Of a stretch of DNA of 39,696 nt, positions 1 to 39,696 are shown one piece after another; within the stretch, counting starts at the first letter, position 1, and each line of letters starts with the position of its first letter. The stretch spans positions 1 through 39,696 of the IMG/VR virus record IMGVR_UViG_3300045995_000227; one strand, written 5' to 3'. Below the pieces are notes generated by a model, which did not search any database, was not told the origin of the DNA, and was given only the letters and a program-made list of their open reading frames with translations. The DNA is from a virus. Position numbers and translations under genes: made by a program.

Positions 1-858
1 TACATGGTGAATTCCATGATCACACTTCCGAGCAACGCCAAGTTGCAGGGGGCTGGGAGCACCAGTATCTTCGTGCAGCCCGTCCACTCCACGTTTGCCA
101 CCCACATGTACACGTTCACTGTGGCGAACAACGCAGCCAACGCTTCGCTGGATGGTTTCAAGTTCGCGGCCTCCGTCTGGGAAGACGGCTTGAGCGGCAT
201 CATAGCTGCCGGGGGGGCCACTAACTGCTCCCTCAAACACCTCACCTTCGACAAGTGCCGCATCGGCATCAAGCTGGGCTCCGGTACTGCCGCCCACGGC
301 TGGACCGTGGAGGATATCGCCTGCACCGACACCTGGCTGGGGCTCTTCGTGGCCAACGTCCATGAGTCCACCTTCTCCCGGCTCAATCTCAACTGTGTCA
401 ACGACGCTGTTCCCGAGAGGCCACACTGCCTGTACATGGAGCAGGGTTGCCGTGACCTCGTGTTCAACGACGTGACTCTTACCAAAGGCACTGGCTACTG
501 TCTGCAAATCTACTTCTACAACACGGGAGACGGCAGCGACAATGTAGTGTTCAACAACCTCACGCTGGACGCCACGGGTGGACACTACCCCATGACTATC
601 GGTGGCAACAGCATGACCAACTTCGTCTTTAATGGCATCACCATCACCGACAAGGCGGGCACGGACGAGGCCGCCATCCAAGTCTCTGACATGGTAGATG
701 GGCTGGAGTTCCACAACATCAGCGCAGTCGGGACATGGCTCATCGGCGGGGCAACCGGCAGCGACATCCTCCTGAAGGACGGCACCTTCGATGGCACCGC
801 TATTGCGAAGGGCGCGGCGCTTACCGGCCTCATTGTCACCAACGTGACGCTTACCTGA
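1..858 (+). CDS. Tail spike / pectate-lyase-fold protein, C-terminal part (truncated by window edge)
   Basis: The reading frame is open to the left edge, so the true start lies upstream and 284-285 C-terminal residues are visible. The chain is rich in short Asn/Asp/Thr/Gly-flanked beta strands, such as LEFHNISAVGTWLIGG and FVFNGITITD. This is typical of right-handed parallel beta-helix tail spikes that bind or cleave host surface polysaccharide. No catalytic motif is evident in this piece. Base composition is distinctly GC-richer (33 of the first 60 bases are G/C) than the gene that follows, and resembles the spike at 24251-25672. It is probably a modular, laterally acquired receptor-binding domain. 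The fold is an inference from pattern, not from a search. Confidence 0.6.
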   Translation, partial: YMVNSMITLPSNAKLQGAGSTSIFVQPVHSTFATHMYTFTVANNAANASLDGFKFAASVWEDGLSGIIAAGGATNCSLKHLTFDKCRIGIKLGSGTAAHGWTVEDIACTDTWLGLFVANVHESTFSRLNLNCVNDAVPERPHCLYMEQGCRDLVFNDVTLTKGTGYCLQIYFYNTGDGSDNVVFNNLTLDATGGHYPMTIGGNSMTNFVFNGITITDKAGTDEAAIQVSDMVDGLEFHNISAVGTWLIGGATGSDILLKDGTFDGTAIAKGAALTGLIVTNVTLT

Positions 859-877
859 TGCCCAAGGAAGGTGACTA

Positions 878-1267
878 ATGGCTAAAGTATCTAGCAATAT
901 TTTGGAGTGGCGGAAATTTGTTCCAGAAGCAACTGCTTATTGTTATAAACAGTTTGGATATATACTAAGTGAATCTGGTTTTGAAGAAAGTATAGCTGAG
1001 GATTTGTTCTTCCGGGCATGTCAAAGGTATTGTGGTTATCTAAAACTGATACACCATAAAGTAACTAAGTACTTTACATCAATCTGGGGTTTACATGGTG
1101 TGGCAAGACAATTTTCCATCAAAGAAGCCAAGTGGCTTCTGTCAATAATGAAATCGCGTACAACCACAACCCCAGAATTATTGACTTTAGATAACATGCA
1201 AGAACTATTACTATGGTGTGCCTATAGGTATAACTTCTGGTTGGCACAACAGTTGTATAGAGACTAG
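878..1267 (+). CDS. Hypothetical phage protein, 129 aa
   Basis: I do not recognise this gene. It begins with ATG after a good Shine-Dalgarno (AAGGAAGGTG). The protein is rich in aromatic residues and cysteines (Tyr, Trp, Phe; Cys-Tyr pairs near the N terminus and in the middle) and looks mainly helical, with no signal peptide or membrane span. It sits between a tail spike and a run of small basic proteins upstream of the large terminase. Composition returns abruptly to AT-rich phage-like DNA here. Coding status is supported by the RBS, length and tight packing with the next gene (10 nt gap). Confidence 0.6.
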   Translation: MAKVSSNILEWRKFVPEATAYCYKQFGYILSESGFEESIAEDLFFRACQRYCGYLKLIHHKVTKYFTSIWGLHGVARQFSIKEAKWLLSIMKSRTTTTPELLTLDNMQELLLWCAYRYNFWLAQQLYRD

Positions 1268-1277
1268 GAAGGAATAG

Positions 1278-2120
1278 ATGTCTCCTGGTATAAGAGAAGA
1301 CTATAGTGGGGTTCATCCTTCCCTACGAAGAGGGCATCTTTTTAACCCCTCTATACAAATGGGGGATAACCTGACAATTAGTGTTGCAGACCAGTTGCCA
1401 GGAGAATTTATCCAATTTGATAGATGGAAACGAGGAGAAACTCTTTCTACCGCAGAGCTAGGCCAAGCTGAAGACTATGTCCAACGAATAGGAAGACATC
1501 ATAATGTTTCCACCCTTGAGGCGATAGGGCGTGGAGATGTAAATCCTAAGTCTGTTTTTCAAGAAGAATATGTTATGCGAGAAGAATTCGACATAGCAGC
1601 CGCCAAAGGGAGAAGTCATGTAGGCGGAGTTGGCAACGCTAGTAGGTATTCTAATAGGGGTGCTCCAAAATATAGAGTAAGACCTGCAACTCAACCTTTT
1701 GTTAAGCCACTGAGTAGTAAGGTAAAAACTGGCCCTTCTGTGGCAGAAAAGATAGAAGTAAAACCAGTTAAACCAATAAGTAGTACAATCGGGCCTAGCA
1801 GTCCCCTTGGGAGAGCCAAGACAAAAGCTAAACCAGTTATGAAGGTTAAACTACCCCCTGCGGCTGCTAAAAAAATGGCAGTTGCAGAGAATGCAGTGGC
1901 TCGCATGGAGAGTGTGAATAAAGCTGCTGCGGAGGCTCTTCGTCCGATAGAATCCTCTCTACCAAGAGCATCAAGACTGGCGGGTGCAGCAAGAAGTTTT
2001 GGTAAGATGAAATTCAGCACTAAAGCTGGTATTGTGGGAGCAGTCGCAATTGCTGGGTACGAATTACTTCACCACCGCGACCAACAAAATAATACGCAAT
2101 CTGCGGTATACGGAGCTTAG
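1278..2120 (+). CDS. Hypothetical basic protein with C-terminal membrane-like segment, 280 aa
   Basis: Function is unknown. The N-terminal half is mixed. Residues about 130-240 are low-complexity Lys/Pro/Ala/Ser-rich (repeated KPV/KP.. motifs), suggesting a disordered linker. Near the C terminus lies a hydrophobic stretch, AGIVGAVAIAGYELLHH, followed by charged residues. The same architecture (basic body, a short Gly/Ala-rich hydrophobic segment, then His/Arg/Lys) recurs in the gene at 3754-4269, and a related hydrophobic segment occurs at 4269-4634. This suggests related roles, for example internal virion or DNA-ejection proteins, but that is only inference. RBS is AGGAAGGA. The next gene starts 2 nt downstream. 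Confidence 0.6.
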   Translation: MSPGIREDYSGVHPSLRRGHLFNPSIQMGDNLTISVADQLPGEFIQFDRWKRGETLSTAELGQAEDYVQRIGRHHNVSTLEAIGRGDVNPKSVFQEEYVMREEFDIAAAKGRSHVGGVGNASRYSNRGAPKYRVRPATQPFVKPLSSKVKTGPSVAEKIEVKPVKPISSTIGPSSPLGRAKTKAKPVMKVKLPPAAAKKMAVAENAVARMESVNKAAAEALRPIESSLPRASRLAGAARSFGKMKFSTKAGIVGAVAIAGYELLHHRDQQNNTQSAVYGA

Positions 2121-2122
2121 AA

Positions 2123-3754
2123 ATGTCAGACGAAGTCACTGTTAGGTCTTCAATACTAGACGAACTATCTGCAGTTAGTACAACACAGGTAAATCAGCAT
2201 GATTTGGTAAAAAGGGCTAATTCTGCCTATGGACTGTTATCCTCTATACCAATGGTGTGTCATGGGGAAGCATGCCAGCCTGCCGGAACTTTAATTGAGA
2301 CCGTTTCTCATGGGAAGGTTCTTATCGAAGAACTAAACCCATCGCTTCATAAGCTCGTGGCCTTTGATTTGGGTAACCTTATGGTTAGGAAGGGTCGTCC
2401 AAGTTTCGGATATCCCGGATACAGCTTTGAAAAAAGACTGAGAGATTATGAGGGATTGATGATAACTATATCTACCCAAGAGGCAGAACATAAATGTACT
2501 TCTGACCATTATTCTATCGTCAGATGGAATGAAAAAGCTATAAATGCATTTGTTGTATATCTCATGGAGAGAGATGGGCATTTTCGAATTGGAAAGACTA
2601 AATTAATTTCGCAAAAGGATGATGGTAAAAGAACATTTTACCCAGCACAAAGAGCACGAGCAGAGCAAGCTGACAATTTGTGGATATTGGGAGTATATAG
2701 CACCAATACAGAAGCCCTACTTATGGAAGAGTTCTTTTCAGTAACATGGCAGACACCAAAGGCTTGCTTTTTTGCTCAACCTAATTGTTCAAATGACGAG
2801 GGTTTATATAGATGGGTTACTCAAGAACAACTAGATGAACATCACAATAAATTGAATAAACCTAGGTTACATTATTCTATTCTACTAAATTCTATTGGCA
2901 AAGATATTAATTATCCTTTTTGGTCAACGTTTCCGTGTAGGGAAACAACATATGAGTTTGGCAGTAGAAGAAAAGAATTTTCATATCTTGGTTCTTTGAA
3001 TAGAGTAATGATAGTAAAATCATGTAATCTAGTAAGTGAATATATGGATGTCCCGGTTATTCCTGGAGTTCCCAAGATTAGAGATTATAAGGGAAAGGGT
3101 AGAACTGCTATGAGAAAGCAAAGTGGTATCTCCCCCGTCTGGAAAACCATCACAACTAGATATACACGTTTCAGCGGCACGGTTTTTAGTCTTGAAGTGG
3201 AAAAATATAAGACTTATATTGCAAATGATATCATTACTCATAATTGTTCTTATAGTGAGGTCTGTCCAATACACCAAGCTGAATTAACTTCTGTGGGAGA
3301 TAGATGCCCGATAGAGACAGACTTGACAAGAGACATGTTTGTCAGTTATTGCCAAGAGTTAATGATTAACCCAGACTATGACAAAGTACAAGCAGGTTTG
3401 GTAAAAGACTTGTGTTCTGTGGAAATACAAGCTCTCCGGGCGAATAAGCTTATGTCCTTCAAAGACTTTATAGTTGATGTTGTTGACGCCATAAATCCCC
3501 GCACCGGAGAAGTTATCTACAGAAAAGACTTACACATAGCAATCCTTTGGTCCGAAAAACTCATCAACCAGAAGATTAGGATATTGGATACGTTAGCTGC
3601 TACTCCTATCATCAAGGTTAAATACCAAGGTGGAATCAAGACCGAGACCCTGCAAGACAAGCTTCTTGCTTTGCGCAAACAAGTAGAGGCCCTTATGCCC
3701 AAAGATGAGACTGTGGCAGAGGCATACCAAATTGATGAGTGGAGAGAAGAATAA
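2123..3754 (+). CDS. Cys-cluster protein (possible small terminase subunit) interrupted by an intein
   Basis: The frame encodes 543 residues, but residues 51-374 are an intein, so the mature extein product would be about 219 residues. The joined extein reads PMVCHGEA plus CSYSEVCPI, and a fourth Cys follows in GDRCPIE, giving a CX4CX5CX13C cluster likely to bind zinc or another metal. The rest is helical and charged, ending in a probable coiled coil (KTETLQDKLLALRKQVEAL). Its place three genes before the large terminase, and recall of similar Cys-motif proteins beside terminases in other large phages, suggest a small terminase or packaging factor. That function is inference. The gene ends with an overlap onto the next ATG. 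Confidence 0.7.
   Translation: MSDEVTVRSSILDELSAVSTTQVNQHDLVKRANSAYGLLSSIPMVCHGEACQPAGTLIETVSHGKVLIEELNPSLHKLVAFDLGNLMVRKGRPSFGYPGYSFEKRLRDYEGLMITISTQEAEHKCTSDHYSIVRWNEKAINAFVVYLMERDGHFRIGKTKLISQKDDGKRTFYPAQRARAEQADNLWILGVYSTNTEALLMEEFFSVTWQTPKACFFAQPNCSNDEGLYRWVTQEQLDEHHNKLNKPRLHYSILLNSIGKDINYPFWSTFPCRETTYEFGSRRKEFSYLGSLNRVMIVKSCNLVSEYMDVPVIPGVPKIRDYKGKGRTAMRKQSGISPVWKTITTRYTRFSGTVFSLEVEKYKTYIANDIITHNCSYSEVCPIHQAELTSVGDRCPIETDLTRDMFVSYCQELMINPDYDKVQAGLVKDLCSVEIQALRANKLMSFKDFIVDVVDAINPRTGEVIYRKDLHIAILWSEKLINQKIRILDTLAATPIIKVKYQGGIKTETLQDKLLALRKQVEALMPKDETVAEAYQIDEWREE
2273..3244 (+). other. In-frame intein (324 aa) with canonical splice junctions
   Basis: The intein starts at Cys51 (CQPAGTLIET, block A) and ends at His373-Asn374, with Cys375 as the +1 extein nucleophile (IITHN then CSYSEVC). 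Block B shows the TxxH signature, Thr126 and His129 in HKCTSDHYSIV. Block F is VFSLEVEKYKTYIAND, matching the usual V-x-L-x-V...(F/Y)IAND pattern. All residues needed for class-1 splicing (Cys1, block-B His, penultimate His, terminal Asn, +1 Cys) are present, so splicing competence is expected. Removal restores an uninterrupted Cys-rich motif in the host protein. The central part is not a recognisable LAGLIDADG endonuclease; see the GIY-YIG entry. Confidence 0.92.
2543..2767 (+). other. GIY-YIG-type endonuclease domain within the intein
   Basis: Residues about 141-215 of the precursor follow the GIY-YIG layout. A first strand, FVVYLMERDG, is followed by FRIGKT in place of YIG-x-T, then a conserved-type Arg (Arg177 in PAQRARAEQ), a strand NLWILGVYST, and a helix with the expected catalytic Glu (ALLMEEFFSV, Glu202 or Glu203). 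This resembles the T5orf172/MUG113 branch of the superfamily. It would make a double-strand or nick cut for intein homing. About 140 residues between this domain and block F are unassigned and could be DNA-binding. GIY-YIG domains are uncommon in inteins, where LAGLIDADG is usual. The call rests on motif reading alone. Confidence 0.72.
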
Positions 3755-4269
3755 TGGCGAGAGCTGGTGGTTTTTGGAGCAACTACATAAACCCTAATAG
3801 GTACCAGGACGGGGTCCGTAATAGTTACGCTCGCCCCCTATATCGACAAACAAGATTCTATACCAATAGAGCTGGGGCAACAGTAGAGGCTACTGCACAG
3901 GAATGGGCCAACTATACCCGCAAGGGTACACAAGTGTTTACTCACCCAATCAAGGCTTTTACTGGTGAGAAATCTGCTGGCTTCTGGCGGACTGCAATGC
4001 GTCAGACTGATAGAGCAGTGTCTGGGCTTAGGAGTGGGAAGATGGGTCCTCCCACAAGAGGTGGGCGTTATGGTTTTACTGCGGCAATTAAGATAGGCTC
4101 GGAAGCTCGTAAAGCTTATGCTGGGAGAGCTTTTGGTAATATCGTCAAAGCAGCTACTCATCTTCCGCTCAAAACCAAGATAGGTCTTCCTCTAGCTGCT
4201 GCCGGTATATATGGTTGGATGCACAATCGGAAGAAGGACAAAATGTACACTCACTACTTTGATTTCTAA
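3754..4269 (+). CDS. Hypothetical basic protein with C-terminal hydrophobic segment, 171 aa
   Basis: The start chosen is the ATG at 3754, which overlaps the preceding stop (TAATG) and lies after GGAGAGAAG. An in-frame ATG at 3739 has no convincing ribosome site. The product, starting MARAGGFWSNYINP, is strongly basic (many Arg/Lys) and Gly/Ala-rich. A hydrophobic stretch near the end (LKTKIGLPLAAAGIYGWMH) is followed by RKKDK. The layout parallels the C terminus of the protein at 1278-2120. Function is unknown; a virion-internal or membrane-contacting role is possible. The gene is translationally coupled on both sides. Confidence 0.62.
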   Translation: MARAGGFWSNYINPNRYQDGVRNSYARPLYRQTRFYTNRAGATVEATAQEWANYTRKGTQVFTHPIKAFTGEKSAGFWRTAMRQTDRAVSGLRSGKMGPPTRGGRYGFTAAIKIGSEARKAYAGRAFGNIVKAATHLPLKTKIGLPLAAAGIYGWMHNRKKDKMYTHYFDF

Positions 4270-4634
4270 TGGCTACTCCAATTAGTACAAGATTATTTGC
4301 TGCTGCCGGGACTGCTCAAAAAGCCTCAAAGGGTTTTGAGTATGTAATCAAAGGCATCAACAAAATCATGTTCAACAAGAAGGTTGCATTTCCAGCTCTT
4401 GTAGGTTTATTCGGGATGGGGACACTCCATGGTTTTACCAAAGAGATGATTCACAATCCCACGACAAATGCTCTTCTCTCAGATTATCTGTCTAGCGGAA
4501 AAACAAAAGCAGATGAATCTGGTATGCCTTTAGGCACTACTGCCAAAAACTACTACTATAGACCTTCTGGCAATGACATATCTGCCACTGGACAACTTGC
4601 TCTCGCCATGTTTGCCACTAGGCACGGAAGATAA
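4269..4634 (+). CDS. Hypothetical small protein with one membrane-like segment, 121 aa
   Basis: The ATG overlaps the stop of the preceding gene (TAATG) with no separate Shine-Dalgarno, so expression is probably coupled. The N terminus is Ala-rich and basic. A hydrophobic Gly-rich stretch (VAFPALVGLFGMGTLHGF) at about residues 39-56 could span a membrane or be buried in a complex. No known domain is recognised. It sits in a block of four small genes just upstream of the large terminase. Confidence 0.58.
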   Translation: MATPISTRLFAAAGTAQKASKGFEYVIKGINKIMFNKKVAFPALVGLFGMGTLHGFTKEMIHNPTTNALLSDYLSSGKTKADESGMPLGTTAKNYYYRPSGNDISATGQLALAMFATRHGR

Positions 4635-4636
4635 TA

Positions 4637-5743
4637 ATGCCATACGCTGATGGAAGACAAGAAGGGACCTCTAATTTACAAGATTTTTTGATGTGGGCGG
4701 AGCCTATAAATCTACATGTGGCCAGACTGTCACATGGGTTTGAAAGGACTAAGCCTGCTTTTGGTGGCATAAGAGGATTCTCAGACTATGCCAGAGGGTT
4801 CCAGTCTACCACCACCTCTCTTCGTAAACTTTCTGGTGTCAGTTTTGGTAACTCAATGTATTGGAAGGCTGCTGACCGTATCGGCGGTAAAGTCGGCAGG
4901 GGTATGTCTAGTACCAGCTTGTCTATGATTGGTCCTTCTAGATTCTTAAATACATGGGCTGCCTTATCTGGAGATATGGGTGCCAGAAGTAGCTTTAATG
5001 TCATGTCTGCACAAGGCAATGCTGTCCGAAATATTATGGCGAACAATCCTGGTATGTCTTATGCCAAAGCTTCTCAGGCAGCATTCAAGAATGCTAAGGC
5101 TTATAATATCAGTAGTGCTATGGGAACACCTCTTGATAACCAGTTTGTCTCAGATATTAGCGCAGCAGGTCCAGGGAGTCCTATAGATAGATTTGGCAGA
5201 ACAATGGATATTGGGACTACTCAGGCCGCTGAATTTTGGGGCAGACTCTCAACTGCTCAGAAATCATTTAAGGCTGGGACCTTGACTGCCGAAGATTCTG
5301 CTGGTGTAAGGGCCGCTTTTTACAAAGCTGCCAATCTTGAGCATATGCCAAGTTTCTTGAGGCAACCAATGGTGAGATTGATGGAAGGCCCTGCTGGTGT
5401 TAAGGCAGGACCAATAACACAGATGCTCGGGAGGTCGATTGGTGGGGTCGCTCAATTTGCTGGGGGCTTACAAATTGGAATGATGACATTCTCTACTGGT
5501 GTTAAGGCTGGGCAGTTAGCCGGAAAAGCCACCATAGCTGCTATCAATGCGCCCAAAGCTATATATCAGAACTTTGCTCAAGGTATCCATAGGGGTACAT
5601 TCATGAGTTCTTCTCCACTATCACCTTTTGTCGGGGCTACGGGCAGGCAGAGAGCTATGGCAAACATCTACGAGAAACAACTTAACCTTCGCCAAGTAAT
5701 GGGTAATGAGGCTCCATTCCTTCAGGCTCAGTGGGGATTTTAA
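4637..5743 (+). CDS. Hypothetical Gly/Ala/Ser-rich protein, 368 aa; possible internal virion protein
   Basis: The ATG follows GGAAG at good spacing and the gene abuts the GTG of the terminase. The protein is basic and Gly/Ala/Ser-rich, without cysteines. A long weakly hydrophobic stretch (GGVAQFAGGLQIGMMTFSTG and the following Ala-rich residues) lies at about 270-310. Small-residue-rich helices of this type occur in phage tape-measure or ejection proteins, but there is no diagnostic motif, so function is unassigned. Its neighbours (membrane-segment proteins before, terminase after) suggest it belongs to the virion or packaging set. Confidence 0.58.
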   Translation: MPYADGRQEGTSNLQDFLMWAEPINLHVARLSHGFERTKPAFGGIRGFSDYARGFQSTTTSLRKLSGVSFGNSMYWKAADRIGGKVGRGMSSTSLSMIGPSRFLNTWAALSGDMGARSSFNVMSAQGNAVRNIMANNPGMSYAKASQAAFKNAKAYNISSAMGTPLDNQFVSDISAAGPGSPIDRFGRTMDIGTTQAAEFWGRLSTAQKSFKAGTLTAEDSAGVRAAFYKAANLEHMPSFLRQPMVRLMEGPAGVKAGPITQMLGRSIGGVAQFAGGLQIGMMTFSTGVKAGQLAGKATIAAINAPKAIYQNFAQGIHRGTFMSSSPLSPFVGATGRQRAMANIYEKQLNLRQVMGNEAPFLQAQWGF

Positions 5744-7546
5744 GTGCAGCTTCTTCACAGACCCGATTTGGATGATATGTCCTTTGATGAACTCTATTCA
5801 GGGTTATCTGAGGAGTTGCGCAGTGGAGTGGACCAAATCATGTGGACATTCCGCCGCAAATTAATCAATATGCCTGGGGCAGACCAAATTGCTGTTAGAG
5901 ATTTCGAGCTTACCAAAGAAGACCTTAAATCACTTTATGACCCAGTTCTCCCCCCAGAGTTAGAAGGGACTCTTTCTTCAGAAGAGAGGATGTTTGCTCT
6001 CTCCTCAATTGACCCAGTGATATGGGTTAGAAACTTCCTACATTACGAACCACGTTCCTATCAGATTATGATAATGCGTAACCCGTCGAGAATCAGGGCC
6101 TATCGTATGGGGCGAAGAAGTGGGAAGACAACCTGTATGATTTGGGAAATGCTCTGGTTTGCTTACACTAATCCCTCTGTATTCATCATCGTCATTTGTC
6201 CTCTAGAGGCACAGGTTAAACTTATGTGGGACATGATAGACGACATGTTGCTTAACTCTGGTATTCACCCTCTCAAAAATGCCTATACTGAATTTGGTGT
6301 AGTGCGGAAAAACAAAAAACCATGGGAGATGGAATTTGCCAATGCTTCCAAGATAAAAGCATTTACTTCTGGAGCAAGGTCTGGTGGTAAGGCCGACACA
6401 GTACGTGGTAATGAAGGGCACATGATTGTAGTAGACGAGATGGACCTTATGATGCCTGATGACCTTAACGCTATCACTGCTATGATGCAGCAGACTTCAG
6501 ATAGATTTGCTGGCAATAAAAGACTACTTGTAAGTTCTACTCCAAATGGTCGTAGAGATATGTTCTACGTTTTTTGCCACAAAAAGGGAGTCAAGGAATT
6601 CTGGCTACCAAGTTTCGTAAACCCATTCTTCACTCCAGACGATGAAAAAGAACAGAGAGACCTTCTACTAGAATCAGGGTTCACCCATGAGATTCTTGCT
6701 TGCTTCGGAGAACAGACTACTGGTGTTTTCAAACCAACACTTTTGGACCATGTCGCCGATACGGAATACTCTTATTGGAATACTAGACCTTTCGGGTACA
6801 ATGGACCCATCATTCTTGGTGTAGACTGGGATAAGTATGGAGCTGGGGTAAATATTGTCGGGGTTGCAAATGTTGATGGTTTGCTACAAATGGTGATACG
6901 TGAAGAGATAGAGAGGGCAGCTCATGAGCATACTCTGGGTGCTGGAGTGGAAAGAATCATACAACTTGACCAGATATTTCATTTTGCCTTCATTTATGTA
7001 GACAGAGGTTATGGTGAAAGGCAGTGGGAAGAACTGGTAGAGAAACTTCCCTGGGGTGTGCAAAGGGTGATTGGAAAGAACTATTCTAGCTCCGTAGAGG
7101 AAACCGACCCTGTCACTATGGCTATAGTTCGTGAAGAGTTCAAGCCATTCATGGTTGATAACGCCGTTAACCTTTACGAGAAGCGAAGAGTACGCATCAC
7201 CCCTGATGATGAAAAGTTTATAGCTCAACTTAACGGTTATGTCCAGTTGAGGATATCTCCTACTGGTAGACCTATCTTTGGTTCAATGGACCCAGAACGT
7301 ATTGGAGACCATGCTCTTGAAGGTTGGATGATGGCACTCTTGGGACATACAGAACAGTTTGGAGAACTAATCATTCCGTTCGAGTTCTTAAGACCAGTAG
7401 TTATGTCAACCAATGAAGCTCTCTCTCCTGGTAGCTCTAAAGAGGAAAGACAAAAAAGCTCCAGGCAGTTTATGAAAATACGCAGACCAATGACCTCTCT
7501 CACTAGGAGAGGTTCTGCTGGTGTATTTAATCGTCCAGGAATCTAG
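5744..7546 (+). CDS. terL: Terminase large subunit (ATPase-nuclease)
   Basis: This is the DNA-packaging motor, translocating DNA into the prohead and cutting concatemers. The N-terminal ATPase has Walker A GRRSGKT (about residues 123-129), Walker B MIVVDEMD (Asp231/Glu232) and the coupling motif LVSSTPNG (about 262-269). The RNase H-like nuclease shows ILGVDWD (Asp361) and FIYVDRGYGE (Asp420), with a third acidic site expected near GDHALEGW. The length of 600 residues is normal. The start is GTG immediately after the previous stop, with GGGGA upstream. The catalytic sites look intact. Confidence 0.95.
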   Translation: MQLLHRPDLDDMSFDELYSGLSEELRSGVDQIMWTFRRKLINMPGADQIAVRDFELTKEDLKSLYDPVLPPELEGTLSSEERMFALSSIDPVIWVRNFLHYEPRSYQIMIMRNPSRIRAYRMGRRSGKTTCMIWEMLWFAYTNPSVFIIVICPLEAQVKLMWDMIDDMLLNSGIHPLKNAYTEFGVVRKNKKPWEMEFANASKIKAFTSGARSGGKADTVRGNEGHMIVVDEMDLMMPDDLNAITAMMQQTSDRFAGNKRLLVSSTPNGRRDMFYVFCHKKGVKEFWLPSFVNPFFTPDDEKEQRDLLLESGFTHEILACFGEQTTGVFKPTLLDHVADTEYSYWNTRPFGYNGPIILGVDWDKYGAGVNIVGVANVDGLLQMVIREEIERAAHEHTLGAGVERIIQLDQIFHFAFIYVDRGYGERQWEELVEKLPWGVQRVIGKNYSSSVEETDPVTMAIVREEFKPFMVDNAVNLYEKRRVRITPDDEKFIAQLNGYVQLRISPTGRPIFGSMDPERIGDHALEGWMMALLGHTEQFGELIIPFEFLRPVVMSTNEALSPGSSKEERQKSSRQFMKIRRPMTSLTRRGSAGVFNRPGI

Positions 7547-7548
7547 CC

Positions 7549-10500
7549 ATGATAACACCTTATAAACTACCAGAGTACAAACCATATACTACTTACCCGC
7601 CTCCGTTTGAGAGACCACTGATTAAAGCTGCTGGCATCTCTAGAGATGGCCTTGTGGCTCGGTTATCAGCTCTAATGGAAACATTATCTGATGCAATCAC
7701 TTCTGCCAGAGATAGCGCTTCTGCGAAAGTTCTAATCAACACTGGTCGTGACCCCAATGTGCAAGAAGCCCTTGGTGGCATTTGGGACGAGGGAACAGAA
7801 CTGCCACTTATAATCTATGAACGTCTTGCCGGAAATGCAAACTCTAAGTATCAATATATGGCTGACGTTGCACTTAGCGCAAGTCGTGGTGTTTCAGGAG
7901 ATTACAGTCTTGATGCAATAGACACTTTCAAGATGGTCTACGAGGAGACAGCACAACTCCTAAAATTTGTTGGAAGAGATGGGCTTAAGAATGAGGAGAT
8001 ACTTCCTAGCTGCCAGGTAATGGTCTCTGCGTTAGAGCAGACTATGGTTTATGCAGATGCTGCTCGTACCTTTTTGCCGGTGAATGATAACTACTTCAAG
8101 GCAACAAAATCAGCCCCTGCTGCTGCCGTAGCTACCGAAACACAAAAAGAAGCCCATGAGTTACTGCAAAAAGTGAATGGAGCTATAACAGCAAGTAAGC
8201 GGACTCTGATGGAGATAGCTCGTACCGCATCTACGTTCTACGATAATAAGCTCAGTAAACTTGATACAGGCTTCGCCCCAGACGTAAAGGTTATAAGTTC
8301 TCTTCTCAATGACAGAGCTACACTTATAGTTGACACAACCAAGACCCTATTCCAAGGCTTCGCTGCTGGCAATAGCCTAAGAGATACTTGGACCATAAAA
8401 TCAGCTGTTTCTGGTGTAACCCCATCAGATGTTTCAGAACAAGCATACATTGATGAGCCGGTTGGAGACATCACCCACGGGCTCAATGCTCTTGGTGGAA
8501 TTGCCCAAGTAGACCTTTCCCCCTTCACAGATTTGAATGACATCTATATCCGTAGACAAGGTTATACACAAGAAGACGCTGAATCTATCATAGGACTCCT
8601 TAACCAACTTGGTGGTACCTACACTTACATTAGGGCGGGAATTATAAGTGTTAGAGCTGAACATGGTTTTGTAGAAGACTTACTCCAGACCATTAACCAA
8701 ATGCCATCGGGTTCTACTTTAATTTCTGGGGCAATGATTGCCCTTGTGGGAGACAAGACTGTCAATGACTTGCAGCAAGAGGTTGAATCTGGGGTTTATA
8801 GTACTGGTTACAAAACAGTCACTGAGCTGGTAGATGCTCTCAACCTCTTAGATGTTTCTGGCTATACTGGGACTATATTGCGTCCTGGTGTAATCGGACT
8901 TACTGGTGATGACGCAATTCGTGAAGCTATCATCTCGGCGATAAACAATAGCACCAGCAACAAGACACTCATTGGAGCTGGTGCAGTCTTAATAACTGGG
9001 GACAACACACTTGACCAGCAAGCAGTAACTTGGGATGGGTCTATCAACCAGTTAGGCTCAGACCTCGGAGACCTAACCTCAGATTTTGGTGAGCTATCTA
9101 GTACTGTCAGCACCAACACAGAAGACATTGCTGGGCACACTGAGATACTGAGCTACTGGTCTCTCTCTGGGACTACTCTTATAGATGGTGCCAAGATAAT
9201 GACAGGGACAGTCATACTTGATACTCTTTTGTCCGGCATGGATGCTGTCAAAATAGACACCATAAGTGTGGCTGCTGGTGGTGGAACCGATACTATAGAT
9301 ATAGGTTCTTCCTTGCGGATACGTGAGATTAGAATGGTCTCCACGGGTAATGCCTTCTACATTTGGCCTACGAACGCTAGTTACTTCCAATACAAGGTTA
9401 GTGTCTCTGTCAACAATACAGACTGGGCTTGGATAAGAGGAACTGCCACTACCTGGGCCACACAAACAAGAGTCAGATGGACAGATGCTGATACTGTAGT
9501 CCATGACCAGCCTATCTTATTTCCACTAGCCGGAAGCCATGGTAAGTATATAAAGTATACTTTTGATGGGTTCTATACAGCGGCTGACGTACTAATTGGA
9601 GGAGAAGATTTAGTAGGAACTGCGGTAGTATACGGTGCGGCTGCCTACATAGATGGTGGACATATCTACGCTAAGTCAATAGCTATCGGGAACCTTAACG
9701 ATGATTTGCAGCAAACTTTGGGTTCAGTGGGTGAGGGTGTTTCTACCTATTATTCCGCCACGGAACCAGTTACTCCAAACATTGGAGACCTTTGGTACGA
9801 TACGATAAATACGCTTCTCAAAAGATGGAGCGGTTCTGTTTGGGAGTTGGCACAAGGAGCTGGGTTTGGTAACTCTACTTATGTGCAAGACGACGAGCCA
9901 ACCGAAGGAATGGTTAGTGGGGATACGTGGATTGATACAGATGATGGCAATAGTTTTCATATTTACGACGCCTCTTCTTCTCCAGCACATTGGGTTGACT
10001 ATACCGACGCGGGAGCTTCTAGGGCAAGGCAAAGCATAGATGCAAATGGTATTTTAACTGGAACTTGGAAACCACTGGCGACTGATGCTGTCCCCGATAA
10101 TTTTGCTGGTCTTTTTGCTAATGCAAATGCTTTGGGTTATGTCGTGAACCCAGCCGGGGCATCTCCAGTAGTATGGAAAACTTACATGGACAATGTAGGC
10201 AACTTCTTTTTGCGGGGGGCAGATATTGGTGGAAATCCAGCCTATGCACTTAGTTGGGACGGAACAGACTTAAATGTTGTGGGCTCAATCACAGTCACAA
10301 ATCCAGATGGTTTTGCCCCGTTAAACGCCAGTAGGAACTTCAACTCAGAACCAACCACTCCTTATAGTCTCAACGACACTTGGACAGATGGAGCTAGAGT
10401 ATGGAAGTGTACTACTGCTCGTGCTACGGGTACTTTTGTCGCCACTGATTGGACAATAACTTCATCAAGAAACTTTGTATCGCAACCTCAGACCTCTGAC

Positions 10501-11919
10501 GCCTATAATATTGGTGATACCTGGACCGACACTAATAAAGTATGGAAATGTATTACCGCAAAAGCTGCTGGTGCGGTTTTTAATGCTGCTGATTGGACAT
10601 CTTCAGCTGATACTACTGGTACAGAATTACAAGCTGGAGTTACTATCACTGGTGGTGGTATAACTTTAAACACTGCTGCTATCGTAAAATCTGGGAAGAC
10701 TTCTTGGGCAGATACTACAGCTGGGTTTATGTTGGGGTCAGATGGTGGTGTTCCAAAGTTCATGATAGGAGATGCAACTTCGTATCTTAGCTGGAGTGGT
10801 ACTGCACTTTCTATCAAGGGAACTTTGACAGCAGATTCTGGGAATATAGGTGGGTTCACTGTAACAAAAGGTCCTCCAGCAAGTCTCACTGCAGGAACAG
10901 GCACTACAGCCGTAGGAATGGTTCCAAGTACGTACCCGTTTTACGCTGGTGGATCTAATCCAGCCACAGCACCATTTAACGTATCAAACACCGGCACAGT
11001 TTCTGTAAGCAATTTGATTGTTTATGGCGGAAGTATTTCATGGGGTGCTGTTGCGGGGACCGGAAAACCACAAGATAATGCAACCTATGGTTCTCCATGG
11101 AATTTAGTAACTGGCACTGGTAAACCAGCCGATAATGCTACTTATGGAGCAGACTGGAGTACTACTCTTTGGGGCAAACCTGCAGATTCTACCCTTACGA
11201 ACCCATCATATCTTGGAACATCCCAAATTAATGCTACAGATATTTATAGCCCACGTATACATGGTGGCACAATTGATATTGGGTCTGGTAACAGCATTTT
11301 CAAATCAGATGCTAACGGTATCTATCTTGGAAATGCAAACTTTGGGAATGCTCCATTCCGTGTGACTATGGCTGGAGCATTAACAGCTACAAATGCTACA
11401 ATTACTGGGAATATCACTGCTACAAGTGGTTCTTTTTCGGGGGCCGTTTATGCTTCTAGTGGCTCTTTCACTGGGACAATCACATCTTCGAGCACTATCG
11501 CTGCTGGTATAGGAATAACTTCTCCACAGATATATCTTACTTCTGGGAGTGGTTCTATTCACATGGGGAGTGCTGGGCAAATCTATCAGTACGGAACAGG
11601 GATAAGGATTTATGCTGATAATGGAGTAGAGATTAAATCTACGGGCGGAAACCCCTGCATTATAAGTTCGGCAGATTTGCAAATAACAGGTGGTAGCTGT
11701 AGTGCTTTATCCTTTAAAGTCGGCGGTAGCGCGACAACTTATCCCAATATTCAGTCAGGTTCTGCTCCCTCTCAAGACCAAGTTACAAGTGAGCCCCTGG
11801 GTTCTATTCGTATGGGGAATGGAGGTTCTCTATGGATTGTAGTGTATTATTATGATGCTTATTCTGGCATCGTATATAACAGATGGGATAGGGTCTGGAC
11901 TTACAACCACCATGCATAA
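7549..11919 (+). CDS. Large tail tip / fibre protein, 1456 aa, with discoidin-like and repeat modules
   Basis: This is a virion tail protein probably involved in host recognition. The N-terminal third is helical. The middle has phrases typical of tail-tip proteins (TLIDGAKIMTGTVILDTLL, GGHIYAKSIAIG). Residues about 575-690 look like an F5/8 type C (discoidin) carbohydrate-binding fold, ending GKYIKYTFDGF. Next come PNIGDLWYDT-type units, two tandem 45-residue WT-rich repeats, GTGKP.DNATYG repeats and a C-terminal stretch of short beta repeats (ATITGNITATSGSFSGAVYA). It lies just after the terminase and before the wall-degrading enzymes. RBS is AGGA 9 nt before ATG. The precise role (baseplate hub versus side fibre) is uncertain. 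Confidence 0.75.
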   Translation: MITPYKLPEYKPYTTYPPPFERPLIKAAGISRDGLVARLSALMETLSDAITSARDSASAKVLINTGRDPNVQEALGGIWDEGTELPLIIYERLAGNANSKYQYMADVALSASRGVSGDYSLDAIDTFKMVYEETAQLLKFVGRDGLKNEEILPSCQVMVSALEQTMVYADAARTFLPVNDNYFKATKSAPAAAVATETQKEAHELLQKVNGAITASKRTLMEIARTASTFYDNKLSKLDTGFAPDVKVISSLLNDRATLIVDTTKTLFQGFAAGNSLRDTWTIKSAVSGVTPSDVSEQAYIDEPVGDITHGLNALGGIAQVDLSPFTDLNDIYIRRQGYTQEDAESIIGLLNQLGGTYTYIRAGIISVRAEHGFVEDLLQTINQMPSGSTLISGAMIALVGDKTVNDLQQEVESGVYSTGYKTVTELVDALNLLDVSGYTGTILRPGVIGLTGDDAIREAIISAINNSTSNKTLIGAGAVLITGDNTLDQQAVTWDGSINQLGSDLGDLTSDFGELSSTVSTNTEDIAGHTEILSYWSLSGTTLIDGAKIMTGTVILDTLLSGMDAVKIDTISVAAGGGTDTIDIGSSLRIREIRMVSTGNAFYIWPTNASYFQYKVSVSVNNTDWAWIRGTATTWATQTRVRWTDADTVVHDQPILFPLAGSHGKYIKYTFDGFYTAADVLIGGEDLVGTAVVYGAAAYIDGGHIYAKSIAIGNLNDDLQQTLGSVGEGVSTYYSATEPVTPNIGDLWYDTINTLLKRWSGSVWELAQGAGFGNSTYVQDDEPTEGMVSGDTWIDTDDGNSFHIYDASSSPAHWVDYTDAGASRARQSIDANGILTGTWKPLATDAVPDNFAGLFANANALGYVVNPAGASPVVWKTYMDNVGNFFLRGADIGGNPAYALSWDGTDLNVVGSITVTNPDGFAPLNASRNFNSEPTTPYSLNDTWTDGARVWKCTTARATGTFVATDWTITSSRNFVSQPQTSDAYNIGDTWTDTNKVWKCITAKAAGAVFNAADWTSSADTTGTELQAGVTITGGGITLNTAAIVKSGKTSWADTTAGFMLGSDGGVPKFMIGDATSYLSWSGTALSIKGTLTADSGNIGGFTVTKGPPASLTAGTGTTAVGMVPSTYPFYAGGSNPATAPFNVSNTGTVSVSNLIVYGGSISWGAVAGTGKPQDNATYGSPWNLVTGTGKPADNATYGADWSTTLWGKPADSTLTNPSYLGTSQINATDIYSPRIHGGTIDIGSGNSIFKSDANGIYLGNANFGNAPFRVTMAGALTATNATITGNITATSGSFSGAVYASSGSFTGTITSSSTIAAGIGITSPQIYLTSGSGSIHMGSAGQIYQYGTGIRIYADNGVEIKSTGGNPCIISSADLQITGGSCSALSFKVGGSATTYPNIQSGSAPSQDQVTSEPLGSIRMGNGGSLWIVVYYYDAYSGIVYNRWDRVWTYNHHA
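10330..10608 (+). repeat. Tandem 45-codon repeat inside the tail protein
   Basis: Two adjacent in-frame units begin SRNFNSEP (10330) and SRNFVSQP (10465). They share NDTWTDG/GDTWTDT, VWKC.TA.A.G and F..DWT. Each unit is likely a small carbohydrate-binding or beta-sandwich-like module of a kind often repeated in phage fibres. The DNA of the two copies has diverged, so the duplication is old. Confidence 0.7.
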
Positions 11920-11971
11920 CAGTGTTTAAGATATAGAAATAAACAAAACAAAAAATCTGTGAGGTAGTTTA

Positions 11972-12184
11972 ATGGCGAAAGAAGACAGTGTACCAAAAGA
12001 GGTTGGTAAAGAGACCTTACCAGCGGTAGAACAACCTAAGTTTATAGCTTTTTTTGAGGACGCTGAAGGCAAGATACAATTCAATCTTAACGGGTTGAAT
12101 GCTGATGAAGCATTGTTAATCGCTATCAAGGGTGTTGCTAAATACCAAAAAACGTATGAAGCAATGATAAGGCAGAACAGCTAA
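11972..12184 (+). CDS. Small hypothetical protein, 70 aa
   Basis: Starts with ATG after GTGAGG and ends overlapping the ATG of the metalloprotease gene. It is acidic to neutral, with a Pro/Glu/Lys-rich N terminus and a C-terminal amphipathic helix (NADEALLIAIKGVAKYQKTY). No signal peptide or membrane span. Function is unknown. Its coupling to two secreted enzymes makes a role linked to lysis or cell-wall entry possible, but nothing in the sequence proves it. Confidence 0.55.
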   Translation: MAKEDSVPKEVGKETLPAVEQPKFIAFFEDAEGKIQFNLNGLNADEALLIAIKGVAKYQKTYEAMIRQNS

Positions 12185-13587
12185 TGAAAAAAACATTATG
12201 GATGTTTATTCTTTCAATACTTTTGTTGTTAGCGGTTTTTTCGGGGGTTGTTCAAGCTAAAAATGCAGACGTATTTGCCATCTCGGGAGGCTCTTCTCTA
12301 CAACGACAATATGTCAAACAGGCTTTGGAGGAAAGCACTTGGGACTGGCATTATGGTCAAGATGTATTCCCCTCAACCAAGGTTGAGATTACACCAAACG
12401 TCCCCGGTTATTGGAATGATACTGGTGTAACAATCTCTGCTACCGAGGTGCTACCACAAGGAACAATTGTTTATCCCTATTATGATACTAATGGTGACGC
12501 GGTTGGTCTAGCCTACTACCCAGAAGGCAATATAAAGCTACGTGAAAAGTATATGGTAGTAGAACCAAAAGGATATTTGTGGGAAGTGGCTGACCATGAA
12601 GCTGCGCATGCTAGAATCTGGTTTGTCTGGATGGCAAGAGCTAATGGTTTAGATGACACTACCCCAGAATGTCTTGCCTGGAAGACATTAGTAACCCAAA
12701 ATACTCCAACAAACATTGTTGGGAGCACTTGGTATTACGACCCAGCAGAGAACTTTGCAGAGTCACATAGAGCCTATTATGGCAATGCTGCTGTAAGACA
12801 TGCAAATGCTACCCCTAGGTCTTCTTTGACAATACTGACTCCAAGCATAACGTTCCAGTTTATGAACTATTATGCCTATGGCATAGGAACTCCCCCAACC
12901 ATTCCCCTACCTCCGGGAACAATCCTTAGAATAGATTTTGCCAATGACCATCCTTTTAGAACAGAATTTTCTGATGTGTTTTATATGGAATGGATGGTTA
13001 ATGGATACGTTACTGGCCCGGGCACTATTTGGTTTATTCCCGAAGGGGATAATTGGCAAGAATTTACAACTGCGGGGATACAAGGGAATTTATATGTGGA
13101 GGCAGGAAGAACAGATAGATTCTTTGATATAGATATTGGAATCAAGCCAGACACTTCTTTACAGGGGCCTGTGTTTCACAAGTTTAAGTTAGTCTTCAAA
13201 TATGATGACGCAAATCAAGTTTCAGTAGAAGCGGCTCAATGGTTCGACGTAACTGTTAAACCCTTTTCAGACTTTACCCAGACAGAATTAAATGATTGGG
13301 ACCTATATAAATCTGTATGGGGAATGAAAAATCAGAAGCTTATGTTAGGTTATACAGATGGTACCTTTGGGCTGTGGAATAACCTACTCAAGCGTCAGGT
13401 ATATTTAATTGCGACGAGGGCGGGACTAATTCCACCCGAACTCTGGAAAGATGATTACTCTCTTGCAACTAGAGGAGATGTTAACCTAGCGATACCCGGA
13501 TTACTTTGGGACTCGCAAAGATGGGATGAACTTGTTCTCCGCTCACAACTCGCTAGACTTATAACGAGAGGACAACCAGAATCATGA
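12184..13587 (+). CDS. Secreted HEXXH zinc metalloprotease-like protein with C-terminal SLH-like region
   Basis: The N terminus is a clear signal peptide (basic MKK, hydrophobic core, cut near VQAKN). HEAAH at residues 138-142 is a zincin HEXXH motif. DPAENFAESHRAYY at about 186-199 supplies a downstream Glu (189 or 193) as third zinc ligand, the arrangement of gluzincin-type peptidases such as the anthrax-lethal-factor-like group. Residues about 375-467 resemble S-layer homology repeats (LMLGYTDGTFGLWN, LKRQVYLIATRAGL). Such modules bind pyruvylated secondary cell-wall polymers. The protein likely acts outside the membrane, perhaps on S-layer or wall-anchored proteins. It overlaps the following SLH-GH73 gene. 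The protease call is good; substrate is inferred. Confidence 0.75.
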   Translation: MKKTLWMFILSILLLLAVFSGVVQAKNADVFAISGGSSLQRQYVKQALEESTWDWHYGQDVFPSTKVEITPNVPGYWNDTGVTISATEVLPQGTIVYPYYDTNGDAVGLAYYPEGNIKLREKYMVVEPKGYLWEVADHEAAHARIWFVWMARANGLDDTTPECLAWKTLVTQNTPTNIVGSTWYYDPAENFAESHRAYYGNAAVRHANATPRSSLTILTPSITFQFMNYYAYGIGTPPTIPLPPGTILRIDFANDHPFRTEFSDVFYMEWMVNGYVTGPGTIWFIPEGDNWQEFTTAGIQGNLYVEAGRTDRFFDIDIGIKPDTSLQGPVFHKFKLVFKYDDANQVSVEAAQWFDVTVKPFSDFTQTELNDWDLYKSVWGMKNQKLMLGYTDGTFGLWNNLLKRQVYLIATRAGLIPPELWKDDYSLATRGDVNLAIPGLLWDSQRWDELVLRSQLARLITRGQPES

Positions 13588-14495
13588 AGCGTAATCTTCT
13601 AATTGTATTATTTCTCGTTGTAGCAATTCTAACTCTAATGGGAGGTGTAGCCATGGCTAATCCGATTAGTTTCCCGGATGTTCAGGTAGGTAGTTGGAGT
13701 TATGATGCTATAAACTATTGTGTTGAGCAAGGATATCTTAAAGGATATCTGGATGGCTATTTCAGACCATATAATGCTACTCTAGTAGGGCATATCCATA
13801 AATCTCTTGCAGATGGAATCACCACTGATTACTGGAATATAGCAACTAGAAAACAGGCTTCAGACCTAATAGGAGTTCCGCTCTTTGGAAAAGCAGATGG
13901 CACTCTTGGTTTATCTGAGTCTGTTACCAGAGGACAATTAGCTACCTTGTTATATGCTAGAGATAAACGACTACGCATTCCTACGGCGGGAGATACTTTG
14001 GTAGGGTACCTTGACAAGACAACTTCTGAGGCACTGTATCTTACGAAAAATGCATCTGGGGCAAAATTGACTGTACCCGTAGCAGAACTAGTTCGACTTT
14101 ACAATGAGTGGGCACCAATCTTTGGTATTCGAGCTGACTTTGCTTTAGCACAGGCCATCAACGAAACTGCGCACTTTGAATATGGTGGACTCGTAAAGTG
14201 GACAGATAACAACTTTGCTGGTCTTGGTGCTGACGGTTACAATAGACCAGCTAAATTTGCCACAGCAGAGCTAGGAGTAATCGCTCATTTAGCACATTTA
14301 GCCTGTTATGCATATCCTAAAGACCTAGATACTATATATTGTTCCAAACAATATGATCCTCGACACGACCATAATGTTTATCATCAAATAAACCCTTTAG
14401 GTGGGATGACTGTTTGGGAACAACTCAACGGAGTATGGGCAGTCCCTGGAACTAACTATGCTGAAAACATAGCAAGAGTCGCCAGTAGATTTTAA
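13584..14495 (+). CDS. Secreted SLH-GH73-type glucosaminidase (putative endolysin)
   Basis: ATGA overlap with the preceding gene. Signal peptide: MKRNLL, a hydrophobic core, and cleavage near AMANP. SLH-like repeats follow: FPDVQVGSWSYDAINYCVEQ with GYLKGYLDGYFRPYNA at about 30-65, and GKADGTLGLSESVTRGQLAT at about 102-121. Residues about 165-300 match an endo-beta-N-acetylglucosaminidase fold: DFALAQAINETAHFEYGG with probable catalytic Glu194, NNFAGLGADG, then the helical core. It would cut peptidoglycan glycan strands, anchored to secondary wall polymer by SLH. Export by the host Sec pathway would make it holin-independent, or it may be virion-bound. No holin is recognisable nearby. Confidence 0.85.
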   Translation: MKRNLLIVLFLVVAILTLMGGVAMANPISFPDVQVGSWSYDAINYCVEQGYLKGYLDGYFRPYNATLVGHIHKSLADGITTDYWNIATRKQASDLIGVPLFGKADGTLGLSESVTRGQLATLLYARDKRLRIPTAGDTLVGYLDKTTSEALYLTKNASGAKLTVPVAELVRLYNEWAPIFGIRADFALAQAINETAHFEYGGLVKWTDNNFAGLGADGYNRPAKFATAELGVIAHLAHLACYAYPKDLDTIYCSKQYDPRHDHNVYHQINPLGGMTVWEQLNGVWAVPGTNYAENIARVASRF

Positions 14496-14536
14496 ACAGG
14501 GAAATTATTTGCAAATAGTACTACATGCAATAACAA

Positions 14537-14559
14537 TGCTATCCTCTACTTAGATAGCA
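14537..14559 (+). terminator. Weak stem-loop after the lysin gene (possible terminator)
   Basis: TGCTATC pairs with GATAGCA around a 9-nt loop in the 129-nt gap between the lysin and portal genes. The nearest T-run (CTTTTT) ends at 14580, about 20 nt after the stem, so this is not a classical intrinsic terminator. It may be an RNA processing or pausing site, or chance. Confidence 0.3.
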
Positions 14560-14624
14560 ACTCCCTTCTAGCTGCTTTTTAGGTGGCAACTACCTTAGGT
14601 GCGCAACAAAAGGTAACGCTACAT

Positions 14625-16820
14625 ATGTCACAAATCAGAGAGCTTTCGCGTTTACTCTCATTTAGAGAACCAGCGTCAGCAGTCTTCTCTGCTCTTGAAG
14701 CAGTCGAAGACCCCACAGATTATAGCCGTAGAATCAAGAGAGGTGCTTTTGCCACCGGTAGCAACAAGATTTGGCTTAAGACACCCGGATTCGAAGCTCC
14801 AGAAGTAGATTTTAGAGCCCTGCGTCGTGCTGGGAGGACTGAACCCCTCTTCCGTCGTAGGGCTAATCGTTTTCAGAATCTAATCTGGAAAAATGGCTAC
14901 GTCTTAAAAACCGAAGATGATGATGCACAGGCTTACATTCTCTCAAGAATGGAATTGTTTGGAGTCCTAGCCGGAGAAAGCTTTGACTCCTTCTTGCGTA
15001 AGGTTAGTCGTGAACTCATCATGTTCGATAACTGTGTTATTTGGGAACGGCGTGTTCCTACTAAAGACCTCAAAAAGATGGGTGTCAATATACCCCTAAA
15101 GGGTATTGGACCTTTATCTAAAAAAGGTGCTGTTGTATCTTACGAAATATTGCCAATTGATACGTTGGAATTTAAGCGCGACCAATACGGCAATGTAACA
15201 AAATGGCGGCAAATAATTACTCCTGGGTATTCAGTGTCCTCAGGGGCCAATGAAAACACCAAAGAGTACGACCCACAAGAAATAATACTAATCAAGAACG
15301 ATGAAGAATCTGGAGATGTACTATCTTATCCTGCTCTGCAGATGGTTCTTCCTGATGCCAGGATACTGAGACAACTCGAAACTGATGCTAGTTTAGCTGC
15401 GCACAGATTAGCATTTCCTATTTTTAAATACAAAGTAGGGACTCCAACTTTAGAGGCTACGCTGCCCAAAAAAGATGAAGTTATTAGTGATATCTGGTAT
15501 GAATTAGAGGGAATGTTGCTAGAAGGGGCTCTCATTATGCCAGGAAGCGATGATTTCGAAGTTGTTTTGTCAGATGTAAAACTAGATGGACTTAGTTCAA
15601 TAATGGACTACTTCAAAAGTCGTGTTATCATTGGGCTAGGTCTTTCCCCCATCCAAGTGGGCGATGCTAGTGATGCCGCAAATAGGTCTGTTGCTGACAG
15701 ACTCGATGTCCAACTATATGATGATGTGAAGGCTTTCCAGAAAACTCTGCAGGAAGCCTTCACATTCTTTATCTTTACAAAGTGGCTAATGGAGGGTGGA
15801 TTTAATTTAGCCATTGGTGAAGAGCGCCAATCTGAGAGTAAGGTAGCCCTTCTCTTCAAAGAGATTGACACAGATTCTCTTATCAAGAGAGAGAACCACA
15901 AGTTACAACTATGGGTACAAGATGCTATCTCTCATAAAGAACTCAGGTCCGAGTTGGGGCTTACTCCGGCAGAGGATATGACTGATTTCTATTCTTTCAA
16001 GATAGGAGAGATAACAGCTAAGTTTCAACAGATGGCTTCTCAAGCTGCTGCTCAAAAAACTGCGGGAGGAGATGGCCAAGGTTCTAATGCCAAGACGAAA
16101 GCCAAGAAAACTTCTAGTCTGCCCATTGAAGATGAGATAACTTCTTTCCGTCAACTAGTTTCTTTATTCAAAGAAGACATGTCCGCCGAACAACAAAGAT
16201 ATAGAGTAGACGCCATCTGGGGCAAGATGGAAGAAGATGTCATTGACTATATCAGAGGTCAATACCCAGAAGATGCTGGTAATTTCATAGCCAAAGACTT
16301 AGGTTATGTGCAATCCCTCTACCAGATAGATATAGAAGATGCTCTCCGTTTTGATGTAACACAATATCTAGAACTTGGTTTGGACCGTGGGTTTGAAGAA
16401 GCTCGTGCCATTGACCCAGAACTTGCGCCAATGCGAATGACCATGTTCAATATGCACACAAACAAGATAATTAGTAGCCTCTGTTACTACATTGACAAAT
16501 TAGTAGTAGACCTTACGGAGCGCATAGAGAAAGAAGTTCATAGAGCAGATGTTCCATTCCAAGGTGTAGAACTTGCATTTGAAGCATTACATTATCGTCT
16601 AGATTCAGTAGTAGCTACACACATGGCTTTGGCTGAAAATTGGGGAGTATGTATAGTAGCAATGCACGCTGAGATAGATAAAGTTTGGCAAGACTCAGAA
16701 CCAGACTGTATAGAATGCCACTCTCAATGGCTAGATGTAAAATCTCTAGAACCTCAGAGTGTACCTCCTTTTAGTACGCATCCACACTGTGGATGCAAAG
16801 TACATATAATCCCACAATAA
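14625..16820 (+). CDS. Portal protein with MuF-like C-terminal extension
   Basis: The portal is the dodecameric ring at the head vertex through which DNA is packaged. The N-terminal two thirds carry portal features: KTPGFEAPEVDF, LFRRRANRFQNLIWKNGYVL, and a long crown/stem region with IIGLGLSPIQVGDASDAANR. The last 40 residues (EPDCIECHSQWLDV, then FSTHPHCGCKVHI) have the Cys-pair plus HPHC.C pattern of Mu gpF-type head proteins, so portal and MuF-like parts seem fused in one chain of about 731 residues. ATG 14625 with AAAGGT upstream is preferred over an in-frame GTG at 14583, which lacks a Shine-Dalgarno site. Confidence 0.85.
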   Translation: MSQIRELSRLLSFREPASAVFSALEAVEDPTDYSRRIKRGAFATGSNKIWLKTPGFEAPEVDFRALRRAGRTEPLFRRRANRFQNLIWKNGYVLKTEDDDAQAYILSRMELFGVLAGESFDSFLRKVSRELIMFDNCVIWERRVPTKDLKKMGVNIPLKGIGPLSKKGAVVSYEILPIDTLEFKRDQYGNVTKWRQIITPGYSVSSGANENTKEYDPQEIILIKNDEESGDVLSYPALQMVLPDARILRQLETDASLAAHRLAFPIFKYKVGTPTLEATLPKKDEVISDIWYELEGMLLEGALIMPGSDDFEVVLSDVKLDGLSSIMDYFKSRVIIGLGLSPIQVGDASDAANRSVADRLDVQLYDDVKAFQKTLQEAFTFFIFTKWLMEGGFNLAIGEERQSESKVALLFKEIDTDSLIKRENHKLQLWVQDAISHKELRSELGLTPAEDMTDFYSFKIGEITAKFQQMASQAAAQKTAGGDGQGSNAKTKAKKTSSLPIEDEITSFRQLVSLFKEDMSAEQQRYRVDAIWGKMEEDVIDYIRGQYPEDAGNFIAKDLGYVQSLYQIDIEDALRFDVTQYLELGLDRGFEEARAIDPELAPMRMTMFNMHTNKIISSLCYYIDKLVVDLTERIEKEVHRADVPFQGVELAFEALHYRLDSVVATHMALAENWGVCIVAMHAEIDKVWQDSEPDCIECHSQWLDVKSLEPQSVPPFSTHPHCGCKVHIIPQ

Positions 16821-16875
16821 TTGTAGGTTTGCGCCATTACCACAGATTGCAGTTATCTTCTAGGAGTATAGAGTT

Positions 16876-17076
16876 ATAGATAAACTAATTGAGATAGATG
16901 CACTGTTAAAGTCGAAGTACGCCGAACGACATAGTATCGACGAATCACTAATCGACGAGAGTATTCTTCAAATCCTCCACCAGCGTGCTGTGAGGATTTG
17001 TTATGGGAGCCGAGGTATAAATGAAGAGGATGACGAATCCAGTATTCCTGGAGACGACACACTTCCAGCTTTCTGA
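16876..17076 (+). CDS. Possible small protein (66 aa) with non-canonical AUA start
   Basis: The 200-nt gap before the protease gene is open in one frame from 16864 to a stop at 17074-17076. It reads as a plausible charged helix (IDKLIEIDALLKSKYAERHS, then an acidic tail). There is no ATG, GTG or TTG at its head. An AGGAG at 16862-16866 lies 9 nt before an ATA codon. The reading overlaps the next gene by 56 nt. Because an AUU start seems to be used elsewhere in this genome (21755), initiation at AUA is worth considering, but this could equally be a decayed gene or chance. Confidence 0.3.
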   Translation: MDKLIEIDALLKSKYAERHSIDESLIDESILQILHQRAVRICYGSRGINEEDDESSIPGDDTLPAF

Positions 17077-18571
17077 TGAACAAGCTGAGTGCCTAAAGCT
17101 AGAGATGGCCGAATTTAAAGAGTCGGCGTCTCCTGCTACAAAGGCGTTCAATGTGCGCATCAATGCAATTCATGCTGGGATGACAAAAAACTTTCATACC
17201 TTTCCCCTCGAAGAACTGGAACTTTCAGTAGAGAAGTGGACAAAGCCTTATGGCAAGCCAATTCTCAAGAACCATGATATCTTTGAGGAACCGCTCGGTC
17301 GGATAAAAGAAGCTAACGTCCTCCGGTTTAGTGACACTGATGGTGTTCTATCGGTTGTGGCATCTGTGCCTGACCAAGATGCGGTACAAAAGATTTATGA
17401 CCAACGGTACGCTACAGTTAGTGTAGGAGTCATGTCCAGCAATGTGTCATGTAGCGTTTGTGGCCAGAACTGGTTTGATGATGACTGTGACTGTGACCAT
17501 ACTGTTGGACGCAAATATGTCAATGAGGATAGTGGAGACGAAACATTGTGCTCTGCCATTATCAGAGACATAGAACCTGTAGAAGTTTCCTTTGTCAACT
17601 TACCCGCAGACTGTAGCGCTGATAGGTATGCTGGTGTAGTTCACATTGGAGAATCCGAAGGTTTTGAATTCTACGCTGACGGAGATGAGGGTGTCATCCC
17701 CAAAAGCAAACGGAAGTCAGATAAGAAAACTGACAATATTGCGCTCGCATTAAAGGAATCTTGGAATGAATTCCTGAGTCTACTCAACTCCGAGGGAGAA
17801 GATGAATCCCCTATGAAGAAAAAGGATGAGGAGACCCTAACTCAAGACGCTAGTTCTGTGGAGGAAACCCTTATAGATGCAGAATCAACTAGAGACGACT
17901 CCGTTGTACCAGACGGAGAAGAAGCGGTTACCGAGGAAACGAATGTCAGTGAAGGCCCAGAAGAGACGGATACGTCTGATGAGGACTCCGTTGTAACGGA
18001 TTCCAATGAAGATATAACTGCTTTAGAAGGTTATTTTGCTACAGACGAGACTGAAGTTGTTGAATCTGATGAACCTGCGGTTGAGGTTAAAGAATCAGCT
18101 GAAGAGGATTCTAGGGTCACCGGACTACAGAACAAAGTACAAGAACTTGAGGCCGACAATTCTACGCTTAGAGCTAGTCTCCAGGCAGAGGAAGATGCTG
18201 CGGGAAAATGGGCAAAGAACGTCCGCTCTATTATCTCTCAGCACGTCGTAGACCTCAGGCTCATTCTAGAAAAGGCTGAAGGCAAAGACATGGAAGGTCT
18301 AGAGGAATTCTATTCCAAAGTGACCGTCAAGTCAATGCTTGAAGAACTTAAAGAACTCCGCAAGGAGTTTAAAGCCAAAGACTTCAGCATCGCTGTTAAT
18401 ATTAGCAACTCTGGGATTCTACCGAGAGAAACACTGACTGAGGCTTTGTCCCCAGTACCAGTAGTACACGACAGTGATAGCACAAGCGAGGAAGCGACAC
18501 CACTAGGTGAATTGGACGACAACGAACTAGTGGAATCGTTTACCAAGCTACTTTCTAATAGACGACCTTAA
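17021..18571 (+). CDS. Prohead serine protease fused to acidic scaffold-like region
   Basis: Residues 1-215 match the phage prohead protease (assemblin-like) pattern. KPILKNHDIFEEPLGRI supplies His85, YATVSVGV supplies the nucleophile Ser134, and EVSFVNLPADCSADRYAG closes the fold. A Cys-rich insert just after the Ser strand (Cys144, Cys147, Cys156, Cys158, His160) could bind zinc. Residues about 255-375 are highly acidic and low-complexity; about 378-465 form a predicted coiled coil. This layout suits a self-cleaving protease plus internal scaffold that is destroyed on maturation. GAGGT precedes the ATG. The 516-residue length is explained by the fusion. Confidence 0.83.
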   Translation: MKRMTNPVFLETTHFQLSDEQAECLKLEMAEFKESASPATKAFNVRINAIHAGMTKNFHTFPLEELELSVEKWTKPYGKPILKNHDIFEEPLGRIKEANVLRFSDTDGVLSVVASVPDQDAVQKIYDQRYATVSVGVMSSNVSCSVCGQNWFDDDCDCDHTVGRKYVNEDSGDETLCSAIIRDIEPVEVSFVNLPADCSADRYAGVVHIGESEGFEFYADGDEGVIPKSKRKSDKKTDNIALALKESWNEFLSLLNSEGEDESPMKKKDEETLTQDASSVEETLIDAESTRDDSVVPDGEEAVTEETNVSEGPEETDTSDEDSVVTDSNEDITALEGYFATDETEVVESDEPAVEVKESAEEDSRVTGLQNKVQELEADNSTLRASLQAEEDAAGKWAKNVRSIISQHVVDLRLILEKAEGKDMEGLEEFYSKVTVKSMLEELKELRKEFKAKDFSIAVNISNSGILPRETLTEALSPVPVVHDSDSTSEEATPLGELDDNELVESFTKLLSNRRP

Positions 18572-18587
18572 GGAAAGGTCATAAGGA

Positions 18588-19349
18588 ATGGCTAAAGCAT
18601 CCTATAAGAAAGTCTATGGTAAAACTACAGCTGACATCATGGTGTCTGAAGGCATCGCGCCAGCCACGTATTTTTTCCCAGACGATTCTCTCCCAACCTT
18701 GTGGTACCACTCATTTGAGGACCAACGCTACGAGGTATTAATCCCTAAAGGGACTATTCTAGCTCTCAAGGTTGATGGAGCAGATGGTGCTTATACTCCG
18801 GTATTCACTATTTGTGACATGACTGCTAACCCTGTTGGTGTGGCACAGTATCATCTGTTCCGCCCCTTCGATAAAGGTACGAGCCAGGGCGCTGGCTGGA
18901 TTCGTAGAGGTTACATCAAGTATCCCTACATTCCATCCGTACTGGACCCGTATACTGCTACAGTTTCTCCAGGAGACTACGTCAGGTCCGACCATCTTGG
19001 TCGCTTCTGCAAATGGGCAGAGTTCAATGCTGCTCATTCGTTAGGCTCCGCTACAACGAAAATCGTTGGACAAATCATCGACATCCAGAAATTCGGAGTC
19101 ACATTTGACACCCAGCTGATGGAATATCTTACATGGCCGCATTCTCACTATGAAGATGACTTCGCTGGAAAACTGAATACACTGACACAAGATCGTCCCG
19201 GTGTTCTCGCTACAGCAGACTATGTCGCTATGTACGAAACCGGAGTTACTACTTCCCCCATGCTTAATACTGAAGCTGGCGAAGGTATTGATGACGCTCT
19301 TGACCGCTACGGGAGCCAGGGCATGGTTACCATTGCTCTGATGCTCTAG
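18588..19349 (+). CDS. Probable head decoration or capsid-associated protein, 253 aa
   Basis: Lies between the protease-scaffold gene and the major capsid gene, the normal place for a head decoration/stabilisation protein. RBS AAGGAAAGG; 16-nt gap to the capsid gene. The sequence is beta-rich, without cysteines apart from isolated ones, with phrases such as YEVLIPKGTILAL, ANPVGVAQYHLFRPFDKG, TVSPGDYVRSDHLGRF and KIVGQIIDIQKFG. These recall beta-tulip or beta-barrel decoration proteins where a kick-off PKGT-like strand and a late GRxL/V-type strand occur. At 253 residues it is longer than lambda gpD-like proteins. Position is the main evidence. Confidence 0.6.
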   Translation: MAKASYKKVYGKTTADIMVSEGIAPATYFFPDDSLPTLWYHSFEDQRYEVLIPKGTILALKVDGADGAYTPVFTICDMTANPVGVAQYHLFRPFDKGTSQGAGWIRRGYIKYPYIPSVLDPYTATVSPGDYVRSDHLGRFCKWAEFNAAHSLGSATTKIVGQIIDIQKFGVTFDTQLMEYLTWPHSHYEDDFAGKLNTLTQDRPGVLATADYVAMYETGVTTSPMLNTEAGEGIDDALDRYGSQGMVTIALML

Positions 19350-19365
19350 AAAGGGTGTATTCAAT

Positions 19366-20460
19366 ATGAAAACTCTAAAAGAAATGCTTGCCGACAAAAA
19401 TATTACCGAACGCGAAGTTCTAGCTCAGGCTATTTCTCGTAACGGAAAATATACCTATAAGGATGAAACTGGCAGAGAACTTGAAGGCCGTATCACTATC
19501 AAAGAGGCTTTCTCGACTCCTGACGCTTCAATCCTTTTCCCCAAGGTCATCCAGAATGTCCTAGAAGAAGCTTCTGAGCCAATGAGAATCATCACACCGC
19601 TACTTACAGTCATCCGTACCGACGGACGTGCTGTTGAGTTTCCGGCAGTTGGTGCTCTCCGCGCATCTGAAGTACCTGAAGGTCAGGAATACCCGGACCA
19701 GAGTTTAGTCTTTGAGCGTAGGCTCGAAGGTAAAATCTCTAAAAAAGGTCTGAAAGTACCCCTTACTGATGAAGTCATCGCTGATTCTCAGTGGGATATT
19801 GTTGGTCTGCACCTTCGTGCTGCTGGCCGTGCTATGCAGCGCCTAAAAGAAAGTATCGCTCAGGAAAGGTTTGAGTCAGAAGCTGTCGTTGTGCTTACAA
19901 ACGACATAACATCTTCTCCTCACGTCTATGAGACAACTGGTGTTGACAATGCTACCTCACCGGCTGCCAACGGCTCCTTTAGTCTTATGGATATCCTCTC
20001 TCTTGCTGGCGAACTTATTGCTGACGAACGTAACTTCACACATCTAATTATGCACCCTCTGGCTTGGGTTTTGCTTGCCAAAGACCCAGTGGTGCGTCAG
20101 TTCCAAATCTATGGGGACCGAAGCGTCTATTCGGCACAGCTGCCTAAAGGTCGAAACCTTTACAGTGACAGTGCCTTTGTCAGTATGTTCCCATGGGTTC
20201 CGTCTATCATTCTCTCACCATACGTAAAATGGGATACTTCAGGAACCTATCCGGTAACTGATATTTATGCCATTGATGCCGAAGATATCGGCTCCTTACT
20301 AGTGCGTGAAGATGTTATTACGGAACGGTTTGATGACCCAACCCGCGACATCCAGACTTTGAAGCTCAAAGAACGGTATGACATTGTGGTTTATGGAGAG
20401 CGTCAAATCAAGCTGGCGGAGAATGTGGTAGTGACTCGTAACTACGAGGCATTTGCCTAG
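19366..20460 (+). CDS. Major capsid protein (HK97 fold)
   Basis: At 364 residues this is a usual size, and it directly follows protease and decoration genes. Visible HK97-like elements: an N-terminal helical stretch, IITPLLTVIRTDGRAVEFPAV (N-arm/E-loop entry), SLVFERRLEGKISKKGLKVP (strand that follows the E-loop), a spine helix VIADSQWDIVGLHLRAAGRAM, and LIADERNFTHLIMHPLAW (A-domain motif common in capsid proteins). It forms the icosahedral shell. The preceding protease suggests N-terminal processing, but no cleavage site can be assigned by eye. RBS AAAGGGTG. Confidence 0.82.
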   Translation: MKTLKEMLADKNITEREVLAQAISRNGKYTYKDETGRELEGRITIKEAFSTPDASILFPKVIQNVLEEASEPMRIITPLLTVIRTDGRAVEFPAVGALRASEVPEGQEYPDQSLVFERRLEGKISKKGLKVPLTDEVIADSQWDIVGLHLRAAGRAMQRLKESIAQERFESEAVVVLTNDITSSPHVYETTGVDNATSPAANGSFSLMDILSLAGELIADERNFTHLIMHPLAWVLLAKDPVVRQFQIYGDRSVYSAQLPKGRNLYSDSAFVSMFPWVPSIILSPYVKWDTSGTYPVTDIYAIDAEDIGSLLVREDVITERFDDPTRDIQTLKLKERYDIVVYGERQIKLAENVVVTRNYEAFA

Positions 20461-20491
20461 AAGCCATACCTAGCAAATAACTAGGATTGAA

Positions 20492-20531
20492 ACAAGGGGT
20501 GGGTCAGATATCGTGCTGCCTCACCCCTTGT
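20492..20531 (+). terminator. Stem-loop after the major capsid gene
   Basis: ACAAGGGGTG pairs perfectly with CACCCCTTGT (10 bp) around a 20-nt loop, 32 nt after the capsid stop. No U-tract follows, so it may be a rho-independent terminator of unusual form, or an mRNA 3' stability/processing hairpin that raises capsid mRNA relative to downstream genes. It is close to the ribosome site (GGGAGGG) of the next gene. Confidence 0.55.
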
Positions 20532-20553
20532 CTCCTAAAGAGGGAGGGTTGCC

Positions 20554-20928
20554 ATGGGGCAGGTCAGACCAGGCGACATTGTATCTATAAAGAATCCTGA
20601 AAGAAACTCCCTTGTTAAAGCCGGAAGGTTGAATTTGAGAGCCCCAAATAATATAGCAGCAATAGTGCCAGACGATATATCAAAAAAGGACCTGGTGCTT
20701 TTGGACAGTCTTAGTGAATGGGGCATCATAAATATAAATGGAAATCCTACCGGCCCTCTTTTTTCGGTAGACCCTTTGGAGGAACATCTACTAAACGAAT
20801 ACTTGACACTAGACGTAAAAGAGTCCATAAGCCTAATCTCAAAAGTAAACACCGAGCGCAAAGATAATCTCCTCCAATATGAAAAGGGTCACAAAAATAG
20901 AAAGACTGTACTGAAGGCATTCGAATGA
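20554..20928 (+). CDS. Hypothetical protein in head module, 124 aa
   Basis: Starts with ATG after AGGGAGGG and overlaps the next gene by 4 nt (ATGA). The N-terminal half has beta character with Gly/Pro turns (MGQVRPGDIVSIKNPERN); the C-terminal half is charged and probably helical. No cysteines or membrane spans. The position after the capsid gene suggests a head-completion or neck-type protein, but I do not recognise a family. Confidence 0.58.
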   Translation: MGQVRPGDIVSIKNPERNSLVKAGRLNLRAPNNIAAIVPDDISKKDLVLLDSLSEWGIININGNPTGPLFSVDPLEEHLLNEYLTLDVKESISLISKVNTERKDNLLQYEKGHKNRKTVLKAFE

Positions 20929-21662
20929 AGCTAGGTTGTAATCCAGACCCTATAGATAACAAAGACATTCTTCTAGGAAGTTTCTTAGATTTTTCTAAGC
21001 CTATCCCAGATGAAATGAGCTATTTTGAATGGGCTCCTATCCCCGGGGATCAAGGCAAAGTAGGCTCTTGCGTTGGTTGGGGTTGCAGCCAAGTCAAGAT
21101 GACCGTTGATAAACTCAACAATGAGTATGAACCGCTTTCTCCACTTTGGTTGTACGACAAATGTAAACAATCAGATGATGACCCTTATGCTGAAGGCACT
21201 GTCATCAGAGCAGCCATGAGGGTAATGGCAAAAGAGGGGTGTTGTCCTTCCCGCTTAGTCCCAGATGATAATACTTACTATTTCGGGAAATATGCCTCTC
21301 TAGATATAGACCCAATCCAAATACGTCCATTCCGTATTAGGACCTACGCTAGGCTACTAACCATTGATGAAATGTGTCGTGCCCTAGCTCAAAATGGTCC
21401 ATTCGCTATGGGCATACAAGTCACTGACGAATTTGAAACAACTTCAGCTGCAGGATTTGTACCCGTACATTTCACTAAAATATTAGGTGGACATTGTATC
21501 GGGGTAATTGGATATAATCTCCCCCAACAATGGTTCCTCATCATCAATTCCTGGAACACGTCTTGGGCAAATGGTGGGTTCGCAAAAATCCCCTTTGAAT
21601 ACTGGCAAAGATTTGGCATGGACGCTTGGGGAATTATTGATATAAGTCCAAACGAGGCTTAA
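20925..21662 (+). CDS. Papain-like (C1 family) cysteine protease
   Basis: The catalytic triad of a papain-fold peptidase is visible. Gln43 and Cys49 lie in DQGKVGSCVGW (oxyanion Gln and nucleophile), His190 in GGHCIGVIGY, and Asn208 in LIINSWNTSWANGGFAKIP, the classic N-S-W...G-G-F motif. The length (245 residues) suits a protease domain without a propeptide or signal peptide, so it is probably cytoplasmic or packaged in the virion. It may process structural proteins, degrade a host protein, or be injected. It follows, with an ATGA overlap, a small head-module protein. A papain-type enzyme within a phage structural operon is uncommon. Confidence 0.85.
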   Translation: MKLGCNPDPIDNKDILLGSFLDFSKPIPDEMSYFEWAPIPGDQGKVGSCVGWGCSQVKMTVDKLNNEYEPLSPLWLYDKCKQSDDDPYAEGTVIRAAMRVMAKEGCCPSRLVPDDNTYYFGKYASLDIDPIQIRPFRIRTYARLLTIDEMCRALAQNGPFAMGIQVTDEFETTSAAGFVPVHFTKILGGHCIGVIGYNLPQQWFLIINSWNTSWANGGFAKIPFEYWQRFGMDAWGIIDISPNEA

Positions 21663-21702
21663 GGTTATTTAAGCTGAGTTGTTATAAGCCCAAATGAGGC
21701 TT
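21641..21702 (+). repeat. Near-identical 20-nt direct repeats around the papain-like gene stop
   Basis: The 20 bases at 21641-21660, covering the last codons of the protease, recur at 21683-21702 with 18 of 20 matching, 42 nt apart. The second copy is non-coding and can form a short AAGCC/GGCTT hairpin. It is probably a local duplication by slippage or recombination that left a remnant of the old gene end. Confidence 0.65.
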
Positions 21703-21710
21703 TCAATTTA

Positions 21711-21730
21711 TTCTCTACAGATATAGAGAA
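21711..21730 (+). promoter_or_regulatory. Stem-loop upstream of the AUU-start gene
   Basis: TTCTCTA pairs with TAGAGAA around a 6-nt loop, ending 13 nt before the AGGAG ribosome site of the gene starting at 21755. The position allows an effect on ribosome access or mRNA stability; no function is demonstrated. Confidence 0.35.
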
Positions 21731-21754
21731 ACCTCTTTCCTATAGGAGCGTGAT

Positions 21755-22219
21755 ATTATCGCTGTTACAGCAAAACTTTACGGCAACTATCTTTACAAGG
21801 CAATGGCTAATGACCAGGCCCTAGCCATTAAGTGGACAGCCAACACAATAAAGTGCATTCTATGCACTGCTTCTTATACCCCGAACCAGAACACACATGT
21901 GTTCTATGGTACTGTCACTAGTGAATGCGCTCAGACAAATGGGTATACTACTGGTGGAGTTACAGTAGGACCAACAGGGGCAACCTTGACCTACGACACT
22001 ACCAATACGGTTGTCATTGCTGACCTCACAGATGCTCAGTGGACCAGTGCTACCATCTCAGCCCAATATGCGGTGCTTTATGATTTGAGTTCTGGCACTC
22101 AGGCTTCCGGTCAGGTTCTTATTGGCTATGTGAACTTTGGAGATACCATGAGTTCTTCTAACGGTACTTTCACAGTTCAGTGGTCAACAGGTGGAGTAGT
22201 TAGAGTTACAGTTACATAG
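21755..22219 (+). CDS. Small virion-type protein (154 aa) with probable AUU start codon
   Basis: The first ATG in frame is at 21803, but it has no usable ribosome site. The open frame extends upstream to 21755 as (ATT)-IAVTAKLYGNYLYKA, and AGGAG at 21744-21748 is ideally spaced (6 nt) to the ATT codon. The extended N terminus (AVTAKLYGN, then TIKCILCTASYTPNQNTH) matches a widespread family of phage virion proteins that start M-A-V-T-A-K-.-Y-G and continue with D-T-I-K-V-.-L-.-T-S-.-Y-T-P-N-Q. The rest is beta-rich. The family is structural, with unclear exact role. The gene is followed by a strong terminator. Confidence 0.75.
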   Translation: MIAVTAKLYGNYLYKAMANDQALAIKWTANTIKCILCTASYTPNQNTHVFYGTVTSECAQTNGYTTGGVTVGPTGATLTYDTTNTVVIADLTDAQWTSATISAQYAVLYDLSSGTQASGQVLIGYVNFGDTMSSSNGTFTVQWSTGGVVRVTVT

Positions 22220-22253
22220 CCTGTACACTCTTTTCAATGTCTCCCCGACAAGG

Positions 22254-22302
22254 AAGAATGGAGCCCCCGAGCCCTTTGGGACAGAGGGGTTCCATTCTTT
22301 TT
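22254..22302 (+). terminator. Strong rho-independent terminator
   Basis: AAGAATGGA (22254-22262) pairs with TCCATTCTT (22291-22299) and the stem extends inward through GCCCC/GGGGT, giving 14 bp with one G-U pair, followed by a T-run (TTTTT). It ends the head-module transcription unit and separates it from the adsorption-gene block. Confidence 0.88.
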
Positions 22303-22338
22303 CAGTTTAGAAGTTGAAAACAAAGGATAGGAATAAGA

Positions 22339-22980
22339 ATGCCTGAAGAAATGATGAGTTGGGACAAGAGAGTTCTAATATCAATTCCAACAGCAGGAGA
22401 TATAAGGGCAGAAGCAGTAGGTTGGGTTGTAAGAACTGTTAGAGATGCTCACGAACATGGTTATCATGCTGGGTTAGATATCACAATAGCCACTCATCCA
22501 ATTGACTTTATTCGCAACAACCAAATATCAGGATTTCTGGGAACAAACTTCAACTATATATTTCTTCTAGACTCAGATTGTGTTCCTATGGATGGAACAG
22601 TAGAAAAGCTTTTGGCATATGACTTAGATATAGTAGGTTCTATTGCTCCTGGAATGGTAGAAGGCAGAGTAGTATACACTGCCGCCACCAGAGAAAGAGA
22701 AGTCGGGGAAAGAAAGTTTAGAATGCTCACTCCTGATAATGAAGATTTGCCCAAAGGATTACAAGAAATAGATGGTATTGGTGCTACTGGTATTCTAATA
22801 AAGCGCGAAGTATTTGAGAAGATACCTTATCCTTGGTACAAAGTAGTAGTCACCCCAGATAACATAATTGACATGGGGGAAGACTTCTTCTTCTGTGCAA
22901 AAGCCATAGAATATGGCTACAAGATATTTGCAGATTTTGATTTGCGGCAAAAGCATTATAAGATAGTGCCTTTGTCATAG
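22339..22980 (+). CDS. Glycosyltransferase, GT-A fold (GT2-like)
   Basis: The protein has the order expected for a GT-A enzyme. RVLISIPTAG at the N terminus is the first nucleotide-binding strand, followed by helices. FLLDSDCVP (Asp78-Ser-Asp80) is the DXD metal/nucleotide-sugar site. GATGILIKREVFEKI and MGEDFFFCAKAIEYGYKIFA match the acceptor-side ED motif. It has 213 residues, compact but complete, with no membrane span. It starts the unit after the terminator, just before the spike genes. It may glycosylate a virion protein, DNA or host surface; the target is not deducible from sequence. RBS GGATAGGAA. Confidence 0.8.
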   Translation: MPEEMMSWDKRVLISIPTAGDIRAEAVGWVVRTVRDAHEHGYHAGLDITIATHPIDFIRNNQISGFLGTNFNYIFLLDSDCVPMDGTVEKLLAYDLDIVGSIAPGMVEGRVVYTAATREREVGERKFRMLTPDNEDLPKGLQEIDGIGATGILIKREVFEKIPYPWYKVVVTPDNIIDMGEDFFFCAKAIEYGYKIFADFDLRQKHYKIVPLS

Positions 22981-23001
22981 TAAAAAGCCAGGAGTAAAGT
23001 T

Positions 23002-24234
23002 ATGGCATATACACATTCAACAACTATACGTTGGGTTGATACTGGAATCATCCCACTCACAGACACTGGTGGGGGCACCTATCTCAATGATATGCGTTTC
23101 TTTTCACCCGCAAGGACGAACCTATGCACTAACCCAATGGCTTATGATGGTAGTGCTAATGGGCAGTTAGACCAGTGGACCAATTCTTCTACTATAGCGG
23201 GGACTCCCACATATACCTGTGTTAATGGTGTACAACGCATACAGTACACGGGTGTGGCTGGAGATGCTGCCGGTGATAAGGAGCTTATATTTTGGCTTGC
23301 TGTTGGTGGGTTTGCTGTTGGAGACCCAGTAACTCTGCAGGCTGTTATGAGTGGTTCATCAACAGGTGTTACTGTTCGTCTTGTGTCACTCACGACTCCA
23401 GGTTACGCTACCATTGCTGATACTACGGTTACTCTTACTGCAACTCCCACAGTCAATGTTGCCACGGGGGTAATTGGGGCTGGAGGAACAGGTATGCGCA
23501 TGTACGTTAGAGTATCCAATATAGGCACTGGCGGTGTAGTTGATTTGTCATTCACTAAGGTAATGGCGGAGAAGTCTTCCATCCTCACCCCCTACTTCGA
23601 TGGCAACACTCCTGGTTGCGCCTGGTCCAGTACGGCTGACGCAAGTACCAGTGTGTGGGCGGCAAACGTGTTGCGCTTCCCCACAGGAACGCATCTCGCA
23701 GCGGAGAATGGGACGGTTGCTTTCCGTGGTGCCTCATTGTGGCCTGGGGACTTTGTTCCGGTGGACCCACTACAGTGGTTCGGCACGAATAACGCGAAAG
23801 TCGGGGTACACCAATCTACTGGCCGAACCTACTTGTACTTGCTCAACGGTTCTACCTCCGACTACCACGCCAACGCGTGGTTGGCTGGTACGGCGCACTC
23901 CTTTGTGGCGCGCTGGTCTAACCCGAGTACGGCGACTTATTATCTGGATGTCGATGGCGTGTCGGACGCGGGACGTACGGGTGTTACAGCCACCATCGGC
24001 ACGTTAACCGACTTCTGGGTTGGTGCGACAAACCTAGGAGTGCGTCAGCCATACGCCTATATCGGCCCCGTTATAGTGTCCCCCTCATACAAGTCCGACG
24101 CCTGGGTTGCTGCCATCCAAGCCAATAATGGTGCTGCCTTTTCTGACACTGCACTATTACTGGGGAGCTTCATGGAAATCGGGGATATGCTCATTCCGCT
24201 GAAGAGTGATAATCTTGCCTGGGTAAAACGTTAG
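23002..24234 (+). CDS. Modular carbohydrate-binding tail protein (CBM/lectin-like), chimeric composition
   Basis: A 410-residue beta-rich protein. Residues about 35-195 resemble a CBM4/9-type jelly roll: an N-P start (RTNLCTNPMAYDGS), then FWLAVGGFAVGDPVTL and MRMYVRVSN. TPYFDGNTPGCAWSSTADAS at about 196-215 is a junction phrase common in phage adsorption proteins. Residues about 225-400 resemble a concanavalin/LamG-like fold (HSFVARWSNPSTATYYLDVD). DNA from about 23585 to the end is GC-rich while the 5' part is AT-richer, so the C-terminal module seems exchanged. Likely a receptor-binding or chaperone-like part of the tail. Confidence 0.65.
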   Translation: MAYTHSTTIRWVDTGIIPLTDTGGGTYLNDMRFFSPARTNLCTNPMAYDGSANGQLDQWTNSSTIAGTPTYTCVNGVQRIQYTGVAGDAAGDKELIFWLAVGGFAVGDPVTLQAVMSGSSTGVTVRLVSLTTPGYATIADTTVTLTATPTVNVATGVIGAGGTGMRMYVRVSNIGTGGVVDLSFTKVMAEKSSILTPYFDGNTPGCAWSSTADASTSVWAANVLRFPTGTHLAAENGTVAFRGASLWPGDFVPVDPLQWFGTNNAKVGVHQSTGRTYLYLLNGSTSDYHANAWLAGTAHSFVARWSNPSTATYYLDVDGVSDAGRTGVTATIGTLTDFWVGATNLGVRQPYAYIGPVIVSPSYKSDAWVAAIQANNGAAFSDTALLLGSFMEIGDMLIPLKSDNLAWVKR

Positions 24235-25680
24235 TTATGAAGGGCGTGATATGGGAATTGTAAAAAGCGCACTCGTAGATTGGGCTCCCTTTCTTAACGT
24301 CAAGAATTATGGAGCTGTTGGGGATGGTACGACCGACGACACAACTGCCGTGCAAAACGCCATCAACGCAGCGTCAGCCGGAGTCACCGTCTACTTTCCA
24401 GCGGGCACGTATCTTATCGACTACCTGGACATTCACACCGCAGGACTGCAGATATTGGGCGGAGCGGTCTCCGGCACTCCGCGCCCTGACACCTGGGCGA
24501 CCCTCATCAATCACAAGACCAACGCCACTCACGACCTATGGCGCATCTATGCCAACAACGTGACCATCCGCAACATCGACATGGACGGTCGGGGGGCGAA
24601 CCAGACAACGGTACGGCACTGCCTCGCTCTCATGAGTACATACGGACATCTCACAGCCAATGGTTGCCGAATGTCCAACTTCCACAGCGCGACCGATCAG
24701 ATAGACGGCAGCGCCCTGATAGTCGGTGGCGCACTGGGTTCTTATACCCAGATGATTAACTGCACCACTTACTGCAACGGCAACGATTTCATGGTTGAAG
24801 AGAACATCCACGACTGCATAGCCCGCAACTGCCTGTTCCAAGGCTCGGGTAGTGAGTCGGTAGCCTTCTTCGGTGCTGGTTCTGGGTCGCCATACAACAA
24901 TAGTTGCCTCGATAACACATTCGTCGGTGTGGCCGGTCGAACCGGTGTGGCTATATCCTGCCAGGGCGCTCATGACAACACCGTCAGTGGCAACACCGTC
25001 ACCGACTACGGCGGCGTCGGTATCAGTGTGCTTACCAACGCCTACGGGAACGCCACCGGCAACCTGATAGAGAATAACACCCTCACTTACGGAGCTAATT
25101 GCACCTCGCACGGTATCGCCGTCCAAGACGCGGGTACGACGGGCAACATCGTCACCGGCAACACCTTCGTGGACTGGACGAATAACAGCAGGTCCCCAAT
25201 CGTGGTTTCGGCGGCTGGGAACACGGTGGACGACAACACATTCACGGGCTGCACCGGCTTCAAAATCGCCTGGGGAAACAGCGTTTCCTTCACCAACAAC
25301 CTAGTGCAGAACAGCCCCGACTATGGCGTGCTCCAGAACTCGGCCAGGACCGGAGTGGTTTGCAGGGGCAATACCTTCTACAACAACGCCGACACCGGAT
25401 GCCGCTTTTCCGCCGCCATGACCGACCTGGTTCTCGATGCCAACATCTTCCACAACAATAGCGGTGCCAGTGTAGGTGGTTACTACGGTTGCCACTTCAG
25501 CGTTGCGCCCGTCAACATCACCGCGACGGCCAACCACGGCTATGACGACCGAGGAACCAAGAAACAGAAGAAGGGCATATTGGTGGTCAACGGTACCGGC
25601 ACCTACAGCGCCGACAATGACATGACCGGCAACATCGAAGCCCCCGACTGGGGCACGCTGACGGCGGTATAGAGATGACC
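23585..25680 (+). other. GC-rich island covering the 3' part of one adsorption gene and a whole tail spike gene
   Basis: From about 23585 to 25680 the sequence is visibly GC-richer (for example 33 of 60 bases at 24601-24660) than downstream (23 of 60 at 26761-26820). The left edge lies inside the coding region of the 23002 gene, at a domain junction. This suggests a laterally acquired block of receptor-binding sequence. Confidence 0.6.
24251..25672 (+). CDS. Tail spike with pectate-lyase (right-handed beta-helix) fold
   Basis: The first 65 residues carry the signature of the pectate lyase superfamily in phage spikes: VKNYGAVGDGTTDDTTAVQN followed by VTVYFPAGTYLIDYL. The body (about 70-430) is a regular series of helix coils with Asn ladders (NTVSGNTVTDYG, NIVTGNTFVDW, NTVDDNTFTGC), as in polysaccharide-depolymerising spikes. 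No catalytic residues can be fixed by eye. It would bind or cut host capsular or wall glycans. The gene is GC-rich, unlike the neighbouring spike at 26076. It follows the previous gene by 16 nt, RBS GAAGGGCG. Confidence 0.83.
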   Translation: MGIVKSALVDWAPFLNVKNYGAVGDGTTDDTTAVQNAINAASAGVTVYFPAGTYLIDYLDIHTAGLQILGGAVSGTPRPDTWATLINHKTNATHDLWRIYANNVTIRNIDMDGRGANQTTVRHCLALMSTYGHLTANGCRMSNFHSATDQIDGSALIVGGALGSYTQMINCTTYCNGNDFMVEENIHDCIARNCLFQGSGSESVAFFGAGSGSPYNNSCLDNTFVGVAGRTGVAISCQGAHDNTVSGNTVTDYGGVGISVLTNAYGNATGNLIENNTLTYGANCTSHGIAVQDAGTTGNIVTGNTFVDWTNNSRSPIVVSAAGNTVDDNTFTGCTGFKIAWGNSVSFTNNLVQNSPDYGVLQNSARTGVVCRGNTFYNNADTGCRFSAAMTDLVLDANIFHNNSGASVGGYYGCHFSVAPVNITATANHGYDDRGTKKQKKGILVVNGTGTYSADNDMTGNIEAPDWGTLTAV

Positions 25681-25734
25681 GTCTCACGCGAAATATAGTT
25701 CCTAACTCACAGATAAAAAAGTAGAGAAGATACT

Positions 25735-26073
25735 ATGGCTATAACAGGTTCAATGATAGTAGGGTGGCTAAACTCCTCTACTCAATATTTCGTGGATGCC
25801 ACCAATGGTTTTGACAGCAACGACGGCCATTCTCCACAAAAGCCTTGGAAAACTATTGCCAAAGTAAACGGGTTTAGTTTCTCTTCTGTGAGTTTAGTGC
25901 TTTTTAAGCGGGGGGAAACATGGGCTGAAGTGTTAAACACCCCAATTACCAATGCAACAATCAGTGCTTATGGTACGGGCGCTAGTCCTGTGTATGACTA
26001 CAATATATTCTTGCTAGAAACTAGTGACTTGTTCTTACTTGAGACTGGTGACTATTTATCAATGGAGGCTTAA
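25735..26073 (+). CDS. Short spike-like protein, probably truncated beta-helix domain, 112 aa
   Basis: Residues about 15-55 (TQYFVDATNGFDSNDGHSPQ, then PWKTIAKVN) match the opening of a DUF1565-like/beta-helix surface protein in which a long solenoid normally follows. Here the chain stops after about 60 more residues, with a duplicated phrase at the end (FLLETSDLFLLETGD), so the solenoid seems lost. It sits between two full spikes, 2 nt upstream of the second. It could be a small virion adaptor or a remnant of a degraded spike. A Shine-Dalgarno-like GAGAAG precedes the ATG. Confidence 0.58.
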   Translation: MAITGSMIVGWLNSSTQYFVDATNGFDSNDGHSPQKPWKTIAKVNGFSFSSVSLVLFKRGETWAEVLNTPITNATISAYGTGASPVYDYNIFLLETSDLFLLETGDYLSMEA

Positions 26074-26075
26074 TT

Positions 26076-27395
26076 ATGGCTAATCAAAAGGTTACTGCTT
26101 TAACTGCTGCTAGTGCATTGGCATCTACAGATGCCATGTATGTAGTACAGAATACTGCTACTACCCCGACATCTCAGAAAATCAACATCTCTGCTTTGAG
26201 AAGTTATACTAATGTTAGAGATTATGGAGCAAAGGGTGACAACAGCACTGATGATATTACTGCCATTACAGCCGCAATAGCCGCTGCCCCCACTGGTGGT
26301 ACTATCTATTTCCCACCCGGAACATACATTTGTGGAACCCCAATCATCATTACCAAAAACTTGCATCTCATGGGATCACACAATCAATCTGGGGGGGGAA
26401 GCATAATCTGTTGCAAGAGTAGTTCATTCAACGGCAACTATCTAATTAAGAACTGGAGTGCAACAGAAGCTGACAATATCACTACAGGTTCAAGTCTTAG
26501 CCTCTACCCCCAGATAGAAAACTTATGCTTGAGAACTTATAACAACAGTAACAAAACTTTAATTGGTTGGGGCACGATAAACGAGTCAGGATTTATCAGA
26601 GATATCACTATGGACGTTCCTACTTCGGCGGCCACGGGGAATTGTGGAATAGTGATTGGTTCTGTAGATGCAGGTTCAATAGAACGTATAACTTGTTATA
26701 GTGCCGCTCTCAATACATTCAAGAACGAACTAAGAGTAGGGGGTGGCTCTGACCTGAAAATCGACACTTGGGTTACATCACAGTACGCTCACTCAGATAG
26801 TGTTTTTTATTTTAACACTGGCTCTTCGCGAAGGATGACAAATATCCACTGTGAAGGTTTTGCGGCAAGCGCAGCTAGTGATGCAGCAATAATAAGGCTA
26901 GTAGATTGTGAAGATTTTACACTTTCAAATTCTCTTATCTCAGTACAGACGGTTGGCGGTACTTCTCGTCCCTTCCTAAGAGCGACGAACTCCCATGGCT
27001 CAGGTTATTCTTTCTCTCCCCCATCTATACAAGACGTTCGTATCTACAAGACAGATTTCACTACTGGGAATTTAATTGAAGACCAGACTCAATCTGCAAA
27101 CATCCAAAATCTAGCTGCCGCAACCTATTCCGCTAATTACATAAACCGCTATGATGGAACCGTCTTCTCCTTTAATGATAACAGCGGAAGCAATTTACGA
27201 GTACCTCATTATTATAATTTGCACAAAGGTCTTATTACGGAAGTGTCTTGGGCGTCTGCAGCTCCGACTACTGGAGCACATCTTGTTGGAGATACGGTCT
27301 GGAATAGTGCCCCTGCTAGTGGTGGTTATATGGGCTGGGTATGTACAACTGCGGCAACTCCGGGAACGTGGAAAGGGTTTGGGCTAATAGCCTAA
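26076..27395 (+). CDS. Second tail spike, pectate-lyase fold with N-terminal adaptor
   Basis: The N-terminal 45 residues (KVTALTAASALASTDAMYVV, then TPTSQKINISALRSY) are a typical virion-anchoring adaptor in phage spikes. Then comes the pectate-lyase-like entry (NVRDYGAKGDNSTDDITAIT, GGTIYFPPGTYI) and a beta-helix body to about residue 370. The last 45 residues (APTTGAHLVGDTVWNSAP, WVCTTAATPGTWKGFG) form a small knob seen at the ends of many phage spikes. AT-rich like the phage backbone, unlike the spike at 24251. RBS GGAGG 9 nt upstream. Depolymerase or receptor-binding role. Confidence 0.85.
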   Translation: MANQKVTALTAASALASTDAMYVVQNTATTPTSQKINISALRSYTNVRDYGAKGDNSTDDITAITAAIAAAPTGGTIYFPPGTYICGTPIIITKNLHLMGSHNQSGGGSIICCKSSSFNGNYLIKNWSATEADNITTGSSLSLYPQIENLCLRTYNNSNKTLIGWGTINESGFIRDITMDVPTSAATGNCGIVIGSVDAGSIERITCYSAALNTFKNELRVGGGSDLKIDTWVTSQYAHSDSVFYFNTGSSRRMTNIHCEGFAASAASDAAIIRLVDCEDFTLSNSLISVQTVGGTSRPFLRATNSHGSGYSFSPPSIQDVRIYKTDFTTGNLIEDQTQSANIQNLAAATYSANYINRYDGTVFSFNDNSGSNLRVPHYYNLHKGLITEVSWASAAPTTGAHLVGDTVWNSAPASGGYMGWVCTTAATPGTWKGFGLIA

Positions 27396-27405
27396 TAAAA
27401 TATCA

Positions 27406-28074
27406 ATGGCAAATAATCAAGTATTTGTATCCTCTTCTTCTAATGTTGCTTCTGGAGCAACTGTAGTTGTAACCGCTCCCGTAGGGATACTTGACAATGA
27501 TATTTTAGTATGTTTTTGCCTTACATATAAGTCTGGAGGACCTAGTATCCCCTCTTGCTCTGGGTTCACGGCATGGAATGGTGCGATTTTATCTACAGAT
27601 TATCGTTGTGTTATGTATTGGAAAAGAGCTGCTTCTGAGTCTGGAAGCTATAGCTGGACGGCATTAGGTTCCACGGGTACACTCGCTGCTATGTGTGTAT
27701 ATCGTTATTGTGCAAGAAGTGGAGACCCAAAAGACGGCTATTCATTTTCTACATATACGACCAACAATACTAATATACATCAAAATGGTTTCGCTCCAAC
27801 AGATAGTACTCTGGCCGTTACTGCTGCTTTTGCCCAAGGGACAGCTCAGACTATATCTTGGTCGCCAACCACCTTAGCTCACCAGAGGGAATATACAACC
27901 CTTGAAGCTAACTCTAACTGTTGTGTCATTATGGGCGATGGGATGTATGCGGGAGGTGCTCAAAATATAGAGTTGACAACAGGTGTAGCCACTACTATTA
28001 AGCAAGCGGGTACCTATACACTCTTAGCCGGTCCTGGGTTTATCAAAAAATCACTTCTATTAGATTCTACGTAG
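27406..28074 (+). CDS. Hypothetical beta-rich virion/adsorption protein, 222 aa
   Basis: The N-terminal 100 residues (SGATVVVTAPVGILDNDILV, then SYSWTALGSTGTLAAMCVYRY) resemble a family of small phage beta-sandwich proteins found next to tail fibres. The remainder is also beta-rich and ends with hydrophobic Leu/Ala. No enzymatic motif. The Shine-Dalgarno is weak (AATAAAATATCA before ATG), so expression may depend on coupling to the upstream spike 11 nt away. Function is inferred from location only. Confidence 0.6.
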   Translation: MANNQVFVSSSSNVASGATVVVTAPVGILDNDILVCFCLTYKSGGPSIPSCSGFTAWNGAILSTDYRCVMYWKRAASESGSYSWTALGSTGTLAAMCVYRYCARSGDPKDGYSFSTYTTNNTNIHQNGFAPTDSTLAVTAAFAQGTAQTISWSPTTLAHQREYTTLEANSNCCVIMGDGMYAGGAQNIELTTGVATTIKQAGTYTLLAGPGFIKKSLLLDST

Positions 28075-28083
28075 GTGATATAA

Positions 28084-28917
28084 GTGGCTGCCTCTATAAC
28101 TCGCACGACCACTGGCCTCCTGGAACGCGATGAGTTCGGCTCGGACACGAGCGGGAACTACAACGCACAGTCTGGGGCCACAATGGCGGTGTCCGGGGGC
28201 ACAGCCACCTGCACCGCCAACAAGTACGTGGTTCGCAAGACGCTCACGCCGGTCAAGTGTGTCACGGCTTCGGGGCTGCGTCATGCCTCTGGGGCCGGAC
28301 GCATAAGTGGTCCCTTTCTGTGCGTCCGAGGAACGGCTGCCCCAGACGCGGACCTGGATGGGTATTCCTTCGTCGGGATCACCACGGTTAACAAGTGGGG
28401 CCTGGGCAAGGCTACCAACGCCGCAAGCTCCAGCATTGGTACAGATGCCGCCACCAGTTACCCCGGTCCGGGAGCTTATGGCGTGCTGCGCCTGTGGCAA
28501 GATGCCGCCACGGTCTATGGGCGGGCGGGCGCGTCGGCCCTGGTGGACTTGGACACGGCCACCACGGAGACTACGTATGACTGTGCCTATGGCGGCATCC
28601 GGTTCATTAACTACGCTGGCAACAACCTCGATTGGGTGGAGTACCGCACCGGCGTCACTGTCGTCTGTTCCGGCATTCCCACGGGCGGTTACTGCAAAGT
28701 GACGGACGGTACCACGACCGCCAAGGCCGCCGCTTCCGCGGGGACCGCCACGGTGAACGCGTCCGCCGTCCTCTTCCCGCTCACCTACGTCTACGTCTAC
28801 GACGGCGACCCCGATGCTGGGGGGAACCTACTTGCGTCTGTAGCAGCTGCCACCTATGCCGACATGGGCGGCGGGGACGTGTTCACATATGACGCGGGCA
28901 GTGTGGCCTCGACACAA
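28084..28917 (+). other. Very GC-rich module encoding the N-terminal domain of the repeat protein
   Basis: G+C is extreme here (45 of 60 bases at 28501-28560) compared with the following repeat region (24 of 60 at 30241-30300). The change occurs near 28910, exactly where the lectin-like domain gives way to repeats, so the head domain appears to be a foreign module joined in frame to an older phage-type shaft. Confidence 0.65.
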
Positions 28918-31900
28918 ACTTCACCGGAACTAACTGCAACTGGGGCAATAATTGCAGTACCCGTAGTACAAGCCGCATATGCTGTAGCTCTAGTAAGTGG
29001 AATGCTAGCTAGTAGTACGTTGCAATATGCTGATGTACTTGTCTGGAATCATGTAACAGCAGTCTCTTTGTGTATGCTTGCGGCTGCTCTTTGCCAATAT
29101 AGTGATGTATGGGCAGACACCCATGCTGTTGTTTCAACTCTTCCCGCTGCAACTGGTATCGTTGTTGCCCCAAAAATAATTGTTCCTAAACTAGCAATCG
29201 CTCCTGCAATTACAGCTACCGGAGCAGCGACCATAGCGCCTGTAGTAGTAGCTACCACTGGCTCTACTGCTTATACTGCAGGACTAACAAATGGGATGTT
29301 GGCCGTAGGAGTAGTTGAAGTTCCAGCGATTTCAACTATTGATGTAGTAGAGCTAGGCAATGATTTGTTTATGGCTGCTAGCGCTTCTATTGGTGGAGCA
29401 GGGGTTACAACTATTGACATAGTTGAATTAGGCAATAGTTCGTTCTTAGAGGCAAGTGTAAGCCTACCCATTCCTCAAGTCTCAACATTTGCACTAACAA
29501 CAATAGGTTCTATGCTTGCTTCCAGCGGCCTAATCGTAGCTCCAAGAGTTGCTACATCTCAGAATCTTATTGTTGTACCAATAACTGCTACTGCAATTGT
29601 AGGGACTGCTTCTGCTTTTAGTTCCGCACAGACTACTGCTCCAGCTGCAACAGCCACAGGTGCTATCTTAGCGGCCCCACTTCTAGTCACGACCCAGAAA
29701 CTTATAGTTACTACATTATCCGTTTCGGGGGCTACAGCTCCCCCATCTGTCTCCGCTACTTCTATAGTATCTTCTCAAGTTGCGACTACGAACTTTGCGA
29801 TAGTTACTTCTCCATCCGTAGTTACATCTCAAAGCTTAACAAGTCCTGTATTCACGGCAACTAATGCTATCGCCATAGCTCCGAATGCTTCAGCCTCAAC
29901 TGTAATAATTCTTACGAACGGGATGCTTGCTTCTAGTATAAGCACTCCAAGTTCCGCTATTACTACATCTCAGATTGTTGTACCTCTAGCAGCTGCTGCA
30001 ACATCTCAATTGGTAGTTCCGATTACAGGGACGACCACATCTACCGCCACTATCAGTGGTGTATTAGCAGCTACTAATGCGATAGCAGTTGCTCCTTCAT
30101 TAGCACAAACATCTTCAATACTGACAATATCTGGAGCAATGCTTGGTAGTACTTCTTTGGTGGGGGCGACACCTAAGATAGATTCAACTCAAATATCTGG
30201 GGTGGCTATTGCGTCTGCCGCATTTGAGATAGCTGATTACACTAGTACTGTCTTAGCAATTGCAAATTCTTTATTAGCTACGGGGTCAGGCTTGGGATAT
30301 CAGGCAGTAGGTTCAGCCCTAACAAGCCCCAGCATTTTTGCCGCAAGTACAGAACTAATAGCCTCAGCCGTATTATCATCCAGTACTATTGTTGCTTCTG
30401 GATTTACCGCTACAAGCGCAACTATAGCGACTCCCTCACTAGCTCAAACTTCATCTACTGAGATAGTTTCTAGTGTTCTATTGGCTGGAGTAAGCCTTGA
30501 AGGTCCCGTACTTTATAGGAGTACTGAGGCATCTTCTCCTTCATTCTTAGCTAGCAGCGAGTTACAGACTCCAGGAATAGATACTGATTTTGATACTTCT
30601 ATAACTATCCCAGAGTTCATAGCTACGGCCCTAAGCGGAATTCCATCACTAATTTTCTCAAATACTATTGTTGTCTCTGCTATAAGCTCTGGAGCCAGTT
30701 TCTTATCAGCAATCCCAAGGATTGCTCATCAGCAGATAGCTATTCCTGAGACCGCTACTGCCATAGTAGAGAGTCCAGTAGTTAAGTCCTCTACCATTGT
30801 TTTAAGCGAGACACTGATAGCGACTGGATTGGTACTAATTGAGCCGCTTCTATCTCAAACAGATTCTACAACAGTTTTATCAAACATCATGTCTGCTACC
30901 GCAGACTCTCAGATTCCTTCTCTAAACAGCAGTATAGAGATATTCAGTGCTGTTCTTTTAGCAGAAGCAGTTCTACAAACTTCTGATATTGATACAGACT
31001 TTGATACCTATCGTATATCTCCGGCGCTTACAGCTACAGCGGTAATAGAGAATCCTTCTCTATTCTTCTCACATACCATAATAGCGCCGGTTCTAGAAGC
31101 ACAAGTTATATTTGCTAAGGCGAACCTAACAATCCCAATAACACAGATTGTTCTGCCAATAGAAGTAGGGGCACAGTTTACAGCTACCTTGGCAGCAGGG
31201 ACAGCTCTATCTATAAGCCAATCAAAGCTTGCTTCAGCATCGCTAGAATCCTCTACAATGAGTTGTTCTGGGAATATTGGTAGTACCCCGCTTTGGGCCA
31301 TGACTGCCCTTATTGTTCCTCACAGCGCTTCTGAGAGCCGCTCTGTAGCTCCCATCCTCACTGCAATAGTTCAATGGGCCGAAACCTACGTTAGGTTCTC
31401 TTCTGAACCAATATCTCCCCCAACAACTGCTGTATCACTTCTGTTGGACGCAATAGAGGAAGCATCATCTGTATCTACCACTAACCCGATGGCAGCCGTT
31501 GCTGAGATAATAATTTCGGCTAATGATACTGAAGCTATGATTTCTCTAGCTGTATCTGCTGAGGCTCTTGCACTGTTTATCCAAAATCTTCTTGACAGTT
31601 CTTCTATAGTCTCCCCAGAACCATGGAGAGCTTTTGCAGAGCTGGTGGAAATAGATAATCTACAAGATTGGCTAGTAGAGTCCCCGGGGCTAGCAGCTTT
31701 TGCGGAGGCGATTGCTCCATCTGTAGACATAAGATTTACTCTCTTAATAGGAGAAGGGACAGCTACTTCTAATCTATTAGCACCGACCCTCCAAACTACC
31801 ACCCAAGCAGTATCTCCAGGTTTTTATGCACAAGCTTTTGAAGTTTGGCCAACAGCTATAATGCCTGGGACTGGAGTCAGTGTAGCTGCACTAGTTCAAT

Positions 31901-31926
31901 CAATGCGTAGCTTCTCTCGGAGATAA
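28084..31926 (+). CDS. Giant repetitive adsorption protein, 1280 aa: lectin-like head plus long Ala/Ser/Thr repeat shaft
   Basis: Starts with GTG after AGGTGATATAA. Residues 1 to about 278 form a Gly/Thr-rich beta domain of concanavalin-like appearance (GYSFVGITTVNKWGLGKATN, YGVLRLWQDAATVYGRAG), encoded by very GC-rich DNA. From about residue 279 the composition changes to Ala/Ser/Thr/Val/Ile with a recurrent (A/S)(T/S)-x-AI-x-(A/V)-x-P unit every roughly 22-28 residues (ATGAIIAVPVV, ATNAIAIAPNA, ATNAIAVAPSLAQTSSI). Some longer units are duplicated (DTDFDTSITIPEFIATAL and DTDFDTYRISPALTATAV). It is likely an extended fibrous stalk. No signal peptide or membrane span. Function is inferred as adhesion fibre. 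Confidence 0.65.
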   Translation: MAASITRTTTGLLERDEFGSDTSGNYNAQSGATMAVSGGTATCTANKYVVRKTLTPVKCVTASGLRHASGAGRISGPFLCVRGTAAPDADLDGYSFVGITTVNKWGLGKATNAASSSIGTDAATSYPGPGAYGVLRLWQDAATVYGRAGASALVDLDTATTETTYDCAYGGIRFINYAGNNLDWVEYRTGVTVVCSGIPTGGYCKVTDGTTTAKAAASAGTATVNASAVLFPLTYVYVYDGDPDAGGNLLASVAAATYADMGGGDVFTYDAGSVASTQTSPELTATGAIIAVPVVQAAYAVALVSGMLASSTLQYADVLVWNHVTAVSLCMLAAALCQYSDVWADTHAVVSTLPAATGIVVAPKIIVPKLAIAPAITATGAATIAPVVVATTGSTAYTAGLTNGMLAVGVVEVPAISTIDVVELGNDLFMAASASIGGAGVTTIDIVELGNSSFLEASVSLPIPQVSTFALTTIGSMLASSGLIVAPRVATSQNLIVVPITATAIVGTASAFSSAQTTAPAATATGAILAAPLLVTTQKLIVTTLSVSGATAPPSVSATSIVSSQVATTNFAIVTSPSVVTSQSLTSPVFTATNAIAIAPNASASTVIILTNGMLASSISTPSSAITTSQIVVPLAAAATSQLVVPITGTTTSTATISGVLAATNAIAVAPSLAQTSSILTISGAMLGSTSLVGATPKIDSTQISGVAIASAAFEIADYTSTVLAIANSLLATGSGLGYQAVGSALTSPSIFAASTELIASAVLSSSTIVASGFTATSATIATPSLAQTSSTEIVSSVLLAGVSLEGPVLYRSTEASSPSFLASSELQTPGIDTDFDTSITIPEFIATALSGIPSLIFSNTIVVSAISSGASFLSAIPRIAHQQIAIPETATAIVESPVVKSSTIVLSETLIATGLVLIEPLLSQTDSTTVLSNIMSATADSQIPSLNSSIEIFSAVLLAEAVLQTSDIDTDFDTYRISPALTATAVIENPSLFFSHTIIAPVLEAQVIFAKANLTIPITQIVLPIEVGAQFTATLAAGTALSISQSKLASASLESSTMSCSGNIGSTPLWAMTALIVPHSASESRSVAPILTAIVQWAETYVRFSSEPISPPTTAVSLLLDAIEEASSVSTTNPMAAVAEIIISANDTEAMISLAVSAEALALFIQNLLDSSSIVSPEPWRAFAELVEIDNLQDWLVESPGLAAFAEAIAPSVDIRFTLLIGEGTATSNLLAPTLQTTTQAVSPGFYAQAFEVWPTAIMPGTGVSVAALVQSMRSFSRR

Positions 31927-31928
31927 GT

Positions 31929-32498
31929 ATGCAAGATATAATAGTAGGCGTAGAAACATCAATTCCGATGATGAGTCTGAATAGGGTTACTGGAGACTAT
32001 AAGGTAGGAGCCAGAATCTCTATTAAGAGATTATCTACCAATAAGTGGTGGAATGGAAATAGCTGGGAAGATGATATCGCCTATCTCGACATGACTCATA
32101 CTGGTCTCGGCGCTCATATCTATCTAATGACATTCCCCGCTGCCGGAGATTACCAGCTTTTATTTACACACGCCGATGGATACATGGTGAATGACTCTTA
32201 CATCATCACGGTATATCCTGAAAACAGGATTGAAGACTCAGATTTAGATTCTGTGCTAAGAGGTCCCGGAGCTGATGAAGGTAGTATAACACTAGCTGTC
32301 GGAGTAGGACTTACTCCAGTGGCAGATGCTGATGTATGGATATCTTCTGACCCTGATGGGTTGGTAATAATTGCTGGAACTTTACAAACAAACTCTGATG
32401 GGAAAGTAACCTTTTGGCTTGACACTGGCGTCACTTATTATGTGTGGGCACAGAAGGATAGCAAGAATTTTGACAATCCCGCTGCGATAGTGTGGTAA
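31929..32498 (+). CDS. Two-domain Ig-like virion protein, 189 aa
   Basis: Residues about 1-105 form a beta sandwich (HIYLMTFPAAGDYQLLFTHA). Residues about 115-185 resemble a carboxypeptidase-regulatory/Ig-like domain (TLAVGVGLTPVADADVWISS, SDGKVTFWLDTGVTYYVWAQ). Such Ig-like modules decorate phage tails and capsids and bind carbohydrates weakly. The gene starts 2 nt after the repeat protein and ends just before the next gene, so it belongs to the same unit. Exact role unknown. Confidence 0.62.
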   Translation: MQDIIVGVETSIPMMSLNRVTGDYKVGARISIKRLSTNKWWNGNSWEDDIAYLDMTHTGLGAHIYLMTFPAAGDYQLLFTHADGYMVNDSYIITVYPENRIEDSDLDSVLRGPGADEGSITLAVGVGLTPVADADVWISSDPDGLVIIAGTLQTNSDGKVTFWLDTGVTYYVWAQKDSKNFDNPAAIVW

Positions 32499-32499
32499 T

Positions 32500-33762
32500 A
32501 TGGACCATCTGATTTTAGGTACAGAGGCTCTAGGTGAACCTACTCTTCCACCAATAGAACTAGAAGAGCAATTCAATACTGCTTGGGTTAGTTACACTTG
32601 GCCAGGAACACAGCAAAAGATAAAAGCTGGTTCTGATTTTGTAATAAAGTTTGCGCGCCCTATTGATTTTAATGAAGCCTCTAATGACAACTTCATTATA
32701 GAAAGAGTTCTTACCGAAGACCCATTGACAGTTTCAGATATCACTGACCCATTTGAAACTATTGATAACTCTCAAGACTATGATTCAATTGCCAGAGAAC
32801 TAACTCTTCATCTTATCAGTCCTCTTCCTTATCTAACTAACTATTTCTTCATAGTAAGAAATCTGGTTGACACTACTGGAGTACCTCAATCTAACGACAA
32901 TATCGTTCTCTTCCAGACTTCTTCTGGTGGGGAAGAGATAATTACAGACAATGAGTTTGATATTGACCAGGTTGTCATTGAAGACTACACTTTAATCTCT
33001 CCTCCACTTCCGGTAGGAGTCTCAAGCTCGTTAGTAACATGTAGTCTTCCAGACGGTACGCTTAGCGTGCCCAACACCACTACAGCAATAACACTTACAT
33101 ACACAGCAGCTGTGACAGTTGCCAATATTAGTGTGCTAGAGGAAAATCTCGCTACTGGTGCATTAACAGTTCTCACCCCCACAATCACCCAGAATGTTTC
33201 CACCTTTGTAGTTACAATCACTCTAGATAATCTAGCAGCAATAGGAGAGACAGCATACTATCTAAACGAGAATTGTATCTACACAATCAATGCTATCTAT
33301 ACCACCTTCCAATTCATAAGTTCAATCACTCCTTTTTATGTTCCTCTTAATCACTTTCTTCCGTACACAACTTCAGCACAAGTAGACCCAATTGGCTGGG
33401 CGCGACTAGTTTACATAATGAGCATGGAGGTTAAAGCACGGATAGGTGTTGATGCTGCCAGTTGGGAAGTTGACCGGCTCGAACAAATAAGGAACTACAC
33501 CAAATACCTAATCCTAGCTCATTTTGAAGGTACTGGTACAAATGATTCTTTCATGCTGGGTGAACTACAAATAACTTCTGGTGTCAAGAGCGGTGTTGAT
33601 TACAAAGGTCTTCTTGGTCTATGGGAAGGCTATTTGTTTGGGAGGGGCAGAGTCACTCAATCAGTAGATTTATTCTGGCCACGTCCAGGAAGAGCTGGAG
33701 TAGACCCATATCGTTCTCAGGTAAGTAGGGAATGGAAGACATTTGACAGAAGGCTAGATTAA
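32500..33762 (+). CDS. Tail-associated protein with Ig-like (SbsA/Big_5-like) domains, 420 aa
   Basis: Residues about 30-150 look like an SbsA/Big_5-type Ig-like domain (SDFVIKFARPIDFNEASNDN, LTLHLISPLPYLTNYFFIVR). Residues about 175-280 form a second beta sandwich (TTTAITLTYTAAVTVANISV). The C-terminal about 120 residues are more helical, with conserved-looking aromatic and basic residues (GWARLVYIMSMEVKARIG, RVTQSVDLFWPRPGRAG). The C-terminal part may attach to the tail. It ends the adsorption block, just before the HNH gene. The start ATG at 32500 has only a weak ribosome site. No enzymatic motif. Confidence 0.6.
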   Translation: MDHLILGTEALGEPTLPPIELEEQFNTAWVSYTWPGTQQKIKAGSDFVIKFARPIDFNEASNDNFIIERVLTEDPLTVSDITDPFETIDNSQDYDSIARELTLHLISPLPYLTNYFFIVRNLVDTTGVPQSNDNIVLFQTSSGGEEIITDNEFDIDQVVIEDYTLISPPLPVGVSSSLVTCSLPDGTLSVPNTTTAITLTYTAAVTVANISVLEENLATGALTVLTPTITQNVSTFVVTITLDNLAAIGETAYYLNENCIYTINAIYTTFQFISSITPFYVPLNHFLPYTTSAQVDPIGWARLVYIMSMEVKARIGVDAASWEVDRLEQIRNYTKYLILAHFEGTGTNDSFMLGELQITSGVKSGVDYKGLLGLWEGYLFGRGRVTQSVDLFWPRPGRAGVDPYRSQVSREWKTFDRRLD

Positions 33763-33765
33763 GCG

Positions 33766-34077
33766 ATGGTTAAAAAGCCTAAACCCAGAGTCCACGTAGG
33801 TGCTCGGAAGAAGACTGACGGGGGCTACTGGATGATTAAGGTTGAATCTGGTAGATGGAGATACGAACATCGGGTAATTGCTGAAATAAAGATTGGAAGG
33901 TCATTGAAACGATGGGAACAAGTCCATCATGTTAATCGCGTTCGTGACGACAACAGACCAGAGAATCTTGAGGTAATGACTAAGAAAGAACATAAGGCAT
34001 TACATCGGGCACTTGGAAGAACTCTATATCCAAAGTGTCCAATATGTGGATGGAAACATCCACCGCATGAGGACTAA
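33766..34077 (+). CDS. HNH endonuclease (free-standing, homing type)
   Basis: HNH core: VHHVNRVRDDNRPENLEVMT with His54-His55, Asn57 and Asn67, then KKEHKALH (His76, His80), matching the HNH_3/AP2-associated phage family. The C-terminal end adds a zinc-binding CPICGWKHPPH (Cys91, Cys94, with His98/His101). The N terminus is basic and likely DNA-binding. It would nick or cut DNA to spread itself within phage genomes. At 103 residues it is a short but complete version. It sits between tail genes, a typical invasion site, with a weak ribosome site. Confidence 0.87.
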   Translation: MVKKPKPRVHVGARKKTDGGYWMIKVESGRWRYEHRVIAEIKIGRSLKRWEQVHHVNRVRDDNRPENLEVMTKKEHKALHRALGRTLYPKCPICGWKHPPHED

Positions 34078-34083
34078 TAACAA

Positions 34084-34272
34084 ATGCTAAAACTGATTCT
34101 GAAACTATTGTATAAAATCTCAATAAGGATAGGTAAGATGACCATAAAGTCAGCTAAGAAAAAAGTAACAAAGTTTGTTACGGCTAAAATCAAATGGGTA
34201 AAGAAAGAAGTCAAGAAATTCAAGAAGACCAAAAAAGTCTCAGCTCTGCTCTCAAAAAAGAGAAAGAAGTAA
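34084..34272 (+). CDS. Very Lys-rich small protein, 62 aa (or 44 aa from internal start)
   Basis: The chain begins with an amphipathic hydrophobic segment (MLKLILKLLYKISIRIG) and then is dominated by lysine (KKVTKFVTAKIKWVKKEVKK). An internal ATG at 34138 after GGTAAG would give 44 residues. Likely a nucleic-acid-binding or internal virion peptide. Its position beside another very basic protein and before the neck/tail genes suggests a packaged DNA-condensing peptide. No family is recognised. Confidence 0.5.
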   Translation: MLKLILKLLYKISIRIGKMTIKSAKKKVTKFVTAKIKWVKKEVKKFKKTKKVSALLSKKRKK

Positions 34273-34289
34273 TGTAGTAGGGAGGAGTT

Positions 34290-34502
34290 ATGGCAACTAG
34301 GAGACGTTCTAAGATACATATCAAGAAATCTCATAGAGGTTTGTTTACAAGGAAAGCAAAAAGAGCGGGGAGAAGTGTAGCCTCTCACGCTAGACATGTA
34401 CTTAGAAAAGGAAGTCATGCAAGTGCTAAAACTCGTCGGCAAGCAAATTTTGCTAGGAATGCCCGCAAGTGGAAGCATACTGGTCGTAGGAAGAAAAAGT
34501 AA
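34290..34502 (+). CDS. Small Arg/Lys-rich protein, 70 aa, conserved virion-type
   Basis: Very strong ribosome site (GGGAGGAG). The protein contains KIHIKKSHRGLFTRKAKRAG, then ARHVLRKG and TRRQANFARNARKW. From memory this matches a small basic family found in many phages and some large viruses (KIHIK.SHKG.FT.KAK..G plus A.HV and K.QANFARN.A.). The exact function is unknown; the composition suggests DNA or RNA binding inside the head. It appears complete. Family recall is from memory, not a search. Confidence 0.68.
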   Translation: MATRRRSKIHIKKSHRGLFTRKAKRAGRSVASHARHVLRKGSHASAKTRRQANFARNARKWKHTGRRKKK

Positions 34503-34505
34503 TAA

Positions 34506-34952
34506 ATGGCTTCAACTTATCAAGCTATAGTTACTAGATTCAAGGAAATACTTGTCGAGCACGGACAAGATACTTACCTACGCCGTCGTTGTACATCTTG
34601 TTCACAGACTGGCAGCAGGGCCAAGTTCGATAAGAACTGTATTGTTTGTTCAGGGACTGGTTTTAAAACCACTCTGGAAAGATATACTATGAGAAAAATG
34701 GTGGTGGGGAATCAGTGGTCTTTTGCAGCATCCTTAGGGGTAGAGGGTTCTGGAGTTATTCTTGCTGAAGGAACTTACTTTTTTGCCGAGGCTAATGTTA
34801 ACCCTAAATATGGTGATTTAGTCTATGACTTTGACAATGCCACTCATCTATGGGAATGCTTTGAAGTATCAAAAGCCTTAGAGAGAAGATGGGATAATCG
34901 AGTTGTATTCTATTCGTTGGCTTGTAGGCTCAAAGAAGGCAGCGACAACTAA
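34506..34952 (+). CDS. Putative neck/head-completion protein with zinc ribbon, 148 aa
   Basis: Near the N terminus Cys29-x2-Cys32 and Cys45-x2-Cys48 (RRCTSCSQTG, then NCIVCSGTG) form a DnaJ-type CXXCXGXG-like zinc ribbon. The C-terminal about 90 residues are beta-rich with GDLVYDFDNATHLWECFEV, as in head-tail joining proteins that bear an SH3-like barrel. It is directly coupled (ATG overlap) to the first sheath-like gene. Assignment to the neck is based on location and size. Confidence 0.6.
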   Translation: MASTYQAIVTRFKEILVEHGQDTYLRRRCTSCSQTGSRAKFDKNCIVCSGTGFKTTLERYTMRKMVVGNQWSFAASLGVEGSGVILAEGTYFFAEANVNPKYGDLVYDFDNATHLWECFEVSKALERRWDNRVVFYSLACRLKEGSDN

Positions 34953-36043
34953 TGACAGGTTATCCTTATCATCTTACTATAACCTCGGAACTTAGTAATG
35001 AATACTCTGTTATGCAACAGGGGTTGACAGACTCAATCTGTATTCTAGGTTTCGCTGATGTAACTGACTCTCTTTATGAAGGTGTTATTTATCCGGTACA
35101 TGATATAAATGAAGCCCTAGCTTTATTCGTTGGCGATGATACTAATGAATCAAGTCTCGTCAGAGGAGTAATCGAAACCTATCATGCTGGATGTCGAGAT
35201 ATCTATTTGTACGCTGTGGGCGGAATGGTAGATTACCTAGCACCACTAGACAGAGATACCTCCTGGTGGGCAAGTCTTTACGCCAAGTATAATATTGCAC
35301 TTCGTCTCATTTCCGAGAATGATGATATAGACATATTAATACCTTATGATTGTGATGTGACAAAAGATGAATTCGTATCCCAATTCGCTGAGCACTGTGC
35401 TGCAACCTCAGGAACAAATCTAAGGTTAGCTATCTTCTCATATAACGGAACTGCCAGTTCACATTTCACGGGGGAAGATTTTCGTATCATCTTTGTAGAC
35501 GGAATGGGCACTTTCCACTTCCATGATAATTTTAGCGTAGATTACAGTTCTGGTATGGCCACGGTTTTAGCTGGGTTGCTTTCTAATATTGGAACAGACG
35601 TTCCGCCAGATAACAGAGAGGTAAAAGTTCCTATTATCTTTACCTCAGACTACTCTGGTACAGAAGAAACTCTTGAAGAAAACAATATAGTAGGATTTAG
35701 GACTACTGTTGGCTACGAAAGAGTCTTTGATAGCACCCTTGTTACTACTCTCTCTTATACTAGAGCAGCAACAGATTCAGACTTTAGGGCTCTCTACACG
35801 GTACATACTATACAAAGATTTTTAAAAGGAGTGAAGAAACTTGGGCTTATAGGAACAGCAGCCTATTTAGCCGAAGAAACACTAAAGGATTATTTCAAAG
35901 ATTTTGTTAATGCTGGGTTTGTTAGAAACATAGAAGCTCACTTTGCCTCTAATGCTTTTACACTTTATGTAGATTTGACATTATATATGCATTATCCGAT
36001 AGGTGACGTAGACTTACATCTTACAGTTGGGCCGGTGTACTAA
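34952..36043 (+). CDS. Tail sheath-like protein, first copy, 363 aa
   Basis: The N terminus is beta-rich. The central motif SSLVRGVIETYHAGCRDIYLYAVGG is the sheath pattern in which a helix with an Ala-Gly turn leads into a D-I-x-L strand. The C terminus (TIQRFLKGVKKLGLIGTAAY, then FTLYVDLTLYMHYPIGDVDL) matches the terminal strands that form the handshake between sheath subunits. The same order is seen in the gene at 36868, so the two are divergent paralogues. It may form the sheath cap, a tail terminator, or a second sheath layer. Start overlaps the upstream stop (TAATG). Confidence 0.65.
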   Translation: MTGYPYHLTITSELSNEYSVMQQGLTDSICILGFADVTDSLYEGVIYPVHDINEALALFVGDDTNESSLVRGVIETYHAGCRDIYLYAVGGMVDYLAPLDRDTSWWASLYAKYNIALRLISENDDIDILIPYDCDVTKDEFVSQFAEHCAATSGTNLRLAIFSYNGTASSHFTGEDFRIIFVDGMGTFHFHDNFSVDYSSGMATVLAGLLSNIGTDVPPDNREVKVPIIFTSDYSGTEETLEENNIVGFRTTVGYERVFDSTLVTTLSYTRAATDSDFRALYTVHTIQRFLKGVKKLGLIGTAAYLAEETLKDYFKDFVNAGFVRNIEAHFASNAFTLYVDLTLYMHYPIGDVDLHLTVGPVY

Positions 36044-36792
36044 TGGCATTAGTTCTGTCTATGGCTAAACTTCCTCAGGTTGATGAGGCTATGGACTATC
36101 CAAAGTTCACCCGTGCTGTCGAGATGGCTTGGCACAAAGGGCACCCAGATATACCGCTAATAGCTTTAGGAAGCAAGCTTTTTGACAACAACAAACCTGT
36201 AATAACCTTTCACCTACAGCGAAGAACTCCAGCTTCTGAGACTCCTAGACCAAGGACCTTAGAAGGGTTCGATGATGAATCTACAGTTCAAAATCTTGCT
36301 GGGGTGGAAGTAAAGACTAGACAAAACGTACAGACTATGCGCCAGGACTTCACCAATGAAGTCGTTTTTACTATCCATGTTCCTTTGGAAAAGGGTGGTG
36401 GCGAGATAGCTGATATGCTTTGCGAAGAGTTCGAGCGATTCATGCTCGAACATACTGGTCTCTTTATGAGACTAGGAGCCAGGAACCTCAGATATTCGAT
36501 GAGATTCCACGATGACAACCTTCTAAAAGAGATGTCACAATTCACAGTAAAGCGGTTTATTGCGTATACTCTCTACACCCAGAATGTTACGCAAACTACC
36601 GTACCAAACCTCCGAAAGTTGGAGGTAGAGATTAGGGCCAGTCTTGACTCTACAGATTCAATCCATACAACAGAAATGCACGACGAAGACGACATTGATG
36701 TATTTGGAAGGCTAGTACCAATTGACATTGTAGCGAGGTCTATACATCCTCCTGCTGCTAGTGCTAATATGGCAACTCCTACAATTCTGTAG
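36043..36792 (+). CDS. Hypothetical neck/tail completion protein, 249 aa
   Basis: Starts on the overlapping TAATG after the first sheath-like gene. It lies between two sheath paralogues, the usual location of tail completion or tail terminator proteins in myoviruses. The sequence is charged and mixed alpha/beta (QDFTNEVVFTIHVPLEKGGG, EFERFMLEHTGLFMRLGARN). The phrase about hydrophobic EIADMLCEEFERFMLEHTG could be the oligomerising helix. No enzymatic motif, signal or membrane span. Function is inferred from context. Confidence 0.58.
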   Translation: MALVLSMAKLPQVDEAMDYPKFTRAVEMAWHKGHPDIPLIALGSKLFDNNKPVITFHLQRRTPASETPRPRTLEGFDDESTVQNLAGVEVKTRQNVQTMRQDFTNEVVFTIHVPLEKGGGEIADMLCEEFERFMLEHTGLFMRLGARNLRYSMRFHDDNLLKEMSQFTVKRFIAYTLYTQNVTQTTVPNLRKLEVEIRASLDSTDSIHTTEMHDEDDIDVFGRLVPIDIVARSIHPPAASANMATPTIL

Positions 36793-36867
36793 AAACAAGT
36801 CGAGCGCAAAAATGACTGACTCAGGTCTTTTGAAGAACCAAGAACAAACTCATTGGAGTCCGCATAG

Positions 36868-38148
36868 ATGACTGCAACTATGCCAGGTGTAACTACTACG
36901 CTCACTGATACTTATTCTGCACTAGCAGCTTCTAGAGAAGCTTATAGTGATAGACTAGTTATTATTGCGCGTACAAGTTCTGGAGCTGACCCGACTTATG
37001 CCCACACACTAGATGCCAAGCGGTACACTAGCCTGACAGATGTGGCTACAGTCCATACAGCAGATTCAGAACTTTATGAAGCGTTCTATCACGCACAAAT
37101 GGCAGGGGCGTCGGATATTTGGCTATGCCCAATTTCGGCTACTCCTGCTGATGATAGGTCAGCCGACCTTTTAGCAGCGTATGAAACGTTATATGCAATA
37201 CGACCTTCCATCATAGTACCTTATGGTAGAGGGGCTTTGCTTGAAATAGATGCTAACGGAACCGCGACTCGTTCTGTCCCTGTTTTTGGAGCTTCTCCAG
37301 GAGTGACAGACGGAGCCTATGCAGACTCTTCTTTCGGCTATTTGGAAGATTTGGCAGACGCATGTGCCGAACTCTCAACAACTGAGAGAGTTTGTATTGG
37401 TATCCTGGGGATGGAAGCTCTAAGCGACATTACCCCCACTGGACTGATAGGTTCTATTGGGACCGAACTCGCTCCAGGTTCAGCATTTACGGCTATCCCG
37501 GAAACATCTACTTTCAGCAATCCAGAAAACGGTAAATATTTATCCGTTATTCTCGGTGAGGTAGAGACTGCTGGTATGGGACCATGGGCATGGCGGAAAG
37601 GTTCAGCAACTTCCTACTATCGCTCTAATGGTGCCCTTAACTACGCTGGTCTTATTTCAAGACTCCCAGCAGATGACGCACCAACAAACAAAATCGTCAA
37701 CGGAATTTCAAACATTGCTTACAAACTTTCTAGGAATCAGACTCTGTCTTGTATTTCCCAAAAGGTTGTAACCTTAAATGTCCAGAATTCAGTAGTTCGC
37801 GTTAACGATGCTATGACCTATTCAGAGGACGGCTCTGATTACCAGCGTCTATCAACAGTTCGTATTTGTGCTGTTGTTGATGACATGGTACGTAGAGTCG
37901 GCCAAAAGTTCATCGGCAAAGGGATGAGACTAGAAACACGTAACTCATTCGTGACTAGTCTATCTAGTGGCTTTGATAATCTGATTCAGTCGGGAGCACT
38001 TCTCGATGCAGACTTCAGGGTTAGATACGATGGACCTAATTATACTGCGTATGTTGACGCTACTATTGTCCCAGCGTGGGAACTCCGTAGAATCGAGTTT
38101 ACCATCAGAGTGACATTCCAGGGCATCAATACCAGTAAAGTCCTATAA
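36868..38148 (+). CDS. Tail sheath protein, second copy (likely major sheath), 426 aa
   Basis: This is the contractile sheath. The N terminus (ATMPGVTTTLTDTYSALAAS) gives the donor strand. SELYEAFYHAQMAGASDIWL matches the sheath motif before a strand. The C terminus (YTAYVDATIVPAWELRRIEF, ending TIRVTFQGIN) gives the extended arms that interlock subunits. The length of 426 residues is ordinary for a small sheath. It is preceded by a 75-nt gap with GGAG before the ATG and followed after 10 nt by the tail tube gene, the usual sheath-tube order. It is the best evidence that the phage has a contractile tail. Confidence 0.85.
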   Translation: MTATMPGVTTTLTDTYSALAASREAYSDRLVIIARTSSGADPTYAHTLDAKRYTSLTDVATVHTADSELYEAFYHAQMAGASDIWLCPISATPADDRSADLLAAYETLYAIRPSIIVPYGRGALLEIDANGTATRSVPVFGASPGVTDGAYADSSFGYLEDLADACAELSTTERVCIGILGMEALSDITPTGLIGSIGTELAPGSAFTAIPETSTFSNPENGKYLSVILGEVETAGMGPWAWRKGSATSYYRSNGALNYAGLISRLPADDAPTNKIVNGISNIAYKLSRNQTLSCISQKVVTLNVQNSVVRVNDAMTYSEDGSDYQRLSTVRICAVVDDMVRRVGQKFIGKGMRLETRNSFVTSLSSGFDNLIQSGALLDADFRVRYDGPNYTAYVDATIVPAWELRRIEFTIRVTFQGINTSKVL

Positions 38149-38158
38149 GGAGGGCTAA

Positions 38159-38809
38159 ATGGCTAACGAAGGCACAGTATATAGCAGGACTTATACTAGC
38201 TTTACGGGAACCGATATGGTAGCTTCCGTATTGGGTACACCGATTGGCTCACTGCTCTCCATCTCTTACTCTATCCAGAGGGAGAAAGCTGGTATCTACA
38301 CTTGTGGTAGCCCAGACCCGCGCTCTGTTTCTAGGGGCAAGCGAGGGATTGCAGGTAGCTTAATTTTCCAAGTGTTCAATCAAGACGTACTTTACCAAAT
38401 CATCTACAACCACCGTGACGAGTTCTTGTTCTGGACTCGTACTTCCAACAAAATCATCAATGATGTGTCGGGAGCATACGGAGTAGACGATAATGGTAAC
38501 GGTACCTTGAATGACTGGAAGAAACAGAGTCTGGCTTATGGTGCATATACACCATTTTATGCAGACCAAATTCCACCGTTTGATATATCTCTTACCTTCC
38601 TAAACGAACTAGGGAATCTAGCTCGTATGGATGTACGTGGTGTAGAGTTACTAAATGAAGGCATGGGTATCAGTGTAGAGGACATGGCAATTGAACAAGC
38701 AATGACATTCATTGCTCGGTCAGTTGGTAAAATGGTCCCAGGTGCCGATGGTAGAGTCTTTGTTGACTCACATATCATCGACAACCTAGATTACCCGAAC
38801 GTCCCGTAG
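38159..38809 (+). CDS. Tail tube protein, first copy, 216 aa
   Basis: Immediately downstream of the sheath with a strong AAGGAGGG ribosome site, the canonical place for the tail tube. The fold is beta-rich: SISYSIQREKAGIYTCGSPD, AGSLIFQVFNQDVLYQI, PPFDISLTFLNELGNLARMD and ISVEDMAIEQAMTFIARSVG. This matches the tube-type beta barrel with a terminal helix. The next gene shares all of these elements in order. It forms the inner tube stacked under the sheath. Confidence 0.8.
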   Translation: MANEGTVYSRTYTSFTGTDMVASVLGTPIGSLLSISYSIQREKAGIYTCGSPDPRSVSRGKRGIAGSLIFQVFNQDVLYQIIYNHRDEFLFWTRTSNKIINDVSGAYGVDDNGNGTLNDWKKQSLAYGAYTPFYADQIPPFDISLTFLNELGNLARMDVRGVELLNEGMGISVEDMAIEQAMTFIARSVGKMVPGADGRVFVDSHIIDNLDYPNVP

Positions 38810-38819
38810 AGGATAACTT

Positions 38820-38853
38820 GGTGGCGGGGGGACCGAAAGGTCCCTCCAACACC
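38820..38853 (+). promoter_or_regulatory. GAAA-tetraloop stem-loop between the two tube genes
   Basis: GGGGGGACC pairs with GGTCCCTCC (one G-U) around a GAAA tetraloop at 38835-38838, and an outer GGTG/CACC pair extends the stem with 2-nt internal bulges. It lies in the 55-nt gap, ends 11 nt before the ATG at 38865, and has no T-run. It could be an mRNA processing or stabilising element or an attenuator setting the ratio of the two tube proteins. Confidence 0.65.
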
Positions 38854-38864
38854 GTGGAGTAAAC

Positions 38865-39530
38865 ATGGCGACAGGACAGATTACCACTGTTTATGGAAAT
38901 ACTGGTTACATAACACCAACAGAAGCTGGAGACAGTCTTTACGTAGCACAGACTGGCTCTGTTCAAAACACCCCCGATTCACAAACTGGCCCAGAGTATA
39001 GTCCCACTAACTACCATAGGTGGTATTCTTCATTTTCCGGGGCCGACATAACTGCTAACTTTTTAATACCCGGATTTTCCGAACCCAAGATTTTTGCACA
39101 ACTCAGAAGTATCTCTTACTCTATAGTTAGAGATAAGCGTCCTCTCAGATTGCTTGGTTCTATTAACCCTGTCTGCTGGTCTAAATCAACTAGACTAGTA
39201 GCGGGTACTTTAGTCTTCACTTCTTTCGATAGGTACGTTTGGTACCAACTCACCGGAGAAAAGACAGACCCTAAAGGCATCATTCTAGCTGACATGCTTC
39301 CTCCATTTGATATCACGATAACTGCCATAAATGAATATGGACAGTGCAGCCGTCTCACCGTAAGAGGCGTTCGTATAGTAGATGAGGGTGCAGTTATTGG
39401 TGTAGACGACCTCTATGTCGAGATGACTCACACGTACATAGCTCAAGACATTGTTCCTTGGATTGCAACGAGAGCTGACGGTGAAGAGGACGAAGGTTAT
39501 CCTGCCCCCGGTGGAGGACAGTTAGGATAG
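38865..39530 (+). CDS. Tail tube-like protein, second copy, 221 aa
   Basis: The order of motifs follows the preceding gene: SISYSIVRDKRPLRLLGSIN, AGTLVFTSFDRYVWYQL, PPFDITITAINEYGQCSRLT, VRGVRIVDEGAVIGVDDLYV and THTYIAQDIVPW. It carries an extra N-terminal segment of about 40 residues. It is a clear paralogue that may form the tail tube initiator, terminator or a second tube ring. A GTGGAG ribosome site overlaps the end of the hairpin. Confidence 0.78.
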   Translation: MATGQITTVYGNTGYITPTEAGDSLYVAQTGSVQNTPDSQTGPEYSPTNYHRWYSSFSGADITANFLIPGFSEPKIFAQLRSISYSIVRDKRPLRLLGSINPVCWSKSTRLVAGTLVFTSFDRYVWYQLTGEKTDPKGIILADMLPPFDITITAINEYGQCSRLTVRGVRIVDEGAVIGVDDLYVEMTHTYIAQDIVPWIATRADGEEDEGYPAPGGGQLG

Positions 39531-39533
39531 GTT

Positions 39534-39696
39534 ATGGGCGATGGCGTAATGGACATGACCAAATCTGGGGCTCTAAAGCTAGATACTTTTGCAGCTTTAT
39601 GGTCATACTATGACTGGGCCGTTACTGGTGCTAACTGTATGGTATACTTACATTCGAAAGAAGATAAAGTAACAAGACTTCTTAAAAATGTACCAG
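39534..39696 (+). CDS. Start of a further gene, truncated by the window edge
   Basis: ATG at 39534, four bases after the tube-like gene, with the reading frame open to the right edge. It begins MGDGVMDMTKSGALKLDTF and continues WSYYDWAVTGANCMVYLH; 54 residues are visible. A second in-frame ATG follows at 39549. By position it would be a tail gene (for example a tail chaperone or tape-measure neighbour), but nothing in this piece identifies it. Confidence 0.5.
   Translation, partial: MGDGVMDMTKSGALKLDTFAALWSYYDWAVTGANCMVYLHSKEDKVTRLLKNVP

Follow-up and report, generated by a model that had tools for sequence, protein, structure and literature searches.

The window analysed here, 39,696 nucleotides of viral DNA (positions 1 to 39,696 of IMG/VR virus record IMGVR_UViG_3300045995_000227), probably contains a homing intein of a distinct family whose GIY-YIG-like nuclease lies outside C35, the canonical endonuclease site of inteins. 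The anatomy of the element, its conservation, predicted fold and insertion point, the spread of its family and a precise presence/absence polymorphism were computed in this study, and from them we infer splicing, cleavage, specificity and homing. By its sequence, the insert at 2273-3244 is an intein within a host open reading frame of 543 aa (2123-3754, plus strand), which runs uninterrupted through the insert; a single copy of this intein is present in the window (Table 1). The first-pass annotation had recognized an intein at this place; it missed that the intein belongs to a family that includes SPO1 gp34.33 and that the nuclease sits at an unusual place within the Hint fold.

Table 1. Features of the intein-bearing gene and its neighbourhood in the window
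Feature	Position	Strand	Basis
N-extein, 50 aa, Cys-cluster protein, ends ...IPMVCHGEA	2123..2272	+	Open reading frame; alignment with uninterrupted probable orthologues (L121, L122)
Whole intein, 324 aa	2273..3244	+	Motifs, conservation; AlphaFold2 model, pLDDT 89.1, pTM 0.87
Hint N-terminal part (residues 1-88): Cys1 2273-2275, block B TSDH T76-H79 2498-2509	2273..2536	+	Invariant residues, Hint fold
Predicted GIY-YIG-like nuclease core (residues 93-160): Y96 2558-2560, R105-I-G107 2585-2593, R127 2651-2653, E152 2726-2728	2549..2752	+	Invariant columns; fold matches; hhalign to UvrC
Linker and helical pair (residues 161-241; helices 184-194 and 198-207; conserved L205, P215)	2753..2995	+	Secondary structure, model confidence, conservation
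Hint strand-helix-strand with IVKSCNLVSEYMDVPV (residues 242-262)	2996..3058	+	Aligns with L079, L120 and the Spl DnaX mini-intein
Loop at the canonical C35 endonuclease site (~residues 263-288), no domain, low confidence	3059..3136	+	Mean pLDDT 57-77 over most of the stretch
Hint C-terminal part: block F, terminal H323-N324	3137..3244	+	TIGR01443; Intein_splicing positions 126-155
C-extein, +1 residue Cys (CSYSEVCPIHQ...)	3245..3754	+	Open reading frame; alignment with probable orthologues
Terminase large subunit (TerL), neighbour	5744..7546	+	phrog_2, E 2e-31; relatives in MTATph1 and KLEB27-3

All the residues of a class 1 intein are present, namely Cys1, TxxH in block B, the terminal Asn and Cys+1. 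The translation reads CQPAGT...TSDH...VEKYKTYIANDIITHN followed by Cys, with YIANDIITHN at the C-terminus, and C1, T76 and H79 are invariant in an alignment of 64 sequences. The NCBIfam profile for the C-terminal splicing region, TIGR01443, passes its cut-off (25.8 bits vs 15.6, E 9e-6). Pfam Intein_splicing scores below its cut-off on the last 30 intein residues (20.6 vs 35.8 bits); the same profile matches 10 of the 10 family members tested at E <= 10, with a best value of 2.5e-8. When the whole-intein model was compared with the PDB, the 50 entries listed gave a Hint fold, with Z 13.8-18.4 to inteins and a hedgehog domain; this search is dominated by Hint and carries no information on the nuclease. 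The canonical splice junctions proposed in the first-pass annotation (Cys1, TxxH, HN^Cys) are borne out by these motifs, by TIGR01443 and by the predicted Hint fold, and the intein would most likely splice through the class 1 route.

The spliced host product contains a C-x4-C-x5-C-x13-C cluster. Its gene lies 2 kb upstream of that for the terminase large subunit, a neighbour that puts it in the packaging region. Uninterrupted relatives of the host gene were found by tblastn in Moorella phage MTATph1 (E 2e-21) and Bacillus phage vB_BauM_KLEB27-3 (E 1e-16). The same two phages also hold the terminases closest to that of the window (E 2e-65 and 6e-47, respectively), so these host-gene relatives, judged by sequence, are probably orthologues from the same packaging neighbourhood. 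They lack exactly the insert found in the window, and C-KAEE-CPYA (C-x4-C) reads across the joint. A search of IMG/VR for close relatives of the spliced host gene found none. What appears to be the same host gene carries related inteins in two IMG/VR contigs: in L002/L015 the Cys used is that of the window, and in L001 (5001-5909) it is one further along the cluster (GRA^CLIE, compared with GEA^CSYS in the window). The two sites are ~20 codons apart, and the alignments thus give the Cys-cluster gene a second insertion site. The G+C content over the intein (window 2501-3500) is 35-38%, compared with 43-46% nearby; separately, the first open reading frame (4-858) lies in a stretch of 52-60% G+C (window 1-860), with a shift near its end.

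Residues 94-153 of the intein contain the series VVYLM..FRIGKT..R..EALLMEE, in which Y96, R105, G107, R127, W137 and E152 are identical in all 64 non-redundant and diverse members aligned; because the key positions are invariant in these 64 sequences, the motif is not a chance resemblance. The order Tyr...Gly...Arg...Glu corresponds to that of GIY-YIG nucleases (the first-strand Tyr, the Gly of YIG, the catalytic Arg and the Glu), as the first-pass annotation had noticed. The second Tyr of GIY-YIG is replaced by Arg (R105) in 64/64 members, and we therefore name the domain GIY-YIG-like rather than file it as GIY-YIG. Per-member scans with the Pfam GIY-YIG, T5orf172 and MUG113 profiles gave no match in any of the 64 members, and searches of Pfam, NCBIfam, PHROGs and PDB sequences with the nuclease alone returned nothing usable. 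We also considered LAGLIDADG or HNH content and rejected it, as no such Pfam family matched in the window intein or its relatives. Profile-profile comparison was more informative in one case: hhalign aligned the nuclease to a set of 13 UvrC GIY-YIG domains with a probability of 64% and a score of 28.75, with the motifs in register, and none of 100 column-shuffled references scored above 20.07. There was no significant hhalign match to a YhbQ-type GIY-YIG set or to a T5orf172 set (12 sequences).

The AlphaFold2 model of residues 86-218, built from 64 sequences, has a pLDDT of 92.5 and a pTM of 0.85 and shows the order strand-strand-helix-strand-helix. In a VIA-align comparison with the PDB, the 13 best matches were all GIY-YIG proteins (Slx1, UvrC, UPF0213) at Z 3.1-4.2, values that are low in absolute terms, and the first unrelated chain appeared at Z 2.6. 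Foldseek placed no GIY-YIG entry among the best 50 PDB matches listed for the nuclease. In a viral structure library, the first three matches were inteins of the same family, from helicases and methyltransferases; among the matches below them, those with an annotation were mainly GIY-YIG or intron-type homing endonucleases, several at a probability of 0.94-0.99. The earlier assignment to GIY-YIG rather than to LAGLIDADG or HNH is thus favoured by the motif order, by the predicted fold and by the UvrC profile-profile comparison, and it does not extend to a Pfam match or to the second Tyr. Each of these lines of support is moderate when taken singly; in combination, they make predicted GIY-YIG-like nuclease the best name for the insert.

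In the predicted structure, the nuclease is inserted in a Hint fold, which comprises residues 1-88 and 242-324 and is split by the nuclease and the helical pair. Two mini-inteins at the methyltransferase site lack the nuclease, L079 (149 aa, 4001-4447) and L120 (144 aa). Residues 242-324 align to them as a single block, at E ~1e-20 to 1e-22, and hence include the Hint strand-helix-strand that comes before C35; these mini-inteins display the empty arrangement. The segment after the nuclease aligns in addition to residues 79-137 of the Spl DnaX mini-intein (E 2e-5). The placement of L079 against the nuclease, ambiguous in a MAFFT alignment, became clear when the block after the nuclease was aligned by profile. 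The strand-helix-strand 'vrAcNLlpgimevP' stands before C35 in ordinary inteins and after the nuclease here, so the nuclease occupies the turn after the block B strand. We took the position of C35 from a structural study in which the C35 loop of PabCDC21-1 carries I121 and L124 (PMC6801210), and L079 aligns to PabCDC21-1 through the C35-loop stretch. On these alignments and the model, the nuclease is outside C35: it follows block B, precedes the next Hint strand and lies ~20 residues upstream of C35. The ~140 residues after the nuclease, previously regarded as unassigned and as a potential new DNA-binding module, resolve into a linker and helical pair of ~80 residues (161-241), a piece of Hint (242-262) and the C35 loop (~263-288). 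The linker and helical pair could possibly be a DNA-contacting extension.

The window intein belongs, on sequence comparison, to a widespread family and is not a one-off. We found the family at ~100 loci in phages, plasmids and bacteria: 67 IMG/VR loci carry relatives, and 39 loci are in genome contigs, a few of them partial or only distantly related, whose bearers include Cyanobacteriota, Acidobacteriota, Planctomycetota, Pseudomonadota, Bacillota and Actinomycetota. We recovered 77 complete inteins; the conservation alignment comprised 64 non-redundant sequences. In phages, full-length relatives include the intein of SPO1 gp34.33, those of Okubovirus relatives of SPO1, and others in Streptococcus suis phage methyltransferases and the helicase of Vibrio phage RYC; plasmid relatives occur in genes of Providencia, Thermobispora, Nostoc and Stanieria. 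The inteins sit in UvrD-like helicases, in an adenine methyltransferase (HEP^C and similar) and in the Cys-cluster gene. In the helicases, the insertion site mostly follows GDxxQ of motif III, with three other sites in L060, L065/L077 and L073. Several UvrD-like helicase inteins (L031, L042, L046-L049, L064, L065, L067, L068, L077) end in VGN, TGN or VEN, without the penultimate His, and two members (L116, L117) look N-terminally truncated or decayed. A 1202-aa open reading frame of Klebsiella phage KP13-16 (L013 3001-3351), has a helicase-like context (DEAQD and GD..Q), and within it are the divergent start of an intein and the same nuclease motif, YLM...FRVG. In a helicase-like gene of a Nitrosopumilaceae archaeon MAG (L118), the match is limited to the last 50 intein residues, and this is probably a different intein.

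Close phages differ by the precise presence or absence of the intein. For the empty-site search, the flanks of the SPO1 insertion site were joined (500+500 bp), and phage Goe9 gave an uninterrupted 1001-bp match to the joined flanks at 96.3% identity. The site is likewise empty in SPO1L1, SPO1L2, SP8 and Adastra, and in Goe16 over 989 bp; SPO1, Goe10, CampHawk and others have ~825 bp extra at the insertion site. At the S. suis methyltransferase site, phi-SsuSSJ27 is empty (1001 bp contiguous, 91.1% compared with the intein-bearing JS7) and phi-SsuSSJ28 is occupied. Intein-free copies have thus been found both for the window's own gene, as probable orthologues in MTATph1 and KLEB27-3, and for the relatives, in Goe9 and phi-SsuSSJ27. 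Some S. suis and S. dysgalactiae prophages (H90-H97) have ~590 extra bases in the same methyltransferase region, some of them annotated as HNH or homing endonuclease, and this insert is possibly a competing element. In Bacillus phage phiBsKO1-1 (L014, ~2900-3700), the frame of an SPO1-type intein is broken by several single-base and small indels; some of these are in homopolymers, so that sequencing error may explain them, and we dropped this case as evidence of degeneration.

In a quick tree of 71 inteins, whose bearers span several bacterial phyla and phages, two host-gene changes suffice: a single branch sets off all inteins of the methyltransferase (support 98), and another all those of the Cys-cluster gene (support 100). 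The tree and the presence/absence pattern fit allele-specific homing with rare jumps. Where dS was computable, many values being saturated, the nuclease core (w 0.02-0.27) and Hint (w 0.03-0.17) are under similar purifying selection.

Three other explanations were weighed against that of a homing intein with a GIY-YIG-like nuclease. To read the insert as no intein at all, but as part of the host protein in the form of an in-frame domain, agrees with the open reading frame and with nothing else. Against this stand the intein motifs at both ends, the orthologues in which precisely this stretch is missing and C-x4-C spans the joint, and the relatives in unrelated genes, some of them annotated as inteins; we give this explanation almost no credence. 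A nuclease of a different, undescribed alpha/beta fold, GIY-YIG-like in motif order only, would account for the failure of GIY-YIG sequence profiles, the low structural Z and the Foldseek result against the PDB. Such a fold would not be expected to have GIY-YIG proteins as all 13 of its best VIA-align matches with nothing else as high, viral GIY-YIG endonucleases directly after the family's own members in the structure library, and a UvrC profile alignment in register and above shuffles, and we consider it highly improbable.

A somewhat stronger case, though still an unlikely one, can be made for a domain that has the GIY-YIG fold but no nuclease activity, and that stabilises or regulates splicing while the intein spreads passively by phage recombination. 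Degenerate endonuclease domains that stabilise the Hint halves have been described (PMC6801210), and the second Tyr is Arg in all members of the family. The invariance of Y, G, R and E across very divergent members argues against such a loss of activity, as do the similar purifying selection that acts on nuclease and Hint and the precise presence/absence among close phages. The nuclease-free L079 and L120 further imply that the nuclease need not be required for splicing at the methyltransferase site.

Under the homing-intein explanation, which we favour, the Hint domain would splice by class 1 chemistry, with the Cys1 thioester, TxxH, the terminal Asn and Cys+1, and the exteins would be joined. 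The nuclease, followed by the helical pair and situated between block B and the next Hint strand, would cut those alleles of its host gene that lack the intein, at the insertion site or close to it, and the element would spread when the break is repaired from a copy that carries it. On this view the element has mostly kept to one family of host genes, with rare jumps to a new one (UvrD-like helicase, adenine methyltransferase and the Cys-cluster gene).

The endonucleases nested in inteins are usually named as LAGLIDADG or HNH types. The window intein has in common with such inteins (PI-SceI, PI-PfuI, PI-PkoII and others) a Hint domain with a nested endonuclease and the logic of homing; it differs in the fold of the nuclease and in its position, which in those inteins is C35 (PMC6801210). 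A 2006 survey stated that no GIY-YIG members had been found in inteins (PMC1564403), and a 2025 survey of gut phages found only HNH and LAGLIDADG domains inside other genes, with GIY-YIG endonucleases standing alone (PMC12363816). The nearest known case is a GIY-YIG gene between the halves of a split intein (PMC7891396); in that AceL NrdHF locus the endonuclease lies between two genes for the split halves, whereas the nuclease in the window is nested in one polypeptide. Among the papers listed or consulted in searches of open-access full text, we found no report of a nested GIY-YIG intein, a search that could miss a report in a subscription journal.

Tyr/Gly/Arg/Glu order and predicted fold are alike in the window nuclease and in the GIY-YIG homing endonucleases (I-TevI, the Seg family), UvrC and Slx1. 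The latter proteins occur outside inteins and retain the second Tyr, whereas the window domain has Arg and is too diverged for detection by Pfam. In the GIY-YIG-like families T5orf172 and MUG113 the second Tyr is often Lys (several of the sequences L123-L133), and their profile similarity to the window nuclease is not significant, with few members sampled. Since Lys takes this place in T5orf172-type proteins, the second Tyr is not a universal feature. The closest described relative is the intein of SPO1 gp34.33, a UvrD-like helicase, and of CampHawk, which resembles the window intein over its full length (28% identity, E 9e-29) and shares the nuclease motifs, in a different host gene and at a different site. 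Both the SPO1 record and the CampHawk announcement annotate this insert as an intein, and neither names an endonuclease.

The structural study of 2019 concluded that all intein endonucleases are at C35, for a reason it called puzzling; it noted that random endonuclease invasion would predict inteins with the domain elsewhere and discussed why there are none (PMC6801210). The family described here appears to be a case of an intein endonuclease away from C35, and we think it likely that this is the first recognized intein family in which a GIY-YIG nuclease has been captured by a Hint domain at a site other than C35. It would provide compact inteins (~262-330 aa) with a new nuclease layout, and the long-annotated insert of SPO1 would now be accounted for. 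Since SPO1 with the intein and Goe9 with the empty site are both B. subtilis phages amenable to laboratory work, the capture, the steric-clash explanation of C35 and GIY-YIG-like homing can be tested directly. If our interpretation is correct, inteins have captured endonucleases in a further, independent event outside the C35 lineage, and SPO1 offers a testable exception to the published rule of an exclusive C35 location.
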